Positions 1 to 64,000 of a stretch of DNA of 64,000 nt are shown piece after piece (the first letter of the stretch is position 1; each line of letters begins with the position of its first letter). The stretch covers positions 62,001 through 126,000 of the forward strand of contig JAHBVV010000002.1 in assembly GCA_019637335.1 (NCBI GenBank), written 5' to 3'. This stretch comes from Candidatus Hydrogenedentota bacterium. GTDB lineage: Bacteria; Hydrogenedentota; Hydrogenedentia; Hydrogenedentales; JAEUWI01. The translations under genes and the position numbers were made by a program. Under the pieces are notes generated by a model. That model was given only the letters and a program-made list of their open reading frames with translations. It was not told the origin of the DNA and made no database searches.

Positions 1-313
1 GAAGATGCGGCCCGATCAGTTTGGGATGCTTGCGGTGTTCGGCACGGATGCGCATTTTGACGGGTATGCGATCCCGCGCCTTCTCGCGCCGCGCGCGGCG
101 ATGCTCCGCGAGGGCGGGCCCCGGTTTGTGTTGATGCCGGACCGGCAGGGCGATCATGGGATGGAAATGGTGCGGTATTTGATGGTGGCGCTGGGGATTC
201 CGCACGGGTACGCGGAAACGGATGGCTGCCGGCATCATTGGGAGAGCGGTTGGGTGGCGCGGGCGGTGGAACTGTTGCTGGAAGGTGTGGGGGTGGCGCC
301 GGGGCGGGAGTGA
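1..313 (+). CDS. Esterase-like alpha/beta hydrolase, C-terminal fragment
   Basis: The reading frame is open to the left edge, so only about the last 103 residues are visible. The tail has the layout of the end of a putative-esterase (esterase D-like) domain: a stretch choosing between candidate loops, then ALGIPHGYAETDG, then a histidine-rich HHWESGW that would carry the catalytic His, then a closing helix. The nucleophile serine and the acid residue lie outside the window, so activity cannot be checked. It ends at TGA 311-313 and is followed by repeats. The family call is by eye from the C-terminus only. Confidence 0.5.
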   Translation, partial: KMRPDQFGMLAVFGTDAHFDGYAIPRLLAPRAAMLREGGPRFVLMPDRQGDHGMEMVRYLMVALGIPHGYAETDGCRHHWESGWVARAVELLLEGVGVAPGRE

Positions 314-352
314 TTTTTGGGTTTTTCTGCGGGTACAGTCTTTCATGACGCT

Positions 353-493
353 GCGCGTCACCCTGAGGTGATGAATTACGGCGCCTGACTGTTGGCGCTC
401 TACTGGAGTCTCGCACGCTCAAGCCTTCGCGGCGAAGCCGCGGAGCTTGAACGTGGCGCCCGTGGCTCCCTTTGAAATCTCGGGGGCGGGTAC
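353..493 (+). repeat. Dispersed repeat A, copy 1 (inverted partner at 55.0 kb)
   Basis: About 140 bp here recur in reverse orientation at 55004-55142. The best-conserved core is ACTGTTGGCGCTC, then GGAGTCTCGCACGCTCAAGC, then GAGCTTGAACGTGGCGCCCG. Inside lies an imperfect hairpin (CAAGCCTTCGCGGC / GCCGCGGAGCTTG). No protein-coding logic is apparent; short frames across it are repeat artefacts. Confidence 0.75.
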
Positions 494-1000
494 AGTCCCC
501 CGCGAGTTGAGGGTGGTTTGGGGCGCTTTCGCGGCGTGGGTGGTTTTTGTCGCGGGCTCCAGTCCCCTTGGGGGCGACGGGACAGCCGCGCCGGTTGGCG
601 GTGTTGTGGGTTGGTTGGGCTCGCTTTGGGTCGCGTGTGGGCTGTTGGTACCCGGGGTGATGGGGCGCCGCAGTCCCTGGGGCGGGTGCGCGTGGGACGT
701 TTTTCTGCGGGTACAGGCACCCGCGATTCTGGGGTGGTTTGGGGCGCTTTCGCGGCTGGGGTGGTTTTGATAAAGGGCCAGTCCCCTGGCAGCGCCCACT
801 TGATTTGAAGGAGTGGGGCGCTTTCGCGGCTGGGGTGGTTGGCGTCGCGGGAGCCAGTCCCCCTGGCGGCGCCCGCGATTTGGGGGGGGTGGGGCGCTTT
901 CGCGGCTGGGGTGGTTTGCGTCGCGGGAGCCAGTCCCCCTGGCGGCGCCCGCGATTTGGGGGGGTGGGGCGCTTTCGCGGCTGGGGTGGATTGCGTTGCA
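480..1000 (+). repeat. Degenerate ~75-bp tandem repeat array
   Basis: A unit beginning GGGGCGCTTTCGCGGCTGGG recurs near 520, 741, 815, 891 and 966, giving spacings of 74-76 bp in the right half. The last two full units are nearly identical, including CGTCGCGGGAGCCAGTCCCC. The left half is degraded. Frames on both strands run through the array with low-complexity Gly/Trp/Arg translations and are not genes. Confidence 0.75.
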
Positions 1001-1006
1001 ATCCGT

Positions 1007-1031
1007 GGACAGCCGGGACGGCTATCCTACA
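1007..1031 (+). repeat. Dispersed 25-bp repeat (GGACAGCCGGGACGGCTATC..), copy 1
   Basis: The 25-bp sequence starting GGACAGCCGGGACGGCTATC and ending CTACA is found again at 14401-14425 and 19412-19436 (identical) and at 19751-19775 (one mismatch), all in the same orientation and all in gene-free DNA. Its GGGACGG core resembles the 9-bp minisatellite unit at 1534-1578. Confidence 0.7.
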
Positions 1032-1386
1032 TTGCAGTTGTGGTTATAGAAGGTTGTCCGGCGCCGGACTTATGCGGGTGATTGGCGGTTTTAACCTTGG
1101 GTCAGACAATCGACGCGCGGGGGTGTCTGGCAGTATCGTGGTGCGGAATAGCCGGCATACGCCCAGTGGTAATCCGCCAGTACAGAGCCCGCGTCTGAAC
1201 GTTGTAAGGGGACGAGGTGGCAAACGCGATCGAAGTTCCCCGTCAATCACCTATTAATTGGGATGGGGCGTTGCTGTTTTTTTAGGCTTTAGGCTTTAGG
1301 CTGGAGGCTATAGGGCACGGTCAAGCTACCGCGCGGCTGGGGCCGCGCCGCTTGGCCGTGGCACACCCGGAGGGGGGCGGGGGTAT

Positions 1387-1680
1387 TTGACAGTTGACAG
1401 TTGACAGTTGACAGTTGACAGTTGACAGTTGACAGTTGACAGTTGACAGTTGACAGTTGACAGTTGACAGCAGGGACAGCAGGGACAGCAGGGACAGCAG
1501 GGACAGCAGGGACAGCAGGGACAGCAGGGACAGCAGGGACGGCTGGGACGGCTGGGACGGCTGGGACGGCTGGGCCGGCTGGGGAGGTTGGGAGGGCTGG
1601 GTGGCTGGGTGGCTGGGAGGGTTGGGGCGGTTGGTGTGGGCTGGGTGGGCTGGGTGGCTGGGACGGCTGGGAGGGTTCTG
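1387..1680 (+). repeat. Stacked minisatellites: TTGACAG x12, CAGGGACAG x7, CTGGGACGG x3+
   Basis: Twelve perfect TTGACAG units (1387-1470) abut seven perfect CAGGGACAG units (1471-1533). One hybrid CAGGGACGG follows (1534-1542), then CTGGGACGG units (1543-1569), which decay into GGCTGGG-rich sequence to about 1680. A smaller TTTAGGC-type repeat lies at about 1286-1310. The units change stepwise by one or two bases, as expected for slippage followed by divergence. The apparent Asp-Ser-Arg and Thr-Ala-Gly repeat peptides are rejected as genes. Confidence 0.85.
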
Positions 1681-1694
1681 TGGTGTGGTTTTCG

Positions 1695-2474
1695 CTATTT
1701 GAGGCCGGTTACGTCTACGCCGGGGCCTTCGATGTATTGTTGGAAGTGTTGTCCGTCCCAGATGGTGTGGCTTCGGTGATCGAGCCAGTCTCCGGTATTG
1801 ATATATAGGCCTTCGCCGGTGGGGGTGGCGATGGTTTCGAAGGCGGGGGCGTGGGCGTGCCCGCAGAAGACGACGTCGGCTTCGCCGCGCTGTAGGACGC
1901 CGGTGGCGTAGCGGCGGAGGGAGGTGGCTTCGGGTCCGGTGTAGGGGTTTTTCGTGCCGAGGTAGGTGCGGCTTCCGTGGCTTACGCCCCGGGCGATGGC
2001 CATGGCCCAGTCGGGGTGGATGCAGCGAAAGGCGCCGATGACGAATGGATTGCGGGCAATTCTTTTGTAGGCGCGGTAGCGCCAGTCTTCGGGGTTGATG
2101 CCATCGCCGTGGACGAGGCGGGCGCGCAATTCGCCGAATTGGTGTTCCATGGCGTCGGGATGGATGTTGAATCCGAGTTCATCGCGCAGAAAGCGCCCCC
2201 CCCAGAAGTCGTGGTTGCCGCAGACGAGGTGGAGGGCGACGCCGGCATCCCGGAGGCTGGCGAATGCGCGGAGCACGTCGAAGAAATCGGAGAAGATGAC
2301 GTTTCGGTATTCGAACCAGAAGTCGAAGAGGTCGCCGAGGCAGATGACGCACTCGAATTCATCGGGGGAGAAGCGGTGGAGGAAGTCGACGAATTCCTGG
2401 TGTCGGGGCCGGTCTTCGGGGATGGCTTTGAGGTGTACGTCGCTGAAAATGAGTGTTTTTTTCACGCGGCGCAC
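1695..2474 (-). CDS. lpxH: UDP-2,3-diacylglucosamine pyrophosphatase (LpxH-like)
   Basis: A 259-residue calcineurin-type metallophosphoesterase. The metal-binding motifs appear in order: SDVHL (D12, H14), GDLFDFW (D48), GNHD (N87-D89), HGD and GHAH near the end. The GDLFDFWFEYR block and overall length fit the LpxH branch, which cleaves UDP-2,3-diacylglucosamine to lipid X at the inner membrane in lipid A synthesis. It is the last gene of a minus-strand run that includes lepB 62 bp upstream. An unassigned phosphoesterase of the same fold is the alternative. Confidence 0.8.
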   Translation of the reverse strand: MRRVKKTLIFSDVHLKAIPEDRPRHQEFVDFLHRFSPDEFECVICLGDLFDFWFEYRNVIFSDFFDVLRAFASLRDAGVALHLVCGNHDFWGGRFLRDELGFNIHPDAMEHQFGELRARLVHGDGINPEDWRYRAYKRIARNPFVIGAFRCIHPDWAMAIARGVSHGSRTYLGTKNPYTGPEATSLRRYATGVLQRGEADVVFCGHAHAPAFETIATPTGEGLYINTGDWLDHRSHTIWDGQHFQQYIEGPGVDVTGLK

Positions 2475-2536
2475 ATCCTTTGACCTTCGTTGGCGAATTG
2501 CGGCGGAGCCAGGGCGAATCCGGGCGGCGGGCGGGT

Positions 2537-3202
2537 TTACAGCAAGCCGAAACTGCTGAGCGGCCAGATGCGGAGGACGGCGCGGCCGATGACCTGGCTG
2601 TCGTCGACGGCGCTGAAGGTGCGGCTGTCCTTGCTGACGCTGCGGTGATCGCCGAGGACATAGTATTCGCCGGCTCCGAGGACGACGGGATCGCGCACGT
2701 CGGTGGAGACTTTTTCCTCGTCGACCAGATAGGGTTCGTCGATGAGGCGATTGTTTATGTAGACGCGCCCGGCGTCGAATTCAACCTTGACGCCGCCCGC
2801 GGCGGGGTCCCCGCCGTGTTCGGTGGCGAGGACGGTGTTGGAGCCGCCCCGCACGGGAGGCCCCTGTGCGATGACGCGCTTAATGTAGCGCTTGTTGTTC
2901 TCGACGGTGCTTTCGAAGACGACGATGTCGCCGTCGTCCATGGGGGCAAATCCACCCACGATGGGGAGTCGGGAGATGATGGTGGGGAGCTTGAAGACGA
3001 GGATGCGCTCGCGGTCGGCGAGGGTGGGCACCATGGAGTCGCCTTGCACCTCGTAACCTTCTATCACTAAAGCCTTTAGGCCCCAGAACACCAGAAGAAA
3101 CAATACGACCATTTTGACGACTTCGGCGGTTTCCCGCTTCATGTCGCCACGGGCCTCGGTGTCCGGCGCCGCCGCTGGGGCCTGGGTATCTTCTGTCATC
3201 AT
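2537..3202 (-). CDS. lepB: Signal peptidase I
   Basis: A 221-residue membrane-bound serine protease that removes signal peptides from exported proteins. One N-terminal membrane segment spans about residues 29-46. The catalytic Ser is in GDSMVPT (S56), the general-base Lys is in YIKRVIA (K108), and the late GDHRSVSKDSR box is present. The start ATG (3202-3200) overlaps the stop of the upstream PHP gene by one base (TGATG), so the two are translationally coupled. The short single-anchor form is ordinary for the family. Confidence 0.93.
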   Translation of the reverse strand: MMTEDTQAPAAAPDTEARGDMKRETAEVVKMVVLFLLVFWGLKALVIEGYEVQGDSMVPTLADRERILVFKLPTIISRLPIVGGFAPMDDGDIVVFESTVENNKRYIKRVIAQGPPVRGGSNTVLATEHGGDPAAGGVKVEFDAGRVYINNRLIDEPYLVDEEKVSTDVRDPVVLGAGEYYVLGDHRSVSKDSRTFSAVDDSQVIGRAVLRIWPLSSFGLL

Positions 3203-3831
3203 CAGACTGTCTTCCCGACGGAGTTATATGGTCGAAATGTACCATTTCGCAGCGATTTCTGCAAGTCGGCCATGGATTGGATGGGCCCGTCGAACTCGGT
3301 GGCGTAACGGCCGACATCCTCGAGGCGGTGCGCGTCGCTGGCGGTAGTGGCGGCGCGCCCGAGGTCGCGGGCTAGTTTTTCGGCGAGCCGCTGCTCGTGC
3401 GGAGCGAGGTTGACGCTCCTGATTTCCAGGGCGTCGAAGGGCATGTGGGCGATGCGTTCGTCGAAGGGGATGGCGGCGCGGGTAGGGTGCGCGGCGATAC
3501 AGGCGGCGCCCATGCGCTGGGCCTTTTCGAGCATGGCCTCGGGCGGGCGCCCGGGCGGGAATTCCCGGACCTGGTGTGGCTCGAGGCCGTATATCAGGAT
3601 ATCGCCGCGCGCGGAACTGTATTCGAAGGCGGCGAGGAGCAGGAAGCCCGGATGCGCCGAGGCGGCCGCGAGTTCGTCGAGCTCTTCGCGCGACCACTGG
3701 TAGTGGTGCTCGGTGATGACGAGGCCGTCGAGGCCGGCCCTTACGGCACGGTCGATAAGCTGGCGTTCGTCGATGCGGCTGCACGCGGAATGGCGCCGCG
3801 TATGTAGATGCAGGTCGATGAGGAGCCCCAT
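3202..3831 (-). CDS. PHP-domain metal-dependent phosphoesterase
   Basis: 209 residues. The N-terminal LIDLHLHTRRHS carries the first PHP metal motif (HxH). Further motifs are ITEHHY, the AAFEYSS region, CIAAHPTRA and the late SDAH (TTASDAH), so all usual metal ligands look present. Members of this family hydrolyse phosphoesters of nucleotides or sugar phosphates; the substrate cannot be read from sequence. It sits between an unknown helical-repeat gene and lepB and overlaps lepB by one base. Confidence 0.8.
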   Translation of the reverse strand: MGLLIDLHLHTRRHSACSRIDERQLIDRAVRAGLDGLVITEHHYQWSREELDELAAASAHPGFLLLAAFEYSSARGDILIYGLEPHQVREFPPGRPPEAMLEKAQRMGAACIAAHPTRAAIPFDERIAHMPFDALEIRSVNLAPHEQRLAEKLARDLGRAATTASDAHRLEDVGRYATEFDGPIQSMADLQKSLRNGTFRPYNSVGKTV

Positions 3832-3861
3832 ACTACCGGATTCCTCTGCGCGCGCGGTTGC

Positions 3862-4947
3862 TCAGGCTTCGTCCAATGCGAGTCCCAGCGCCTCGATGAC
3901 GGGCGAATTGCTGGCATAGCGCGGCATGATAATTTCCAGGTCCTTATTGACAAACTGGCGCACGACGAACAGAACAGACGCGGGGTGTTCGTAGGCCAGC
4001 TCCTTAACGTATTGCCACCATTCGCCGTCGGGGATATCGCGCCCGAGCAGCAGCCGGGGTATGTCGGCGGGGTCTTCCTCCTGCTGGAGGGCCTTGATTT
4101 CCTCGGCGAGTCCGGCGGCCTGGCCGCGCTGGCTGGCCTCTTTCTGGAGGCGGGCGCCGATGGCGGCGACGAGGCGGCCGGCTTCCTTGTAGCGCTCCGC
4201 GAAGGCGTCCCATTCGGGATCGAGCTGGTTTACGAGCTCGACGAGGAACGCGAGGCGCACGTCCAGGGGGCGATCTTCGAGGCGTGCGGCGATCTGGGAG
4301 TTGAGTAGCAGGTAGCCCAGGGCGATGGCGACGTGGCGGTCCGGCGGTTGCAGGGCCACGGCATCTTCGGGGCGGCGGGGGTATTCCGCGTGGAGAATCT
4401 GGGCGCGGCTCTGGTAGTTCGGGGCGGCGGGCATGGGCTCTGGGAAGGCGGCGTAGTCGTAGTCGAGCCCGACGGCGACGCGGTAGCCCTGTACGGCCCG
4501 GGGGATGTCGTTGGCGTCGAGGGCGGCGTCGGCCTCTTCGAGGAAGGTCTGCTGCATGCGCGCCCGGATCCGGAGCAGCTCGTAGGCCTGCGCGGCGGCC
4601 TTGAATTTACCCAGCTGGACGGCGTTGTCCGCGAGACGCATCACGAGGCCGTACGGCAACTGGGGCGGGCCCTTTTTTTCGAGTTGTGCGCGCACATGGG
4701 CCTGTATTTCGGGGGTTTTCGCGAGGGCCAGGGCGTCCTCGAAACGCGGACCGCCATCGGAACCGGGGACGAGGTAGGCGTACTTGTCGGCGTTGATGTC
4801 TTCCGTCGACTCGGCCCGGAGGGGGGAGTAGGAGATGAAGAGGAAACGCAGGCTGACAATATCGCCTTCGGCGACCGCTTTGGCGAGGCAGCGGTCGATG
4901 GTTTCCTGGCTAACGGGTGCTTTCTGGATTTCCCTGGTGCGTGCCAT
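3862..4947 (-). CDS. Unknown helical protein co-transcribed with J-like protein
   Basis: 361 residues if translation starts at ATG 4947, which overlaps the upstream gene's stop in an ATGA arrangement. A longer open frame upstream is Arg/Pro-rich antisense-type sequence and is rejected. The protein is acidic and mostly helical, with alternating AAQAYELLRIR / ALDANDIPRAVQGYRVAV segments that resemble loose TPR units around residues 130-190. It has no signal peptide or catalytic motif I recognise. The tight coupling to the J-like gene suggests a shared complex. Confidence 0.6.
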   Translation of the reverse strand: MARTREIQKAPVSQETIDRCLAKAVAEGDIVSLRFLFISYSPLRAESTEDINADKYAYLVPGSDGGPRFEDALALAKTPEIQAHVRAQLEKKGPPQLPYGLVMRLADNAVQLGKFKAAAQAYELLRIRARMQQTFLEEADAALDANDIPRAVQGYRVAVGLDYDYAAFPEPMPAAPNYQSRAQILHAEYPRRPEDAVALQPPDRHVAIALGYLLLNSQIAARLEDRPLDVRLAFLVELVNQLDPEWDAFAERYKEAGRLVAAIGARLQKEASQRGQAAGLAEEIKALQQEEDPADIPRLLLGRDIPDGEWWQYVKELAYEHPASVLFVVRQFVNKDLEIIMPRYASNSPVIEALGLALDEA

Positions 4948-5531
4948 CAGGCGGTACTTTCGTGGGTCAGGCTGGATTGTACGAGTGCGCGCCGTTCGTC
5001 CCAGTCGACCTGGGGTTCGGTGATTTCGTAGTAGGGCAGGCGCTCGTGGATTTCGTGGTAGCGCCTCTGGCGGTAGTGGCGAAGCACGCGGCTGGCGTGG
5101 CGCTCGTGGGCGCGGCTCCAGCGGCTGGCCTCGACGCACTCCTTGTCGCGCCCGGCCTCCAGGACGAGTTCCTCCATGTAGCGGGAGAGGAAGTGGCGCA
5201 GGGCGGCGTCGAAGCGCCGGCGGTGGCCATCGACGCTTTCGGGGGTATTGCGGGCGGCGTTCTGCCAGGCGTCTTCCAGGGCGATGACGTTGGCGCGATC
5301 GGCCTGGTACTTTTCGCGCAAGTCATTGTCGCGCAAGATGTAAAAAGCGGCGTTGAGCATGGCGATTTCGAGGAGGAAGGCGTCGCGCCGGCTGTCGGTG
5401 ATCTGGGTGCGCGAGATCTCCATGAGGAGACTTTTCGTGAGGCGCTTGTAGCTGTTGCGCACGTCGCCGGATTTGCAGTCTTCATCCAGCTGGAGGACGT
5501 GGAAATAGTTGATGTAGCCGTCGTCGGTCAT
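4947..5531 (-). CDS. Divergent J-domain-like protein lacking HPD
   Basis: 194 residues. Residues 8-75 (NYFHVLQLDED...VRNSYKRLTKSL...LNAAFYILRDNDLREKY) follow the pattern of a DnaJ J-domain: helix I with the YxxLxL-type start, a basic helix II, and the closing LxDxxLRxKY. The HPD loop needed to stimulate DnaK ATPase is not visible, so canonical co-chaperone activity is doubtful. The C-terminal half is a charged helical region rich in Arg and His. It is the first gene of a minus-strand run through lpxH, divergent from clpS. Confidence 0.6.
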   Translation of the reverse strand: MTDDGYINYFHVLQLDEDCKSGDVRNSYKRLTKSLLMEISRTQITDSRRDAFLLEIAMLNAAFYILRDNDLREKYQADRANVIALEDAWQNAARNTPESVDGHRRRFDAALRHFLSRYMEELVLEAGRDKECVEASRWSRAHERHASRVLRHYRQRRYHEIHERLPYYEITEPQVDWDERRALVQSSLTHESTA

Positions 5532-5686
5532 TGGGGGCGTACTCCGGTGAAACGTAGATTGTACCGCGCGGGCGGCGGGGGGCTCAACTGCGGCGGGGCG
5601 GCGAACTGTGCTATTCTATGTTCAGGCGCGGCGCGGGCGCGGGCCGCCGCGCCGAACGGTTCAGGCATAGAAGGAGTCGGGTATCC

Positions 5687-6001
5687 GTGGCAGAGATTAT
5701 TGGGACGCCGGGCCAGGGCGCGGCCCTGAAGGACAGACAGAAGGCCGAGCGCCCGCGGCGCTTCAAGGTTCTGTTGCTGAATGACAATTACACCACGATG
5801 GAGTTCGTGGTGGCGATATTGATGGATGTGTTCCGGCGTTCGGAGTACGAGGCGGTGCAGATCATGCTGAGTGTGCATGAGAATGGGACGGGCGTGGCGG
5901 GGGTATATGTCAAGTCGATAGCCGAGTCGAAGGTCAAGACGGTCCACGAACGGGCGCGGGAGATGGAGTTTCCCCTGCGCTGCGCGCTGGAGCCGGAATA
6001 G
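5687..6001 (+). CDS. clpS: ATP-dependent Clp protease adaptor ClpS
   Basis: 104 residues from a GTG start at 5687, chosen because AAGGAG (5671-5676) lies ten bases upstream; an ATG at 5618 has no such site. The core RFKVLLLNDNYTTMEFVVAILMDVF is the ClpS N-end-degron binding signature (LLNDNYT, M in TTMEFV), followed by AVQIMLSVHENG and the GVYVKSIAESKV strand. ClpS delivers N-end-rule substrates to ClpAP. clpA follows 39 bp downstream, so the pair is an adaptor-unfoldase operon. Confidence 0.93.
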   Translation: MAEIIGTPGQGAALKDRQKAERPRRFKVLLLNDNYTTMEFVVAILMDVFRRSEYEAVQIMLSVHENGTGVAGVYVKSIAESKVKTVHERAREMEFPLRCALEPE

Positions 6002-6040
6002 GGTTCGCCCATCCGGGTCCGGGTGTAAGGAAAGATGCCC

Positions 6041-8293
6041 ATGATCAGCAAAGAGTTTGAGGCGACCCTGGGGGAAGCCCTCCGGGAGGCCCGCGAGCGC
6101 CGCCACGAGTATCTGTGCAACGAGCACGTGCTCTTTGCGATGCTGCGCGATCGTCGGGGCGCGGAGATCCTGCGGGCGTGCGGGGGCAACCTGGCGCACC
6201 TGGAGCGGCAGCTGGAGGCCTTTTTCACGGCGGAGCTGGAGGTATTGCCGCCCGGGGAGGAGAACATCCCGCGGCAGACGCCGGCCTTCGAGCGGCTGCT
6301 GGAGCGGGCGTTTCTGCATGTCCAGTTTTCGGGAAAGGAGGCGGTGGACGCGGGGGATATTCTGGCGGCGATGATGGAGGAGGACGATTCGCACGCGGCG
6401 TGGATCCTGCAGGAGGAGGGGATTTCGCGGCTGGACGTGCTGAATTACATCTCGCACGGGATCACGGCGGGCGGGATTTCGTTTGGCGGCGACGACAGCA
6501 CGTTCGACGAGGACGACGAGGACGAGGAGGGGGCTTCGCGGCGTAGCCCGCTGGAGTCGTACACGGCGAATTTGAACGAAAAGGCGGCGCGGGGCGAAAT
6601 CGATCCGCTGATCGGTCGCGAGCCGGAACTGCGGCGGACGATCCGCGTGCTGGGGCGGCGTCGGAAGAACAACCCGATTTTCGTGGGGGAACCGGGGGTG
6701 GGCAAGACGGCGCTGGCGGAGGGTTTGGCGCTGGCGATTCACGAGGGGCGCGTTCCCGAAGCGCTGATGGACACGGAGATCGTGGCGCTGGACCTGGCGG
6801 GGATGCTGGCGGGCACGAAATTCCGCGGCGACTTCGAGCAGCGGCTGAAATCGGTGCTGAAGGAGCTGGACGGGCGGCCGAATGTGGTGCTGTACATCGA
6901 CGAAATCCACACGCTGGTGGGAGCGGGCGCGACGTCGGAATCGACGATGGACGCGTCGACGATTTTGAAGCCGGCGCTGGCCTCCGGGGAGCTGCGCTGC
7001 ATCGGGTCGACAACATATGAAGAGTACAAGAACCACTTTGAGAAGGACCGGGGGCTGAGCCGGCGCTTCCAGAAGATCGACATCAACGAGCCGAGCGTTC
7101 CGGAAACGATCCAGATCCTGCGGGGTCTGAAACCGCGTTACGAGGCGCACCACGGGATCAGCTATACGGACAGCGCGATCCGCGCGGCGGCGGAACTTTC
7201 GGCGAAGCACATCAACGATCGGTTCCTGCCGGACAAGGCGATAGACGTGCTGGACGAGGCGGGATCGGCGGTGCGCCTGGAGGGTTCGCCGGGCCGGAAG
7301 TCCATCCGCCCGCAGGACATCGAGGCGATTATCGCGGAGATCGCGCGGATCCCGGCGCGGAGCGTGTCCTCTTCCGACAAGGAAAAGCTGGGGATGCTCG
7401 ACTACGAGTTGAAGCACGTGGTTTACGGGCAGGAAGACGCGATCACCCAGATCACGCGGGCGATCAAGCGGTCGCGCGCGGGCCTGGGCCGGGCGGACAA
7501 GCCGATCGGCTGCTTCCTGTTTACCGGGCCGACGGGGGTGGGCAAGACGGAGGTGGCGCGGCAGCTGGCGAACATCCTGGGGAATCATTTTGCGCGCTAC
7601 GACATGAGTGAGTACATGGAGAAGCACGCGGTTTCGCGGCTGATCGGCGCGCCGCCCGGGTATGTGGGCTTTGACCAGGGCGGGTTGCTGGTGGACGAGA
7701 TCCGGCGCAACCCGTACACGGTGCTGCTGCTGGACGAGCTGGAGAAGGCGCATCCGGACATTTACACGGTGCTGCTGCAGGTGATGGACAATGCGAGCCT
7801 GACGGACAACATGGGCAAGAAGGCGGATTTCCGGAACGTGATCCTGATTATGACGTCGAACGCGGGGGCGCGGGAGCTGGCGTCGAGCGCGATTGGCTTC
7901 CAGGCGGCGGCGAACGACAGCAAGCACAAGAGCATCAAGGCGATCGAGAAGGCGTTTACGCCGGAATTCCGGAACCGGCTCGACGCGATTGTGGCGTTTA
8001 ACCCGCTGCCGGCCCCGGTCATCGTGCAGGTGGTGGACAAGTTCGTGGGACAGGTGCAGCGCCAGCTTGCGGACCGGAAGGTGACGCTGACCCTGACGGA
8101 CGCGGCTCGGACGTGGCTCGCGGAGAAGGGGTACGACGAGAAGTACGGCGCGCGGCCGCTGGCGCGGCTGATCGGCGCGGAAATCGAGACGCCGCTGGCG
8201 GATGAACTGCTTTTCGGCCGGCTGGAGAAGGGTGGAAAGGTGACGGTGGACGTGGCGGATGATCAGGTGGTGTTCACGTATCCGGAGGCGTAG
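6041..8293 (+). CDS. clpA: Clp protease ATP-binding subunit ClpA
   Basis: About 750 residues. An N-terminal Clp repeat domain (residues 1-140) is followed by an acidic linker and two AAA+ modules with Walker A GEPGVGKT near residue 215 and GPTGVGKT near 495. DEIHTLVGAG and LLDELEKAHP are the Walker B regions. The ATG at 6041 (MISKEFE) is preferred over 6035 because AAGGA lies nine bases upstream. ClpA unfolds substrates for ClpP, which is not in the window. The clpS gene immediately upstream supports ClpA over ClpB or ClpC. Confidence 0.94.
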   Translation: MISKEFEATLGEALREARERRHEYLCNEHVLFAMLRDRRGAEILRACGGNLAHLERQLEAFFTAELEVLPPGEENIPRQTPAFERLLERAFLHVQFSGKEAVDAGDILAAMMEEDDSHAAWILQEEGISRLDVLNYISHGITAGGISFGGDDSTFDEDDEDEEGASRRSPLESYTANLNEKAARGEIDPLIGREPELRRTIRVLGRRRKNNPIFVGEPGVGKTALAEGLALAIHEGRVPEALMDTEIVALDLAGMLAGTKFRGDFEQRLKSVLKELDGRPNVVLYIDEIHTLVGAGATSESTMDASTILKPALASGELRCIGSTTYEEYKNHFEKDRGLSRRFQKIDINEPSVPETIQILRGLKPRYEAHHGISYTDSAIRAAAELSAKHINDRFLPDKAIDVLDEAGSAVRLEGSPGRKSIRPQDIEAIIAEIARIPARSVSSSDKEKLGMLDYELKHVVYGQEDAITQITRAIKRSRAGLGRADKPIGCFLFTGPTGVGKTEVARQLANILGNHFARYDMSEYMEKHAVSRLIGAPPGYVGFDQGGLLVDEIRRNPYTVLLLDELEKAHPDIYTVLLQVMDNASLTDNMGKKADFRNVILIMTSNAGARELASSAIGFQAAANDSKHKSIKAIEKAFTPEFRNRLDAIVAFNPLPAPVIVQVVDKFVGQVQRQLADRKVTLTLTDAARTWLAEKGYDEKYGARPLARLIGAEIETPLADELLFGRLEKGGKVTVDVADDQVVFTYPEA

Positions 8294-8336
8294 CGTTGGA
8301 CTTCGGAATGCGGGCATGCGGAATTGAAGGGATGGC

Positions 8337-8786
8337 ATGAAGACGAAGCATCATAAGACGGCCGGGGGCGTGGTGGTGAATGATCGCGGCGAGGTGCTGG
8401 TGATCGTCCGCGATATTGAGCGGGAGGGGGTGCTGGTGCACGAGGTTCGGCTGCCGAAGGGGCATATCGACGACGGGGAGTCGCCGGAGGCCGCGGCGAT
8501 GCGGGAGGTGTGCGAGGAATCGGGGTATTGCCACGTGCGGATCACGGCGGACTTGGGGCTGGGGCATTCGTCGTTCACGTTTCGGGGGAAACACCACGAG
8601 CGGGACGAGCAATACTACCTGATGGAACTGACGAATCCCGAGCGGAGCGCGCCGCAGCCGACGGGTGCGGAGGAGGCGCTTTTCGAGCCGGCGTGGATTC
8701 CGCTGGAGCGCGCGGAGGCCGAGATGACCTACGAAAGCGAGCGGGATTTTGTGCGGCGGGCGCGGGCGCGGGTGCTGGGGGGATAG
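8337..8786 (+). CDS. Nudix hydrolase
   Basis: 149 residues with a complete Nudix box at 42-63 (GHIDDGE...REVCEESG), including the metal-binding REVCEE glutamates. The N-terminal KTAGGVVV strand and VRLPKGHI lead-in are typical of small Nudix enzymes that hydrolyse nucleoside diphosphates linked to another moiety; the exact substrate is not predictable. A GAAGGG ribosome site lies just upstream of ATG 8337. The gene follows clpA by 43 bp and may share its transcript. It converges on the restriction endonuclease gene. Confidence 0.88.
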   Translation: MKTKHHKTAGGVVVNDRGEVLVIVRDIEREGVLVHEVRLPKGHIDDGESPEAAAMREVCEESGYCHVRITADLGLGHSSFTFRGKHHERDEQYYLMELTNPERSAPQPTGAEEALFEPAWIPLERAEAEMTYESERDFVRRARARVLGG

Positions 8787-8819
8787 GGGGGGGCGAGATG
8801 GCCCTGCCTGGCTTCGATA

Positions 8820-9848
8820 TCAGACGCCAATGCCTGAAATCTTGGTGACCTTCGCCAATGCATAGCCATCAATGAGTGCAATCGGGGACTTGCCATTTGC
8901 GCCTGCCTCAAGAATCGCAGCTTTCGAGAAATGACTCGTCGTAACCACAGCGCCCCGAGCATGTTGTTCCAGGCTGCCCCGCAGTTCAGCGACTTCCTTT
9001 CTACCGACCGTATGAAGCCATCGTTTGGCTTGCACCTGGACACGTAAACCACTCAGGGCCCAGACTTTGGGGCTTACGTTTGCGTTGATATCAACTCCTC
9101 CGTCCTGGGTGAATCGCGTAACACATACGTTCTCGTAGCCAGTGGCGACCATCAAGTCCTTCACGAAGTTTTCGAATGCCTCCGGAGCCTTGGAAAGTAG
9201 CTTCCGCCGGATCGACTCTAGTTCAATTGGGTCGAATTCCCCAGCGTTAGATTCTGGATTTCGAGAAGTTTCTTCGATCGACGCTTCGTCCTCGCCGTCT
9301 CGGTTTTCCAACCGAGATGTCGCGAGTGCGAGCCGTGAGCAATCAAAGTCGTGCTGTACCGCAACGATTTCAGGCTCATTGTGAATCCTGAATTCGAACA
9401 ACCAGACCTTTCTAATGTTTCCGCGAGCATCTACCTGCGTATCGGGAAAGTGTCGTATGTACTCGAGCAATCCCAGGAACTTCCAGCGCCTTGGCCCCAG
9501 TTTGGGGTCGCGCCGGCTTCCAACAATCATGAATCCGTATATGGGGAAACCATCTGCGACCTGCTGTGGAAATCGCTTGTTTGCCCCCGCCAGCGATTGT
9601 TCGCCCTCCAGCCCTGACCCGGTATATACAAGACAATCGCCCTCAAGCCGGTCATGGTAGGGATTCTCCTTCGCCTGGCGTGCAGACGGCGCTGAGGTCA
9701 TTACCACCACTCGCTTAACAAAGCCATTTGAGTTGACTGCTACCCGAACGCCTCCGGCATTTCCGACGGAGAGGGCTTCCTGAATCTCGATGCTGGAATA
9801 TAATTGGCCAACTCGAAAAGCTTTGGGATGCTCGTCCATGATGTTCAT
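8820..9848 (-). CDS. Modification-dependent restriction endonuclease, SRA-like + Mrr
   Basis: 342 residues in two parts. Residues 10-160 resemble the SRA/YDG-type modified-base reader of McrA-like enzymes (YTGSGLEGEQSLAGANKR, then FLGLLEY and a closing WLFEFRI). Residues 205-340 are an Mrr-type PD-(D/E)XK nuclease: PEAFENFVKDLM, catalytic D249-D253 in DGGVDI and Q273-K275 in VQAKRW, then LRGSLEQ and LIDGYAL. Together they suggest a type IV enzyme cutting modified DNA. No methyltransferase is adjacent. Base composition is visibly less GC-rich than its neighbours, consistent with horizontal transfer. ATG 9848 or 9839 could be the start. Confidence 0.78.
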   Translation of the reverse strand: MNIMDEHPKAFRVGQLYSSIEIQEALSVGNAGGVRVAVNSNGFVKRVVVMTSAPSARQAKENPYHDRLEGDCLVYTGSGLEGEQSLAGANKRFPQQVADGFPIYGFMIVGSRRDPKLGPRRWKFLGLLEYIRHFPDTQVDARGNIRKVWLFEFRIHNEPEIVAVQHDFDCSRLALATSRLENRDGEDEASIEETSRNPESNAGEFDPIELESIRRKLLSKAPEAFENFVKDLMVATGYENVCVTRFTQDGGVDINANVSPKVWALSGLRVQVQAKRWLHTVGRKEVAELRGSLEQHARGAVVTTSHFSKAAILEAGANGKSPIALIDGYALAKVTKISGIGV

Positions 9849-9949
9849 TGAGTATTATCGCAGCATCTTATGTCAAGATTAGGCGGCAGGATCTGAAGAT
9901 AAACGTGAATCACCGCGTGACCTCGCGAAAGTACAAAATCTTCTTTCTC

Positions 9950-11311
9950 CTACGACGCCGCGATGCAGTAGAGGAATTGCTGGCCGCGGAGGTAGAGTTC
10001 GTTGGCGATGGCGACGGGGGTGGCGTCGAAGCCGTCGTTGAGGGTGTTGACGGCCACGACATTGAATTCGCCGGTGTTCTTGAGGACGGCGGTTTTGCCT
10101 TCGCGGTCGGCGATGTAGATGTGCCCGCCGGCGCCGACGGGGGAGGCGTAGACGTTGGCGAGGCCTTCGAGGGTTTCCCGGTCGAAGAGGACATTGCCGG
10201 TGACGGCGTCGGCGCAGCTGAGGACGGGCTTGAGGGTGTCGACGAAGTAGAGGCGGTTGTCGTAGAGGAGGGGCGAGGCGACGTAGGGCGTGCCCTGGCC
10301 GATGGTCCAGGCGACGGCGTCGGTTCCGGTGAGGTCGCCGGTGTGGCCGAGTTTGATGGCGGCGAGGGCGTGGCCGCGGAAGCCGCTGGCGCAGTAGGCC
10401 ATGCCATTGGCGAAGACGGGGGTGGGGATGACGTTCTGGGTCATGCCGCCGCATTCCCAGATGAGGGCGCCGCCGGCGAGGTCGTAGCTTCGGATGCGGT
10501 TGGTTCCGTTGACGACGATCTGGATGGCGCCGTTGACTTCAATGGCGGCGGGCGAGGTCCAGGTGGTTTGTTCGTCGCGCCGCGTTTCCCAGCGCATTTC
10601 TCCGGTGCTCTTGTCATACGCGGCGATGCGTGAGTCGCCTTCGTGGTCCTGCAGGATGATAATGGAGTCGTTCACGAGCAGGGGCGAGCTGCCTTCGCCG
10701 AAGCTGCGCTTCATTCGCATTTTCTCCAGGGGAACGCTCCACTGGTGGTTGCCGTTGACGCCGTAGCAGTGCAGGCCGCGCGAACCGAAGCTGGCCCAGA
10801 CGAACTGGCCGTCGGTGACGGCGGAGTAGGGCGCGAAGCTGCCGGTGGGGTGGTGTCCCTCCTGGGGAACTTCGCGCGCGGCTTCCTGGCGCCAGGCGAT
10901 GGAACCGTCGGCGCGGTTGAGGCAGACGACTTCAAAGGCCCACGCGCCGCCGCCTACATCGGAGGCCGTGAGGAGGAAGATCTTATCGCCCCAGATGATG
11001 GGAGTGGACTGGCCGGTCCCGGGGAGCGGGACCTTCCATTTGATGTTTTCGGTTTCGCTCCAGGTGGTGGGCGGCGAAGCGGCGGGATTGGAGCCGTTGC
11101 CTTCGGGGCCGCGCCAGTTGGGCCAGTGGGCGCCGTCCACCGTTCCAACGGCCGCCGTTTGGATTTCTCCGGGTGCGCCGGCCGATGCGGGAGCGACGGC
11201 GGGGGCCGTTTCCGCCGCCGCGGCGGGTTGCGCGCTGGAGGTGGTGGTTTCCTGGCCGCCGCAACTGGCCATAATGAGGAATGCGGGAAAGAGCAGGAGC
11301 CTGGAACGCAT
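9950..11311 (-). CDS. PQQ-like beta-propeller lipoprotein
   Basis: 453 residues from ATG 11311; the longer upstream frame is unlikely because this ATG opens a signal peptide (MRSRLLLFPAFLIMASCGG) with a lipobox-like site at the Cys. An Ala/Pro-rich linker follows, then repeated propeller blades with WRGPEGNGSN, W-x-E-T-x, LNRADGSIAWR and STGEMRWETR motifs of the PQQ-like repeat family. In Planctomycetes-type genomes such proteins are outer-surface or periplasmic. No PQQ ligand set can be confirmed, so the role may be structural or sugar-related. Confidence 0.78.
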   Translation of the reverse strand: MRSRLLLFPAFLIMASCGGQETTTSSAQPAAAAETAPAVAPASAGAPGEIQTAAVGTVDGAHWPNWRGPEGNGSNPAASPPTTWSETENIKWKVPLPGTGQSTPIIWGDKIFLLTASDVGGGAWAFEVVCLNRADGSIAWRQEAAREVPQEGHHPTGSFAPYSAVTDGQFVWASFGSRGLHCYGVNGNHQWSVPLEKMRMKRSFGEGSSPLLVNDSIIILQDHEGDSRIAAYDKSTGEMRWETRRDEQTTWTSPAAIEVNGAIQIVVNGTNRIRSYDLAGGALIWECGGMTQNVIPTPVFANGMAYCASGFRGHALAAIKLGHTGDLTGTDAVAWTIGQGTPYVASPLLYDNRLYFVDTLKPVLSCADAVTGNVLFDRETLEGLANVYASPVGAGGHIYIADREGKTAVLKNTGEFNVVAVNTLNDGFDATPVAIANELYLRGQQFLYCIAAS

Positions 11312-11487
11312 GTGAGCAATCTCCTCGGTAGTGGCATAGGGATAAATCGAAGCACGCCTTTGAGCATGGAAGCACAACCGCACCGCGGGGCGCAAGTTCG
11401 CGCGGCGGCGGCGCGGCCGCATTCTGGCTTCCCGCATCGCGGCTGTGCGATCATGTGAGCCCCCAAGAAACCTGTCCTGGACCCGCC

Positions 11488-12510
11488 ATGATTATTGATG
11501 ATCTTCATTACGACCTGCCGGAGCGCCTGATTGCGCAGGAACCTTGTCCGGAGCGCGACCAGTCGCGCATGCTGGTGATCGATCGGGCCACTGGAAGCAT
11601 CCGCGAGGACGTCTTTTCCAACGTACCGGCGTACCTCGATCCGGGGGATTGCCTGGTCTTGAACGATACGCGGGTGATTCGCGCGCGGCTGCACGGCCAG
11701 AAGCCCACGGGGGGGCGGGTGGAGATCTTCTTGCTGCACGAGGAGGGGCCGGGCACATGGACGGCGCTGGTCCGGCCTTCGGCGAAGGTCCGCCCGGGGA
11801 CGCCGGTGTCACTGGCCGGGGGTATTGTGGCGACGGCGGGCGCGGTGTTGCCGGAGGGGCGGCGTCGGGTGCATTTCGATCGCCCGGATGTATTGCGGAC
11901 GCTGGAGGAGATCGGTGAATTGCCGCTTCCACCGTATATCCACCGTGAGGGGCACACGGACAGCGATCTGCGGCGGTACCAGACGGTGTATGCGGAGCGC
12001 CCGGGGGCGGTTGCGGCTCCCACGGCGGGGCTGCACTTCACGCCGGAGGTGTTTGCGGGGCTGGCGGCGCGGGGCGTCGAGAAGACGGCGATCACGCTGC
12101 ACGTGGGGTATGGGACGTTCAAACCGATTACGGCGGAGCGTCTGGAGCACCACTACGTGGATCCGGAGGAGTTCCACATGGGCGAGGCGGCGGCGGCGAA
12201 GCTCAACGCGACGCGGGCGGCGGGCCGCCGGGTGGCGGCGGTGGGCACGACGGTGACGCGGACGCTGGAGACGCAGTTCCGGGAGGGAAGGTATCACGCG
12301 GGGGAAGGGGTGACGGACAAGTACATTTATCCGCCGTATGAATTCCAGGGGGTGGATGTGCTCCAGACGAACTTCCACCTTCCGAAGTCGAGCCTGCTGG
12401 CGCTGGTATTCGCGTTTGCGGGGCGGGAGTTGACCCTGGAGGCGTACCGGTATGCGATTGCGCGGGAGTTTCGGTTTTATTCGTATGGGGACGTAATGCT
12501 GATCCGGTAG
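11488..12510 (+). CDS. queA: tRNA preQ1(34) ribosyltransferase-isomerase QueA
   Basis: 340 residues from ATG 11488 (MIIDDLHYDLPERLIAQEP), the conserved N-terminus; a GTG at 11455 would only add a non-conserved tail. Family landmarks are LVLNDTRVIRARL, AAPTAGLHFTPEV, HVGYGTFKPI and DVLQTNFHLPKSSLLALV. The enzyme transfers and isomerises the ribose of SAM onto preQ1 at tRNA position 34, making epoxyqueuosine. It stands alone, divergent from the propeller gene, with no other queuosine gene in the window. Confidence 0.95.
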   Translation: MIIDDLHYDLPERLIAQEPCPERDQSRMLVIDRATGSIREDVFSNVPAYLDPGDCLVLNDTRVIRARLHGQKPTGGRVEIFLLHEEGPGTWTALVRPSAKVRPGTPVSLAGGIVATAGAVLPEGRRRVHFDRPDVLRTLEEIGELPLPPYIHREGHTDSDLRRYQTVYAERPGAVAAPTAGLHFTPEVFAGLAARGVEKTAITLHVGYGTFKPITAERLEHHYVDPEEFHMGEAAAAKLNATRAAGRRVAAVGTTVTRTLETQFREGRYHAGEGVTDKYIYPPYEFQGVDVLQTNFHLPKSSLLALVFAFAGRELTLEAYRYAIAREFRFYSYGDVMLIR

Positions 12511-12914
12511 GGGGCGGATGATTTGTGGGCGCGTGGGGATATGAACCGGGCGCAGTGCTTGGCGGGCTTTCCTTTGGGTTTGCGGTTCCCTTTGACCAGG
12601 GTGCAATTCTGATATTACCGATGAATTACGAGCGCTATAAAGCGGGCCTTCAGCCTCATCGCTTATTGGATCCCTTTGCCGGGGCCGATAGCCCAGGCTG
12701 CTTTGAAACAGGCCTTCGGCCTTGAAGATCGCTTCTTCAGCGCCGAAGGCGCCCGATCATATCATCCTGGGCCACAGGCCCCGGAAGAATGACGACGATT
12801 TCGGCCAAGGCTGAAAGCCCGTATCATCGTGGGTTTTCGGCGAAGTGCAAGGATCGAGACTGTTCTTACTTCCCCACTGTCTGGGCGCGGTAATATCAGA
12901 ACCGCACCCTTTGT
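12511..12914. repeat. Gene-free 400 bp with a cluster of short hairpins
   Basis: No convincing gene. Three short hairpins with three-base loops are clustered: AGGCC-TTC-GGCCT (12710-12722), GCGCC-GAA-GGCGC (12740-12752) and GGGCC-ACA-GGCCC (12769-12781). The style is that of dispersed palindromic repeats. A 66-codon frame at 12525-12725 runs through this region and is not supported. The segment separates queA from the convergent Gfo/Idh gene. Confidence 0.5.
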
Positions 12915-14189
12915 CTATGACGGCGTCACGATCTCTTTTTCCTTGTCCCAGGCCATCATTTTCTTCTGGAACCAGGAGAGGTTGGCCATGCGGACGGCGG
13001 TGACGCCGTAGAGGCCGAGTTCGGGGGGGCAGTTGAGATCGGCGCCTTCGCGGATGGCCTTGTGGTGGTTGCGGTGGTGGGGATCGACATCCTCGCCGCC
13101 GGTCTTTTTGTGGGTGGCAATAATGGCGTCATTGTCGGCCTTGACGTCGCTCTTGATCTCCCATCCCTTGCTGTTGAAGGTGAGGGTGGCGTCGGTCCCG
13201 CGGATGCAGTGGCTGTTTCCGTCGTCGTTGGCCATGGTGCCGAGGACGTGGACGGTCATGCCGTTGGTGACGCCTTCCCGCGCGGGGTATTCGGCGAGCA
13301 TCTCGAAGCTGTCCGGAAGGTCGCGTCCGTCGTCCCAGGTGTAAATGCCGCCCATGCCGGCGACGCGATCGGGGTATTCGAGCCCGCAGGCCTTGATGAG
13401 GCGGGTGAGGCGGTGGATGAAGAGGTCGGTGGCGACGCCGCCGGAGTATTCGGAGTAGCAGCGCCATTCGTAGTAGCGGCGCGGGTCCCAGTCCACTTCG
13501 GGCGCGGGCTTCTGCCAGGCGATCCAGTCGAGGTCATCGGGCTTGGCGGCGTCTGGGTTGCCGCCGCGGCGCCAGGGGCCGTCGCCTTCGTAGTTGCGGA
13601 CGTAGTCGATCTGGGCGTGGACGAGCTTGCCGAGCTTGCCCGCCTGGATGGCCTCCCAGGCGGAGGCGTAGCTGTCGTCCGCCATACCCTGGACGCCGAC
13701 CTGGAGCTTGAGGCCGGTCTCTTTCGCCTTTGCGAGTACGGCCTGGCCTTCCTTGATGTCGTGGGTCATGGGCTTTTCGACGTAGACGTGTTTCCCGGCG
13801 TCGAGGGCGTCGAGGGTGATGTAGGCGTGGGAGTGCTCGGGGGTGGCGATGAGGACGTAGTCGATGTCGTCGCGGCCGAGGATTTCGCGATAGTCCTTGT
13901 GGAGGTCGGCGGAACCGCCGGCTTCCTTGATTTTGCCCTGGAAATTTTCGGCGCGGCGGGTGTAGACGTCGCAGACGGCGGCGAGATCGAGGTTTTCGTC
14001 TTCGCGGATTTTGAGGAGTTTTTCGAGGTGGTGGGTGGCGATGGTCCCGCAGCCGATGAAGGCCATGCGGAGTCGATTGTTGGCGCCGGGGGTCTGTGCG
14101 TACCCTTTCGCGGTCATGGCGAGGGCGCTGGCGGCGGTGGTGGTGGTGCGGATGAAGTCACGGCGGGTTACCGTGTGGCGTGTCGACAT
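12915..14189 (-). CDS. Tat-exported Gfo/Idh/MocA family oxidoreductase
   Basis: 424 residues. The N-terminus has a twin-arginine signal (VTRRDFIRTTTTAASALAM), so the folded, cofactor-loaded enzyme is probably exported. The Rossmann fold starts at RMAFIGCGTIATHH (GxGxxxxH). The family EKP motif is in HVYVEKPMTH, and ATPEHSHAYITLDAL marks the substrate side. The C-terminal half (DWDPRRYYEWRCYSEYSGG) is the Gfo/Idh sheet domain. These enzymes oxidise or epimerise sugars or inositols with NAD(P); the substrate here is unknown. Confidence 0.88.
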   Translation of the reverse strand: MSTRHTVTRRDFIRTTTTAASALAMTAKGYAQTPGANNRLRMAFIGCGTIATHHLEKLLKIREDENLDLAAVCDVYTRRAENFQGKIKEAGGSADLHKDYREILGRDDIDYVLIATPEHSHAYITLDALDAGKHVYVEKPMTHDIKEGQAVLAKAKETGLKLQVGVQGMADDSYASAWEAIQAGKLGKLVHAQIDYVRNYEGDGPWRRGGNPDAAKPDDLDWIAWQKPAPEVDWDPRRYYEWRCYSEYSGGVATDLFIHRLTRLIKACGLEYPDRVAGMGGIYTWDDGRDLPDSFEMLAEYPAREGVTNGMTVHVLGTMANDDGNSHCIRGTDATLTFNSKGWEIKSDVKADNDAIIATHKKTGGEDVDPHHRNHHKAIREGADLNCPPELGLYGVTAVRMANLSWFQKKMMAWDKEKEIVTPS

Positions 14190-14357
14190 GAATGGGGTCC
14201 TTTATTCTTCGTATGCGGGGGATGGCGCCCCCGGGTTTTGAGGGCAGGATAGGGGAATTTGTTGCGGGTTACAAGTTTCGGGTTGGGGGTGGTGACGTTG
14301 GAATCTGGGGTTGAGACACAGACCGCATGAGTTCCTGGTAATCTTTGCTTACGTTGC

Positions 14358-14425
14358 CGCGGACAGGAATGTCCGCGATCCTTTGCGGCTTCGCCGCCGT
14401 GGACAGCCGGGACGGCTATCCTACA
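14358..14425 (+). repeat. Palindromic dispersed repeat plus 25-bp dispersed repeat
   Basis: CGCGGACA-GGAA-TGTCCGCG (14358-14377) is a perfect eight-base-pair stem-loop flanked by GTTGC and ATCC. It is followed by the 25-bp repeat at 14401-14425 that also occurs at 1007, 19412 and 19751. A weaker version of the palindrome follows at about 14431-14450, just overlapping the 3' end of the hydrolase gene. The palindrome core recurs at 46886-46905 with changed but still paired stem bases. Confidence 0.75.
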
Positions 14426-15345
14426 TTTTTCGCGGACGGGAATGTCTGCGTCCCGGATGCGCCTTCGGGGCGGTAGTGACGGGTGATTTCGGCGGCCATG
14501 GTGGACTCAAAAGCGCCTGTCTTCTTGAGAAATACGGGGGTGTTGTGGCGTCCGGTGGGGAGCGGGTGCAGGGAAACCTCGGGGATATCCTTCAGGTACT
14601 GGGCCTGCTCGACATCGGGCCAGGCGGTCTCGCCGTAGAAGGCGGAAATGTGCGGGCGGTCGGGCCGCGCGCGATAGGCGCCGGCGAAATCGGGAATGGC
14701 GTTGAGTTGCGCACGGCGGAGGATGTGGCGGACGCCCCAGATGGCGGCGGAGGTGACGAGGAGCATTTCCCAGTAGGCTGCGGGCTCGGTGAAGAACTTT
14801 TTGAAGTCGAAGATGGAGGTCATGAGACGGCGGGGGCGGGTATAGACGTCGAGCTCGAAGGGGGCGCCAAAGCTGATGATGTGGTGAAAGTTGCAGCGGG
14901 TTCCGAATATGATGGCGGCGGTTCCGCCGATGGAGGAGCCGAGGGCGATGTTGTGGGCGGCGCCGAGGCGACCGAGTACGCGGTTGATGGCGTCTTCGTA
15001 GAAGGCGTGGCCGCCGGGCGATCCGTCGGGCGCGACGAAGAAGGCGGCGCGCTGGCAATCGCGGAGAAAGACGAGGTTGGCGTCGAAGTCGATGCGGCGG
15101 AGTACGCCCTGGAACTCGAATCGGGCGAGACCGGCGTAGAGCACGTCGAGCCCGGAGAAGACGACGATGGTCACGGGGGCCCCGCGGTCCTCGACGAGCA
15201 TGTAGTTGGCTTCTTCGAGGGCATTTGCGGCGTCGTCCTCGACCTGAAACTGGCCTTCGGCGTCCATGCGCTGGGCGAGGTCGGGCATGAAGACGCGGAG
15301 AAAGACGCGGAGGGCGTTGAGGGCTATCTGGAGTATTTTTTTCAT
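14416..15345 (-). CDS. Alpha/beta-hydrolase-fold protein of unknown substrate
   Basis: 309 residues. A nucleophile-elbow-like GSSIGG (Ser 138) lies in NIALGSSIGGTAAIIFG, after a VVFSGLD strand. A possible catalytic His is in LPTGRHNTPVF near the C-terminus, so the topology fits an alpha/beta hydrolase. The first 20 residues are amphipathic to hydrophobic and may associate with the membrane. The last 15 or so residues are encoded inside a dispersed repeat, suggesting the natural C-terminus was altered. It is third in a minus-strand run after nadE, 34 bp away. Confidence 0.6.
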   Translation of the reverse strand: MKKILQIALNALRVFLRVFMPDLAQRMDAEGQFQVEDDAANALEEANYMLVEDRGAPVTIVVFSGLDVLYAGLARFEFQGVLRRIDFDANLVFLRDCQRAAFFVAPDGSPGGHAFYEDAINRVLGRLGAAHNIALGSSIGGTAAIIFGTRCNFHHIISFGAPFELDVYTRPRRLMTSIFDFKKFFTEPAAYWEMLLVTSAAIWGVRHILRRAQLNAIPDFAGAYRARPDRPHISAFYGETAWPDVEQAQYLKDIPEVSLHPLPTGRHNTPVFLKKTGAFESTMAAEITRHYRPEGASGTQTFPSAKNVG

Positions 15346-15379
15346 GTTGGATCGGGGGGTCTTCCGGCCGCGCGGCCGA

Positions 15380-17305
15380 TCAGCGCAGGCGCGCGGCGGC
15401 CAGGTCGTCGAGTTCGTATTGTATGCTCTGGGTTACGGGGAAACGGAAGCCTGTTTTCGGGTCAAGATCGAGGTCCATCACCTTGAGTGCGACGGGGTGC
15501 TGGTCGCGTTTCCACTGGTTTGCGGCGAAGCGGCGGGCGAAGTCGCTGGTCCAGGCGCGCATTTGCTCGGGGTCGCGATCCGGGTGGCGCTTGCAGGCGA
15601 CGCGCCAGCAGTCGGCCAGGGACATGCGGCGGCGGGCGTAGAGGTAAAGGAGGTCGTCCAGGACGGCGTAGGGCATGAGGTCCTCTTCGTCGGTCTGGTT
15701 GGCGGCGAGTTCGGCGCTGGGCGGAATGGCGAGGATGTCCTTGAGTGAACGGATGCCATCGCGATCGGCGATATAGGCGAGGAGCTCGGAGACGAGGGTT
15801 TTGGGCACGTTTGCGATCGGCGAGTAGCCGCCCTGGTTGTCACCGCCGGTGGTGCTGTATCCGACGGCCATCTCGCTGAGGTTGGAGGTGACGAGGACGA
15901 GCCCGGCCGCGCTGTTGGCCCAGTTGAGCATCATGGCTCCGCGGACCCGAGCCTGGAGGTTCTGTTTGGCCAGGGGGTGAATCGCGGAAGACGCGCCGAG
16001 GATCTCCTCCTGTTTTTCGAGGGCGATTTTCGATTCCGCGTCGATACTGGCGAGCTTGAAGGGGACGCCGAGTTCCTCGGCGAGGGCGCGCGCGGCCTTT
16101 TCCGTGGCCTGGGAGCTGTATTTCGCGTTGGGCAGGTAGATGGCGCTCACGCGCCGGGCGAAGTCCGAAGTGGCGTCGCCTTCCTTGAGCCATTTCGCGG
16201 CCTGGACGGCGATGAGTAGGCAGAGCGCGCTGTCGCGCCCGCCGGAAAGGGCGATTAGCATGCGCTCGAAGGCGCCCACCTTTTCGAAGTAGTCGCGAAG
16301 GCCGAGGGAGAGCGCATCGAAGAGCTGGTCGAGGGCGGGGTTGCGGGAACGCTCGCGCGGGGCGGGATCGGCGACGTAAAAGCTTCTCGGCAGGGCGTCC
16401 GCAAAATCTGCGACGGGGGCCTGGGAGAAGGGCAGGCCGGAGACCTGCACAATTTCGACGGCGCCGGTTTGTTTTCCGGCGGCGCCTTCGCGCCAGGTGG
16501 TGTTTTCGCCGCGGAGGCGCGCGAGGTTTTCGAGGTCGACGACGCCGGTGGTGAGGGTCCAGGATTGCTCCGAGAGGATGGGGCCGGCGGCGACGACGCC
16601 TTCGGGATCGGCGATGATCCCGCCGCCGTCGAAGACAAGCCGGCTGTTGTCGCAGCCGAGTAGATTGGCGTAGGCGTAGACGGATTTGAGGCTGCCGGCG
16701 CTCTGGGTGATGAGGCGCTTGCGCTCTTCGTTCTTGCCCGGCAGAAAGGGCGAGGCGCTGGGGTTGCAGATGATTTCGGCGCCGGCGCGGACGCGTTCGT
16801 GTGCGGGCGAAGACGGGGACCAGAGGTCCTCGCAGATTTCGGCGGAGACCATGCCGAAGGGGAGGTCGAATACGAGGTCGCCGGCGGGCACGCCGTTAAT
16901 CCGGGTGACGCCTCCCTCCCACTTCGTGTAGTTGCGGCTTTCGTAGAAGATGCTGTACATGGGCAGGTGCTTCTTGAGCACGAGGCCCTGTACGCGCCCG
17001 GCGGCGATGAGCGCGGCGGCGTTGTAGGTCAGCGCGCCGATGCGGACGGGGAGGCCGGCGAATACGGCAATGTCCTTGCAGGATTCGGCGAGTTCGACGA
17101 GGTTCGCCCAGCTGTGTCGCGCGATGTCGGGCCAGCTGATTCGGTCTTCCAGGCTGTAGCCCGAGATGCCGAGCTCGGGGGTGACCAGGAGATGGACGCC
17201 CTGTTCGCGGGCGGCCTCAATGGCGGCGCGCAGCCGCCCGGTGTTCCAGGCGAAATCCCCCACTTTCACGGAGATGGCGGCGGCTCCGATCCGGACTAGT
17301 CGCAT
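15380..17305 (-). CDS. nadE: Glutamine-dependent NAD+ synthetase
   Basis: 641 residues from ATG 17305, which has a GAAGGAAG ribosome site upstream; the longer frame is rejected. The N-terminal nitrilase-type glutaminase carries Glu in TPELGISGYSLEDR, Lys in LKKHLPMY and Cys in AEICEDLWSP. The C-terminal synthetase carries the ATP-pyrophosphatase P-loop SGGRDSA and the later SNLSEMAVGYSTTGGD. Ammonia is channelled from glutamine to convert deamido-NAD to NAD+. It lies 26 bp after a small membrane protein gene on the same strand. Confidence 0.94.
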   Translation of the reverse strand: MRLVRIGAAAISVKVGDFAWNTGRLRAAIEAAREQGVHLLVTPELGISGYSLEDRISWPDIARHSWANLVELAESCKDIAVFAGLPVRIGALTYNAAALIAAGRVQGLVLKKHLPMYSIFYESRNYTKWEGGVTRINGVPAGDLVFDLPFGMVSAEICEDLWSPSSPAHERVRAGAEIICNPSASPFLPGKNEERKRLITQSAGSLKSVYAYANLLGCDNSRLVFDGGGIIADPEGVVAAGPILSEQSWTLTTGVVDLENLARLRGENTTWREGAAGKQTGAVEIVQVSGLPFSQAPVADFADALPRSFYVADPAPRERSRNPALDQLFDALSLGLRDYFEKVGAFERMLIALSGGRDSALCLLIAVQAAKWLKEGDATSDFARRVSAIYLPNAKYSSQATEKAARALAEELGVPFKLASIDAESKIALEKQEEILGASSAIHPLAKQNLQARVRGAMMLNWANSAAGLVLVTSNLSEMAVGYSTTGGDNQGGYSPIANVPKTLVSELLAYIADRDGIRSLKDILAIPPSAELAANQTDEEDLMPYAVLDDLLYLYARRRMSLADCWRVACKRHPDRDPEQMRAWTSDFARRFAANQWKRDQHPVALKVMDLDLDPKTGFRFPVTQSIQYELDDLAAARLR

Positions 17306-17331
17306 GTGCTGGCTTCCTTCTGGGTTGGGGG

Positions 17332-17868
17332 TCAGGCGTCGGGGCCCGGGTTCATGCACTGGTCAATGGCCTGCTTGAGGGCGTCGGGATGCCGGGTTCC
17401 GATGAGCAGGTGGCGCCCGTTTTCGTAGTCAATGCGGACGCCGAGATCGCCGGAGACGTTGTAGGCTTTGCCGTTTCGGGTCCAGCGTATCCCCCAGCCG
17501 CCGTATTCCATGGCGGGGCGGTATTGGACGGCGTTGACGGCGGTGACGCCGCCGAGGTCGATCTGGCGGGTGCGCCGGTGGATGGGGCGGAACCGGATGA
17601 AGAGGCCTTGCCGGGCGACTTCGGTCTGTAGTTTGAGCGAGGCGATGAAGGCGAGGAAGCCGAGGTTGAGGAGGATGATAGCGCCGCCGAGGGCGATCAT
17701 CTGGGTGTTGGACATGGCGTCCTCGCCGAAGGGGTTGCCCTGGATGACCTGGCGGTTGATCATCCAGGCGATGGTTCCGATGCAAAACGAGGAGACGACG
17801 AGCAGGATGATCCAGAGCAGGGGCTGGCGGAATTGCTGGTCTTCTCGAAACAGAATATCGGAATGCAT
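17332..17868 (-). CDS. Small two-TM membrane protein (DUF6141-like)
   Basis: 178 residues from ATG 17868. The N-terminus MHSDILFREDQQFRQPLLW leads into two membrane helices (about residues 17-37 and 56-77). A cytoplasmic PH-like beta domain follows with IRWTRNGKAYNVSGDLGVRI and LLIGTRHPDALKQAI, typical of proteins related to DUF6141. Function is unknown. The longer upstream frame runs into repeat DNA and is rejected. It is probably the first gene of the run with nadE and the hydrolase. Confidence 0.7.
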   Translation of the reverse strand: MHSDILFREDQQFRQPLLWIILLVVSSFCIGTIAWMINRQVIQGNPFGEDAMSNTQMIALGGAIILLNLGFLAFIASLKLQTEVARQGLFIRFRPIHRRTRQIDLGGVTAVNAVQYRPAMEYGGWGIRWTRNGKAYNVSGDLGVRIDYENGRHLLIGTRHPDALKQAIDQCMNPGPDA

Positions 17869-19947
17869 GGGTAGCGGCCTTCTTGTGCGGGGTTTGACGG
17901 GTAGTATAGCGTGGCCGGGGGGTGGATTTCTTGCGGGGCTTTGGCAGGCTTGGAGGTCGGGGTGCGGGTGGGCCGTCCTCCACGGCGCATCTTCGGCCCG
18001 TGCTCCCAACGGTCCGGGCTTTTCGTGCCGGGTCACGGTCCGTGTGAGTTGCGGGCCTGCTTTGCCGCAGACAGGATGTACGCGATCCTTCGATTCACGC
18101 ATGTCTTGATCGAGACGCGCTTTCACACCGGTGGGAGCTTCATTCCGCGTAACAGTTCAGGCGTCTGAAGCAGATGAGGTTTTCAACCGCGAATTAACGC
18201 GAATGGACACGAATGAAGAGAAGAAAGGACCGTCTCGCTTTGGGAATTCGAGGCTGTGATCACGGCATAAATGGGCCGTTCGTAGGCGCCGCTCGCGCTG
18301 TCTCAGCCTGGAAGGCTAAGCCACGTTGGCGGGTGTTGATGGATTGCGGTGATTTTGGATCCACGGCGGCTTGGTCGGAATTGGCCAGGAATTGTTTTTG
18401 GGTAGCAAGGACGTTGATAGAGTGTGGTGCGGGTTCCTTAGAGCAGCCTATGGCCGCATCCGAGGAATTGATCACCACGAAGGGCACGAAGGGTACGAAG
18501 AGAGGAAGTTTTTGAAGGGGGGCATGCCAAGGGGTATGGAATTGAGCCGAGTCGGGATGCGGGGTCGATGCGCGGGGGGGATTGGATCGGGGCCACAAAG
18601 GGCACAGAGAACACAAAAGATTCGTTTGGACCGCGAGTGAACGCGAATGGACTCAGCGCGGCGTTTGGCCGCGATCTGGATTCTTGACCACGGATTACAT
18701 AGGGCAGCCTCTGGCCGCAGCCAAAGAAGGGATCAGCACGAAGGGCACGAAGAAGAACAGAGAAGAGCTTTGACCGCAGAGAGCGCATAGGGTGTTATTG
18801 TGCGCGGACGGACCAGGACACTTGAACGAGGGCGGACTTTTAACCACGAATGGACACCAATGCACACGAATGCGCCGGGAGCGGCGGCTGGCCGCGATCA
18901 GGAGTTGTGACCACGGATTACACGGATGGCACGGATAGAGAACGAATTCGATATGTTCTAACCGGGATTGGGCACGAATGAAGGGAGTAGCGGAATGAAG
19001 CACCCACCGCCTTGGAGGCGATTCTCGGTCAAGACGGGCGTGAATAGCAGGATCGTGGAAATTCCGCCTCGGCGGACCGTAGGCGTGTCCGCTGCAACGG
19101 GTGCTCGGAAAATAACGTGCCGTAAGAGGTTTGGAATGGATTCCCGGCGTCCCCCGGAGCGGAAAGCATTTGGGACCCGCGCCTCTTTACGTAGACGTCG
19201 ATCACGAGATGTCTCGCGCTCGCCCTGCCGCGGAATGTCCGCGATCCTTTGCGCGCCTCCGGCGCGTTGCGGGCGGGCCGCCCGCGCTCCCATTGTTCCG
19301 GGCTTCTGTTGTAGTGCTGGGTAATGTGGTTAGATTGTGGGCTGGCTGCGCGTCCTGAGCGTGCATTGCGTCGGGTGCTATGGCTGACCGCGTATGGCGC
19401 CTCCGGCGCCTGGACAGCCGGGACGGCTATCCTACAGTTGCGCCTTTGGGCGCTGAACACAGCCGGGACGCCCGCCTCCGGCGCGTCATGGAGTTGTGCC
19501 ACTTTCCTTGCGCGGTGGTTTTGGCGGGGGAAGGAGAACTCTTTGAGGTGGGCTCACGTTGCCGCAGACAAGAATGTCCGCGATCTTTTGCGCGCCTCCG
19601 GCGCGTTGCGGGCGGGCCGCCCGCGCTCCCATTGGTCCGGGCTTCTGTTGTAGTGCTGGGCAATGTGGTTAGACTGTGGGCTGGCTGCGCGTCCTGAGCG
19701 TGCATTGCGTCGGGTGCTATGGCTGACCGCGTATGGCGCCTCCGGCGCCTGGACAGCCGGGACGGATATCCTACAGTTGCGCCTTTGGGCGCTGAACACA
19801 GCCGGGACGCCCGCCTCCGGCGCGTCATGGAGCTGTGCCACTTTCCTTGCGCGGTGGTTTTGGCGGGGGGAAGGAGAACTCTTTGAGGTGGGCTCACGTT
19901 GCCGCAGACACGAATGTCCGCGATCCTTTGCCGCGCTTCCTCATATA
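17869..19947. repeat. 2-kb gene-free zone of dispersed repeats
   Basis: No intact gene is visible on either strand. The zone contains short-period GAAT/ACGAAG repeats: CGCGAAT-type units at 18185-18214, ACGAAGGGC-type at 18476-18500 and again at 18735-18755, and ACCACGGATTACACGGAT-type at 18910-18935. Composite blocks at about 18441-18615 and 18625-18925 recur at 26.9 kb and 62.1 kb. A decayed palindrome lies near 18063. The right third is a large tandem duplication, listed separately. Many frames cross this DNA with low-complexity translations; none is supported. Confidence 0.8.
19226..19930 (+). repeat. 339-340-bp tandem duplication with partial third copy
   Basis: A unit starting near GAATGTCCGCGATC recurs at 19233, 19572 and 19912 (offsets 339 and 340). 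The first two units are complete and differ at only a few positions by eye; the third is cut off after about 25 bp. Each unit contains hairpin-prone GCGGGCGG-G-CCGCCCGC, a copy of the 25-bp GGACAGCCGGGACGGC repeat and a GCGCGCCTCCGGCGCG palindrome. The array abuts the truncated SDR gene at its right edge. Confidence 0.9.
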
Positions 19948-20070
19948 TTAACGGTCCGTCCGTGCTGTTTCCGCGATGTTGCAACCCTGCTCCGCAAGGG
20001 CCAGCGCGATCGCCCGGCCGATTCCGCGCCCCGCGCCGGTGACAATCGCGTTCTTCCCCGCCAGCAGCAC
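19948..20070 (-). pseudogene. Truncated SDR (FabG-like) N-terminus
   Basis: Read on the minus strand from GTG 20070, 40 codons give an unmistakable short-chain dehydrogenase N-terminus. It has AGKNAIVTGAGRGIG (TGxxxGIG dinucleotide-binding motif), then RAIALALAEQGCNI, after which the frame meets TAA (19948-19950). A complete enzyme needs about 240 residues, so over 80% is missing, including the catalytic Ser-Tyr-Lys. The start lies three bases after the YihY stop, so this was probably the second gene of an operon. The break falls at the repeat array. Confidence 0.75.
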
Positions 20071-20073
20071 GCG

Positions 20074-21720
20074 TCAGGCCTCCCGGGCCGCAAGCCCGGC
20101 GATCGTCGCCGAACGTATATCCGTTCCGGGCGCGCCCAGCGCCGCATACACATCCTCGTAGGCGTCCTCGCTGCGCAGGGCCGACGGATCTTCGCCCGCC
20201 TCGCGCAGCGCGTTTAACACCTCCACCACCGCAATGGTGTCCGCCGCACGGCTGGGCAGATACGTCGCCGGCTCCGTCGCGCACACCGAAACAAGCCCGG
20301 CCTTCGACAAGGTCTCCAGCGCGTCGTGCACCAGCCGCGTGGGCACGTTCCACGACTCCGCCATGTCCGCCGCCGACAGGGCCGGTTGCCCGGCCGCATA
20401 GCGCCGCGCCATCGCGATCATGATGCGCACCGCCACCGCCTCGCGGTACGCGAAGCTCGCCTTCCCCGCCAGCCGCTCCAGCGCGAACGTCTTCTCGTTC
20501 TGATACGCAAACGTCACCAGCGCCCCGAAAAGCAGAATTGCCCAACTCACATAAATCCACGCGAGCAACATGGGCACCAGGGCAAACGCCGAAAAGAAAA
20601 ACGTGTACTTCGCGAGGCCCACGTTGAACGTCACATACGCCCACGCCGTCGCCGTCCAGGCAATGCCCGCGAGCAAGCCGCCCGCCAGCGCGCAACGCGG
20701 CTGAACCGTGGTGTTCGGCACAAAATAATAGAGCAGGGCAAACGTCAACGAGATGATAAGCACCTGGCTGCCCCGCAACACGATGGAGAGCGAACCCAGC
20801 GATTCGTTCGTTGTCAGCGCCGCCGTGATGCCGAGCATCACCGCAGCGACCACGGGAAGCAGCAGCGTAATCATCACGTAATCGCTCAGGGTGCGCAGGA
20901 GTTTCCGGGTTTCCGATACCCCCCAGATCTGGTTGAACGCCCACTCCACGTTTCGCATCAGCCCGAGCACCGTAATCAATACGTACATCAGGCCCGTAAG
21001 CCCCAGCGTACGCACGTCCGTCGCCCGCTCCTCCACCATGCCCACGAGGAACCCAACCGGATCAAAGTATTCCCCTTCGTCCATGTCCACGGTCATCGTG
21101 GGGAACATCGTCTTCAAGATATCGTTCACCAGTTGCTGGTCATCCTCCGTCGGGATCGAGTCCCCGCCCTCCGGGGCGTCCACGGCGTCCCCGCCCTCCA
21201 CGGCAATGGCGGCATTTGCGGCTTGCGCGGTGGCCGGATCGCCCTCCGATTCCGCGCGGGGAATGACGGGCTCGGGCGATTCATACAGATCGGCGGGGGC
21301 GGGCTCGCCGTCCTCTTCCCCGCCCTTTACCACCTGAACCACCTCCATCGCCTTTGTGATGTGGCCGTCGATCCAGTCCGATACCTGCCCGTAGATGTGA
21401 TCCCCCAGGTTAAAGGTCTGGATAAATGAGAACATGAACACCAGAAACGGCACGAGAAACAGCAGCGTCGTAAACGTCAGCGCCGAAGCCCGCAGCAGCA
21501 AGGACTCCTCGAACATGCCCTTGAACAGCAGTATCCCGACCCGCAGCTGTTTTACCAGGAAGCCCTCGGGGATCGCCTCGCCCGGCTTGCCAATATGCCA
21601 GATGTCGTGGCTCACGTACTGGTGGCACCGCGCGTACGACGCCCGCGCGCGCTCGCAAGCCGCCCGCGCGCGCTCGATATACGGTTGAATGTCCATACGC
21701 CCCATGCTAGCCGCACCCAT
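20074..21720 (-). CDS. YihY/BrkB family membrane protein with C-terminal winged helix
   Basis: About 548 residues. An N-terminal helical region precedes six or so membrane segments typical of YihY/BrkB (LLLRASALTFTTLLFLVPFL, LTGLMYVLITVLGLMRNVEWAFNQIWGV, YYFVPNTTVQPRCALAGGLLAGIAWTA). A long acidic insert (about residues 130-215, Glu/Pro/Ala rich) separates the first two helices. After the membrane part, residues 440-520 look like a winged helix (ADMAESWNVPTRLVHDALETL). Molecular function of the family is unsettled. It immediately precedes the truncated SDR. Which of three clustered ATGs is used is unclear. Confidence 0.8.
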   Translation of the reverse strand: MGAASMGRMDIQPYIERARAACERARASYARCHQYVSHDIWHIGKPGEAIPEGFLVKQLRVGILLFKGMFEESLLLRASALTFTTLLFLVPFLVFMFSFIQTFNLGDHIYGQVSDWIDGHITKAMEVVQVVKGGEEDGEPAPADLYESPEPVIPRAESEGDPATAQAANAAIAVEGGDAVDAPEGGDSIPTEDDQQLVNDILKTMFPTMTVDMDEGEYFDPVGFLVGMVEERATDVRTLGLTGLMYVLITVLGLMRNVEWAFNQIWGVSETRKLLRTLSDYVMITLLLPVVAAVMLGITAALTTNESLGSLSIVLRGSQVLIISLTFALLYYFVPNTTVQPRCALAGGLLAGIAWTATAWAYVTFNVGLAKYTFFFSAFALVPMLLAWIYVSWAILLFGALVTFAYQNEKTFALERLAGKASFAYREAVAVRIMIAMARRYAAGQPALSAADMAESWNVPTRLVHDALETLSKAGLVSVCATEPATYLPSRAADTIAVVEVLNALREAGEDPSALRSEDAYEDVYAALGAPGTDIRSATIAGLAAREA

Positions 21721-21920
21721 ACCCCTCGCGCAACCCCAGCCCGCCCGCCGCGAAGGCCCGCACGCCGGCCTTCAGTTTGCATTCCGCCGCGCCCAATTCG
21801 GATACTACCCGACTGTAATGAGCCCCGTCCGGCGCGATTCCGCCGAACGCCCACCTCCACCGGCCCCCCGCACCGTTGCAAGCGCGCGCGGGCCGGTCGA
21901 AACATCGCATGGAGATCCCG

Positions 21921-24900
21921 ATGCCGTATTCGAACTCAATTCGCGCGTTTGGCGGACGCCTCGCGCTGGCCGCCGCCGTATCCCTCTTCGGCGCCGCCGC
22001 CGCCCCCGCACAGGACGCCGCGGACGACAGCCTCGACCGCGACTACGCCGCGGAACTCCCCCGCATTGCCCCGCTTTCGCCGGAAGACGCGCTGAACACC
22101 TTCGAGGTCCACCCCGGCTTTCGGGTGGAGCTCGTCGCCGCGGAACCCCTCGTGGCCGACCCCATCGCCATCGCGTTCGACGAGCGGGGGCGCATGTTCG
22201 TCGTTGAAATGCGCGACTACTCCGAGGAATACGAGGAGCGCCGCGGCCTCATCGCCATGCTTGAAGACACCGACGAAGACGGGGTCTTCGACAAGCGATC
22301 CGTATACGTCAGCGATCTCGCCTGGCCCACCGCGGTCACCTGCTACGACGGCGGCGTCTTCGTTGGTGTGCCCCCGGATCTCCTGTACTGCAAGGACACC
22401 ACCGGCGACGGCATCGCGGATGTCCGCGAAGTGGTCTATACCGGGTTCAGCCTCAAGAACGTCCAGGGCCTCGTCAACACCTTTAAGTGGGGGCTCGACA
22501 ACCATATCTACGGCGCCACAAGCACCTCCGGCGCGGATCTGAAACCCGGCAACGACCCCGCCGCGCTCCCGATCGCCCTGCGCGGCCGCGACTTCAAGAT
22601 TGAGCCCAAGTCCCGCGCCATCATCCCGATCAGCGGCGGGGGGCAGCACGGCATGAGCATGGATCCCTGGGGGCGGCGCTTCGTCAGCTCGAACAGCGAC
22701 CACATCCAGCAGATCATGTTCGACGATCACTACCTCGCCCGCAACCCCTACCTCGCCGCCCCCGGCGCCCGGCGCAGCATCGCCGCCGACGGCCCCGCCG
22801 CCACCGTCTACCGCAGTAGCCCGGTGGAGCCCTGGCGCGTCGTCCGCACCCGGCTCCGGGCCAAGGGCATCGTCCCCGGCATTGTCGAAGGCGGCGGCCA
22901 GCCGGCGGGCTACTTCACCGGCGCCACCGGCGTCACCATCTACCGGGGCGACGCCTGGCCGGCCGAGTACTACGGCAACGCGTTCATCGGCGATGTCGGC
23001 AGCAACCTCATGCACCGCAAGGTCCTCGACGAAAGCAACATCGAACTTGTCGCCCGCCGCGCCGACGAGAACACGGAGTTCCTCCGCTCCAGCGACATCT
23101 GGTTCCGCCCCTCCCAGTTTGCCAATGCGCCCGACGGCGCGTTCTACGTGATGGACATGTACCGCGAGGTCATCGAGCACCCCGCCAGCCTGCCTCCGAT
23201 TATCAAGCAGCACCTGGACCTCACCAGTGGGCGCGACAGGGGCCGCATCTACCGCGTCGTCCCCGAAAACTTCCAGCAGCGCCCGCTGCCCCGCCTCGAC
23301 GAGGCCACCACCGAGGAACTCGTGCGGACGCTTGACCACGCCAACGGCTGGCATCGCGAAACGGCAGCCCGCCTCCTCTATGAACAGCAGGACCAGGCCG
23401 CCGTGCCGGCCCTGCGCGCGCTCGTCACCGGGGGCGCCCGCCCGGAAGGCCGCATCCGCGCGCTCTACGGGCTTGATGGTCTCGCCGCCCTCAACCGCGA
23501 CGATGTCGCCGCCGCCCTCCAGGACGCCTCGCCCAAGGTTCGCGAGCACGCCATCCGTCTCTCGGAGGCCTTCCTGGAGAGCGACGCCGAATTGCTGGAC
23601 GCCATCGTCGCGCAGGCGGGCGATAGCGTTCCCCAGATCCGCTACCAGGCCGCCTTCAGCCTGGGCGCCGCGGTCGGCGCCAAACGGAACGAGGCCCTCG
23701 CGAACGTCCTCCTGAATAATCTCGACAACGAATGGATCGTGCTCGCCGTCAATAGCTCGCTCTACACCGGGGCCGAGGATGCCCTCCGCCTCGTGCTCGC
23801 AAACGACGCCTTCCGCGCGCACGGCTCCGCGCCCGGCCTCGTGCAGGAGCTCGCGAAGTACGCCGGCGCCACCGGATCCCGGGAAACGCTCGCCTCCGCC
23901 GTCGCCAGCATTGACGGGCTTCCCGAATCCGAGGCCGCTCTGGCCCAGGCCGCCGTCCGCGGCATGATCAACGGCATGCAACTCGGCGGGCGCGGCGCCA
24001 TCGCGCCCGAAGTGCTCGCGGGGTCCACCCAGGCCAAAGGCCTGCTCGACAGCATGATCGCCAGTGCGCGAACCGCCGCGGCGGACCCCGAAGTGAAGCC
24101 GGAGGATCGTATTGCCGCCATCGGCAACCTGGCCTTCGCGCCCGCCGGCGACACCCTCCCGCTCCTCGGCGAGATACTCGCGGGCCAGTCCACCAGCGAC
24201 GTTCAGATCGCGGCCATCAAGACCGTGGGCGGCTACGACAATCCCCAGGGCGCCGCCATCATCATGGAGCAGTTCGCCGCGTTCAGCCCGGCGGTCCGCA
24301 ACGAGGCCATCGAGACGCTCTTCTCCCGCAAGTCCTGGGTTGAAGCGCTCATCGCGGGCGTCGAATCCGGCGCCTTCTCCGCGCGCAGCCTCGACTCCAA
24401 CCGGATCCACTTCCTCGTCAACCACCCCGACGAGGCCATCCGTACCCGCGCCGCCGCCGTGCTCGGCAGCGAACAGCCCACGGCGCGCGACGAGGTGGTG
24501 GCCGCGTATGAGCCCGCGCTGAAAATGCAGGGCGATGTTGATCGCGGCCGCGCCATCTACATGGAGCAGTGCAGCCAGTGCCACGTCATGGAAGGCCAGG
24601 GCTTCGCGGTCGGCCCGGACCTCGCCGCCATCGGAACGCGCGGTCCCGAAGCCATCCTGCTCAACATCCTCGACCCCAACCGGGAGATCAACCCCGCCTA
24701 CGTCAATTTCACTGTCGAAACCACCGACTGGGAGACCTTCAGCGGACTCATCTCCTCTGAAACCGCCACCAGCATCACCCTCACCCGCGCCGGTGGCGCC
24801 TCCGACACCATCCTCCGCGTTAACATCGAGAAAATCGAAAGCGCCGATCTTTCCCTGATGCCCGAAGGCCTCGAAGCCGGCATCGACCAACAGCAAATGG

Positions 24901-24938
24901 CCGATTTGATCGCCTATCTCATGTCCATCAGTTCATAG
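21921..24938 (+). CDS. Exported dehydrogenase/HEAT/cytochrome c protein, Planctomycetes type
   Basis: About 1005 residues from ATG 21921 (GGAG six bases upstream; ATG 21909 is possible). An Ala-rich signal peptide ends near APAQD. Residues 40-470 are the membrane-bound dehydrogenase/PVC-type propeller (EVHPGFRVELVAAEPLVADPIAIAFDERGRMFVVEM, GGGQHGMSMDPWG). HEAT-like repeats fill about 490-850. A single c-type haem site CSQCH lies near residue 884, with the C-terminal haem-binding domain around LDPNREINPAYVNF. Such proteins are periplasmic and abundant in PVC-group bacteria. Substrate unknown. Confidence 0.88.
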   Translation: MPYSNSIRAFGGRLALAAAVSLFGAAAAPAQDAADDSLDRDYAAELPRIAPLSPEDALNTFEVHPGFRVELVAAEPLVADPIAIAFDERGRMFVVEMRDYSEEYEERRGLIAMLEDTDEDGVFDKRSVYVSDLAWPTAVTCYDGGVFVGVPPDLLYCKDTTGDGIADVREVVYTGFSLKNVQGLVNTFKWGLDNHIYGATSTSGADLKPGNDPAALPIALRGRDFKIEPKSRAIIPISGGGQHGMSMDPWGRRFVSSNSDHIQQIMFDDHYLARNPYLAAPGARRSIAADGPAATVYRSSPVEPWRVVRTRLRAKGIVPGIVEGGGQPAGYFTGATGVTIYRGDAWPAEYYGNAFIGDVGSNLMHRKVLDESNIELVARRADENTEFLRSSDIWFRPSQFANAPDGAFYVMDMYREVIEHPASLPPIIKQHLDLTSGRDRGRIYRVVPENFQQRPLPRLDEATTEELVRTLDHANGWHRETAARLLYEQQDQAAVPALRALVTGGARPEGRIRALYGLDGLAALNRDDVAAALQDASPKVREHAIRLSEAFLESDAELLDAIVAQAGDSVPQIRYQAAFSLGAAVGAKRNEALANVLLNNLDNEWIVLAVNSSLYTGAEDALRLVLANDAFRAHGSAPGLVQELAKYAGATGSRETLASAVASIDGLPESEAALAQAAVRGMINGMQLGGRGAIAPEVLAGSTQAKGLLDSMIASARTAAADPEVKPEDRIAAIGNLAFAPAGDTLPLLGEILAGQSTSDVQIAAIKTVGGYDNPQGAAIIMEQFAAFSPAVRNEAIETLFSRKSWVEALIAGVESGAFSARSLDSNRIHFLVNHPDEAIRTRAAAVLGSEQPTARDEVVAAYEPALKMQGDVDRGRAIYMEQCSQCHVMEGQGFAVGPDLAAIGTRGPEAILLNILDPNREINPAYVNFTVETTDWETFSGLISSETATSITLTRAGGASDTILRVNIEKIESADLSLMPEGLEAGIDQQQMADLIAYLMSISS

Positions 24939-25002
24939 GCCGACGGCCACAGCGTTCAGCGCGGAAATGGCGCGAACGAACACAATTCAAGACACGCAGA
25001 AC

Positions 25003-25041
25003 ACCGCCCTGGACCCCGTGTCCAGGGCGGTTCACGTTTTT
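25003..25041 (+). terminator. Rho-independent terminator after cytochrome gene
   Basis: A perfect 12-bp stem (ACCGCCCTGGAC, 25003-25014; GTCCAGGGCGGT, 25020-25031) with loop CCCGT is followed after five bases by TTTTT. It lies 65 bp after the stop of the cytochrome gene and separates it from the toxin-antitoxin pair. Confidence 0.85.
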
Positions 25042-25076
25042 CTTCAACCAGGCTTGTAAACGAAAAGGGGCGGGCC

Positions 25077-25427
25077 ATGAAGGACGAACTCAAAGTTCTG
25101 GTTTGCGCGGGAGACACCAGGCAGATTATTCGAGCGCTTCCGGTGGAAATAAGACAGAAAATTGGCCGCGCCCTGATGCTCGTCCAGACAGGCGACACCC
25201 CAAAGAACACAAAATATCTTCAGGGATTCAGGGCGCCTGTCCAGGAAATCCGAATCTCCCACGACAAAGAGGCGTATAGGGCGGTCTACACGGTGGCGAT
25301 TCATGATAAGGTATACTTACTGCACGTGTTTCACAAAAAATCGAAGAGCGGCATTGGAATTTCACCCAGGGACTTAGAATTGATTGGAAGGCGGCTGCGA
25401 GACGCTCTAGCAATGGAGAAGGAATAA
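25077..25427 (+). CDS. RelE/HigB-like toxin (Gp49 family)
   Basis: 116 residues matching the phage-derived Gp49/HigB-like branch of the RelE fold. Landmarks are IRALPVEIRQKIGRAL, the middle LQGFRAPVQEIRISHD, YRAVYTVAIHDKVYLLHVFHKKSKSG, and a C-terminal helix with RRLRDAL. These ribosome-dependent mRNA interferases are neutralised by a partner encoded next door; here the toxin comes first and an XRE-like gene starts one base after its stop. Toxin-first order is typical of higBA. The composition is less GC-rich than flanking genes. Confidence 0.82.
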   Translation: MKDELKVLVCAGDTRQIIRALPVEIRQKIGRALMLVQTGDTPKNTKYLQGFRAPVQEIRISHDKEAYRAVYTVAIHDKVYLLHVFHKKSKSGIGISPRDLELIGRRLRDALAMEKE

Positions 25428-25428
25428 A

Positions 25429-25761
25429 ATGCCCGAAACGAATGTGCCTGAACCTACAAAGTTTGAGGTGGTCACGAACATTTTCGAGGCGCTTGATATC
25501 CCGAACGCCGAGCATGAAACCGCCAGGTGCGAACTGGTCGGCCGGATATTTCAAATTGGCCGGGATCGTAACCTCAGCGACCGCCAACTCGCCAAAATGG
25601 CGGGCTGCACCTATGAGCGCATGTCACAACTTCGTGCGGTTGACTTCGATGATGTCACGATTGACGAACTTTGCGGTTATCTCGTCGCGCTGGGGCATGG
25701 CATTCGGATCGTTGTGGAACCGGAACTGCGAACCGATGCCCATCTGACCGTGGAAAGTTGA
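25429..25761 (+). CDS. XRE-type antitoxin of HigA-like pair
   Basis: 110 residues with a helix-turn-helix of the XRE/HTH_37 kind in the middle (IFQIGRDRNLSDRQLAKMAGCTYERMSQLRAVDFDDVTIDELCGYLVALG). The N-terminal 30 residues probably wrap the toxin. It is encoded one base after the RelE-like toxin gene, indicating a coupled operon, and would normally bind its own promoter to autorepress. No palindromic operator was identified with confidence upstream of 25077. Confidence 0.8.
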   Translation: MPETNVPEPTKFEVVTNIFEALDIPNAEHETARCELVGRIFQIGRDRNLSDRQLAKMAGCTYERMSQLRAVDFDDVTIDELCGYLVALGHGIRIVVEPELRTDAHLTVES

Positions 25762-25881
25762 ATCCGGTATACGGAGCCGCTCGCAAAGCCGCCCCTCCAC
25801 GACTATCGGGATGCGCCGCGCCCACCCCTTCCGCTACAGTACCCGCTACATGCCACGGGATACCGCAGGGAGGAAGTCCAC

Positions 25882-26838
25882 ATGAACACCAACACAACCA
25901 TCACCCGACGCGCCTTCCACCGCGGCGCCCTCGCGGCCGGCGCCGCGTTGCTCGCCGCCGCCCGCCCTTCCCGCGGCGCGTCCGCGAGCACCTTCCCCCC
26001 GGGGAAATACGTCGACATTCACACCCACCTCGGTCAGGAGTGGGGCGTCAAGCAACCGCTCACCGCCGACCTCCTCCTCGCCTGGATGGACGAGCACGAC
26101 ATCGCCCAGGCGGTGGTCCTGCCGCTCATCAACCCCGAATCCTGGGACCACCCGCTCACCACGGACTATGTCCTCGATCAGACGAAACCCCACCGGGACC
26201 GGCTGATTCCCTTCTGCTCCGTCGATCCGCGCACCATCAACCTCAGCGCCCAGGGCAAACGCGACCTGCTCCGCAAATACCAGGACGCCGGCTGCCAGGG
26301 TTTCGGCGAGCACAAGCCCGGCGTCCCCATGGATGACCCGCGCAACCTCGATCTCTTCAACGCCTGCGCCGAAATCGGCTTCCCGGTCCTCTTCCACCTC
26401 GACAACAGCCGCAACACCGACGCGCCCGGCCTGCCCGGCGTCGAGGCGGTCCTCAAAGTGATCCCGGAAGGCGTCTTCATCGGCCACGCGACCGGCTGGT
26501 GGGCCTCCATCAGCGGCGGCCTCGAACAAGGCGAGCTGCAGGGCTACCCCAAGGGCGACGTCGCCCCTGGCGGGGCCGTCGGACGACTCTTCGACACCTA
26601 CCCCAACATCTACGGCGACCTTTCCGCCGGCAGCGGGTCCAACGCGCTCGCCCGCGACCCGGAACACGGCAAGGCCTTCTGCCTCAAGTACGCCGATCGC
26701 CTCCTCTTCGGCACGGACTACCTCGAACCCGGCCAGGCCGTTCGCCAGTTCGAAATCCTCGACAGTTTTGAGCTTCCTGAGGATGTGCAGGCGAAAATCT
26801 ACCGCGACAACGCCCGGAAGCTCCTCGGAATGCATTAG
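25882..26838 (+). CDS. Tat-exported amidohydrolase-family protein
   Basis: 318 residues. An N-terminal twin-arginine signal (TITRRAFHRGALAAGAALLAAA) is followed by an amidohydrolase-2 TIM barrel. The first metal motif is VDIHTHLG, FHLDNSRN and FIGHATGWW carry later candidate histidines, and LLFGTDYLEPG contains the late Asp. C-terminal VQAKIYRDNARKLLGM is the common ending of this family. A hydrolase or decarboxylase acting outside the cytoplasm is likely; the substrate is unknown. Stand-alone gene followed by dispersed repeats. Confidence 0.83.
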   Translation: MNTNTTITRRAFHRGALAAGAALLAAARPSRGASASTFPPGKYVDIHTHLGQEWGVKQPLTADLLLAWMDEHDIAQAVVLPLINPESWDHPLTTDYVLDQTKPHRDRLIPFCSVDPRTINLSAQGKRDLLRKYQDAGCQGFGEHKPGVPMDDPRNLDLFNACAEIGFPVLFHLDNSRNTDAPGLPGVEAVLKVIPEGVFIGHATGWWASISGGLEQGELQGYPKGDVAPGGAVGRLFDTYPNIYGDLSAGSGSNALARDPEHGKAFCLKYADRLLFGTDYLEPGQAVRQFEILDSFELPEDVQAKIYRDNARKLLGMH

Positions 26839-26855
26839 CCCGCGTGTAGCCACAA

Positions 26856-27050
26856 GGCAGCCTCTGGCCGCAACCAGGGAAACGATCACCACGAAGGGCA
26901 CGAAGATCACGAAGGAAAGAGGTTGGAGAAGGATTGAAATTCATGCGAGGGCGCAAAGACGCAAAGGAGACGATCCAGGGCGCGACGCGCGGTTACGGCG
27001 GGCGGGGGATTGGATTTGCAGCCACAAAGGGCACAAAGAACACAGAGAAG
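26856..27050 (+). repeat. Composite dispersed repeat (ACCACGAAGGGCACGAAG type)
   Basis: The block opens GGCAGCCTCTGGCCGCAACC, continues GATCACCACGAAGGGCACGA and ends GCCACAAAGGGCACAAAGAA. The same three modules in the same order occur at about 18441-18615, and the first two again at 18701-18760. A middle GGCGGGGGATTGGAT stretch is also shared. It lies between the amidohydrolase gene and the HNH remnant; no gene is supported in it or in 27051-27268. Confidence 0.78.
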
Positions 27051-27268
27051 AAATTGAGTTATGACGACTGATTTGAGGCGGCGTGTTTGGGCCGAAGCCC
27101 CCAAGCAGCTGAGCCCGGGCCAGCGCTTCGGGGAAGTCGGTTCGCTTTGGACACGCGCTAAAAGGGTCGAAGTTGCGCCGAGGACGGACAGGGCAGCTTG
27201 GTGTGATCGCGCGTGTGAAGTCCGAGTGCGGCGTCCTGGCTATCTTGCCGCTAAACATTTTCCCATCA

Positions 27269-27649
27269 ATGACTTGTGATGTGTCATGTTTGGGATTCTT
27301 GCTAAGAATTGAAGGTCTAAGAAAGCAGGTTGCCGTCAACAAGTACGAACGTAGTTCTGTTGCCAGAGCGAGATGCATAAAGGAACACGGTCATTCCTGC
27401 AAAGTTTGCAATTTTAATTTCGAAGAAAAATACGGTGAGCTTGGCAAAGAATTCATCCACGTTCACCACATCACGCCATTACATACCATTGGTAAGAGCT
27501 ACAAAATCGACTATGTAAAGGACTTAATACCTGTTTGTCCAAATTGCCATGCAATGCTTCACAAGAAAATCGACGGCAAGTTCTACACTGTGTCAGAACT
27601 CGCGGAACTCATCAGAGCGATTGCGATCGGGCAGGATGTCGATGGATAG
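27269..27649 (+). CDS. HNH endonuclease, probably 5'-truncated
   Basis: At least 126 residues from ATG 27269; an open frame exists from 27173 but has no family character. The HNH domain is intact: two zinc-type Cys pairs (CKVCNF ... CPNC), VHHITPL and NCHAMLHKK. The lead-in RKQVAVNKYERSSVARARCIKEHG matches the region just before HNH in longer predicted restriction-type proteins, which usually carry a further N-terminal domain. This copy therefore looks like the surviving 3' part. It is markedly AT-rich and directly follows dispersed repeats, consistent with acquired DNA. Confidence 0.68.
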   Translation: MTCDVSCLGFLLRIEGLRKQVAVNKYERSSVARARCIKEHGHSCKVCNFNFEEKYGELGKEFIHVHHITPLHTIGKSYKIDYVKDLIPVCPNCHAMLHKKIDGKFYTVSELAELIRAIAIGQDVDG

Positions 27650-27751
27650 AAGATTGTGAACGGGGAGCTACATCGCACAAAATGAGTCGCGCTTCGCGCG
27701 ATCCAGCCTGAGAATATTTTCACACGTTCGCGCCAACGAAAGGGAGCCGAT

Positions 27752-28735
27752 ATGGAGATTGCAGCGGGACTGATGCTTGGGCTCATGGTTTGGTTCACAG
27801 CGCGATTTCTCATCCCGGGGCTCTATACCGTGGGGCCAAACGAGCGCGCCGTTAAGACCGTATTCGGACGTGCGCAGCGCCTCGGGAACAGGACCACCAA
27901 CGACGACGCGGTTTCCGAATCGCTTCGTGAATCAGAACGGGATCGGTACTGCTATCCGCAGGTTCGGGTCATCGGGCCGGGGGGGCCGTATTTCAAGTGG
28001 CCCTGGGAGCGGATACACAAGGTTTCGATCGCCACCGAGACGGCGAGTATGGCCTACGATCCCGAATCACCCTCGGCGAACCGCGATGGGACCGTGTTGG
28101 AAGCGGTCACAAAGGATCAACTCAATACGGGACTGTCGGGGCAGATACGGTACCAGGTATCCGAACGGAACCTCTACGCGTACATCTTCGGCGTGCGCTA
28201 TCCTATTGCCCATGTGATGGGTTATTTCGTGTCCGTATTGCGCGAAAGAATTGCAACGTTTACCGCCCCGGGCGCGGCGGCGGACGACGGGGCGGGGGAG
28301 GCCGCTCTCGTAGAGGGCATATCGATCAACGATCTGCGCAAGAACCTGCGGGACCTGAACGATCATATGGACGCGGAATGCAGGTGCTCGGAGGCCCGTT
28401 ACGGCATTCTGCTCGACGCCTCCCTGATCACCGAAATCGACCCTCCGCCCGAAGTGGAGTCCGCGCTGGCCGCGATCAACACGGCCCACAATCAGGTCTC
28501 TTCGGACATCAGCCTCGCGACCGCCGCGGCGGACCAGCGCATCGTAGAGTCCAGGCGCGCGGTGGAGATTGAAACGCTGAACGCGGAGGCGGACGTCGAG
28601 CCGCTGCTTCGTCTGGCCGGTGAATTGGCGGAGCTCAAGAGAAGTGGCGGGGACGCCATGAGCGCCTATGTGCGCACCGTGAAGCTGCCCCTGTTCTCCG
28701 GCGCAAAGCGCATCATCACGGAGGTGAAGTCATGA
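27752..28735 (+). CDS. SPFH/Band 7 membrane protein, first of pair
   Basis: 327 residues. An N-terminal hydrophobic segment (IAAGLMLGLMVWFTARFLIPGLY) anchors the protein. The Band 7 core follows: VGPNERAVKTVFGRAQRL, GPYFKWPWERIHKVSI, TKDQLNTGLSGQIRYQV, then an extended helical stretch ending EVKS. The order resembles the HflK side of HflK/HflC-type heteromers, which scaffold or restrain membrane proteases, but identity with HflK is not claimed. Its stop overlaps the start of the next SPFH gene (ATGA). Confidence 0.78.
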   Translation: MEIAAGLMLGLMVWFTARFLIPGLYTVGPNERAVKTVFGRAQRLGNRTTNDDAVSESLRESERDRYCYPQVRVIGPGGPYFKWPWERIHKVSIATETASMAYDPESPSANRDGTVLEAVTKDQLNTGLSGQIRYQVSERNLYAYIFGVRYPIAHVMGYFVSVLRERIATFTAPGAAADDGAGEAALVEGISINDLRKNLRDLNDHMDAECRCSEARYGILLDASLITEIDPPPEVESALAAINTAHNQVSSDISLATAAADQRIVESRRAVEIETLNAEADVEPLLRLAGELAELKRSGGDAMSAYVRTVKLPLFSGAKRIITEVKS

Positions 28736-29673
28736 TCGGGTCTTTTCTGGTCGCCGTGGTGACGGTCTTCATCCTCCTCATCGCCGAGCCAATGCTGCTG
28801 GCGCTGGCGCGTATCCTGGGCGTCTATGCCATCGTGGAGGAGCGCCAGTGCCGGGTTTACGTTCTCTTTGGCAAGGTCATCGCCACGCTCGACGATCCCG
28901 GGCTCCATTTCCTGTGGCCGCGAATGGGGTGGAAAGCGCCCCTCGTGGGTTGGCTGGGGCGCTGCCACGTTACCGACATGCGCCTCGATCAGGCCTACCT
29001 GCGCAGCCAGCCGGTCAACTCCGAGGAAGGCGCGCCAATGGGCATCGGCATCTGGTACGAAATGTACATCAGCGATCCCGTGGCCTACCTGTTCAAGAAC
29101 ATAGACCCGCGCGGGTCGCTGGCGGCCAACGTGGGCAACTCCACGGTTCGCTGCCTGAGCAACCTCCCGCTGGAAAAGATGCTGGTCGACCGCCACACCA
29201 TGAGCCGGACCGTCCGGGACGAGGTCACGCCCAAATCGGACGAGTGGGGCTATAAACTGGGGTCCATCTACATCCGCAAAGTCCACTTCCGCGATCCCGA
29301 GATGATACGCCAGATAGAGAGCAAGGTGGTGAATCGGCTGAGGCAGGTGACCTCCGCCATCAGGCAGGACGGGGCCAACCGGGTCAGCATTATCCGCAGC
29401 ACCGCGGAGCGCCAGGCCGCCATCGAGTTCGGCAAGGCGGCCGCCGTGCGCCCGGCGATCATCGGCAGGGCAATGGCGGAGATATCCAAAGACGCGGACG
29501 TGGCACAGACGATGTTCGAGATCCTGGAAACACAGCGGATCGTCGATGGTAATGGCAGCGTCACCCTGATCCAGACACCCGCGCACAGCCTTCTGCCCTA
29601 CCTGCTGGCATCCGAAGGAGCCCTCCCCCACGAGGGCATTTCGGCCGGGCCGCAGCCACCCCCGAAAACATGA
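28732..29673 (+). CDS. SPFH/Band 7 membrane protein, second of pair
   Basis: 313 residues with an N-terminal membrane segment (FLVAVVTVFILLIAEPMLLALARILGVYAIV) and Band 7 core (VEERQCRVYVLFGKVIATLDDPGLHFLWPRMGW, DPVAYLFKNIDPRGSLAANVGNSTVRCL). A long coiled helix follows (IRQIESKVVNRLRQVTSAIRQDGANRVSIIRSTAERQAAIEFGKAAAVRPAII), typical of stomatin/HflC-like proteins. It starts inside the stop of the preceding SPFH gene, so the two are made together and probably form a hetero-oligomeric ring. No protease gene is adjacent. Confidence 0.8.
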   Translation: MIGSFLVAVVTVFILLIAEPMLLALARILGVYAIVEERQCRVYVLFGKVIATLDDPGLHFLWPRMGWKAPLVGWLGRCHVTDMRLDQAYLRSQPVNSEEGAPMGIGIWYEMYISDPVAYLFKNIDPRGSLAANVGNSTVRCLSNLPLEKMLVDRHTMSRTVRDEVTPKSDEWGYKLGSIYIRKVHFRDPEMIRQIESKVVNRLRQVTSAIRQDGANRVSIIRSTAERQAAIEFGKAAAVRPAIIGRAMAEISKDADVAQTMFEILETQRIVDGNGSVTLIQTPAHSLLPYLLASEGALPHEGISAGPQPPPKT

Positions 29674-30057
29674 CCGCCTCTCACCGGGGCGGACACAGCG
29701 AGGAATGACATAAGGCCCCGTGCTACACTCCGCCCGCACAACCCCGCACCCTGCCGCGAAAAGACCAATGGACGCCACCCCGCAACCTACCGGGAAAAGA
29801 ACAATGGACGCCCCCCCGAATCCGGCCGATGCCCCGGTTCAACCCACACCCACCCCGATGGAGCGCCGGCATCCCTGCCGGCCCACGCCGCCGAGCGGCG
29901 GGCGCCGCCTTCCCACGGAGACCGCACGACCGAGCGTGGCGGAGGGGGCCTGTCGTCAGCGGGTTGCGCCGTGGCCGAAGATTCCCATAGCGTCACGCCA
30001 ACGTCAACCACGCCGAATACACCGCCGCGCGCATCGCCTTCCGCATTTCACCCCACC
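29674..30057. repeat. Convergent intergenic spacer with palindrome and short repeat
   Basis: No gene is supported. GCCGGCA-TCCC-TGCCGGC (29865-29882) is a perfect seven-base-pair stem-loop of the same style as the palindromes at 14358 and 46886. A 21-bp near-repeat (GAAAAGACCAATGGACGCC / GAAAAGAACAATGGACGCC) occurs at 29756 and 29792. The spacer lies between the ends of the second SPFH gene and ddl. Confidence 0.6.
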
Positions 30058-31074
30058 CTACACCGCAGCCTTCCGCACTTCCGCGCGGCGCAGCGCGTCT
30101 TCCACGAGCGCGGTGACGAGCTGGGTGTAGTCGATGCCGGTGGCCGCGGCGGCCTGGGGGAAGAGGGAGGTCTCGGTCATCCCGGGGATGGTGTTGACCT
30201 CGATCCAAACGGGGCCGTGGTCGTCGATGATGAAATCGCTCCGGCTCCAGCCGCTGCACCCGATGACCTCGTGGACGTGCGCGGCCATGTCCATGACGAG
30301 GTCGGTCTGTTCGGCGGGGATGCGCGCGGGGGTGATTTCCTCGGTGGCGCCGGGGGTGTACTTGGCCTCGTAGTCGAAGTAGCGCGCCGTTTTCGGGCGG
30401 ATTTCCGTGAGCGGGAGGGGGCGGATGCGCCCGCTGGGGTCGGCGTCGAGCACGGAACACGTGACCTCCACGCCCTTCACGAACTGCTCGACGAAGATGT
30501 TGTCCTCCACCTCCATCACCGACTCCATGTCGCGGCGCAGCGTGAGGAGGCTGTCGCAGATGGCGACGCCCTTGCTCGAACCCTGGGACACCGCCTTGAT
30601 GACGCAGGGGAAGCCGATGTCCTTCTCGATCGCCTCGACGACCTGCGCGGAGTCGATGGCCCACGTGGGGCGGTCGAGCGCCAGGTGGCCGGCGACGCGG
30701 ATGCCCTGCGCGGCGACCACGGCCTTGCTGCGGACCTTGTCCATGGCCAGGGCGCTCGCGGCGCAGCCGGATCCGGTGTAGGGGAGGCCCGTCATGTCGA
30801 AGAGGCCCTGAATGCGCCCATCCTCGCCGTAGGGGCCGTGCAGCGCGATGAACGCGCAGTCCACCCCGCGGCCTTCGAGCTGGGCCAGGCCGATGGCCGC
30901 GCGGGCCGGCGCGCTGCCCTCCACGGACCACTGCCCGTCGCGGCCGATGAGGACGGGGGTGACCTTGAAGCCGGCGCCTTCGAGCGCCCGGGCGACGCCG
31001 CCGCCGGATTTAAGGGAGATTTCGTGTTCGGAACTGCGGCCGCCCATGAAGACGGCGACGTGGGTGCTGCTCAT
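30058..31074 (-). CDS. ddl: D-alanine--D-alanine ligase
   Basis: 338 residues from ATG 31074; the longer upstream frame is rejected because MSSTHVAVFMGGRSSEHEISL is the family N-terminus. ATP-grasp landmarks are FIALHGPYGEDGRIQGLFDMTGLPYTGSG, ALAMDK, VIKAVSQGSSKGV, SRSDFIIDDHGPVWIEVNTIPGMT and SLFPQAAAATGI. The enzyme makes the D-Ala-D-Ala dipeptide for peptidoglycan, so a murein-type wall precursor is expected. It stands apart from any mur cluster. Confidence 0.94.
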   Translation of the reverse strand: MSSTHVAVFMGGRSSEHEISLKSGGGVARALEGAGFKVTPVLIGRDGQWSVEGSAPARAAIGLAQLEGRGVDCAFIALHGPYGEDGRIQGLFDMTGLPYTGSGCAASALAMDKVRSKAVVAAQGIRVAGHLALDRPTWAIDSAQVVEAIEKDIGFPCVIKAVSQGSSKGVAICDSLLTLRRDMESVMEVEDNIFVEQFVKGVEVTCSVLDADPSGRIRPLPLTEIRPKTARYFDYEAKYTPGATEEITPARIPAEQTDLVMDMAAHVHEVIGCSGWSRSDFIIDDHGPVWIEVNTIPGMTETSLFPQAAAATGIDYTQLVTALVEDALRRAEVRKAAV

Positions 31075-31255
31075 ATGCGCTTTCTGGGGTCGGGGTTGTT
31101 GCTGGCTGCCGGGGCGCGGCGACCGGGCGTGGTGATCCGCTACGGAGTATGAATACAGGCGCCCGGCGGAAAGTTTCCCTATGATATAATCCCGCGAAAC
31201 GGCGATTCCAGATCCCGCGCGCCGGCCGCGCGCCCCAACCACGCAAGGAGCCTCC

Positions 31256-32077
31256 GTGCCGAATCTCCGCCATCCCGCGATCCTGCTCTTCGCCGCCGCG
31301 CTGCTGTGGCTCGGCGGCTGCGCGAGCAACCGCCCCGCGGAGGAGGCCTTCGACCCCGAGTCCCTCGGCGTCACCGATCGCGTGCGCCACTACCAGGTGG
31401 AAATCCGCCGCAACCCCGAAGACCCCGATCTCCACTACCGCCTCGGCAACGCCCTGCTCGACATGGGGCGCTACCAGGACGCCTACCGCTCCTACCAGGG
31501 GGCCATCCAGCTCAAGCGGGACCATGCCGACGCCTACGCGAACCTGGGGCTCGCGCTCCGGCGCATGGGCCAGCTCAAGGCGGCCGCCGGGGCCTACGTG
31601 CAGGCGCTGGAACTCAACCCGGGCGACCGGACCACCCTGACCAACCTGCTCGTCGTCGCCGAGCTGATGGAAGACTGGGATCGCGTCGAGTGGTGCCTGG
31701 AGCGGCTCGCGATGGTCAGCCCCGACGATCCCGGGCTCATCGCCGCGCACGCCGACGTGCTCCACCGGCTCGGACGCCCCGCCGAGGCCGCCCCGCTCTA
31801 CGAGGCCGCCGCGAAATCCGCCGACCCCGCGCGCAACCTTTACCGCGCCGGCCTGTGCTACGCCGACCTGCTCCAGTGGCCCCGCGCCGTGGCGTTGTGG
31901 GAGCTGGCGCGCGCGGCGGAGCCGGAAAACCCCAGCATCAACCGTGGCCTCGCCGTGGCGCACTGGGAAGCCGGCAACCTCGCGGCCGCCCGCGCCGCCA
32001 TCGCGCGCTGCGAAGAACTCGACATCCCGCTCGACCCGGAATTCCTCCGCCAGGTCAACAGCGCCCCGGCAGAGTAA
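31256..32077 (+). CDS. TPR-repeat lipoprotein
   Basis: 273 residues from GTG 31256, preceded by AAGGAG at suitable spacing. A signal peptide ends in lipobox LGGC (LLWLGGCASN), so the mature protein is lipid-anchored. From about residue 40 on there are TPR units: YRLGNALLDMGRYQDAYRSYQGAIQLK, YANLGLALRRMGQLKAAAGAYVQALELNP, and more degenerate ones to the C-terminus. It resembles PilW/NlpI-type periplasmic scaffolds in architecture only. Its 3' end lies six bases from the convergent lipoprotein gene. Confidence 0.8.
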   Translation: MPNLRHPAILLFAAALLWLGGCASNRPAEEAFDPESLGVTDRVRHYQVEIRRNPEDPDLHYRLGNALLDMGRYQDAYRSYQGAIQLKRDHADAYANLGLALRRMGQLKAAAGAYVQALELNPGDRTTLTNLLVVAELMEDWDRVEWCLERLAMVSPDDPGLIAAHADVLHRLGRPAEAAPLYEAAAKSADPARNLYRAGLCYADLLQWPRAVALWELARAAEPENPSINRGLAVAHWEAGNLAAARAAIARCEELDIPLDPEFLRQVNSAPAE

Positions 32078-32083
32078 GCGGGC

Positions 32084-33073
32084 CTACCGCTTCACGCGCA
32101 CCCCGACCGGCATGCACGCGCCCAAGCGGTCCCCATGCGCCAGGTGCTCCTCCAAAATGATCCGGCCCACCGCCACCGTGTGCGATCCCCCCGCCTCCCC
32201 GCCGTGCGCGTGGCAAATCACAATACGGTCGCCCGCCTCATCCGCCGCCGTGTCCGCGAAATCCAGTATCTCCACCCAATCCCCCGCCATCGATCCGTCC
32301 AGTCGGTACAGCCCGCGCACCGCCACCCGATCGCCCTCCCGAAGGTGGTCCGGCGTTCCCCGCGCGGCGAGGCGATCCCCCGGCATGAAAATGGAAGCCC
32401 CGGAAAAGTCCACCGGGTGTTCGCTCGCGTCCGCCGCCAGCACAAAGGCCAGCCGCGACCGATCGAGCGCCGTGATCCGGCCCGTGGCCCGCACTTCGGA
32501 GGTGTGTCCGCGAAGCGACAGCGCCAGCGCCGGATCGAACGCGTACCCGGCCCCCTCCAGCGGCATGACCGGCGCGCCGCCAAAATCGAGCACGAGCATG
32601 ACCGGAGAATCCGGATGCGCAAAGAACGGCGAATCGATCGGAAACACGCCTCCCCCCGGAACCGCCAGCGGCACGGGATGGTCCGGATCCGCCGACGGTA
32701 TCAACACCGCCGATCCCACCGTGATTGCCGCGCCGAGAAACTCGCCCTCTGGCGGCGTCACGCTCGCCGCAAGCTCTGAAGCCAGACCGTATTCCACGAG
32801 ATCCAGCGTAAGCGGCTCGTCGCGCAGCACAAGATCCGGCGTGCCTGGCGCCCCGAAGAGGAGCACCCGGTCAATCGTCACCACCAGCCCCAGAATCTCC
32901 CCGGTAGCAAGTTCGATCCCCTTCGCGCCATCCAGGGGCGCCTCGCCGCGCGTCACCAGCAGCGACAGGCGCGCGGGCCCGCTCGGCGGCGGGCATCCCG
33001 GCGCGGCGGCGAACACGGCCAGGCAAACCAGGGCCAGCGCGGGGCGTAACATCCCGCTCAAGCGCGCCGTCAT
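32084..33073 (-). CDS. Lipoprotein of unknown function with CHxxGG...HGDxxGxC tail
   Basis: 329 residues. The signal peptide has an AAPGC lipobox. The N-terminal half (GPARLSLLVTRGEAPLDGAKGIELATGEILGLVVTIDRVLL) resembles the beta-sheet lead of DUF4382-like surface lipoproteins. Residues 200-275 have repeated short beta units with RVAVRGLY and GDWVEIL. The C-terminal ICHAHGG...HTVAVGRIILEEHLAHGDRLGAC is a small Cys/His motif seen at the ends of assorted exported proteins. No enzymatic residues recognised. Confidence 0.65.
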   Translation of the reverse strand: MTARLSGMLRPALALVCLAVFAAAPGCPPPSGPARLSLLVTRGEAPLDGAKGIELATGEILGLVVTIDRVLLFGAPGTPDLVLRDEPLTLDLVEYGLASELAASVTPPEGEFLGAAITVGSAVLIPSADPDHPVPLAVPGGGVFPIDSPFFAHPDSPVMLVLDFGGAPVMPLEGAGYAFDPALALSLRGHTSEVRATGRITALDRSRLAFVLAADASEHPVDFSGASIFMPGDRLAARGTPDHLREGDRVAVRGLYRLDGSMAGDWVEILDFADTAADEAGDRIVICHAHGGEAGGSHTVAVGRIILEEHLAHGDRLGACMPVGVRVKR

Positions 33074-33115
33074 CGGCGGTGCTCCCCGCCCGAGCGCAAT
33101 TTCGCCGGGCGCGGC

Positions 33116-33703
33116 CTATTCATGCTCCGCGGGCTTTCTCGCCGGGCGGCGCCGTTCGCCACCGGGCGGCAGCGTGTGCTCGACTTCCTCCGATTCCCGC
33201 ATATGTGGATGCAGGACGCGGTGCGCCAGGCCGCCCAGCCCGCGCAGGGCCGTTTCCGTGTAGTTCAGGCCCACCAGGATAATCACGGAGAGCACGGCCA
33301 GCTTGATACCCAGCACGGGGGCGCTCGTGGCGATGATAATGCCGATCGCGGCGAGCATCCAGATACTGGCGGCGGAGGTAACGCCCACCACCGCCCCGTC
33401 CCGCGTCATCATCACCCCCGCGCCCAGGAATCCAATCCCGGTGATGATCTGGCCCACCACGCGCGTCGGGTCCGAGACCTCGTTGGTGATGCCCAGGCCC
33501 GCGGTGACCAGCGCGTAGGTGCCCAGGCAGATCAGGATGCTGGTGCGCGCGCCCATGGGCTTTCCCTGGATCTGCCGCTCGCACCCGATAATGGCCCCGG
33601 AAGCGATACAGGCGAAAATCGCGCTCCACGAGAGCGGCGCCACATTGAGCAGGCCACCCGCGGCGTCCAACAGGGAGGTGCTGTTCATCGAAGGGCGCTC
33701 CAT
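33116..33703 (-). CDS. MgtC/SapB family membrane protein
   Basis: 195 residues with four or five hydrophobic segments. MgtC family signatures are present: IFACIASGAIIGCERQIQGKPMGARTSILICLGTYALV, then VVGQIITGIGFLGAGVMMTRDGAVVGVTSAASIWMLAAIGI. The conserved Arg of GARTS and the Gly-rich GIGFLGAG helix are intact. The family is linked to magnesium-limited growth and P-type ATPase or ATP synthase regulation, with no agreed transport activity. Upstream ATG 33703 or MNSTS a few codons later could be used. Confidence 0.88.
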   Translation of the reverse strand: MERPSMNSTSLLDAAGGLLNVAPLSWSAIFACIASGAIIGCERQIQGKPMGARTSILICLGTYALVTAGLGITNEVSDPTRVVGQIITGIGFLGAGVMMTRDGAVVGVTSAASIWMLAAIGIIIATSAPVLGIKLAVLSVIILVGLNYTETALRGLGGLAHRVLHPHMRESEEVEHTLPPGGERRRPARKPAEHE

Positions 33704-33762
33704 ACGGCGGTTATACCGTTGAGCATAGGCGACGCGCCGCGCCGAAAGCCAGCCCGGCCCCG

Positions 33763-34215
33763 TCAGACCCGGTTGGTCTCGAGCCAGAACTCGGCGATGG
33801 ATTGGACGGCCTCGCCAAAGGCCTCGTATTCCACCGGCTTGGTAACGAACGCATTGGCCCCCAGTTCGTAGCTCCGGGCCACATCCTTGCGCTCGTTTGA
33901 GTCGGAGAATATGACCACCGGGGTATGCCGTGTCGCGCGGCTCGCCCGCAGCCGCTGCAGGAAGGGCAGGGAATTGTGCCCGTCCAGGTGGAAGTCGAGA
34001 ATAATCAGGCGGAGCGCCCGCTCCCAGTCGCCGCCGGGCGACGCGTTCAGGCGCTCGAAGAAGCGCCGCGCATCCTCCTCGCGGGCAAATTCCGCGATAT
34101 GCGACGGGCTGACATAGGTGTTCAATGCAAAAACGATCGACTTCCGATCTTCATTCTTATCCTCTACGACCACAATCTCCGTCGGCGGAGATTGCAGGGT
34201 ATTGGCATCGATCAT
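33763..34215 (-). CDS. Single-domain response regulator (receiver only)
   Basis: 150 residues from ATG 34215 (MIDANTLQSP); the upstream extension is rejected. CheY-like receiver: acidic pair in VVVEDKNEDR, phosphorylatable Asp 74 in LIILDFHLDGHNSLPFL, Thr/Ser-like position in VVIFSDSN, and Lys in AFVTKPVEY. There is no output domain. The D-F-H-L-D-G-H motif and architecture resemble receivers partnered with bacteriophytochrome-type kinases. No kinase is directly adjacent; the nearest is at 36.9 kb. Confidence 0.85.
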   Translation of the reverse strand: MIDANTLQSPPTEIVVVEDKNEDRKSIVFALNTYVSPSHIAEFAREEDARRFFERLNASPGGDWERALRLIILDFHLDGHNSLPFLQRLRASRATRHTPVVIFSDSNERKDVARSYELGANAFVTKPVEYEAFGEAVQSIAEFWLETNRV

Positions 34216-34504
34216 AAAAAAGTAGCCTCTGATTCCTTCTTTAATGGCGAACAGCGGCCGGCGCATCCGGCCCCGATGTAACTCTACGGGGGCGGAGACA
34301 ACGCGGGGTAAACAGGCGGTAAAGTTACGGTAAAGTGCCATCGCTGATCGCGCAACCCTATGAAACCCGGGACTTTTGCCTGCGCCAAGTGCGCATCGTG
34401 GAATGCTCCGTCTAGTAACCAATCATCGTCGGCGGGGTCGGAAAAGTATTTGGCGGCGCGGCTCAACTGCGCTAGAATTAAGAATCGTCTCGAAAGGATG
34501 GCCA

Positions 34505-35623
34505 ATGCTGAAACGGCTCTATATCGACAACTACCGGTGCTTTTCCAACTTCGAGTGGCGGCCCGGGGCGCGCGTGCTCCTGGCAGGCTCGAACGGATCC
34601 GGCAAAAGCACAATTTTCGACGTGTTGTCTCTCCTGAAGCAGTTTCTTACCCGACAAAGGGCCACCGGCGAAGTCTTCGCGGGCGACTCCATCACCAGGT
34701 GGGACAGCAGGAACAAGCAAACTTTTGAATTGACCGTAGAGTCTGAAGGCCAGGATTTTGATTACCGGCTTGTTGTCGAGCACGACCCGGATCGATCGCA
34801 GTCCCGGGTATTCCACGAACGCCTGACCGCCGGTGATACTTTGCTTTACGAGTATGAGGATTTTGCGGCCCATTTGTATCGGGACGACGGTTCTCGCGGT
34901 CCGTCTTTTCCAACGGATTGGTCGCGCTCGCTCATCGCAACGCTCGGCAATCGATCCGACAATCAAAACCTGGTTCGCTTTCGCGATCGAATGTGCCGGT
35001 TTTATCTGTTTGCGCCCGATCCGCTTCGAATGAACTTCAAGTCGGAACGGGAAGTGCGCGACCCGGATCCCGGGCTGGCGGAGATAGCGTCGTGGCTCCG
35101 GCACCTGCAGGCGGAGGACTCCGGATTCGCAAATCGGCTTACCGGCTCCTTAAGGCATTTGCTACCCGGTTTTAGTCACTACGGCCTCAAGAGCGGATCG
35201 GGCGACGAACGCAGTTTCTCCTTTCATTTCTCCATCCCGGGACGCGCGGGCGCTGCATACGAGTTGCCTTTTGACCGATTGTCCGACGGGCAGCGGGCCT
35301 TGACCGCGCTTTACATTGTTCTGAACGCCGTCGTAAAGCCCGATACCACGATCGGCTTCGACGAACCAGACAACTTCGTGTCGTTGCGAGAGATTCAGCC
35401 CTGGCTGCTGAGTCTTGAGGAGCGGCAGGAAGCCACGGGCTGCCAGGTATTCCTGGTGTCGCACCACCCCGAAATCATTGACCACCTTACGCACCTGGAT
35501 GAGACGATGCTCCTGGAGCGCGACGCAAGTGGAATCGTTCGAATCGGGCCCTTTGTGTGGGAAGATTCCGATGGGGCGCCAGCGTCCGAACTCATGGCGC
35601 GTGGCTGGGCAAGCAATGCATAG
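34505..35623 (+). CDS. ABC-type AAA ATPase (OLD/RecF-like), putative defence component
   Basis: 372 residues from ATG 34505, with GAAAGG a few bases upstream. N-terminal MLKRLYIDNYRCFSNFEW is the RecF/SMC-type opening, Walker A is GSNGSGKS (28-35), the ABC signature is LSDGQRAL, Walker B-like FDEPDNF and the H-loop VSHHPEI follow. The lobe between the two halves is short, unlike SMC coiled coils. The stop TAG 35621-35623 overlaps an ATG of a TOPRIM-like gene. The ATPase + TOPRIM order recalls split OLD nucleases and PARIS-type anti-phage pairs, but equivalence is inference. Composition is less GC-rich than flanking genes. Confidence 0.75.
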   Translation: MLKRLYIDNYRCFSNFEWRPGARVLLAGSNGSGKSTIFDVLSLLKQFLTRQRATGEVFAGDSITRWDSRNKQTFELTVESEGQDFDYRLVVEHDPDRSQSRVFHERLTAGDTLLYEYEDFAAHLYRDDGSRGPSFPTDWSRSLIATLGNRSDNQNLVRFRDRMCRFYLFAPDPLRMNFKSEREVRDPDPGLAEIASWLRHLQAEDSGFANRLTGSLRHLLPGFSHYGLKSGSGDERSFSFHFSIPGRAGAAYELPFDRLSDGQRALTALYIVLNAVVKPDTTIGFDEPDNFVSLREIQPWLLSLEERQEATGCQVFLVSHHPEIIDHLTHLDETMLLERDASGIVRIGPFVWEDSDGAPASELMARGWASNA

Positions 35624-36174
35624 CGTGGGGGGGGTGCGAGCTCATCGTTTGCGTCGAGGATAAGTTTCACGAACAATTTGTGCGCAAGGTGCTGATGAAT
35701 CTGGGCTACAGTATTCGCCAATGCCGGATAAAGGTGGCCCCCCGAGGGAAAGGCGCCGCTGAAAAGTGGGTAAGAGCGATATACGCCCGGGAGGTCCGGT
35801 TGCATCGCAAGCGAAGCAAGACGATCCGCCCGAACAGCGGAGTTCTTACGATAGTTGACGCCGACGCGCTTACGGTTGCGCAGCGTAAAGTCCAGATGGG
35901 CAGCGAACTGCGCGCGCTTGGAGAGGGCCCGCGAGGAGCAAACGAACCCATAGCCATCTGGGTGCCAAGGCGCCACATAGAAACATGGCTCGTATACTTG
36001 TGCGGCGGGACGGCCACCGAAGAAGAGGATGTCAAGCGAGGCAGGTTCGAGGCCAGCGTGTCCCAGGCCGCCGGCAGGTTCGCGGAGCTTTTTCACGAAC
36101 GAAAGCGGGGGCCCCTCGACACGCTACCTTCTATTGACGCTTCCCTCGAGGAAACGCTTCGGATTCGTCCGTAG
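35557..36174 (+). CDS. TOPRIM-like partner of the ATPase, possible frameshift at its start
   Basis: As written, this frame is open from GTG 35557, but family-like sequence begins only at CELIVCVEDKFHEQFVRKVL. It continues with VLTIVDADAL and IWVPRRHIETWLVYL, a pattern of E ... DxD ... typical of TOPRIM-fold nucleases (compare DUF4276 or AriB-type proteins). ATG 35616 overlaps the ATPase stop and would be the natural coupled start, yet it is out of frame because of a run of eight G (35627-35634). With seven G it reads MHSVGGCELIVCVED and gives 185 residues. This is either a sequencing error or a slippage switch. Confidence 0.6.
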   Translation: MGRFRWGASVRTHGAWLGKQCIAWGGCELIVCVEDKFHEQFVRKVLMNLGYSIRQCRIKVAPRGKGAAEKWVRAIYAREVRLHRKRSKTIRPNSGVLTIVDADALTVAQRKVQMGSELRALGEGPRGANEPIAIWVPRRHIETWLVYLCGGTATEEEDVKRGRFEASVSQAAGRFAELFHERKRGPLDTLPSIDASLEETLRIRP

Positions 36175-36202
36175 GAATCTCGAAACGCGTCGCGGGATTC
36201 GC

Positions 36203-36907
36203 TCATTCCTCGCCGAATCGGTAGCCCACCCCGCGCACCGTGATGATGTACCGGGGACGCAGCGGATCTTCCTCGATCTTCTTGCGGATATGGCCAATAT
36301 GCACGTCCACCACCTTGGGAACCCCATAATACGAGTGCTTCCACGCCATCTCGATCAGCTGGTCGCGAGAGAATACCCGGTTGGGGCGCTTCGCAAGCGT
36401 CAGCAGCAATTCAAACTCGATCGCGGTCAGCTCCACCGGCTGGTCGTCCCGCCACACGCGCCGGGACTCGGGGTCAATACGGAGGCCGGGAAAGCGCAGT
36501 TCACTCGCCGAGGGCGCCGTGCGCGTCATCCGCCGCAGAATAGCCCGAACCCGGGCCAGGAACTCCTGCGGGTCGAAGGGCTTCGTGAGGTAGTCGTCCG
36601 CCCCCAGGGTCAGCGCCATCACCTTCACGGCCCCCACCGACGTGGCGCTGAGCATGAGCACCGGCGTCTCGAAATCCTCCCGCACCCGCCGCAGCACCTC
36701 GATCCCGTCCAGCGGTTCCGCGCCGCCGTCGGAAGGCAGCGAAATATCCAGTATCACCAGGTCCGGCTCAAACTCCACCACCCGCCGGAGCGCGCCGGCC
36801 CCATCCTCGGTGCACGCGACCTCGTAGCCTTCCCGCGCCAGCTGCTTCCGCAGCCGATCAAGCATGGCGCGATCATCGTCAACCAGCAGTATCCGCTCCG
36901 CCGCCAT
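36203..36907 (-). CDS. OmpR/PhoB-type response regulator
   Basis: 234 residues from ATG 36907. The N-terminal receiver has the acidic cluster LLVDDD, phospho-acceptor Asp 54 in LVILDISLP, and Lys in YLTKPFDPQEF. A C-terminal winged helix follows with ELTAIEFELLLTLAKRPNRVFSRDQLIE and VVDVHIGHIRKKIEEDP...IITVRGVGYRF, the full trans-reg-C signature. It follows the histidine kinase gene by four bases, so it is the cognate DNA-binding partner. Target genes are not evident. The receiver contains an unusual acidic GGAEPLDG insertion after the phospho-site. Confidence 0.92.
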   Translation of the reverse strand: MAAERILLVDDDRAMLDRLRKQLAREGYEVACTEDGAGALRRVVEFEPDLVILDISLPSDGGAEPLDGIEVLRRVREDFETPVLMLSATSVGAVKVMALTLGADDYLTKPFDPQEFLARVRAILRRMTRTAPSASELRFPGLRIDPESRRVWRDDQPVELTAIEFELLLTLAKRPNRVFSRDQLIEMAWKHSYYGVPKVVDVHIGHIRKKIEEDPLRPRYIITVRGVGYRFGEE

Positions 36908-36911
36908 GGGA

Positions 36912-38066
36912 TCAGGATTCCCCGGGCGCCGGCGCGCCGGGCTCGATCGTGAAGTGAAAGCGCGCGCCCTCGCCGGGGTGGCTCTCCGCCCATACCGATC
37001 CGCCATGCCGGCTCACGACCCGCTTCACCACCGCCAGGCCGACCCCCGAACCCTCGTATTCGTCCGGCTGATGGAAACGCTGGAAAACGGTAAAAAGGCG
37101 CTCCGCCTCGTCCGCCTCGAAGCCCACGCCATTGTCCGCCACCGTATAGACGCCATGGCCCCCCTCCACGCGCCGTGAAATCTCGATGGCCGCCGGGTCC
37201 TTACCGCGCGTGAACTTCACCGCGTTTCCGATCAGGTTCGCGAAAACCTGCCGCACCAGCGTCGGGTCGCCCTCGGCGATGCCCAGATCGCCCACCCGGA
37301 AGTCCACGGCGCGGTCTTCGTCCTCTATCTCATACCGCGCTTCCGCGATGACCTGCTCAACCAGCCGGTTCAGGTCGACGGATTCGCGGTGGAGCACCTG
37401 CCCCGTAACCCGCGAAAACTGGAGCAAATCCTCCACAAGCTGGGCCATTTGACGCGTGCCCTCCCGGATCTGCTCCGCATACTGCAAGCCTTCGGACGAA
37501 AGCTCGTGCCCGTGCCGGTCCATCAACAGGTACGCGAATTTGTCGATGAAACGGAGGGGCGCCCGCAGGTCATGCGCCACCGAATACGAGAACCCCTCCA
37601 GCTCCTCGTTGAGCCGCTCCAGCGCACGGGCGCTGTCGGTCGCCGCGATGCGCTCCGCGTCGTTGGCCGCACGCTCCCGCGCCATCTCCGTCACGTCCTC
37701 CACCCGGATCGCCCGCAGGCGGCCCCGGTCCGGAAGTCCAAGCGGGATGGCCGTCAGCAATAGCGTGATCTCCTCGCCGGCCCCGTCCGCCAGGTAGAGG
37801 ATTTCCCGGCCCGGATCACCCGCCCGCGCCAGCCGTTCCGCCCGCTCCACAAACGGGGCCAGGTGCGGGCGGTGTTCGAGTGCGCCCCCGAGCGCGCGCC
37901 CGAGCAAATCGGCGCGGTCGGCGCGGGCAAAGGTGCTGAACGCGCTATTGGCCTCCAGGATGCGCCCGCCGGGATCGAGCGCCACCACGGGATCGGAGAG
38001 GCCGTCCAGGTACGAGACGGCCAGGGCTTCATCGCGCCAGCCGGTCTGGGCGGTCGGTGAGTTCAT
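36912..38066 (-). CDS. PAS-containing sensor histidine kinase
   Basis: 384 residues from ATG 38066. One PAS domain (about 15-125), then the H-box FSYSVAHDLRAPLRFIDKF with phospho-His 165, as in phytochrome-type kinases. The catalytic domain has the N-box NLIGNAVKFT, G1 DNGVGF, F-box FQRFH and G2 GSGVGLAVVKRVV. No membrane segments, so it is a soluble sensor; no cofactor-binding Cys or His is obvious in the PAS. It forms an operon with the downstream OmpR-type regulator. The longer upstream frame overlapping 38216 is rejected. Confidence 0.9.
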   Translation of the reverse strand: MNSPTAQTGWRDEALAVSYLDGLSDPVVALDPGGRILEANSAFSTFARADRADLLGRALGGALEHRPHLAPFVERAERLARAGDPGREILYLADGAGEEITLLLTAIPLGLPDRGRLRAIRVEDVTEMARERAANDAERIAATDSARALERLNEELEGFSYSVAHDLRAPLRFIDKFAYLLMDRHGHELSSEGLQYAEQIREGTRQMAQLVEDLLQFSRVTGQVLHRESVDLNRLVEQVIAEARYEIEDEDRAVDFRVGDLGIAEGDPTLVRQVFANLIGNAVKFTRGKDPAAIEISRRVEGGHGVYTVADNGVGFEADEAERLFTVFQRFHQPDEYEGSGVGLAVVKRVVSRHGGSVWAESHPGEGARFHFTIEPGAPAPGES

Positions 38067-38218
38067 GGCCGCGATTGTAACATCAGGTCTCTCCCAAGGC
38101 AACGGCCCGCGCAACCGCCGGCGGGCGGGCTTTGCCAAATCTTTACTTATGCTTTGCCCGCCGTTTTCCTGGACACGGTAGTGTATCGTCAGTGGCGTGT
38201 ATTTAAGGAGAACCACCC

Positions 38219-38416
38219 ATGCGTGCTGAAGGGCGCCGTAGCCCCGATGAATTGGCCCGGTTGAAGCGCGAAGCCCTCGAGGACTTCGACGGAAATGATG
38301 ATGTGACCGGCGATGAATCTTCCCACAAGCGCCGCCGCGCCTGGAAAGAGGAGAGCCGCCGCCAGGACCGCCAGTCCAAAAAACAACGGCAGCGGAACCC
38401 CGAATGGAACGATTAG
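38219..38416 (+). CDS. Small highly charged protein, unknown
   Basis: 65 residues, ATG 38219 with an ideal AAGGAG (38205-38210) eight bases upstream, which is the main reason to accept it. The composition is extreme: about half Arg, Lys, Asp and Glu, ending SKKQRQRNPEWND. An acidic stretch (EDFDGNDDVTGDES) precedes a basic tail. There are no hydrophobic segments. It is divergent from the histidine kinase gene and about 100 bp before the methyltransferase/ATP-grasp gene. Function unknown; a nucleic-acid or ribosome-associated small protein is one possibility. Confidence 0.6.
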   Translation: MRAEGRRSPDELARLKREALEDFDGNDDVTGDESSHKRRRAWKEESRRQDRQSKKQRQRNPEWND

Positions 38417-38521
38417 CTCAGCCTGATTGCGGAAGCTTGTGCCGGCTCGCCCGCTTGTCTATCCCCTCCCCGGCACGGGAGAAGATGCGGGGCCGCCAGC
38501 GCCCGCGAAAGGCCGTGTTTG

Positions 38522-40453
38522 ATGAGTGGTAACAACCACCACACTGCGCTCAAAGAAAGCAAGACCTTCGGGCCCGTGCCCGATCTCGAACGCCACCTCC
38601 CCTCCGAATGGTGGCGCACCCTGTTCAATGCCGTCTACCTCAAGACCGACGGCGACGTCGTCGAGAATTCCGCCAGCACCGAGAGCGACGTCGATTTGCT
38701 CGTTGCCTCCGCCGATCTCCGCCCGGAAGACGCCATCCTCGATCTCTGCTGCGGCCAGGGGCGCCACGCCCTGGAACTCGCCCGGCGCGGCTTCCAGCAC
38801 GTGACCGGCCTCGACCGCTCCCGCTACCTCGTACGCCTCGCGCGCAAGCGCAACAAGCGGCGCCGCCTTTCGGCCACCTTTCGCGAGGGCGACGCCCGCA
38901 AGCTCCGCCTGGCCCCCGAGTCCTTCGATTGCGTCTCCCTCATGGGCAACTCCTTCGGCTACTTCGAGCGCGCGGAAGACGATCTCGCGGTGCTCACCTC
39001 GGTCTGGCGCGTGCTGAAGCCGGGTGGGCGCGTCGTGCTCGATGTCGTCGACGGCGAGTGGATGCGCCAGAAATACGAGCCGCGCTCCTGGGAGTGGATC
39101 GACGAAAACCACTTCGTCTGCCGCGAGCGCGCCCTCGCCCAGGACGGGCAGCGCCTCATCTCCCGCGAAATCGTCACGCACGCCGAGCGCGGCGTCATCG
39201 CCGACCAGTTCTACGCCGAGCGCCTCTACACCTACCCGCAGCTCGTGGAACTGCTCGAGCGCGCCGGCTTCAAGGACGTCCGCCAGGGCGCCGACCCGAC
39301 CACACACTCCAGCCGCCAGCAGGACCTCGGCATGCTCTCCCGCCGGATCTGCCTGGTGGCCTCCAAACCCGTCTACGTCGGACGCCGCCCGCGCCGTGGC
39401 CCGCTCTATCCCAATGTCACCGTGCTGCTCGGCGATCCCTCCCAGCCCGACGCCGTAAAGCGCGAGGGCGTGTTCTCCACCGAGGATATCGAAACCATCG
39501 AGCGCATGCGCGCGGCCCTGGGCGCCCTGAAGGACTACGAATTTCGCTACTGGACCGACCACCACGGACTCTTCCGGATGCTCCAGGAGGATCGGCCCGA
39601 TTTCGTGCTCAACCTCTGCGACGAGGGATTTCACAATGACCCCTTCAAGGAGATGCACGTGGCCGCCGCCCTCGAGATGTTCGGCGTGCCCTACAGCGGC
39701 GCCGCGCCCCGCGCGCTTGGCCTATGCTATGACAAGGCCCTCGTCCGCGCCGTCGCCCATTCCCTGGATATTCCGGTTCCCCTCGAGTCCTTCTTTGCGG
39801 CCGACGATCAAATGGCCACCCTGCCCTCCGTCTTTCCCGCGCTTGTGAAGCCCAATCTCGGCGACAGCAGCCAGGGCATCACGCAGGATGCCGTCGTGCA
39901 CAACAAGGAGCAGTTCATCGCCTACTGGGAGCGGCTGCGCTCGGAATTCCCGGATCGCCCCCTGCTCGTGCAGGAATTTCTCAGCGGAAATGAATATAGC
40001 GTGGGCGTCATCGGTAATCCCGGTAGCGACTTTCTCGTGTTGCCCGTGCTGGAGGTGGATTACTCGGGGCTCGACCCCGCGCTGCCGCGCATCCTCGGCT
40101 ACGAGTCGAAGTGGCAGCCGGATTCGCCCTACTGGAACGACATACGCTACAAGGTGGCCTCCCTCGATGCGGCGGCGAAGCGACAGATCGTCGATAACTC
40201 GCTGGTGCTGTTCGAACGGCTGGGTTGCCGGGACTACGCCCGCTTCGATTTCCGGGCCGACGCCAACGGGGTCATTAAGCTGCTCGAGGCCAATCCGAAC
40301 CCGGGTTGGTGTTGGGATGGTAAATTGAATATAATGGCGGGCTACGCAGACTATACATACGCGGATGTATTGCGTATAATAATCGAAACCGCGCAGCTCC
40401 GGTACGGAGCGGCGCCCGCCCTTGATGTCTCGCTCCCCGCGGGAGCCAACTGA
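38522..40453 (+). CDS. Methyltransferase + D-Ala-D-Ala ligase-like ATP-grasp fusion
   Basis: 643 residues from ATG 38522. Residues 30-285 are a class I SAM methyltransferase: motif I ILDLCCGQGRHALELARRG, VTGLDRSRYLV, FREGDARKL and WRVLKPGGRVVLD. Residues 300-630 are an ATP-grasp ligase with VTVLLGDPSQPDAVK, YSGAAPRALGLCYDKALVR, ALVKPNLGDSSQGI, LLVQEFLSGNEYSVGVIG, FDFRAD and LLEANPNPGW. The ligase resembles D-Ala-D-Ala ligases, but a genuine ddl exists at 30 kb. The substrate is probably a different amino acid or peptide that is also methylated. No stop or frameshift at the junction. Confidence 0.83.
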   Translation: MSGNNHHTALKESKTFGPVPDLERHLPSEWWRTLFNAVYLKTDGDVVENSASTESDVDLLVASADLRPEDAILDLCCGQGRHALELARRGFQHVTGLDRSRYLVRLARKRNKRRRLSATFREGDARKLRLAPESFDCVSLMGNSFGYFERAEDDLAVLTSVWRVLKPGGRVVLDVVDGEWMRQKYEPRSWEWIDENHFVCRERALAQDGQRLISREIVTHAERGVIADQFYAERLYTYPQLVELLERAGFKDVRQGADPTTHSSRQQDLGMLSRRICLVASKPVYVGRRPRRGPLYPNVTVLLGDPSQPDAVKREGVFSTEDIETIERMRAALGALKDYEFRYWTDHHGLFRMLQEDRPDFVLNLCDEGFHNDPFKEMHVAAALEMFGVPYSGAAPRALGLCYDKALVRAVAHSLDIPVPLESFFAADDQMATLPSVFPALVKPNLGDSSQGITQDAVVHNKEQFIAYWERLRSEFPDRPLLVQEFLSGNEYSVGVIGNPGSDFLVLPVLEVDYSGLDPALPRILGYESKWQPDSPYWNDIRYKVASLDAAAKRQIVDNSLVLFERLGCRDYARFDFRADANGVIKLLEANPNPGWCWDGKLNIMAGYADYTYADVLRIIIETAQLRYGAAPALDVSLPAGAN

Positions 40454-40588
40454 ATCACGTGCCCACATGGCGCCCCAAGTGCGCCTTTACCGTTTCTTTA
40501 CCCTATGTTTGCCATGTGTAGAAAGCGTGGCGCTACCATCTGCGGTTCATCGCCCGAGCGGGCGGTGCCGGAAAGGAGGATTTATACG

Positions 40589-41035
40589 TTGGCTAAAGGA
40601 AGACACCTTCTCATCGATTGCACCGGGGTGCCCCCGGAGGTATGCGGCGACGACAAGCTCGTCCTGAAGGCTATGGCCACGGCGGCGGAACGCGCCGGCG
40701 CGACCGTGATCTCTCAGGTTCGCTACCATTTTGGGCACAACTCCGCTCCTGGTTTTACCGCCATGGTCCTGCTGGACGAGAGCCATTGCTCCGCGCACGC
40801 CTATTCGGACGAAGGCCTGCTCGCCCTGGATATTTTTACCTGCGGTAATACCGATCCCCGTGATGTACTGGCGTATATGCAGGAGATGCTCGACCTGGGT
40901 GATATCACCGTTCAGCACTGTGAACGGTTCCATACGCCCGGCGAGCGCTTCAGAGCGCCTGAGATTGCTGTCTCCCTCAAATCCTTCCGAACCGAAGCCC
41001 TCGAGCTCGCGGCCAACGGGAATGGGCATGACTGA
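40589..41035 (+). CDS. speD: S-adenosylmethionine decarboxylase proenzyme (SpeH type)
   Basis: 148 residues from TTG 40589, chosen because AAAGGAGGA (40572-40580) sits eight bases upstream; an ATG further upstream lacks this. Pyruvoyl-type enzyme: LDESHCSAHAYSDEG contains the self-cleavage Glu-Ser pair (Ser 65), with His 70 and Cys 85 (DIFTCG) at the spacing of the small bacterial enzyme of known structure. It supplies decarboxylated SAM for polyamine synthesis. Its stop lies inside the start of a deoxyhypusine-synthase-like gene. No spermidine synthase (speE) is visible in the window. Confidence 0.92.
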   Translation: MAKGRHLLIDCTGVPPEVCGDDKLVLKAMATAAERAGATVISQVRYHFGHNSAPGFTAMVLLDESHCSAHAYSDEGLLALDIFTCGNTDPRDVLAYMQEMLDLGDITVQHCERFHTPGERFRAPEIAVSLKSFRTEALELAANGNGHD

Positions 41036-42089
41036 TCACCGATCGTTTCACGACGGTTGCCAGGACGGCCTCAAAGCACTGCACAGTCTCGACCTGGACC
41101 AGGTCCACACTTTTAAGGGCCTGGTCCAGGCGATGGGCCGCACCGCATTCGGCGGGCGGCGCCTCGGCGAGGCGCTGGAGGTTCTCACCGAAATGGCCCG
41201 CACCCCGGGCTGTTTCAAGGTGATGAGCATCTCCGGCGCCATGACCGTCGCCAAGCAGGGCAAGATCGTCTCCGACTTGATCGACCGCGGCGTGGTGGAC
41301 GCGATTGTGGCCACCGGCGCCCTCGTGACCCACGGCCTCACCGAATCCTTTGGCAATGTCCACTACGCCGTCCCGCACGACGCCAACGACGAGGAACTCT
41401 TCGACAAGGGGTACAACCGTATCTACGATACCCTGGAAATGGAAGCCAACCTCAACGATCTCGCCGAAATTATCGCCGGGATCATGGACCGCCAGCAGCG
41501 ATCCGAGCCCTGGTGCTCCAGCGCCATCTGCCGCGCCATCGGCGAAGAACTCGACCGGCGCGACGAAGGGCCCGGCATCCTGCGCAGCGCCTACAGGCGC
41601 GGCGTGCCCGTATACATCCCCGCCTTTACCGACAGCGAGATGGGGCTCGACCTCGCCACGTGGGCCATGGCCCGCAAGCGCGGAACCGATGGCGAAGCCG
41701 CCGACTGCTTCAACCACGTGCCCTCCTACAATCCCTTTCTCGACCTGCAGGACTACGCCCAGCGCGCCATCGCCGCCGATACCCTCGGTATCTTCACCAT
41801 CGGCGGCGGCGTCCCACGCAACTGGGCGCAGCAAGTCGGCCCCTACGCCGACATCACCGCGCGGCGCCTCGGCATCTCCCTCCCGGAGATCAAATTCAAA
41901 TACGCCGTGCGGATCTGTCCCGAGCCCGATCACTGGGGCGGCCTCTCCGGCTGCTCCTACAGCGAAGGCGTCAGCTGGGGCAAGTTCATTCCGCAGTCCG
42001 AAGGCGGGCGCCACTCCGAAGTACACGCCGACGCCACCACGGTGCTCCCGCTGCTGGCCAAGGCGCTCTTCGAGAACCTCGAAAGCTGA
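41028..42089 (+). CDS. Deoxyhypusine synthase-like protein
   Basis: 353 residues from ATG 41028 (or 41022), overlapping the speD stop by eight bases. Family landmarks are SGAMTVAKQGKIVSDLIDRGVVDAIVATGALVTHGLTES, PVYIPAFTDSEMG, LGIFTIGGGVPRNWAQQVGPY, then SEGVSWGKFIP, where the Lys matches the active-site Lys of eukaryotic deoxyhypusine synthase. Bacteria lack eIF5A, so this paralogue probably transfers an aminobutyl group to a small amine or an unknown protein. The tight coupling to speD supports polyamine chemistry. A strong terminator follows. Confidence 0.88.
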   Translation: MTDHRSFHDGCQDGLKALHSLDLDQVHTFKGLVQAMGRTAFGGRRLGEALEVLTEMARTPGCFKVMSISGAMTVAKQGKIVSDLIDRGVVDAIVATGALVTHGLTESFGNVHYAVPHDANDEELFDKGYNRIYDTLEMEANLNDLAEIIAGIMDRQQRSEPWCSSAICRAIGEELDRRDEGPGILRSAYRRGVPVYIPAFTDSEMGLDLATWAMARKRGTDGEAADCFNHVPSYNPFLDLQDYAQRAIAADTLGIFTIGGGVPRNWAQQVGPYADITARRLGISLPEIKFKYAVRICPEPDHWGGLSGCSYSEGVSWGKFIPQSEGGRHSEVHADATTVLPLLAKALFENLES

Positions 42090-42122
42090 TCCGCCGGGTC
42101 CCCATCCGGTCAAAGAAACGGT

Positions 42123-42159
42123 AACGCCGCGCGCTGCATCGGCAACGCGCGGCGTTTTT
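42123..42159 (+). terminator. Rho-independent terminator after speD operon
   Basis: An 11-bp stem (AACGCCGCGCG, 42123-42133; CGCGCGGCGTT, 42146-42156) with a 12-base loop is followed by further T residues (T run 42155-42159). It is 33 bp after the deoxyhypusine-synthase-like stop. Confidence 0.85.
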
Positions 42160-42179
42160 CATGTCTCGCCGCCGTGCGG

Positions 42180-42926
42180 CTACGCCGTAAAGCCCCCGTC
42201 GATATCCAGCACCGTCCCCGTCACAAAGGACGCCTCCGGACTGGCCAGAAACAACACCCCCGCCGCGATCTCCTCGGGACGCCCGTAACGGCCCAGCGCG
42301 CTCACCGAACGCTGCGCAACCGCGCTCGGGCCGTCCGCCGGATTCATCTCCGTGTCCACCGATCCCGGCTGCAGCACATTGATCGTGATCCCGCGGGACG
42401 CCAGATCACGCGCCGCCCCCTTCGTGAACCCGACCACCGCCGCCTTGGTCGCCGCGTAGTCCGCCAGGCCCGGAAACGCCGCCCGGCTCGCCAGCGCCGA
42501 TCCGATCGTGATGATCCGGCCGCCCTCGCCCATGTGCAGCGCCGCCGCGCGGATCGCCGCCGTCACGCCGGTGTAGTTGATCGCCAACTGGCGGTCGAGC
42601 GCGTCCAGGTCAGTGCCCGGATCGCCCACCGCGCCCCCCAGGAACACGCCCGCATTGTTCACGAGAATGTCCAGCCGCCCGAAATGCGCCACGGCCGCCT
42701 CCACCAGCCCGACCGCCTGTTCGCGGTCCGCCAGGTCCGCCTGGAACGCCTTCGCGCGCACCCCGCCCGACGACAGCTCCGCCGCCAGCGCTTCCGCACG
42801 CTCCGCCGAACCGCCATAGCCCAGCGCCACATCCGCCCCGGCCCCCGCCAGCGCCCGCGCAATGGCCGCGCCAATCCCGCGCGACGCCCCGGTCACCAGC
42901 GCCACTTTTCCCGTCAGATTCGTCAT
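42180..42926 (-). CDS. Short-chain dehydrogenase/reductase (FabG-like)
   Basis: 248 residues, the full SDR length. NAD(P) motif TGASRGIG (12-19), structural LVNNAG (89-93), catalytic Ser 143, Tyr 157 and Lys 161 (YAATK), and the C-terminal PGSVDTEMN and FLASPEASFVTGTVLDIDGGF, all typical of 3-oxoacyl-ACP reductase-like enzymes. No fatty acid synthesis gene is adjacent, so a stand-alone alcohol dehydrogenase of unknown substrate is as likely. It lies 42 bp after wrbA on the same strand, possibly as a redox operon. Confidence 0.87.
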   Translation of the reverse strand: MTNLTGKVALVTGASRGIGAAIARALAGAGADVALGYGGSAERAEALAAELSSGGVRAKAFQADLADREQAVGLVEAAVAHFGRLDILVNNAGVFLGGAVGDPGTDLDALDRQLAINYTGVTAAIRAAALHMGEGGRIITIGSALASRAAFPGLADYAATKAAVVGFTKGAARDLASRGITINVLQPGSVDTEMNPADGPSAVAQRSVSALGRYGRPEEIAAGVLFLASPEASFVTGTVLDIDGGFTA

Positions 42927-42968
42927 GCGTACCTCCGCTCTACAGCCCGCCGGGCTGATACGTTTCGA

Positions 42969-43568
42969 TTAACCGTTGAGCCGCGCGGCAATCTCCGCGA
43001 CATGCCTGCCCTGGAAACGCGCCATGGCAAGCTCCTTCTCGCTCGGCTGCCGCGATCCGTCCCCGCCCGCGATCGTCGCCGCGCCCCACGGGCTGCCGCC
43101 CTTCACCTCGCTGATGTCCGCCAGCTCCGCGCACGCGTAGGGCAGGCCCACGTAAATCATCCCGTGGTGCATCAGCGTCGGTACAAACGTCATGATCGTC
43201 GACTCATTCCCGCCCCCCGTGCCTGTACTCGTGAACACACTGCCCACCTTGCCCACAAGCGCCCCCTTCGCCCAAAGCCCGCCCGTCTGATCCAGGAAAT
43301 TGCGCATCTGCGCCGCCATATTCCCGAAACGTGTGGGCGTCCCGAAGATAACCGCGTCGTACTCCGCAAGTTCCGGCGGCGCCGCCACCGGAGCGGACTG
43401 GTCCAGTTTCCCACCGTGCTTCTTCAACGTCTCCTCCGGAATCGTCTCCGGAACCCGCTTCACCGTCACCTCAACCCCCTCCACCGAGCGCGCCCCTTCC
43501 GCAACCGCCCCCGCCATCGTCTCAATATGACCATACATCGAATAATAAAGCACCAATACCTTCGTCAT
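42969..43568 (-). CDS. wrbA: NAD(P)H:quinone oxidoreductase, WrbA type
   Basis: 199 residues from ATG 43568, with an AGGAGGAG ribosome site upstream; the longer frame is rejected. Flavodoxin-like FMN site [14 protein letters not shown], then [45 protein letters not shown] and MIYVGLPYA, all characteristic of WrbA. The enzyme reduces quinones by two electrons, avoiding semiquinones. It precedes an SDR on the same strand. The intergenic DNA upstream contains one of the two direct repeats that flank the sigma-factor fusion gene. Confidence 0.92.
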
Positions 43569-43749
43569 TGCCAGATCTCCTCCTGGGTTGCCAATCTGCT
43601 GCCATCGCGACGCCGCGCCCTGCGGCGCCACCGCGACCCTCGATCTACATTCGCGCCACCGCGCACCGCGGTGTGCCATGAAATAAACTTACACGAAATT
43701 GATTTATATGTCAAGCAATAGCGCCCATCATACACAACCCGCCACGCAG

Positions 43750-43930
43750 GATTGCGGGCATTCCCGCGGCAACGGACGCCACCCGCCAACACAACCGCGA
43801 CCTTGACCGGCAACCAGGCGCAGCGCCCAACCCCCGTGCCACGCGATCGCGCTCCAGCGCGTTCGTGTGCCTGGACCAACACGGCCCCCACTTCCCGGAG
43901 AGCCACTCAAAACGAGCGGCTTCACACACT
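43750..43930 (+). repeat. Left flank repeat of sigma-fusion gene
   Basis: A shortened palindrome (GCGGGCATTCCCGC, 43754-43767) is followed at 43832-43925 by a 94-bp block starting CCCCGTGCCACGCGATCGCG. The 94-bp block recurs in the same orientation at 46959-47052 with about ten mismatches by eye. The two blocks bracket the sigma-factor fusion gene, this one 41 bp beyond its stop. No gene supported in the spacer. Confidence 0.75.
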
Positions 43931-43966
43931 CATCGGCACACAGCCCCAAACGACCACCTCCAAAAC

Positions 43967-46795
43967 TCACCTTTGCACCGTCAGATCAATCGCCACGTCT
44001 CCCGCATCAGTAACCTCAACAACATGCAGGTCATACCCCACATGGTGAACGAAATCATTCCCCCGGTGCGCGGTCGCCAGCACCGTGTACGTGCCCGGCC
44101 GGTGCAGCGGAAGCACATACGCGCCGCCATCGTCCGACATCGCCGTGGACGCCACAACGGGTTCCGCCAGACGGCGCGGCGCGGCCGCCAGGGCCTCCTC
44201 CAGGGACAACACGCCGTGCATCGCCAGCACCAGCACCCGCTCATCAGGGCCCAGCCCACGCACGGCCCCGCGCACCGCGTGGGGCATCGTCGCATCCACC
44301 GTCACACTGCTCACCTCGCCGGCCCGCAGCGGAATATCGTCCACAAATGCCCGCCAGAAATCTCCGGCCGTGAAGGCCGCCAGCTGCGCCACCCCGGCGG
44401 GGACGGAATCGAATCGAAAGGTTCCATCCGGGCCGGTAGAGCGCTGTAGAATCTCCCGGCCCAGAGGCGTCTCCACATACAGGCAAACGAGGGCTTCCGG
44501 GGCGATCGCCCCATCGACCACCACCACGCCCTCCACCACACACGCGCTCTCGGGAATATCCACACGGAGTGACTTCGCCTCTCCGGGCTGTAAATACAAG
44601 GCCTCGTGCCATGATCGCCCACGCGTTATCTCGACCGCAACAGTGATATCCCCGGGCGTGATCTCATCCAACACGGCGCGCCCGTTCGCATCCGTTTGCG
44701 CGCGGGTGTCGTTTCCGGCATAGAGCGCCTCGTAACACGTCGCCCGAACCGTCACGCCTTCCATCGGGGCCCCGCCCGAGACCACTTCGACGTCCAGCCG
44801 GGCGGACGGCTTGAGCACGATCACGGTGTTGTCCGAGGCCTTCCCGCTGCCCGGCGCAAAGGCCGGATGCCACGCATGGACGAGAATTGTGGTTGGCGGC
44901 GGATCATTCACGCGGAAAACGCCGTCCGCGTCCGTCACCGTAACGTGCTTTCCATCGCGGCGGCTTACATGCCCCAGGGCGTCGAGGTAGATGCGCGCCC
45001 CGCCGATGGGCGATCCGTCCGCGGTGAGGACCTGGCCGGAAAACCCCCGGTTCCGCGCTTCCTCCAGCGCGATTTCCACATCGTCCAACACCATACCCGC
45101 CTCCACCGTGACGTGGTGCAGCACGGGCTCGTATCCCGCCGAGCGGACCGCGATCGTAGCGTCGCCCGCCGGGATGTTCTCCATGCGAAAGCGGCCTTCG
45201 CGGTCATTGAAGCCGCTGTTGTCCCGAAATACGGACTCCCGGTAGTTTACGAGGTACCCCGGCCTGCAAACGGCGTCGAAACGCGTGATCGGCGACCCTG
45301 TTTTCGCATCGATGACCCGGCCCGCGACCGCCCCGCGCGCTTCCAGCACGATGCGAACGTCCTGATCGCCCCCGCGCGCATTAACGCCACCTCGGGTATA
45401 GGCGTCGTGCGTCGCATAGACGAACACTTCGCCCTCTGGTAGATACCGGAGCGCGAATCGCCCCTCCCGATCGGTGATCGCCGAACGCATGACCTCATCT
45501 TCGGTCGTAAGCAGAACGCCCTCAATCGGCTTTCCCGCCGCGTCAACCACCACGCCCGAGACCGTCAGTGATCCCTCCTGGCCATAAACCAGGCGAAGCC
45601 CGGTCTTTTGCTCCCCGGGCGCCAGGGATACCGACGCGACCTCGTTGCGCGCGCTGAAGGCCATGGTTTCAGGCTCGGTCACGAGAATTCGGTAGTCGCC
45701 GGGCCCCAGACCGGACTGCGAGAAACGCCCCGCATCGTCCGCCACGCAAAGTTGCGCTCGACTCGGCCCTCTCCGTACATCGAATCCGCTCGGATGCACG
45801 ATCCAGACGTGCGATCCGGCAAACGGGCGGCCATCGGGGAGCACAACAACACCGGACAGCGATGCGTGATCGTCCTGACTCGCCGCGAAGATGCCGGGTT
45901 CCGAATCCGGCGCAACCTCCGCTACCGCGGCGCGCGTGAGCCGTGGCGCTACCGCATCGCGGGACGGCGTTTCAGCGCCTGTAACCGGCGCTGCTTCCGC
46001 AATCGCCGCGGCGCGCGCCACCGACGCCGGCGCCACGTCCGAACCAGGTGCGCCCGCCCGCCAGGCTGCCCCGCCAATCACCACCGCCAGTACGGCTGCC
46101 GCAGCCACTTTCATACCCGCCCCACCCGCGTACGACGCCACGGTCGCCCAGACCGATGGGGTGGACGCAATCGCGATTCGTCCAATCTCCACCGCAAGCC
46201 CCGCGGGCTCGGCAACCGCGCTGTGGGATTGAATCAGCGTGGCGAGCGCCGCGCCCGCCGGCGCCACAACCCCCTTCTCGGACAGCCGACGCCGGACCAT
46301 CGTCACGCCCTGGTTTATGCGGTGCGTCACCGTCTGACGCGAGACCCCGAGGGACGCGGCGATGCTCTCGTGCGTTTGCGCCTCAAAGAAATGGCGCACC
46401 AGGGGTTCGCGGCAACTTTCCGGAAGGCCCGCCACGGCCTCGTCCACCAGCTCCCGGATTTCGTCCCACCCAACCCCCGTCGACTCCGGGAGGGTCTCGG
46501 CGTACGCCCGCTCACGCGCGCCCCGCCGCTTGCGCGATCGCGCATAATTGAGCGCCGCGCGATAGACCGTCCGGTGGAGCCATGCGGCCACATTGCGGCG
46601 CGGCGGGCGCCGGGTGTGCGCCAGGGCCAGCAGGCACTCCTGGGACACATCCTCGGCGTCCTCGGAATTCCGCAGCACGCGCAGCGCCGTGCCATAAACC
46701 ATCCGCGCATGGCGCGACGCCAACTCCCGGAACGCTTCCGCATTCCGGTGGCGGTGCCAATGGGCCAGCAAAGCCTGATCGTTCAAGTGCGTCAT
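43967..46795 (-). CDS. ECF sigma factor fused to exported carboxypeptidase-regulatory-like domains
   Basis: 942 residues from ATG 46795. Residues 8-85 are sigma-70 region 2 (HRNAEAFRELASRHARMVYGTALRVL, SEDAEDVSQECLLAL) and 112-172 region 4 (LPESCREPLVRHFFEAQTHESIAASLGVSRQTVTHRI). A single membrane helix (about 227-246, MKVAAAAVLAVVIGGAAW) follows. From about 310 to the end come some six or seven beta domains of the carboxypeptidase-regulatory/CnaB type (SGVVVLPDGRPFAGSHVWI, VSGVVVDAAGKPIEGVLL, VAGRVIDAKTGSPI, FSGQVLTADGSPIGGARI). The topology places sigma inside and the beta domains outside, so an anti-sigma may be unnecessary. No frameshift at the joints. Confidence 0.85.
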   Translation of the reverse strand: MTHLNDQALLAHWHRHRNAEAFRELASRHARMVYGTALRVLRNSEDAEDVSQECLLALAHTRRPPRRNVAAWLHRTVYRAALNYARSRKRRGARERAYAETLPESTGVGWDEIRELVDEAVAGLPESCREPLVRHFFEAQTHESIAASLGVSRQTVTHRINQGVTMVRRRLSEKGVVAPAGAALATLIQSHSAVAEPAGLAVEIGRIAIASTPSVWATVASYAGGAGMKVAAAAVLAVVIGGAAWRAGAPGSDVAPASVARAAAIAEAAPVTGAETPSRDAVAPRLTRAAVAEVAPDSEPGIFAASQDDHASLSGVVVLPDGRPFAGSHVWIVHPSGFDVRRGPSRAQLCVADDAGRFSQSGLGPGDYRILVTEPETMAFSARNEVASVSLAPGEQKTGLRLVYGQEGSLTVSGVVVDAAGKPIEGVLLTTEDEVMRSAITDREGRFALRYLPEGEVFVYATHDAYTRGGVNARGGDQDVRIVLEARGAVAGRVIDAKTGSPITRFDAVCRPGYLVNYRESVFRDNSGFNDREGRFRMENIPAGDATIAVRSAGYEPVLHHVTVEAGMVLDDVEIALEEARNRGFSGQVLTADGSPIGGARIYLDALGHVSRRDGKHVTVTDADGVFRVNDPPPTTILVHAWHPAFAPGSGKASDNTVIVLKPSARLDVEVVSGGAPMEGVTVRATCYEALYAGNDTRAQTDANGRAVLDEITPGDITVAVEITRGRSWHEALYLQPGEAKSLRVDIPESACVVEGVVVVDGAIAPEALVCLYVETPLGREILQRSTGPDGTFRFDSVPAGVAQLAAFTAGDFWRAFVDDIPLRAGEVSSVTVDATMPHAVRGAVRGLGPDERVLVLAMHGVLSLEEALAAAPRRLAEPVVASTAMSDDGGAYVLPLHRPGTYTVLATAHRGNDFVHHVGYDLHVVEVTDAGDVAIDLTVQR

Positions 46796-46885
46796 TTCGG
46801 TGTCCCCTGTCGTTGTTATACGTAAAGACACCGCCGCCCGCAAAATGGCCAATACCCACAAATGCCCCGCGCGCCAATTCAGGAT

Positions 46886-47052
46886 CGCGGGCATTCCTGC
46901 CCGCGGCAACAAACGCCCAAATCAGCGTCAAAACGCACCATGCTCAATCATCCCCAATCCCCGTGCCACGCGATCGCGCCCCAGCGCGTTCGTGTGCCTG
47001 GAGCAACACGGCCCCGACTTCCCGGAAAGCCACCTCATACGAGCGGTTCCAC
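46886..47052 (+). repeat. Right flank repeat of sigma-fusion gene with perfect palindrome
   Basis: CGCGGGCA-TTCC-TGCCCGCG (46886-46905) is a perfect eight-base-pair stem-loop. It is followed at 46959-47052 by the 94-bp block also found at 43832-43925. The repeat occupies the region 90-260 bp upstream of the sigma-fusion start codon, so it overlaps the likely promoter region. Confidence 0.78.
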
Positions 47053-47090
47053 AGTACCATCGCCATCCTGCCCACCACGCGCAAAACACA

Positions 47091-47119
47091 AAAAAACCCG
47101 GCGCTGGAGGAGCGCCGGG
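47091..47119 (-). terminator. Flagellin terminator
   Basis: On the minus strand CCCGGCGCT-CCTCC-AGCGCCGGG (nine-base-pair stem) is followed by TTTTTT. It starts 35 bp beyond the flagellin stop codon. Confidence 0.88.
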
Positions 47120-47153
47120 TGAAGTCCAGTCCGGGGGAGAGCGGTGTGTTCGA

Positions 47154-47972
47154 TTAGCCGCCGAGCAGCTGGAGCGCCGTCTGCGGGACGATGTTCGCCT
47201 GGGCCAACACCGTCGTTCCGGCGCTGACGAGGATCTGGTTCCGCGTGAAGTCCTGCGTCTCCAGCGCGATGTCCGCGTCGCGGATGGCGCTTTCCGAGGC
47301 CGCCGCGTTCTCCTCCTGAATGTTCAGGGTCGCGATGGTGAATTCGAGCCGGTTCTGGAGCGCGCCGAGCTGCGCCCGAAGGTTGTTGATGCTCTGCAGC
47401 GCGATGTCCACAATGCTCAGCGTGCCCACGGCCGTGCCCACCGAGGAAATGTTAATCGCGGAAACGCCCAGATCGTTCGATCGCGCGCCCGCCACCGTAA
47501 CGAGCAGGGTCTGGCCGGCTTGCGGGCCCGTCTGGAGCGTTATGGTCTGCGCGGAACTCAGCACGCCCACGCCGTTGAACTCGGTGTCCAGCGCGATGTC
47601 GTCGAGCTGGCCAAGCAGCTGCTGTACTTCCAAATCGAGCGACAGCCGGTTTTCGTCGCTGTTCGTGCCGTTCGCGGCCTGGATCGCAAGCTCGCGGATG
47701 CGCTGGAGTATGTTGGACGATTCCGTCAGCGCGCCTTCCGCCGTCTGCACGAGATTGATGCCGTCCTGCGCGTTGCGCGCGGCCACCCGCGTGCCCCGCA
47801 CCTGCGACCGAAAGCCTTCGGCGATCGCGAGGCCGGCCGCGTCGTCCGCCGCGCGGTTAATGCGCAGGCCGCTGGACAGGCGTTCGAGGGATTTGTTGAG
47901 GGCGAGGGTGTTCTTGCGCAGGATGCGACTCGTATTGATCGCGGCAACATTGGTATTGATTCTAAGACCCAT
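47154..47972 (-). CDS. fliC: Flagellin
   Basis: 272 residues from ATG 47972. The N-terminal D0/D1 domain (LRINTNVAAINTSRILRKNT, SLERLSSGLRINRAADDAAGLAIAE, NAQDGINLVQTAEGAL) and C-terminal D1/D0 domain (LGALQNRLEFTIATLNIQEENAAASESAIRDADIALE, ILVSAGTTVLAQAN) are complete. There is almost no variable D2/D3 region, giving a minimal flagellin. It forms the flagellar filament after export by the type III apparatus, none of which is in the window. Expression is probably from the sigma-28 promoter 88 bp upstream; a terminator follows. Confidence 0.95.
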   Translation of the reverse strand: MGLRINTNVAAINTSRILRKNTLALNKSLERLSSGLRINRAADDAAGLAIAEGFRSQVRGTRVAARNAQDGINLVQTAEGALTESSNILQRIRELAIQAANGTNSDENRLSLDLEVQQLLGQLDDIALDTEFNGVGVLSSAQTITLQTGPQAGQTLLVTVAGARSNDLGVSAINISSVGTAVGTLSIVDIALQSINNLRAQLGALQNRLEFTIATLNIQEENAAASESAIRDADIALETQDFTRNQILVSAGTTVLAQANIVPQTALQLLGG

Positions 47973-48059
47973 GACTTCTATCCTCCGTGACTGGGTTAAC
48001 CTTTGCATCCTTGCATCGGTTAAAGCCGGCGGCGTTGCCGCACCCGGCTTCATGGAAGA

Positions 48060-48087
48060 ATATCGGCACGGGGGGCCGCGGACTTTA
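48060..48087 (-). promoter_or_regulatory. Sigma-28 (FliA) promoter for flagellin
   Basis: On the minus strand TAAAG (48087-48083), exactly 15 bases, then GCCGATAT (48067-48060), against the known sigma-28 pattern TAAAG-N15-GCCGATAA. The -10 element is 88 bp upstream of the flagellin ATG, on the same strand. A GGAGG ribosome site sits close to the ATG. Confidence 0.85.
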
Positions 48088-48105
48088 GCAGTCCCGCCCG
48101 CCGGG

Positions 48106-49233
48106 CTACGCGTTCCCGCCCGGCGCCTCCAAAATCCGCGCGCGCAGCGCCAGGGCCTCGGCGTGACCGGGGTAGCGCTCAAGCACGTAATCCAGCTCCG
48201 CCAGCGCCGCCTCCCGCGCCCCCGTCGCGTTCAGGGCAATAGCGAGGTAGCGCCGTGTCTCCGGGTGCTCCGGCTCGCGCGCGGCCGCCGCCGCAAAGGC
48301 CTCGCGCGCGCCTGGCCAGTCTTCCTGTTGCGCCAGGGCGATGCCCAGGTTGCGCCAGACCTCCGCCGGCGCCGGGTCACGCGCGATCGAAAGCCGTAGC
48401 GCCTGGATCGCCTGGGGAACCCGCCCGCCCACGAGCAGCGCCGCCCCGAGATCGCGCAACCAGATGGGATTCTCCGGGTCGAGCCGCACCGCTTCCCGGT
48501 ACGACGTCAAGGCCGCGGCGAGATCCCCCAGATCGAGGTACTGATCCCCGAGTTCCTTATGGCATTTCGGATTGCCGGGCGCCGCCGCGAGTTTCTTCAA
48601 GCCCAGTTCCAGGTAGCGCCGCTGTTTCGCCGCCTGCTCCTCCGCGCTCCGATCCCGCTCGGGATAATGCAGCACCGCGATGCCCGATTCGCGGACCGGT
48701 ATGTTCAGGCGCCCCAGCGACGGCTCCACCAGCTCGTGCACTACCCCCTCAAAACAAACCCCTGGCTGGTTGGGAAAAAGCCGCACCTTGGCGCTCGGAA
48801 ACCACCCGGGATACCCGCCGCTCGCGGGATCCCCCGGCCGCACCGGCACAAAGCCGCTCGCGGATGTCGACGACGTGTAGTTGCGCGTGGTGAACCGGTA
48901 CGCGCAATCCGGCGGCCCCGAGGCCAGCCCCCCTAACGCCGCAAGATCCGCCGACCCGAAACGCTCGTCCGCGTCCAGGCTCAGGATCCACAGGCCCGAG
49001 CAGCGGTCCATGGCCGCGTTGCGCGCCGCGGCGAAATCGTCACCCCAGGGAATTTCATGCACAACAACCCCGCGCGCCCGCGCGATTGCGGCGGTGTCGT
49101 CGCTGGAACCCGTATCCGCCAGGACCAGCTCACAATCCAGGCCGTCCAGGGCCGAAAGGAATCCCGGCAGGCGCCGCGCCTCGTTCCGAACAATGACGGA
49201 CACCGACAGGCGGGGCGGGCGGGAACCAGACAC
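48106..49233 (-). CDS. Family 2 glycosyltransferase with C-terminal TPR repeats
   Basis: 375 residues. The N-terminal GT-A domain has SVSVIVRNEARRLPGFL, the nucleotide-binding VLADTGSSDDTAAIA and the DxD-type LSLDADER. From about residue 215, TPR units follow (HKELGDQYLDLGDLAAALTSYREAVRLDPENP, WRNLGIALAQQEDWPGAREAFAAAA). This GT2-TPR layout is common in enzymes glycosylating surface or peptide targets. Its position directly upstream of flagellin invites the guess that flagellin is the acceptor, but flagellin has its own promoter. It follows a 105-codon unknown gene by three bases. Confidence 0.82.
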   Translation of the reverse strand: MSGSRPPRLSVSVIVRNEARRLPGFLSALDGLDCELVLADTGSSDDTAAIARARGVVVHEIPWGDDFAAARNAAMDRCSGLWILSLDADERFGSADLAALGGLASGPPDCAYRFTTRNYTSSTSASGFVPVRPGDPASGGYPGWFPSAKVRLFPNQPGVCFEGVVHELVEPSLGRLNIPVRESGIAVLHYPERDRSAEEQAAKQRRYLELGLKKLAAAPGNPKCHKELGDQYLDLGDLAAALTSYREAVRLDPENPIWLRDLGAALLVGGRVPQAIQALRLSIARDPAPAEVWRNLGIALAQQEDWPGAREAFAAAAAREPEHPETRRYLAIALNATGAREAALAELDYVLERYPGHAEALALRARILEAPGGNA

Positions 49234-49236
49234 GGC

Positions 49237-49554
49237 CTACGCGTCTTCCAGCGGATCGGGCAGCGCCTCGATCGTAGCCGGCTCGGCCTCCGGCTCCCGG
49301 TGGCGCGGCGGAAGGACGCCCGACTCAATCAGCGCGTCGTAGGTCCGGCGGTCCACCCGGTCCCCGCTGGTCACCAGCTTCACCGTACCCTCGACCACGA
49401 TGGCCACCTGGCGGATCGGACGGCCCCGCCGCGTCAGCTTGTTGCCCTTGAGCATGTTCTCATAGGCCACCACATAGAGCTCCGGCTCCAGGGCCGGATA
49501 GGCCGTGCCGCTTGCCGCCGCCACGGCGTTCGCGCGTCGCTTACCAAATATCAC
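49237..49554 (-). CDS. Unknown 105-residue protein
   Basis: 105 residues from GTG 49554 with AAGGAG about eight bases upstream. The sequence LYVVAYENMLKGNKLTRRGRPIRQVAIVVEGTVKLVTSGDRVDRRTYDALIESGVLPP looks like a folded alpha/beta unit, followed by an acidic Pro/Glu-rich tail. I do not recognise the family. It is three bases upstream of the glycosyltransferase gene on the same strand, so the two are co-translated. No signal peptide or membrane segment. Confidence 0.6.
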   Translation of the reverse strand: MIFGKRRANAVAAASGTAYPALEPELYVVAYENMLKGNKLTRRGRPIRQVAIVVEGTVKLVTSGDRVDRRTYDALIESGVLPPRHREPEAEPATIEALPDPLEDA

Positions 49555-49610
49555 CTGTCTGCTCCTTCCCCGGTTGCTGCCCGGGACCTGTATGCCCAGT
49601 GTAGCCGGCG

Positions 49611-50492
49611 TCAGTTTTCCTCGGTTGCGGGGGATGCCCCGCCCGCGTTCAAGAGCGCAAGCGCGCCCCGCGCCCGCTCCCGGATCAAATCATCCATGTC
49701 CATTTCCACACACTGCTCTAGAACGGCGGCATGCTCCGCGCCCCCCAGCTCCCCGATCACCTCGATCGCCTTCAAACGGGCCGGCGGGGAGAGCCGTACG
49801 TCGTTCACAGCGTCCGCGTATATCGCCAGCTGACCCGCAACCAGATGCGGCGGCATGCCCAGCACCACCTGATCCCGGATTGCGTCGCTCGTTTGCGGAT
49901 TTCGCCAGAACGCGTCAAGCCGGTCCACCACGAGATCCGGGTGAAAACTCAACAGCACGCCCATCGCCGCCTCCCGCACGGCCTGGTCCGGATCGTCCAC
50001 CAAGGGCGCCATCGCTGCCCGCGCGCTCGCCGTATTCACCATGCCGAGCGCATGCGCCGCAAATTTCCGCGTCTCGCGGGGCTGGTCGGGCGCCACCCAA
50101 CGGACCAACTCCGGCTCGTGCGCGCGCAACGCCTCCCGCTGGGTCGTCAGGCAAAGCAGCGCAAACACCTTGTCCTCCGGGCCCCGATCCACATCCGCCA
50201 GCACCGCCACCATGGGTCCCAATCCGCCCTCGGCTTCCGCAAGCACGCTCGCCAGCTCGGCCGCGCGTATCACATTCCGCTCGTGTGGCGGCGTATCCAG
50301 AATTGCGCGCCACTGCGGGAACGCGTCCTCGTCCACCACGGAGCGCGTATCCGGCGCTGCGTTCGGAAGCGGGGCCTCGCATCCCGCGCCCAGAAGAGCC
50401 AGGAGTATCAGCCAGCCGCAATGCGGCAACAACCGCGCGGCGTGTGCTATACGTATGCGGCCTGGAGGCAGCCGTAATTCCTCCCTGTTCAT
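49611..50492 (-). CDS. HEAT-repeat lipoprotein
   Basis: 293 residues. A long basic N-terminus leads into a signal sequence with lipobox LGAGC (LILLALLGAGCEAP). The mature part is alpha-helical with HEAT-like repeats: FAAHALGMVNTASARAAMAPLVDDPDQAVREAAMGVLLSF, RLKAIEVIGELGGAEHAAVLEQCVEMDMDDLIRERARGALAL. Such proteins are periplasmic scaffolds; no partner is indicated. It lies 56 bp upstream of the 105-codon unknown gene on the same strand. Confidence 0.72.
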   Translation of the reverse strand: MNREELRLPPGRIRIAHAARLLPHCGWLILLALLGAGCEAPLPNAAPDTRSVVDEDAFPQWRAILDTPPHERNVIRAAELASVLAEAEGGLGPMVAVLADVDRGPEDKVFALLCLTTQREALRAHEPELVRWVAPDQPRETRKFAAHALGMVNTASARAAMAPLVDDPDQAVREAAMGVLLSFHPDLVVDRLDAFWRNPQTSDAIRDQVVLGMPPHLVAGQLAIYADAVNDVRLSPPARLKAIEVIGELGGAEHAAVLEQCVEMDMDDLIRERARGALALLNAGGASPATEEN

Positions 50493-50790
50493 GGTAAAGT
50501 TACCCGAAATCCGGATTCCTGGGCTTCAAGTCGGGCCAAATGGGCGCATACTACTACATACGCCACCTGTAGAACGTTACACCTCAATATACGGTAGATT
50601 ATCACATCACAGCGAAAAATGCCATATCCCGGCAGCCCTTCGGTTCCGTTGGCGAATTCGCCGGATATCCGTCAGAACGCCAGTCGCGATGCCGTACTTT
50701 GTCACGCGCCGAATTTCGACGAAATCGATCCGGAGTTGTAACATTATTTATTGCAATTGGTTATGACGCGATCTTGTTTTGTGACATCAG

Positions 50791-50807
50791 TTGGCACGGC
50801 GGATGCT
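50791..50807 (+). promoter_or_regulatory. Sigma-54-type -24/-12 promoter before ankyrin gene
   Basis: TTGGCACGGCGGATGCT contains the invariant GG (50793-50794) and GC (50805-50806) ten bases apart and matches TTGGCACG-N4-TTGCT with one mismatch in the -12 box. It is 38 bp upstream of ATG 50845. The rest of the 350-bp spacer (50493-50790) is comparatively AT-rich with no gene; an activator-binding site could lie there but was not identified. Confidence 0.55.
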
Positions 50808-50844
50808 ACACTGTGATCAGGTCGCAACAATGGAGGTTACGCCT

Positions 50845-51363
50845 ATGAAAGGAATCTGGCTACACGCCCTGGATGAAAGCGGTAAGACGCCCCTCGATCG
50901 GGCCTTCGGCAGCGGCCACATGGCCCTCGCCGAAATGATGCTGCGCCAGGTGCGCGAGGACGAGAAGGAACTCGAAAAGAAGGCCTCGCCCATGCACCGC
51001 GCGGCCTACCTCGGCCTGACCGACGCCGTGCAGTCGCTACTCCGCATTGGCGGCGACCCCACCCAGGTCGACAGCCTCAACGAGACCCCCCTTCACAAGG
51101 CCGTGCGCGAAGGGCACATTGCCACCGTCGCCGCACTCCTCGAATCCTGCAACGTCAACGCCGAGGGGAGCATGGGCATGACCCCGCTCCACTGGGCCTG
51201 CGTCACCGGCAACAAGGATATCGTCGAGCTGCTGCTGACCCGCGGCGCCGACCCGAACAAACGGGACGAATGCATCGACGGGCTGACGGCGGCGGAGATG
51301 GCGGAAAAGCTGGGCTATATCGAGATCGTCGATCTTATCCGCGCTGGAGCGTCGTACTTTTGA
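50845..51363 (+). CDS. Ankyrin-repeat protein
   Basis: 172 residues from ATG 50845, eight bases after TGGAGG; an upstream in-frame start lacks that site. Four to five ankyrin units are visible: SGKTPLDRAFGSGHMALAEMML, SPMHRAAYLGLTDAVQSLLRIGGDP, NETPLHKAVREGHIATVAALLES, GMTPLHWACVTGNKDIVELLLTRGADPN, and a capping LTAAEMAEKLGYIEIVDLI. There is no signal peptide, so it is a cytoplasmic protein-binding module. Its 3' end overlaps the convergent mnmA gene by 29 bp, and it has its own sigma-54-like promoter. Confidence 0.85.
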   Translation: MKGIWLHALDESGKTPLDRAFGSGHMALAEMMLRQVREDEKELEKKASPMHRAAYLGLTDAVQSLLRIGGDPTQVDSLNETPLHKAVREGHIATVAALLESCNVNAEGSMGMTPLHWACVTGNKDIVELLLTRGADPNKRDECIDGLTAAEMAEKLGYIEIVDLIRAGASYF

Positions 51364-52471
51364 GGGCGCCCGCGCCGTTCTCGGCGAGGCGCTGTTGCGC
51401 GATCGCCGAACCCAGCACGAAGCCGTCCTCGTCGTAGAATACCGCCCACTGGCCGGGCGTCACGGAGGCCTCGGGCGCCTCAAACGCCACCGTGGCCCCG
51501 CGCAGATCCGGGTAGACCGTCGCCGGAACCGCGTCATGCCGGGAACGCAGCTGAACCAGACACGTAAACGGCGAATCCTGGCGCGCCAGGCCCCCCCAGC
51601 AAACCGGCCCCGTACGGAACCGTGACGTATACGTATCGTCCGCGTGGCCAATAACCAGCGCGTTGTTCGCCGGGTCGAGCCGGATAACGTAATAAGGCTC
51701 CGGACCGCTCACTCCCAGGCCGCGCCGCTGCCCCACCGTATAGTGCATCAGGCCCCGGTGCGTCCCAACCACCGCGCCCCGAGTCGTCACAATAGGCCCC
51801 GGCGGCATCGGCGCCGCCCGCCGCTCGATCCACCCCGCGTAATCCCGATCGGGTACGAAGCAGATCTCCTGGCTTTCCTTCTTCGTGGCCATGCCGAAAT
51901 CCAGCCCCCACGCATGGTCCCGCACGTCCTTCTTCGTCATCCCGCCCAGCGGAAACCACGCCCGGCGCAGCTGCGGCTGGGTGAGCGGCGCGAGCACGTA
52001 GCTCTGATCCTTCGGGCGGTGCACCGCGCGCCGCAGCGAAAGCCGATCACCCCGGGCCTCCAGCCGCGCGTAATGGCCCATCGCGATGTAGTCCGCCCCG
52101 ATCTTGTCGGCCCACTGATAAAGCGCCCCGAACTTGATCATCCGGTTGCACCGCGCGCAGGGGTTGGGCGTGCGGCCCTGCTGGTACTCCTCCACAAAAT
52201 GCGAGATGATGTCCCGGTCAAAGCGATCCACCGCGTGCATCACCTGGTGGGGGATGCCCAGCTTGTCGCACACGCGCCGCGCGTCCTGCGCCGCCTCCAG
52301 ACCGCAGCACGGCTCAAACACCGACTTCCCCTCGTGCTCCGGCACCAGCCGCATTGTCACGCCCACACAGTCGTACCCCGCCTTCGCAATCAGCGAAGCC
52401 GTCACGGCGCTGTCCACCCCGCCGCTCATGGCGACGAGGATGCGCGCGTTTTTCGGGGGAGCGGTAAACAT
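51335..52471 (-). CDS. mnmA: tRNA-specific 2-thiouridylase MnmA
   Basis: 378 residues from ATG 52471 (MFTAPPKNARILVAMSGGVDSAVT). PP-loop SGGVDSA, the Cys of NPCARCNRMIKFG that forms the catalytic disulfide, the second Cys in QEICFVPDRDY, and the C-terminal HYTVGQRRGLGV are all present. The enzyme thiolates U34 of Glu, Gln and Lys tRNAs. It overlaps the convergent ankyrin gene at its 3' end by 29 bp and is followed downstream by no same-strand gene; bactofilin lies upstream on the same strand. Confidence 0.95.
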   Translation of the reverse strand: MFTAPPKNARILVAMSGGVDSAVTASLIAKAGYDCVGVTMRLVPEHEGKSVFEPCCGLEAAQDARRVCDKLGIPHQVMHAVDRFDRDIISHFVEEYQQGRTPNPCARCNRMIKFGALYQWADKIGADYIAMGHYARLEARGDRLSLRRAVHRPKDQSYVLAPLTQPQLRRAWFPLGGMTKKDVRDHAWGLDFGMATKKESQEICFVPDRDYAGWIERRAAPMPPGPIVTTRGAVVGTHRGLMHYTVGQRRGLGVSGPEPYYVIRLDPANNALVIGHADDTYTSRFRTGPVCWGGLARQDSPFTCLVQLRSRHDAVPATVYPDLRGATVAFEAPEASVTPGQWAVFYDEDGFVLGSAIAQQRLAENGAGALKSTTLQRG

Positions 52472-52545
52472 GGGGGATGCCAGCTCTGGGCGCACGGGGG
52501 CGCGGTTAGATATGCCGCGATAGGAAACGCGCGGCGCGCGCCGGC

Positions 52546-52959
52546 TTATTCCTTCGCGGGGGCGGCCTGCTGCTGCTTGGCCTGCGCCGCTTTTTGCATT
52601 TCGCCGGGAGCCTTCATGGTGCAGCGGCCCTCAAACAGCACGCCCTCGGCAATGCTGACGCGCGGCGACATGATATCGCCAATGACCTTGCCGCCCGCGC
52701 AGATCTCCAGGCGTTCGTGGGCGAGCACGTTCCCGTGCACCTCGCCGCTGATGATGATCTGGCCCGCCACCAGATCGGCCTTCAGCTTCCCGCCTTCCTG
52801 CACCACGATCGTATCGCCGCTCTGCACCTGGCCCGATACCGTCCCCTCAATGCGGATCGTGCCCTGGGAACTGATATCGCCCTTTATGGTCGTGCCCTGG
52901 CCGATAATGCTTACAACTTTGTTCTCGTTGTAGGTCTTGGACTTGCGGGACTCAAGCAT
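52546..52959 (-). CDS. Bactofilin (polymer-forming cytoskeletal protein)
   Basis: 137 residues with a right-handed beta-helix of short repeats: VSIIGQGTTIKGDISSQGTIRIEGTVSGQVQSGDTIVVQEGGKLKADLVAGQIIISGEVHGNVLAHERLEICAGGKVIGDI. A short N-terminal tail and a Gln/Ala-rich C-terminal tail flank it. Bactofilins polymerise without nucleotide and localise wall enzymes. An M23 peptidase gene lies 130 bp upstream on the same strand, a pairing known from other phyla, where the peptidase docks on the filament. Confidence 0.92.
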   Translation of the reverse strand: MLESRKSKTYNENKVVSIIGQGTTIKGDISSQGTIRIEGTVSGQVQSGDTIVVQEGGKLKADLVAGQIIISGEVHGNVLAHERLEICAGGKVIGDIMSPRVSIAEGVLFEGRCTMKAPGEMQKAAQAKQQQAAPAKE

Positions 52960-53089
52960 GACGGGGTTCCTGTTGAATGTGCGCGTTCAAGCCACCGCGC
53001 CGGTTGGGGCGCCGCCGGTGCAGCCCGGGTACCGCGCATTGTACAGGAGCGCGCCCCGGATTGCGAGTCGCCGCCCGCGGGGCGCCCGG

Positions 53090-54097
53090 CTACTCGCTGA
53101 GGTACTTCTCGCCATCCACCGGCTTGCCATTTACCCGCACCTCATAGTGCAGGTGCGGGCCCGTGCTACGGCCCGTGCTGCCGAGATGGCCGATCACCAT
53201 GCCCCGGTCAACCCGGTCGCCCGGCTTCGCAATGACCTTCGAGAGGTGCGCGTACCACGTTTCGATCCCGTTTCCGTGATCCACCTTCACCAGGTTGCCG
53301 TAGTACTGATCGTACTCGGCAAACGTCACCTCGCCCCGGGCGGTCGAGATCACCTTCGTGCCCGTCGGAGCCGCCAGGTCCGTGCCGTCGTGGTGGCGAA
53401 CCCGGCGGTGGAACGGATCGCGGCGGTAACCAAAACGCGATGTCAGCTTGCCCGCGCCGTTCCAGAGCGGCCAGATCGAGGGAATACGCGCCAGCTTGTC
53501 CTGCGCGGCCTCGCCGTCCCGCACCAGTTCATTCAGGCTCCGGTGGCGCAGGCGGATCTCCTGGAGGATCAGGTCCGCCGACGGGCGGTTCATGCCGTAG
53601 ATCACATGCGGCGGGCGATACTGGTTGTTGACGCCCAGATAGGCCACCGGTGTGTAACCCGAGGGCGCCCCGCCCTGGCCGCCACCCGCCGGCGCCGCGC
53701 CATCCTCCGCCGGCTTCTCCCGCGGCGCAATGCCCGTGATGTCGCGGGCCTTCGCTTCCATGTCGTACAGTTCGCTCAGCTCCGCCGTGATCGTCGCGAT
53801 GCTCGCCTCGTACTCCCGCCGGATACGCTCCAACTCCTCCTTCGTGACCGTATCCCCGGCTTCCACCGGCGCGGACGGCGCCGCCGGCAGCGAAAGCTCC
53901 CACTGGATCGCCCGGTACTGCTCGTGCAACTCGCGCGCCTGCGCCGAAACCACACGGTGGCGCTGGTAAAAGAAGGCCGACGCAAAGGTCAGGCCCGCAA
54001 GAAGGACGATCGCAATCCAGAAGTGATATGCCGCCAAAGAGAAAGTCTGCGTTCCACCCCGATCCTGCGGGATGAGCATGACGGTCCAACGTTTCAT
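53090..54097 (-). CDS. M23 family metallopeptidase with membrane anchor and coiled coil
   Basis: 335 residues from ATG 54097. A membrane helix lies at about 22-42 (FWIAIVLLAGLTFASAFFYQ). A coiled-coil region follows, with IQWEL and EELERIRREYEASIATITAELSELYDMEAKARDI. The C-terminal LytM domain has SRFGYRRDPF, zinc ligands in HHDGTD and HLHYEV, and YGNLVKVDHGNGIETWYAHLS. It cleaves peptidoglycan cross-bridges. The topology is periplasmic, and the adjacent bactofilin suggests a cell-shape module. Confidence 0.9.
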   Translation of the reverse strand: MKRWTVMLIPQDRGGTQTFSLAAYHFWIAIVLLAGLTFASAFFYQRHRVVSAQARELHEQYRAIQWELSLPAAPSAPVEAGDTVTKEELERIRREYEASIATITAELSELYDMEAKARDITGIAPREKPAEDGAAPAGGGQGGAPSGYTPVAYLGVNNQYRPPHVIYGMNRPSADLILQEIRLRHRSLNELVRDGEAAQDKLARIPSIWPLWNGAGKLTSRFGYRRDPFHRRVRHHDGTDLAAPTGTKVISTARGEVTFAEYDQYYGNLVKVDHGNGIETWYAHLSKVIAKPGDRVDRGMVIGHLGSTGRSTGPHLHYEVRVNGKPVDGEKYLSE

Positions 54098-54403
54098 CTG
54101 CAAAGGGCTCCTCAGAACGCTCGGCGCATGGTGATTCGGGCGGCCAGTAGTGTGTCGGCTGCGTAAAATCTCTACCACGATGTAACGACCGCAACGTTAC
54201 GGGGTAGTATGCCCGAGGGGGCCTTTTTAGTTTCCGCTAGTGAGGGGGGAACTATAGCACGGGACAACCGGGCCAGTCAATCACCTTTTGATAAACCATA
54301 CTCAAGTAGAGCATTTTCTTGTCGAAACCGGGCCGCTTTTACGGGGTTTTCACACTTGAGCGTATACTATTCTTGACGTGGCCCGTTGCGCGCCAGTCAC
54401 GAT
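54098..54403. other. Gene-free spacer upstream of M23 gene
   Basis: About 300 bp without a supported gene. It contains a small hairpin GTAACG-ACCGCAA-CGTTAC (54182-54200) followed by GCCC-GAGG-GGGC and TTTTT (54211-54227), a weak terminator-like element on the plus strand although no plus-strand gene ends there. The remainder is relatively AT-rich and probably holds the M23 promoter on the minus strand. Confidence 0.35.
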
Positions 54404-54952
54404 TCACGCGTATTGCACAAACATCTCGATAAAATCCTCCGGACGCTTCCCCGCATACTCCCGCCGGTTAAACACCGCCACCAGATCCTGGTAGTCCTGC
54501 TGGTGGCCGCTGTCGTCCAGGTACAGTTCATACAGCGGCTGGGTATCCACCAGCCCATCGCGATGGCGCGGGCACCCCACATCCTTGTGCAGCGAGAAGC
54601 CCTTGAAGGATCCGTCCCGGAATTCATCCAGCTTGAACGGGTACAGCCGGCAGAGTATCGGCCGTGATTCGTAGATCGAGCAATAGCGCGTCTTCTTGTT
54701 CAAAAAGAAGCACCCCTTCGCACCGCGTTTTAACGCCATCATGTACCGCGCCTTGCCCACCCGCAGCCACGTCGGATCGCCCTTCGTCACCCCCGTGATT
54801 TCATCCGGCCTCAGAAACTCCAGGAACTCGTGCGGGTTGGCGCCCTCCTCCCGCACAATCCGGATCACATCCCACGGCGTCGGCAGGCACACCACATCCG
54901 TGCAGCAATGCCCCGTGTGGTGGCACGAGAATTGTACCGTATCGCGTCCCAT
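54404..54952 (-). CDS. YkgJ-family cysteine-cluster protein
   Basis: 182 residues from ATG 54952, with GGAG five bases upstream; an earlier in-frame ATG at 55018 lies at the edge of dispersed repeat A and is less likely. Cysteines cluster as CHHTGHCC and C in DVVCLPTPWDV, then YCSIYESRPILCRLYPFKLDEF and the later GCPRH. This is the YkgJ/UPF0153 zinc- or iron-sulfur-binding pattern. Function in bacteria is unsettled. The gene is isolated and its promoter region adjoins dispersed repeat A. Confidence 0.82.
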   Translation of the reverse strand: MGRDTVQFSCHHTGHCCTDVVCLPTPWDVIRIVREEGANPHEFLEFLRPDEITGVTKGDPTWLRVGKARYMMALKRGAKGCFFLNKKTRYCSIYESRPILCRLYPFKLDEFRDGSFKGFSLHKDVGCPRHRDGLVDTQPLYELYLDDSGHQQDYQDLVAVFNRREYAGKRPEDFIEMFVQYA

Positions 54953-55003
54953 ATTCGCTCCGTACGACGTTCTGTAAAGCTCTTTTATAAACGGCCCTGG
55001 CCC

Positions 55004-55142
55004 GTACCGAAGTTTCAAATGAAGCCACGGGCGCCACGTTCAAGCTCCGCGGCTCCGCCGCGAAGGCTTGAGCGTGCGAGACTCCAGAAGAGCGCCAACA
55101 GTCAAGATCAGTATTTCATCCTCAACGAGTGACGCAACACGT
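55004..55142 (-). repeat. Dispersed repeat A, copy 2 (inverted relative to 353-493)
   Basis: Reverse complement of the 140-bp repeat at the left end of the window, with the same core blocks ACTGTTGGCGCTC, GGAGTCTCGCACGCTCAAGC and GAGCTTGAACGTGGCGCCCG. The internal hairpin is retained with different stem bases. A degraded CGCGAAT-type repeat follows at about 55310-55345. Apart from these the 54953-55477 spacer holds nothing recognised. Confidence 0.75.
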
Positions 55143-55477
55143 CATGAACGGCTGTACCAAAGCCGTGGCGGACGGGTATGCGCCACCGTCTCTCAACGTC
55201 CGCCTACGCGGCTCGCACTTCCAGGCGGGGACAGCGGAAGCGGCGCTTTCGAATATTCGATAAAACCACCGATCCGCCGCCTCGAAATCCCGCGGAGAAC
55301 AATTCATCTCGTCATTCGCGTGAACTCGCATCCATTCGCGGTTCACAAAATTCCGATGGCGGGCCCGGTCGCGCCCCGATCCGGCCCCAACAATACCCCA
55401 AGCCGCCCCCGGGCCTCAATATTCCAGCGCCGCGCGCGGCGCGTGTTTTTACCGGGAATTGCTGCTATACTGTGCGC

Positions 55478-55582
55478 ATGGAAGAACGGAGGGATCGGCC
55501 CATCGCGCGCCCGAAGGGGGGCGCGCGCCCTGGGGACAGCCGCCCGCCGGTGCTATCGAAGCGAAGCGATTTCCTTTTCTAA
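55478..55582 (+). CDS. Possible 34-codon leader peptide, weak
   Basis: ATG 55478 opens a 34-codon frame (MEERRDRPIARPKGGARPG...) just downstream of a TATACT -10-like hexamer (55466-55471) and 22 bp before the 41-codon peptide gene. It has no good ribosome site, and Arg/Pro/Gly-rich frames are common in this GC range, so it may be untranslated leader. Listed because of its position. Confidence 0.2.
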   Translation: MEERRDRPIARPKGGARPGDSRPPVLSKRSDFLF

Positions 55583-55604
55583 ACTGGCCAAGGAGAAAGT
55601 CAAT

Positions 55605-55730
55605 ATGAATACGGCGCCGAAGCTCGCATCCAACATCGAAGTCCTCCTGGACGTTATTCTGCAGATTATCACTGTAATCCGCGAACTCTTTGAACTGATC
55701 GGGCTGCCGCTCCCGCTCTTCGGGAAGTAG
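55605..55730 (+). CDS. 41-residue amphipathic/hydrophobic small protein
   Basis: ATG 55605 has AAGGAGA about nine bases upstream, and the frame ends at TAG 55728-55730. The product has a polar lead (MNTAPKLASN), then a long Leu/Ile/Val-rich helix with regularly spaced acidic residues and one Arg (IEVLLDVILQIITVIRELFE), then LIGLPLPLFGK. It has its own -10-like TATACT at 55466 and a perfect terminator 38 bp downstream, so it looks like an independent transcription unit. It could be a membrane-active peptide, a type I toxin or a small membrane protein; no family recognised. Confidence 0.6.
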   Translation: MNTAPKLASNIEVLLDVILQIITVIRELFELIGLPLPLFGK

Positions 55731-55768
55731 CCCCCGCCCCGCGGGGCATCCCGCACCATAGAATCGAA

Positions 55769-55799
55769 CCGCCCGGAAGGCGGACGGCCTTCCGGGCGG
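55769..55799. terminator. Bidirectional terminator between small protein gene and trxB
   Basis: A perfect 12-bp stem, CCGCCCGGAAGG (55769-55780) and CCTTCCGGGCGG (55788-55799), with a seven-base loop, followed by a T/C-rich run on the plus strand. It lies between two convergent genes. The downstream T run is interrupted, so efficiency may be moderate. Confidence 0.7.
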
Positions 55800-55829
55800 C
55801 TCCTCTTGTCTTCTTCGGGCCGGCCCGCG

Positions 55830-56777
55830 CTATCCCTCCCGGGATTCCAGCCAGCGCGTCGCGTCAATCGCCGCCATGCAGCCGCTGCCCGCCGCCGTCA
55901 CCGCCTGCCGGTACACGTGATCCTGCACATCTCCGCAAGCGAACACGCCCTCCACGTTCGTGTAGCTCGTGCCGGGCTTCGTGGCGATATACCCGTTGTC
56001 GTGCAGATCGATGATGCCCTCGAAAATGTCCGTGTTCGGCTTGTGCCCGATGGCCGCGAAATAGCCGGTGCATTCGATCTCGCGCGTCTCGCCCGAATTC
56101 ACGTCCTTCAGGCGCACCCCCGTAACCCCGTCCTTCTCGTCGCCCAGCACCTCGTCCACCACCGAATTCCACTCCACCTGCACCTTCTCGTGTGCGATCA
56201 CCCGATCGCCCATGATCTTGCTCGCCCGGAACTTGTCCCGCCGGTGCACCACGTGCACCTTGCTCGCAAACTTCGTCAGAAAAAGCGCCTCCTCCATCGC
56301 CGTATCGCCCCCGCCCACAACCACCAGCGGCTTGTTGCGGAAACGGGGCAGCGCCCCGTCGCACGTCGCGCACGCGGAAACGCCCTTGTTCTCGTAACGC
56401 GCCTCCGACTCCAGCCCCAGATACTTAGCCGTCGCCCCCGTCGCGATGATCACCGTCTTCGCCTCCCACACCGTCTCGCCCGAATAGACCTTGAACGGGT
56501 GCGACGCAAAATCCACCTTCGTGACCGTCTTGTACTCAAAGCGCGCGCCAAATTTCCCCGCCTGCTTCTTGAAATCCTCCATCATCTGCGGGCCCGTCAC
56601 CCCCTCGGGATAACCCGGATAATTCTCCACCTCCGTCGTCGTCATCAGCTGCCCGCCCGGCAGGATATCCTTGCTCAATTCCCCCTCCAGGACAAGGGGG
56701 TTCAAGTCGGCGCGCGCCGTATACAGGGCGGCCGTGTAGCCGGCGGGCCCGGAACCAATAATCAATACATTTTCCAT
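55830..56777 (-). CDS. trxB: Thioredoxin reductase
   Basis: 315 residues. FAD-binding [18 protein letters not shown], then [19 protein letters not shown], redox-active CATC ([16 protein letters not shown]), NADPH-binding [28 protein letters not shown] and C-terminal [28 protein letters not shown]. This is the complete low-molecular-weight enzyme that passes NADPH electrons to thioredoxin. It stands alone; no thioredoxin gene is nearby. Confidence 0.96.
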
Positions 56778-57027
56778 GGTGTTTCCTTCATGAAGAGCCG
56801 CGGGAAAAGGGAGGCTGGAGCCCCGATCATACTAAATATGCCCGAAGCGGTGGAAATTGTGTCACGCGGCCCCGCCGTCCTGCCCCAATGGATACCCGCG
56901 GGAACGCGTTCACCGCCTGCTCCCGCGTCGAATCCCCATCGGAATCGCCGCCATCGGCTTGACACGCCCCGCCGGTTTTTTCTACAATACCTCTACGTCG
57001 TCCTGCGCTACGCGCTGGTCGGCTTTG

Positions 57028-57103
57028 GGGGGTATAGCTCAGTTGGTAGAGCGCATGACTGGCAGTCATGAGGCCTGCGGTTCGATCCCGCATACCTCCA
57101 CCA
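57028..57103 (+). tRNA. tRNA-Ala (anticodon GGC)
   Basis: 76 nucleotides including an encoded CCA. Acceptor arm GGGGGTA / TACCTCC with one G-T pair, D-arm GCTC / GAGC with the AGTTGGTA loop, anticodon arm CATGA / TCATG with loop CTGGCAG (GGC anticodon), variable AGGCC, T-arm TGCGG-TTCGATC-CCGCA. A strong terminator follows nine bases after the CCA. Confidence 0.96.
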
Positions 57104-57111
57104 ATGGTATC

Positions 57112-57143
57112 AAGGACTTACGGCGATCCCGTAAGTCCTTTTT
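57112..57143 (+). terminator. Rho-independent terminator after tRNA-Ala
   Basis: AAGGACTTACGG (57112-57123) pairs perfectly with CCGTAAGTCCTT (57129-57140), with a five-base loop, followed by further T residues. Confidence 0.92.
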
Positions 57144-57613
57144 CCGTTTCCGGCGGGCAAATGTCACAAAAATGTTGCAGTCCATAAGAACGACCCGTGG
57201 CGCACCGGAACGGAAACCTGGCACAACCGCGCTTTTCTCCATCAGCGCCCCGAGTCCAGGGTTCGCGCCAAACCGGCCGTTTTTCTAATGCAATGCGGGA
57301 CTCTTTCGGGCCGTTTACGCAGCGATTCACCCCATGCGCCAATCCAGAAGTTCAATAGTTGCTCAAAAGTGACAATGCAATTTTCCCAAAATCGATATTT
57401 ATTATTCATCTTTGCGCAATTCTATGGGATTGCCCGCCCCGTGTTGACCGATTGCATGCGGCCTGACGCCGTGCGCCGGTGATCGCCGGGCGCCCTTCGC
57501 TTCCGTAAAGCCGGGAAATCCGCACGCTCCACCGCGGCGAATGGGGCATACAGCGCTTGATCACCTGCCGTCCCCGTGAAGGAAAAGGCGCGCCGTATCC
57601 AGGATGGCGTGAT

Positions 57614-57630
57614 TGGCACGGTTCATGCTT
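57614..57630 (+). promoter_or_regulatory. Sigma-54-type -24/-12 promoter before PEP-CTERM gene
   Basis: TTGGCACGGTTCATGCTT has GG (57615-57616) and GC (57627-57628) ten bases apart and the TTGGCACG element intact, with one mismatch in the -12 box. It is about 130 bp upstream of the PEP-CTERM start codon. The rest of the 57144-57740 spacer shows no gene. PEP-CTERM genes elsewhere are known to be controlled by the PrsK/PrsR sigma-54 system, which makes the match plausible. Confidence 0.6.
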
Positions 57631-57756
57631 CCCGTACCCGCAGGCGCGCATTCCTCCCGATTCCCGGGCCGGGCGCCGCAAAGAAACTCTGCCGTGCAGG
57701 CCCGCGAGGGGCGGCGCATGGGCGTCAAGAAACCAGGTGAAAGGATGATCATCCCA

Positions 57757-58503
57757 ATGATGGCAAAACGTGTTGGATATATGCTCCTTGTGATGGCGGG
57801 TTCGATGTGGATGGCGCTGCCGGCTGCGGCAATCACCATCGACGACTTCATCAGCATTAACGATCCGGGGTCCGCGCTGTTGTTTGAATTCGTGGTGATC
57901 GATGCCGGTCCGCTGCCCAATTCCCCGGACGCCGATCTCATCGGGATCGACCTCGGCCTCGCCGTGTCCGTGCAGAGTGGGAAGATTCTCTTCGAGATCG
58001 CGAACGCCTCGACCGCCGCCTCCGCCATCGCCGCAATCTACTTCGACGACAGCACCTCCCGGGGCGGATCCCCGCTGATCGCAAACGGCGCGATTCACGC
58101 CACCGCGGGTTCGAACGTATCCTTCTTCGTTGGGCCCGGTTCGCCCTCGAATATGCCCGCCGCGAACAATCTGGATCCGGTCTTTGCAGCCAACACGGCC
58201 CTGAGCGCCCACGCCCACAACCCCACGCCCAGCCGCGGCCTGAACCCGGGCGAGAACCTGGTGCTCTCCTACGATTACCTCGTCGCCCCCGCCCTCGTGG
58301 GCGAGGCCCTGCTGGATGGCACGCTGCGCCTCGGCCTGCATGTGCGCAGCATCGGCGAAGCCGGTGAATCGGACGCCTTCGTTATCCATCCCTTCGGTAC
58401 GCCGTCCACGCCCCAGGCGCCGATTCCCGAGCCCGCAAGCGTGCTCCTGCTCGGTATCGGCGGCGCGATGCTCGCCCTCCGCAAGCGCCGGTCGAATATC
58501 TAG
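57757..58503 (+). CDS. PEP-CTERM-anchored exported protein
   Basis: 248 residues from ATG 57757 (57745 is an alternative in the same frame). A signal peptide (RVGYMLLVMAGSMWMALPAAA) is followed by a beta-rich body with IGIDLGLAVSVQSGKILFEIANAS. The C-terminus carries the sorting signal IPEPAS, a hydrophobic LLLGIGGAMLAL helix and a basic RKRR tail, as recognised by exosortase. No exosortase is in the window. The likely fate is the outer surface or extracellular matrix. A terminator follows at once and a sigma-54-like promoter precedes. Confidence 0.85.
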   Translation: MMAKRVGYMLLVMAGSMWMALPAAAITIDDFISINDPGSALLFEFVVIDAGPLPNSPDADLIGIDLGLAVSVQSGKILFEIANASTAASAIAAIYFDDSTSRGGSPLIANGAIHATAGSNVSFFVGPGSPSNMPAANNLDPVFAANTALSAHAHNPTPSRGLNPGENLVLSYDYLVAPALVGEALLDGTLRLGLHVRSIGEAGESDAFVIHPFGTPSTPQAPIPEPASVLLLGIGGAMLALRKRRSNI

Positions 58504-58526
58504 CTCCGACATTAAGCCCGGTTTCG

Positions 58527-58560
58527 GCCCGGCGTGCACGGAAGTGCGCGCCGGGCTTTT
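58527..58560 (+). terminator. Rho-independent terminator after PEP-CTERM gene
   Basis: GCCCGGCGTGCAC (58527-58539) pairs with GTGCGCGCCGGGC (58544-58556) with a GGAA loop and one wobble pair, followed by TTTT. It lies 23 bp after the stop codon. Confidence 0.9.
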
Positions 58561-58740
58561 CTGTTTCGACGGGGTGTGAGGTTCCGACATGCCAGTGGGG
58601 TCCGCGACAGTCGGTCGAAACCCAGTCCCGCGAGGCACTCTGCGCTCACCCCATCCAATTTCCGCCGTTGCGCGCGGTTTATCGCCCGCGTTATGCTGGC
58701 CCTTTGCTGGCGATAACCGCCGGACGGAAAAGGGAACGGG

Positions 58741-61700
58741 ATGTCGCTGGGATTGGTCCTGCTGATAATCGAGGCCCTGGCCGTGTACGGCCTGGTCTTC
58801 GGGACCCACGCGGCGCGGGCCCGGCTCACGCTCGTGCCCTACTACGTCCTGCTCGGCGTCCTCGCCGCCACCCTGCGCTGGACCACCGACGCCGGCATCC
58901 AATACGAATACGGCCCCTTCACCTTTATCCTCGGCTCCGTCGTCTTTTTCACCGCAATCCTCTTCGGCGTCTTCCTGCTCTACCTCTTCGACGGGATCCA
59001 GGCGACGCAGATCGGCATCTACGTCGTCGTCGCGGTATCCGTCGTGTCTCCCGCCGCCGCCATGCTGTTCCAGTTCCAGCTTGCGGAATTGGATCCCGAT
59101 ACCGCCTCCCGCATTCTGCTCAGCCCCGTCCGCCTCTATGTCGCGTCCACGGCGGCGATGGTCCTCGATTTCCTCTTCCTTGTCATGTTCTGGGAGTTCC
59201 TCGCCAGCCACGCCAACCGGGTTCCATTGCTGTTACGGATTGCCGCCTGCCTCCTCTGCACCTACTGGCTCGATACCGTGCTCTTTTGCGCCGGAGCCTT
59301 CTGGGACGCGCCCGGCTTCCTGAGCATTCTCAAGGGCAACCTCATCAGCCGCGCCGCCCTCACCGTAATCGTATCGCCCATACTCGCGTTGTATGTCGCC
59401 TGGGAAAAGGAGCGAAACCGCGAGCAATTCACGCCCCGCAGCATTATGGCGATCCTCCACCGGAGCGCCCGGCGCGAGTTCGACCTCTTCGTCGCCCGGC
59501 GCGAGATCGCGGTGCGGCGCGAGGCCGAGGACGCCCTCCGCCAGCGGGATTCCATTCTGAAATCTCTCGCCTACGCCGCCGAGCGAATCCTGAACCGCAG
59601 CGGCGACGCCAGCAGCCTGGCGGATATTCTGCACTCGCTGGGCAGCGCGGCGGGCGTATCCCGGGTGCGGCTCGCCGAGAATATCCGCGGCCCGGCCGAG
59701 GAATGGCGTATTGCCGAGCGCTTCGCGTGGTCCGCGCCGGGCGGCGGGGGCGGAGGCGGCTCGCGGAACTGGCCCGCCGTGTCCTATGGCGAAGCCGGCC
59801 TCGCGCGCTGGGAAGCCACGCTCGCCCGGGGCGAGGCGATAGCCGGGGATACCCGAACCTTTCCCGCAAGCGAACAGGACTTCCTGAGCACCCTCGGCGT
59901 ATCCAATATCCTCGTGTTGCCGCTCTTCGTGGCCGATACCTGGTGGGGATTCATCTGCTTCGAGGCGGACGACCCCGCCAGGCCCTGGCCGGCCTCTGAA
60001 ATTGACGCGCTCCGCGCCGCGGCCGGCACCCTGGGAGCCGCAATACAGCGCGGGCGCATGGAACGGGTGCTCCGCGAGTCCGAAGAGCGCTTTCAACTCG
60101 CGCTGCTCGGCGGAGACCTCGGCCTCTGGGATTGGGACATCGAGCGGGACCACGTCATCTACAACGATCGTTGGGTCCGTATGCTCGGCTATGAACTGAG
60201 CGATATCGAGCCCAGTTCCCGTTACTGGGAGTACCTCATTCACCCCGATGACTACCCGCGTGTGGGATCCCAGATGCGGGCGCACCTCAAGGGGGAGACG
60301 CCCTTCTTCGAGGCCGAATTGCGCCTGCGCGCCCGCGATGGCTCCTGGCGATGGATACTGAGCAAGGGCAAAGTGGTCTCCCGCGACGCGGGGCGTCGCG
60401 CCATCCGCCTCACCGGAACCCACCTCGACATCCAGCGGCTCAAAGATGTCGAAGAGGCCCTGCGCTATTCCCAGGAAATGTTTCGCCTCATGTACGAGTC
60501 CTCGCCGGTCGGCCTCGTCCTCTGCACCATGGCGGGCGCCTGCGTTCAGGCCAACCGCGCCTTCCTCAACATCGTGGGCTACAGCGAGGCCGAGCTGCGC
60601 ACGCGGACCCACGGCGACTTGATGGCCCCGGGCCTCGAGCTTGCACGCGCCGCACTCTACCAGAGCCTGCGCAATTCGGGACGCTACGGGCCCCGCGAGG
60701 CCGAGTACGTGCAGAAAAATGGCGCCCGCGTGCCCGTTCTGCTCAACGGCTTTCTCGTCACCGGAGCCGACGGCAAGCAATACATCTGGAGCATGGTCGA
60801 AGATATCAGCGACCGGAAAGCCGCCGAAGAGGCCATCGCCGAGGCCGAGCATTACCGACACCAGGTCGAGGCCCGCATCGAGGAGACCCTCCTGCGCGGG
60901 CGCCCCCCTACCGGCCTGCGCGGCGTCGAAATCGCCGTACTCAACGCACCCACCGAACACATGGACGGCGATTTCACCGATTTTGTGCGCATCAACGATC
61001 GCTGCTTCGACGTGATCGTCGGCGATGTCATGGGCAAGGGCATCCTCGCCGCACTCGTCAGCGCCGGAGCCAAAAGCCACTTCCTCCGCGCATTCTCCAC
61101 CCTGCTGGCGGAGGCGCGCGGGCGCGCGAACCCGTCCCCGGCGGCGCTCGTCGGCGCGGTCCACAACGCCATCACCCGGCAGCTGATCGATCTTGACTGT
61201 TTCCTCACCCTCTGCTACGCGCGCTTCGACCTCGACGCCGGGACCGTTACCTTCGTCGACTGCGGCCACACCAAAACCGTCCGCTATCGGGGCGCCGAGG
61301 ACGCCTGGACGCTGCTGGAGGGAGACAACGTGCCCGTCGGCTTCCTGGATAGGGAGTCCTACGAGGAGCGGGTGGTGGACCTGCGCCCCGGCGATACCTT
61401 CTTCTTCTATTCCGACGGCCTCACCGAGTCCCGCGACGCGACGGGTTCCCTGTTCGGCGTTGAACGCCTCGCCGAGGCCATCGGGCTCTACGGCGCCCTC
61501 GATTCGGAAGAGCTGGCCGTGCGCGTGCTCGAGACCGTGCGGGACTACGCCGGACAGAGCAGCAACGGGGACGACAAGACCTGTGTCGTGGTCAAGGTCG
61601 AAGAGCCCCCGGAAGAGCGGGTTCCGGCCGCGCGGCTCGCCATCGCCGGGGACATGGCCGAGTTGGACCGCGGACGGGCGTTCCTGCGCGCCTTTCTCGA

Positions 61701-62043
61701 GGCGAACGCGCAGCTCCTGGGCGGCGCCGAAGAGTACAGCCGGGTCATACTGGCCTACGTCGAGGCGGTATCAAACGTGATCCGGCACGCCTTTCCAGCG
61801 GGAACCACCGGCACGATCACGATTGAACTGCGCGCCGCCCGGAACCGCCTCCACATCAGCCTCTCCCACGACGGCGTCCCGTTCCGGCCCCGCGCCACGC
61901 CCCTCCCCGATCCCGGCGCGAAGAACGAGGGCGGCTACGGCCTCTACATCATGCACCGCTGTTTCGACCGCGTCGGCTACCGCACCTCCTCCAGCGGCCC
62001 GCGCGGGCTCGTGCTCGTAAAACACTTCGGCAACTCCAATTAA
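58741..62043 (+). CDS. Multi-TM GAF-PAS-PAS-SpoIIE phosphatase-HATPase protein
   Basis: 1100 residues. Residues 1-215 have about seven membrane helices. A linker coiled coil leads to a GAF-like region (270-440, with an odd Gly7-Ser insert near 336), then two PAS domains (about 450-570 with the RLTGTHLDIQRLKD PAC end, and 580-700 with WSMVEDISDRKAAEEA). A SpoIIE/PP2C phosphatase (about 730-935: DGDFTDFV, VGDVMGKGILAALVSAGAKS, YARFD, YSDGLTESRD, NGDDKTCVVV) and an RsbW-like HATPase (958-1095: YVEAVSNVIRHAFP, HDGVPF, GGYGLYIM) complete it. Phosphatase and anti-sigma-type kinase in one chain is a compact partner-switching sensor. No antagonist (STAS) gene is adjacent. Confidence 0.85.
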   Translation: MSLGLVLLIIEALAVYGLVFGTHAARARLTLVPYYVLLGVLAATLRWTTDAGIQYEYGPFTFILGSVVFFTAILFGVFLLYLFDGIQATQIGIYVVVAVSVVSPAAAMLFQFQLAELDPDTASRILLSPVRLYVASTAAMVLDFLFLVMFWEFLASHANRVPLLLRIAACLLCTYWLDTVLFCAGAFWDAPGFLSILKGNLISRAALTVIVSPILALYVAWEKERNREQFTPRSIMAILHRSARREFDLFVARREIAVRREAEDALRQRDSILKSLAYAAERILNRSGDASSLADILHSLGSAAGVSRVRLAENIRGPAEEWRIAERFAWSAPGGGGGGGSRNWPAVSYGEAGLARWEATLARGEAIAGDTRTFPASEQDFLSTLGVSNILVLPLFVADTWWGFICFEADDPARPWPASEIDALRAAAGTLGAAIQRGRMERVLRESEERFQLALLGGDLGLWDWDIERDHVIYNDRWVRMLGYELSDIEPSSRYWEYLIHPDDYPRVGSQMRAHLKGETPFFEAELRLRARDGSWRWILSKGKVVSRDAGRRAIRLTGTHLDIQRLKDVEEALRYSQEMFRLMYESSPVGLVLCTMAGACVQANRAFLNIVGYSEAELRTRTHGDLMAPGLELARAALYQSLRNSGRYGPREAEYVQKNGARVPVLLNGFLVTGADGKQYIWSMVEDISDRKAAEEAIAEAEHYRHQVEARIEETLLRGRPPTGLRGVEIAVLNAPTEHMDGDFTDFVRINDRCFDVIVGDVMGKGILAALVSAGAKSHFLRAFSTLLAEARGRANPSPAALVGAVHNAITRQLIDLDCFLTLCYARFDLDAGTVTFVDCGHTKTVRYRGAEDAWTLLEGDNVPVGFLDRESYEERVVDLRPGDTFFFYSDGLTESRDATGSLFGVERLAEAIGLYGALDSEELAVRVLETVRDYAGQSSNGDDKTCVVVKVEEPPEERVPAARLAIAGDMAELDRGRAFLRAFLEANAQLLGGAEEYSRVILAYVEAVSNVIRHAFPAGTTGTITIELRAARNRLHISLSHDGVPFRPRATPLPDPGAKNEGGYGLYIMHRCFDRVGYRTSSSGPRGLVLVKHFGNSN

Positions 62044-62109
62044 GCCCCCAGACACGCGGCGCGCAATAGCACAAGTCATTGTTCAAGAAACTGTTGCCGC
62101 CCCAAGGCT

Positions 62110-62200
62110 GCCCTGCGTCGTCCGTGGTCACGAATCCTGATCGCGCCAGTGGCTGCTTCCCGGTCTATTCGTGTCCATTCGCGTCAATTCGCGGTTCAAC
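62110..62200 (-). repeat. Dispersed GAAT-type repeat block
   Basis: On the minus strand this reads ACCGCGAATTGACGCGAATG, then GGACACGAATAG, then GCGCGATCAGGATTCGTGAC and CACGGAC. The same order of modules occurs on the plus strand at about 18625-18720 and 18838-18925. It fills most of the spacer between the phosphatase and PIG-L genes; the remaining 130 bp shows nothing. Confidence 0.7.
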
Positions 62201-62331
62201 AAGACAGTTGCCGCCCGCATCCGCCCCGGCGGCTTGAAAACCCGCCCCACGGCGGATAGAGTAGTGCATCGCAACATGGCAATCTCTGGCGCATCGGGCG
62301 GTTCCGGGGCCTGGAGGCGGGAGTTTCTTGT

Positions 62332-63168
62332 ATGTCCGAACCGGTAGCGCTGGCCCTCGCCGCGCATCCCGACGATATCGAATTCATGATGGCCGGCACC
62401 CTTGTCCTGCTCGGGCGCGCCGGCTACGAACTGCACATGGTCAACCTGGCGTCCGGCTGCTGCGGCTCCATGGAGGAAAACCGCCAGGCCACCGCATCGC
62501 GGCGACTCGGCGAGGCCCGCGAAGCGGCCAGGCTCCTCGGCGCCCGCCTCCACGACCCCATCGCGGACGATCTGGAGCTCTTCTACACGAAAGACCTCAT
62601 CGCGCGCGTCGCCGCCATCGTGCGCGCCGCCCGCCCGACCGTTATCCTGCTGCCTTCTCCCGAGGACTACATGGAAGACCACATGATCGCATGCCGCCTC
62701 GGCGTGAGCGCCGCCTTTGTTCGCGGCATGCCCAATTTCATCTCGAATCCGTCGCTCGCCCCGATCTTCCACGACGTCACGCTCTACCACGCCCTGCCCT
62801 ACGGCCTCCGCGACGGACTGCGGCGCGTGGTCATCCCCGGGCAGTACGTGAATATCACGCCGGTCCTGAAGGAAAAGCGCGCGGCACTCGCCTGCCACCG
62901 CAGCCAGAAAGAATGGCTTGACAAGACCCAGGGCCTCGATTCATACCTGGACACCATGGAGGCCATGTCCGCCGAAGTGGGGCGCTGGAGCGGCGTCTTT
63001 CCCCATGCCGAGGGCTGGCGGCGGCACTCGCATCTCGGCTTCTGCGCCGAAAACGCGGACCCGCTGAGTGACGCGCTCGGCGAGCATGTGTATACTTCGG
63101 TATCGTACGAAAAATCGCTGGCCGAGGGCGTTCCGGATTCCCCGCGCAAGTACGACCGCCGGAATTGA
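62332..63168 (+). CDS. PIG-L family deacetylase
   Basis: 278 residues. The zinc-binding AHPDD (11-15) in LALAAHPDDIEFMMAG and the second ligand in DYMEDHM define the LmbE/PIG-L fold, along with GRAGYELHMVNLASGCCGS and the AREAARLLGA helix. These enzymes remove acetyl groups from N-acetylglucosamine-type substrates; the acceptor here is unknown. SD is weak at ATG 62332. The next gene, a PKD lipoprotein, starts 68 bp downstream on the same strand. Confidence 0.88.
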   Translation: MSEPVALALAAHPDDIEFMMAGTLVLLGRAGYELHMVNLASGCCGSMEENRQATASRRLGEAREAARLLGARLHDPIADDLELFYTKDLIARVAAIVRAARPTVILLPSPEDYMEDHMIACRLGVSAAFVRGMPNFISNPSLAPIFHDVTLYHALPYGLRDGLRRVVIPGQYVNITPVLKEKRAALACHRSQKEWLDKTQGLDSYLDTMEAMSAEVGRWSGVFPHAEGWRRHSHLGFCAENADPLSDALGEHVYTSVSYEKSLAEGVPDSPRKYDRRN

Positions 63169-63236
63169 TCGCGCGCCTGATCATGATGGCCGCGCGTTTC
63201 GCGGGGTCACAGCCTGCTGAGGCCGAAAGAGGACGG

Positions 63237-64000
63237 ATGGCACGGACCTGGACATTACGGCTTGCCTGGTGCATGCTCGCGCCCTGCGCGCTCATGCTCG
63301 CCGGCTGCCCCTTGCTCGAAGGGCTCTTCGAAGGCCCCGAAGCCGCCTTTGAAGCCACGCCCGTCGCCGGCGAGGCCCCCCTCACCGTACTCTTCGTCGA
63401 TGCCTCCATCGCGGGCTCGGCGAATATCACCCGCTGGCAGTGGGACTTCGGCGACGGAGCCACCTCCGATACCCGCAACCCAACCCACATCTACCAGACC
63501 CCCGGCGTATACAACGTCTCCCTGACCGTCACCACGGACGCCGGCGCGGACACCGAACTGAAGCGGGACTACATCCGGGTCATCGAATTGCCCGTGGCCG
63601 ATTTCGAAGCCGCGCCGCAAGCGGGCAGCGCGCCGCTCACCGTCGCCTTTACCGACGCTTCCGCGCCCGGCTCCGCCCCGATCGATCGCTGGCGCTGGAA
63701 CTTCGGCGACCGAAGCCCCACAAGCAGCGCGCGGAACCCGTCCCACACCTACGCCGCGCCGGGGCTCTACACCGTCACCCTCACCGTCACCACGGCGGAC
63801 GGCCAGGACACCATCAGCAAGCCCGAATTCGTGAATGTCGCCGGGCGGCCCACCGCCGATTTCTCCACCGATTTCACGCCCGGCGTCGCCCCGCTCGCCG
63901 TCCAGTTCACCGACGAGTCCGAAGTCGGTACCGCCGCCATCACCAGCTGGACCTGGGACTTCGGCGATGGCGCCATGTCCATGGATCAGAACCCGCTCCA
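63237..64000 (+). CDS. PKD-domain lipoprotein, 5' part (runs off window)
   Basis: Open to the right edge; 254 codons visible from ATG 63237. A signal peptide ends in lipobox LAGC (ALMLAGCPLLEG). At least three PKD domains follow, each with the WDFGDG-type core (WQWDFGDGATS, WRWNFGDRSPT, WTWDFGDGAMS), a HxYxxPGxYxVxLTVTT strand and an ADFEA or ADFST start, at about 85-residue spacing. It is a surface-exposed adhesin or carbohydrate-binding scaffold; any catalytic domain would be beyond the window. Confidence 0.85.
   Translation, partial: MARTWTLRLAWCMLAPCALMLAGCPLLEGLFEGPEAAFEATPVAGEAPLTVLFVDASIAGSANITRWQWDFGDGATSDTRNPTHIYQTPGVYNVSLTVTTDAGADTELKRDYIRVIELPVADFEAAPQAGSAPLTVAFTDASAPGSAPIDRWRWNFGDRSPTSSARNPSHTYAAPGLYTVTLTVTTADGQDTISKPEFVNVAGRPTADFSTDFTPGVAPLAVQFTDESEVGTAAITSWTWDFGDGAMSMDQNPL

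Follow-up and report, generated by a model that had tools for sequence, protein, structure and literature searches.

The speD gene and the adjoining gene of a deoxyhypusine synthase (DHS) homolog probably form a SpeDA-SpeY homospermidine operon, serving a route from arginine through agmatine and putrescine to homospermidine. The genes and their linkage, the key residues, the gene content of the genome and the co-occurrence are observed here, whereas what each enzyme acts on, what is formed, and in which sequence the steps follow are inferred. SpeDA would self-cleave at Ser65 to produce a pyruvoyl group and then decarboxylate L-arginine to agmatine, which would be converted via N-carbamoylputrescine to putrescine by AguA and AguB, whose genes lie in another part of the genome. 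The DHS homolog would oxidize one putrescine with NAD, bind its aminobutyl group to Lys319 in imine form, and pass it to a second putrescine to yield sym-homospermidine. The donor and acceptor are likely putrescine, possibly agmatine.

Results

Organization and conservation of the gene pair

The window, meaning the whole 64,000-nucleotide stretch of DNA that was analyzed, corresponds to bases 62001-126000 of contig C2 from a genome of 7.16 Mb in 55 contigs (96% complete). The eight-base overlap between speD and the gene of the DHS homolog, which formed part of the original prediction, follows directly from the end of the first gene and the start of the second (Table 1). The next gene after speY is a convergent SDR gene at 42180-42926. 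A terminator-like hairpin in the intervening region has a 15-pair stem on the minus strand and a 5-pair stem with a T-run on the plus strand; it is a weak candidate, since the pattern scan gave 3 hairpins where 1.6 were expected by chance.

Table 1. Features of the speDA-speY region, in window coordinates
Feature	Position	Strand	Remarks
Shine-Dalgarno-like run AAAGGAGG	40572..40579	+	9 bases 5' of the TTG start
speDA, SpeD homolog, probable pyruvoyl-dependent arginine decarboxylase	40589..41035	+	148 aa, TTG start
Ser65 codon within ESH, predicted self-cleavage/pyruvoyl serine	40781..40783	+	aligned with the ESH of T. maritima
Ser73 codon, at the proline position of true SAM decarboxylases	40805..40807	+	T. 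maritima alignment
speY-like DHS homolog, probable homospermidine synthase	41028..42089	+	353 aa, ATG start
Lys319 codon, equivalent of human DHS catalytic Lys329	41982..41984	+	alignments
Terminator-like hairpin in the intergenic region of speY and the convergent SDR gene	42123..42156		pattern scan, weak

Conservation of the speD-DHS neighborhood had been proposed as a check on the functional coupling of the pair. Close orthologs of the DHS homolog (59-66% identity) were found in 22 relatives among 60 genomes, the window's own being counted in the 60. Of the 22 fetched loci, 21 have speD as the immediate upstream neighbor in the same orientation, which argues that the pairing is not due to chance. 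The single exception is genome G007, where speD adjoins an agmatinase gene on another contig. The overlap itself is a peculiarity of the window and is not conserved among the 21 relatives' loci: the two genes are separated by 16-33 bases in 15 of them and by 185-204 bases in three, and candidate speY starts (GTG or TTG) fall within speD in another three. Upstream of speD, at 38519-40453, the window encodes a fusion protein in which a methyltransferase domain is joined to an ATP-grasp domain of the D-Ala-D-Ala-ligase-like type. This protein was considered as a pathway partner and rejected; in the compared loci, which extend about 1-1.5 kb upstream of speD, it is a neighbor of speD in just two genomes, that of the window and G005 (L017, L062).

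Assignment of SpeD as a probable arginine decarboxylase

The window SpeD matches the Pfam family PF02675 with an E-value of 9e-25. Alignment with the T. maritima protein indicates that the processing residues required of a SpeDA are all present, with Ser65, His70, and Cys85 of the window protein corresponding to S63, H68, and C83. In the sections of PMC10407285 available to us, many SpeD homologs from genomes lacking SpeE are described as pyruvoyl-dependent decarboxylases acting on arginine (SpeDA) or ornithine (SpeDC), and one proline is reported to be completely conserved in the true S-adenosylmethionine decarboxylases (AdoMetDC) tested and not in SpeDA. We equated this residue with the only proline of the T. 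maritima central motif. In the window protein it is replaced by Ser73 (HAYSDEG vs. HTWPEYG), as expected for a SpeDA, and the position holds proline in none of the 32 window-type SpeD proteins. Proline is present in the T. maritima SpeD, in six SpeD proteins from viral contigs, and in the second SpeD of genome G044, which reads HTWPEHG. The window SpeD thus has neither the proline nor, among the domains searched, the partner SpeE that would mark a true AdoMetDC. The original prediction had named it a SAM decarboxylase; judged by the published proline criterion, it would instead be an arginine decarboxylase.

Genome G044 provides a natural control. It carries the window-type pair and, in one stretch of contig C197 (L037, L095), a conventional set comprising a pyruvoyl-type arginine decarboxylase (PF01862), the proline-bearing SpeD, SpeE, and an arginase-family gene.

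A DHS subfamily below the NCBIfam cut-offs

The product of the second gene matches PF01916 (Pfam, E 1.5e-73). The DHS active-site lysine region had been claimed to be kept, and indeed the segment SEGVSWGKF aligns with the Lys329 region of human DHS; Lys319 is invariant in 11 orthologs, and Lys319, Trp317, Glu313, the GGG loop, and Asp335 are all kept in the alignment with human and archaeal DHS. Human His288, which we take to be a marker site of true deoxyhypusine synthase, is retained in the archaeal DHSs aligned; the window protein has Asn265 in its place, as do two other bacterial subfamilies, and by this mark it is not a true deoxyhypusine synthase. The original prediction had pointed out that bacteria have no eIF5A, which agrees with established knowledge. 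DHS family membership and the catalytic lysine, in a genome with no SpeE-type spermidine synthase among the domains searched, are the traits expected of SpeY.

The window protein exceeds no NCBIfam cut-off. Among the DHS models (TIGR00321, NF002006, and others) the best score was obtained with NF002006 (229.3 bits vs. a cut-off of 434), and the protein reached 146.1 bits with the homospermidine model NF001980 (cut-off 450) and 172 bits with the caldomycin-synthase model NF002699 (cut-off 500). The NF001980 cut-off is passed by the DHS homolog at L030 (G018), a relative without SpeD, and that of NF002699 by the DHS homolog at L114 and by Trichormus and Sphingomonas plasmid proteins. An AF2 model, used for the fold only (mean pLDDT 70.5), was closest to DHS chains, with a TM-score of about 0.6 and an rmsd near 9. 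Pocket residues were considered as a means of discriminating between putrescine and agmatine and were not decisive: human Asp316 corresponds to Leu306 in the window protein and is also Leu in the archaeal DHS 7cmc, and human Asp243 aligns ambiguously, with Leu207 in MAFFT or with Asp208 in phmmer. As a side observation, the distant DHS homologs at L035 and L036 (G027, G034) read NEKITWDK where human DHS reads DEAVSWGK, and a distant DHS homolog also appears as weak matches in the SpeD-containing genomes G001, G031, and G037.

Polyamine genes of the window genome

The window genome contains one SpeD and one DHS homolog. No SpeE-type gene was found in it by searches with PF01564 and PF17284. The genome lacks PF17284, the N-terminal domain of SpeE, and PF01564 matches only within proteins of 861 and 811 aa; the former matches a model of fused MFS/spermidine-synthase proteins and the latter matches SpeE models weakly. 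The earlier remark that no spermidine synthase is seen therefore extends to the whole genome as far as it was searched. The broader proposal of a polyamine route, for which aminobutyl transfer from spermidine to another amine had been suggested as an example, survives in part: a dedicated route is supported, and spermidine is unlikely as the aminobutyl donor because the genome yielded no SpeE-type spermidine synthase.

PF02784 occurs once, in a protein closest to LysA and just under the LysA cut-off. No agmatinase was detected in the window genome. An agmatine deiminase (PF04371, E 2e-110) adjoins an N-carbamoylputrescine amidase, giving an aguA-aguB pair, with both proteins below their NCBIfam cut-offs (AguA, 254.5 vs. 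381.8 bits; AguB, 314.4 vs. 410.25 bits). The genome thus combines an agmatine-to-putrescine route with the absence of detected SpeE, the setting expected for SpeDA.

Co-occurrence across related genomes

Two genome sets were used, one of 60 genomes, including that of the window, for the co-occurrence tally, and one of 68 genomes of the most likely source phylum, Hydrogenedentota, for the leader and PF17284 searches. SpeD is encoded in 28 of the 60 genomes, and all 28 also carry a DHS homolog, which is close in 23 and distant in five (E 1.7e-4 to 1.2e-8). Among these SpeD genomes, 20 have only PF04371, seven have only PF00491, none has both, and one, G049 (82% complete), has neither; the corresponding numbers for the 32 genomes without SpeD are 11 with PF04371, 11 with PF00491, and 10 with neither. 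The association between SpeD and any agmatine route (Fisher p 0.007, 60 genomes) is moderate, since 22 of the 32 genomes without SpeD also have such a route. Over the whole set, agmatine deiminase (PF04371) is present in 31 genomes and agmatinase (PF00491) in 18, and the two never occur together. The close-ortholog genomes have 15 PF04371 loci, of which 14 show AguB next to AguA and the fifteenth (L092) is located at a contig edge, and the coordinates give the gene order speD-speY-speB in six of the seven PF00491-containing SpeD genomes. This replacement without overlap of AguA/AguB and SpeB fits a shared pool of free putrescine, and is the reason why we favor putrescine as the substrate of the DHS homolog. 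PF17284 was found in a single genome of the 68, namely G044.

A candidate leader RNA upstream of speD in relatives

A conserved speD leader, GCCGnCCCCAAGC...GCGUAAGGCGGC with an anti-Shine-Dalgarno sequence in the spacer, is present in 11 of the 68 phylum genomes and at loci L105 and L114. It was first seen upstream of speD in several families as GCCGnCCCCAAGC-spacer-GCGTAAGGCGG, and the form GCCGnCCCCAAGC-spacer-GCGUAAGGCGG is found at L039, L046, L056, L059, L060, L061, L063, L105, L112, and L114 and their duplicates. An exact-pattern scan of a genome collection with a stated size of 257 billion bases returned 14 matches, and in 12 of these a speD start follows at a distance of 28-49 bases. 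Nine matches duplicate elements known from the earlier loci, and three of the five new ones precede speD; several of the matching contigs share their elements with relatives of the window, among them its own genus (L118, L056). The two matches not preceding speD were rejected as speD leaders. L116, a contig labeled Alphaproteobacteria in which no speD was found, was taken as a chance match. L110, which is followed by no detectable SpeD protein and resembles L114 over about 50 bases, was left out of the leader count and kept in the loop/Shine-Dalgarno comparison.

A covariance model searched against the 68 phylum genomes was positive in 11, with one copy each at E 9.5e-8 or better and a window-type speD at all 11 loci; one further, weak match (E 0.011) has no speD. 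Weak copies may have been lost, because filtering was tightened in this search and 80 candidates were scored for each genome. Rfam 15 gave no match in 19 leader-bearing or related loci and the sub-window, apart from tRNAs and chance-level ones, and no such leader RNA was described among the papers listed in searches of the open-access PMC literature.

The spacer CCUCC can pair with the Shine-Dalgarno GGAGG. At L105, L110, and L114 a C-run stands opposite a G-run with matching flanks (GCCCCCC:GGGGGGC, GACCCCC:GGGGGUC, and UCCCCCC:GGGGGGA, respectively). Over 11 elements, whose sequences are related, helices between each spacer and its own Shine-Dalgarno averaged 5.64 bp, compared to 4.68 bp for swapped combinations (permutation p 0.009), and duplex energies differed likewise (p 0.007); taken singly, two of the 11 fell below p 0.05 against shuffled spacers. 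The core helix showed no covariation, with seven of its eight pairs invariant and one containing a single G-U; in the scan-found elements this invariance is forced by the search pattern. Across the 11 elements the spacer can be as short as 21 or as long as 30 bases, which would speak against a fixed dimeric DNA operator as an alternative to an RNA.

We tentatively suggest that the relatives' leader may represent a new riboswitch class that senses arginine, agmatine, putrescine, or homospermidine, and in which pairing between loop and Shine-Dalgarno would switch translation from the conserved UUG. The leader is apparently undescribed and is the most novel lead of this analysis. The motif is absent from the window speD, as judged by a covariance search of the 64 kb. 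One match at 32761-32821 (19.7 bits, E 0.037) was discarded: it is weak, is distant from speD, and overlaps two open frames, of 329 and 439 aa. The sequence preceding the window speD folds no better than many of its shuffles (z -1.26). At L105 the leader and speD are followed on the same strand by an arginase-family gene and a DHS homolog.

Discussion

Alternative readings of the pair

The substrate of the DHS homolog is the point on which a competing explanation bears most directly. The enzyme could join two agmatine molecules, with AguA/AguB or SpeB then removing the guanidino groups to give homospermidine. Agmatine is the probable product of the gene directly upstream, the window protein scores slightly higher with NF002699 (172 bits) than with NF001980 (146 bits), and at L114, which has a related leader and speD, the DHS homolog is above the NF002699 cut-off; the window protein itself is far under that cut-off of 500 bits. 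We know of no action of AguA/AguB on such a coupled product, and the free exchange between AguA/AguB and SpeB fits a putrescine pool better. Although the Thermus enzyme CdmS couples agmatine in this manner, according to the accessible part of PMC10981699, we consider coupling of agmatine unlikely for the window protein.

Two further readings concern SpeD. It exceeds the cut-off of TIGR03330, the NCBIfam SAM decarboxylase model (84.2 vs. 75.65 bits), although this model may not distinguish SpeDA from SAM decarboxylase, and the two distant PF01564 matches in the window genome could be read as pointing to an aminopropyltransferase. Yet a true SAM decarboxylase with an unrecognized or missing partner is quite improbable given the loss of the proline in all 32 window-type proteins and the restriction of PF17284 to G044, where a separate proline-bearing SpeD stands beside it. 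Direct formation of putrescine by SpeD as an ornithine decarboxylase (SpeDC) is very improbable, as an agmatine-consuming route is kept in 27 of the 28 SpeD genomes; in PMC10407285, SpeDC is characterized by four diagnostic residues (Gln, Thr, Phe, and Tyr), and its genes, too, cluster with homospermidine genes.

Relation to known systems

With SpeDA and SpeY as the preferred assignment, the gene pair is most likely of a known kind, that of Gimesia maris, occurring here in another phylum with a DHS subfamily that no NCBIfam model assigns. As described in the sections of PMC10407285 available to us, the gene of a SpeD-derived arginine decarboxylase, whose activity was assayed, lies immediately upstream of a DHS-like speY in G. 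maris, and aguA and aguB are clustered elsewhere in the genome. This likeness concerns the published gene arrangement; the eight-base overlap belongs to the window and not to G. maris. The window protein shares with SpeY (NF001980) the DHS fold family, a bacterial origin, the catalytic lysine, and Asn at the position of human His288, but differs in scoring below the cut-off of that model, which the L030 relative passes. It resembles CdmS (NF002699) in being a DHS homolog in an arginine/agmatine route to homospermidine (PMC10981699, accessible part), and again differs in falling below the cut-off of the model.

These results would add an uncultured phylum to the range of the SpeDA-SpeY route. 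In this phylum SpeD is found in 28 of 60 genomes and a SpeE domain in one of 68, and the two agmatine-to-putrescine routes substitute for one another, never occurring together. The window DHS subfamily is directly assayable. The nearest comparison for the relatives' leader is the spermidine riboswitch, a SAM-I variant that the available part of PMC10853860 describes as the first convincing polyamine riboswitch. Both are leader RNAs before polyamine genes; in contrast, the relatives' speD leaders that were searched have no Rfam match, SAM-I included, and consist of a short two-strand core with the anti-Shine-Dalgarno in the spacer. If this leader were a second class of polyamine riboswitch, it would be of wide interest.

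A second hairpin leader was seen in one family, with the core UUUGUGCCGC-loop-GCGGGC located about 25-110 bases upstream of speD in seven sequences (L038, L040, L043, L047, L052, L053, and L057); judged by eye, it is absent at the window speD. Its lower stem covaries, with two-sided changes in six of 15 predicted pairs. All 32 window-type speD genes (the window's and 31 related) begin with TTG behind a Shine-Dalgarno-like run, and in 30 of them, the exceptions being the window and L055, an out-of-frame ATG lies five bases before the TTG. The retention of this weak start in every one of these genes may itself be regulatory.

Follow-up and report, generated by a model that had tools for sequence, protein, structure and literature searches.

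Here we describe a 942-residue protein of Candidatus Hydrogenedentota in which an ECF sigma factor, a membrane helix and a rod of beta domains form one chain. Judged by sequence comparison, the tethered sigma factor is very probably functional and self-directed, driving its own gene, because a promoter motif is concentrated before the genes of its family and the bases of this motif covary with the expected sigma residues. We favor, at a probability of roughly 60%, the whole reading of one-protein transmembrane signaling, in which a tethered sensor-sigma would be released by cutting and would transcribe its own gene. A first-pass annotation of the window (the whole 64,000-nucleotide stretch of contig JAHBVV010000002.1 analyzed here) had pointed to the fused chain, missing that it is encoded on the minus strand, that it belongs to a whole paralogous family and that its promoter is self-directed.

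One chain joins an ECF sigma factor to a beta-domain ectodomain

The gene and the parts of its product are located as follows:

43967..46795, minus strand: complete fused sigma factor gene, 942 aa, one uninterrupted frame from the ATG at 46795 to the stop at 43967-43969
46523..46723, minus strand: Sigma-70 region 2, residues 25-91, predicted reader of the -10 (Pfam PF04542; pLDDT >90; Foldseek matches to ECF sigma factors)
46547..46549, minus strand: Asn83 codon, the residue whose covariation with -10 column 13 (T in this gene) is almost perfect
46307..46453, minus strand: Sigma-70 region 4, residues 115-163, predicted reader of the -35 (Pfam PF08281; pLDDT >90 over most of it)
46118..46270, minus strand: conserved juxtamembrane linker, residues 176-226 (conservation and AlphaFold2)
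46055..46111, minus strand: single transmembrane helix, residues 229-247 (hydropathy and AlphaFold2)
45872..46048, minus strand: disordered stretch from membrane to ectodomain, residues 250-308 (pLDDT <50 over most of 241-306)
43970..45871, minus strand: ectodomain, residues 309-942, tandem transthyretin/CnaB/carboxypeptidase-regulatory-like beta sandwiches (Pfam, full-length model, Foldseek)

The layout first proposed, one uninterrupted chain of sigma regions 2 and 4, one helix and about 630 residues of beta domains, is upheld by the reading frame, Pfam, hydropathy and AlphaFold2. Pfam places Sigma70_r2 at residues 25-91 (E-value 3e-12) and Sigma70_r4_2 at 115-163 (5e-8), with seven stretches of CarboxypepD_reg in the C-terminal two thirds (1.5e-51 over the whole protein). 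As in other ECF (group 4) sigma factors, sigma2 and sigma4 are the only sigma regions present and the fold is that of an ECF (Pfam, TIGR02937, Foldseek). Indeed, an AlphaFold2 model of residues 1-274, built with 96 relatives, is confident over both sigma regions, places a helix at 229-247 and leads Foldseek to SigE/SigL/AlgU/RpoE-type ECF sigma factors.

The membrane helix, earlier and rightly set at residues 227-246, falls at 226-244 by hydropathy and at 229-247 by AlphaFold2. Two weaker hydropathy peaks, at 752 and 854, coincide with beta-rich parts of the full-length model, which makes one membrane helix the best interpretation. The sigma factor would then be cytoplasmic and the beta-domain rod would lie outside the inner membrane; as to the positive-inside rule, net charge alone is higher on the cytoplasmic side, Lys/Arg counts being no higher there. 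The linker between sigma4 and the helix (176-226) is predicted, at lower confidence, to form two helices (181-192 and 198-210), keeps P197 in more than 90% of family members, and holds zero cysteines and no zinc-finger or anti-sigma domain by sequence, Pfam and AlphaFold2. Packing of the linker on the sigma factor in an anti-sigma manner was not confidently predicted by AlphaFold2. Beyond a disordered stretch ending near residue 306, the full-length model shows mostly confident beta sandwiches to the C-terminus (309-942, about 630 aa), which Foldseek relates to pilins, adhesins and macroglobulin-type domains at low TM-scores that indicate a shared domain type only.

The fusion is conserved in a family with varied ectodomains

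Five proteins of the same genome score above 300 bits against a profile of sigma, linker and helix and are clear members; a sixth reaches 91 bits and the rest, at 88 bits or below, consist mostly of ordinary ECFs about 200-270 aa long. The first search for relatives found matches to the fused protein in each of its 40 genomes, and the named records of relatives belong to Candidatus Hydrogenedentota, plus a few Planctomycetota, Phycisphaeraceae and Armatimonadota. At 1e-40, 24 of 149 Planctomycetota genomes match, with frames of at least 395 aa among the matches listed. Homologues with the same join, which the first-pass annotation had advised looking for, are plentiful: the loci fetched hold 126 distinct sigma-domain ORFs, 110 of them with a helix at 170-330 (90 complete, median 942 aa), and sigma2 and sigma4 are both present in all 50 fusions scanned. 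Sensor and sigma factor were held to be one molecule, and the conservation of the join in the family agrees; the fusion is neither an isolated oddity nor a gene-join artefact. The length and domain count that had been singled out for attention are, however, normal for the family (median 942 aa; CarboxypepD_reg in 31 of 50).

Ten of the 126 ORFs are sigma-only; nine are low-scoring ordinary ECFs and the remaining one, L128, belongs to the family and carries one frameshift between sigma4 and linker (around 4450-4500), which may reflect a pseudogene, an assembly error or recoding. A frameshift at the join in relatives had been named as a point against the fusion, and L128 is one such case; it stands against 90 complete single-frame fusions. 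It is also what speaks for two separate products arising through an internal start, a frameshift or misassembly, an explanation that we hold to be extremely improbable given those 90 single-frame fusions, spread over many independently assembled genomes.

Ectodomains vary behind the same sigma-linker-helix. CarboxypepD_reg is found by Pfam in 31 of the 50 scanned fusions and PD40 (2/50) or HEAT repeats in others, while planctomycete relatives also carry PQQ/BamB-like and beta-helix ectodomains, some of them propeller-type. This variety suggests a conserved intracellular and membrane module with exchangeable outside parts. Three further loci of the same genome (L055, L056 and L057, on C30, C8 and C18) contain open frames, about 600-940 aa long, with similarity to the ectodomain and no sigma-domain match.

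That there is no separate anti-sigma factor, as had been supposed, is borne out both within the chain and beside the family genes: among their first neighbors we found no conserved operon partner, anti-sigma gene or dedicated protease. The downstream neighbor lies on the same strand in 29 cases and on the opposite strand in 37, the neighbors look unrelated, and the sole recurrent one is another family member. At the locus itself, translations of the adjoining same-strand genes resemble a flagellin (47154-48182), a WrbA-like flavoprotein (42969-43679) and a short-chain dehydrogenase (42180-42926), with no link to the sigma gene found for any of these. An intergenic repeat of about 120-200 nt also flanks the gene on both sides (43740-43960 and 46953-47073, 84% alike); its 64 matches in the genome mark it as a dispersed repeat and rule it out as part of the system.

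Most family genes carry a probable self-directed ECF-type promoter

A bipartite ECF-type promoter motif, with a -35 of TTKNCCAAWT and a -10 of GGCGKYGTCWTT, precedes about 80% of family genes, a clear site being missing in about a fifth. Its elements at this gene are:

46843..46852, minus strand: -35 element, TTGGCCATTT (motif alignment, covariation)
46824..46836, minus strand: -10 element, CGGCGGTGTCTTT (motif alignment, covariation)
46816..46823, minus strand: downstream conserved block, ACGTATAA here and TAGA-like in the family, without sigma covariation

In the family upstream regions the motif reaches a log-likelihood of 444, against 92-101 in shuffles, and under a model without close relatives 77 of the 93 genes having a site exceed the random 95% level. 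At 14 bits or more, 54 matches lie before fusion genes and 26 elsewhere (17 in the reversed control), several of the 26 preceding other family members. Nine ordinary ECF genes have no such motif, which outside the family stays near background in the loci searched. Although the -35 block played no part in training the model, it shows conserved columns 16-17 nt upstream of the -10, and it is this second block that makes the layout that of an ECF promoter. The arrangement typical of ECF factors, a -35 with a -10 spaced by about 16 nt, commonly before the factor's own gene, is thereby found here at the level of motif and covariation. The TAGA-like block, family-wide, occupies promoter columns 24-27 (46816-46819 here), downstream of the -10.

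The -10 block of this gene (CGGCGGTGTCTTT) is unique in its genome, occurring only here; in G001, each of the two tandem orthologues is preceded by a version with one mismatch or none. A fixed-pattern search of the same genome at up to three mismatches gave, as second strong targets, just the own promoter of the C41 paralogue and one near-chance match. Elsewhere, two high-scoring motif matches before non-fusion ORFs (L073:6771 and L096:9427) are possible further targets.

The scarcity of such matches bears on a rather doubtful alternative, that the product is mainly a surface or adhesion protein and its sigma part a self-amplifying expression module without sensing, each gene being a self-sustaining on/off switch. 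The own promoter with no other strong genome site at up to three mismatches would suit such a role, as would solitary loci and pilin- or adhesin-like ectodomains that differ between members. However, the fixed pattern may have missed distant targets, and the alternative leaves unexplained why the sigma factor remains part of the chain, joined to a conserved linker and helix.

Promoter bases follow sigma residues

In partial Mantel tests, the -35 block follows sigma4.2 (p 0.001) and weakly sigma4.1 (p 0.04), and the -10 block follows only sigma2.3-2.4 (p 0.03), the correlations being small (0.14 for the -35 and 0.08 for the -10); sigma2.3-2.4 also shows a weak value with the spacer (p 0.03). 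Neither the linker nor the helix tracks either promoter block in these tests, and the TAGA-like block shows no covariation with sigma.

Single positions sharpen this picture. In a set of 63 genes less than 60% identical, the combinations sigma2.3-2.4/-10 and sigma4.2/-35 make up 8% of the residue-base pairs tested but supply all of the five highest-ranking pairs and nine of the ten highest; the first three beat all 500 shuffles. Residue 83 tracks -10 column 13 (Asp-C in 28/28, Asn-T in 18/21, Lys-G in 5/5), and residues 153, 154 and 158 covary with the -35. Further along the helix of residue 83, residue 86 pairs with column 12 and residue 90 with column 11, whereas column 16 is matched by residues 66 and 68; the pairs of residues 90 (p 0.006) and 66 (p 0.012) pass a strict max-null level that those of 86 and 68 fail. 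This arrangement agrees with the contacts of sigma-L, whose L3 loop reads the flipped master base and whose sigma2 C-terminal helix is suggested to read the bases just upstream (PMC6372665).

The tree requires no fewer than 15 changes of the Asn/Asp switch at residue 83. Across five supported independent Asn/Asp pairs, the base changed in step in an average of 4.9 and in no case the opposite way, five pairs being too few to reach 0.05 alone. Furthermore, one locus (L058, G001:C2:92000-110000) holds two tandem orthologues, one with N83 and T and the other with D83 and C at -10 column 13; the present protein (N83, T) differs from the D83 orthologue (C) exactly as the residue-83 code predicts.

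These results weigh heavily on the idea that the motif belongs to a housekeeping promoter or serves another regulator, with vestigial sigma domains. The sequence before this gene can be read as TTGCGG-N17-TATAAC, and the conservation of the TAGA-like block without covariation would fit as well. Nevertheless, the idea is contradicted by a base-residue covariation largely confined to the expected sigma-promoter contacts, and by a motif that is missing from the nine ordinary ECF genes and near background elsewhere; we regard it as highly improbable.

Relation to known membrane-fused ECF sigma factors

The principle is not new, since membrane-fused ECFs (ECF52/53, IutY) are already known, and C-terminally extended ECFs do occur in Planctomycetes, as the first-pass annotation had stated (PMC8999054). 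IutY of Pseudomonas putida (ECF243) likewise unites sigma factor and membrane regulatory part in one chain for single-protein signaling across the inner membrane; it has a fused anti-sigma factor and serves iron-starvation cell-surface signaling, whereas the present protein has no anti-sigma domain, no conserved neighbor and a carboxypeptidase-regulatory-like rod as ectodomain. Neither the fused anti-sigma factor nor the partner outer-membrane receptor of ECF243 was found by Pfam and the first-neighbor survey.

ECF52, ECF53 and ECF48 (SCO4117 of Streptomyces coelicolor) resemble it in joining an ECF sigma factor, a membrane helix and an outside extension, and in the positive autoregulation proposed for SCO4117. 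Unlike it, they are actinobacterial and place a zinc-finger anti-sigma domain before the helix; here the stretch between sigma4 and helix, without cysteine, yields two short helices and no zinc-finger by sequence, Pfam and AlphaFold2. ECF57 and other planctomycete C-terminally extended ECFs share large C-terminal extensions, and the planctomycete relatives have sigma, linker and helix in common with the fused protein, some with propeller-type domains. ECF57 proteins are described as carrying WD40-like repeats and as joining sigma2 to sigma4 through two conserved cysteines (PMC8999054), whereas the ectodomain here is of another fold, WD40-like repeats are not prevalent (CarboxypepD_reg 31/50, PD40 2/50) and the second cysteine is rare in the family. 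C54 is kept in 79% of 39 members and in at least 90% of 96, and position 128 is mostly Leu in the family (C128 here), ruling out the ECF57 cysteine pair as a family trait.

What sets the family apart from known fusions is the absence of an anti-sigma domain, its size, its exchangeable ectodomains and its private promoters. Our literature search found no description joining an ECF sigma factor with carboxypeptidase-regulatory-like domains, although an earlier one is possible, for example within the formal ECF classification; the papers found to name both Hydrogenedentes and sigma factor mention each term once only.

A proposed route from envelope to promoter

The fusion, its conservation, a functional sigma factor and its own promoter are all supported, and suggest the following mechanism. 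The ECF sigma domain would be held in the cytoplasm by the conserved linker and one membrane helix, with the beta-domain rod outside the inner membrane as the sensing or binding part. Engagement of the ectodomain or disturbance of the envelope would trigger cutting of the chain, most likely by a periplasmic cut and then an RseP-type site-2 protease; the freed sigma fragment would join RNA polymerase and fire its own -35/-10 promoter, giving positive feedback.

Membrane-bound transcription factors of the ToxR/CadC kind are known, and by analogy the uncut sigma factor might fire its own promoter at the membrane when ectodomain signals rearrange the linker. This is unlikely in our view, if a serious contender: the chain has no anti-sigma domain that would need removal, and the linker sequence, notably P197, is conserved as expected of a signal-transmitting element, but proteolysis is the presumed means of release for the membrane-fused ECFs characterized or proposed so far (PMC8999054, PMC5826349). 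Precedent makes regulated intramembrane proteolysis the most likely route: Prc and RseP free IutY (PMC8999054), proteolytic release is presumed for ECF52-type fusions as well, and the ECF52 member SCO4117 is believed to activate its own expression (PMC5826349). The same genome encodes an RseP-like M50 protease, as do 14 of 14 control genomes, M50 proteases being universal, so that its presence does not discriminate. Along with proteolytic release, we infer the topology, the signal and any targets beyond the own gene.

We tentatively raise a further proposal, doubtful as it stands, that the family members are mutually private, self-reinforcing receptor switches, with a near-deterministic residue-base code restricting each tethered sigma factor essentially to its own promoter. 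If so, several positive-feedback loops would run independently in the genome, each yielding chiefly the receptor or adhesin itself, and a cell could commit to one surface protein without cross-talk.

More generally, the family extends membrane-fused ECFs from a few characterized or proposed cases to a large, little-described family in uncultured phyla. Because most of its genes carry their own matching promoter, it offers many natural pairs for reading the sigma-promoter recognition code, and it is a source of candidate orthogonal sensor-switches.
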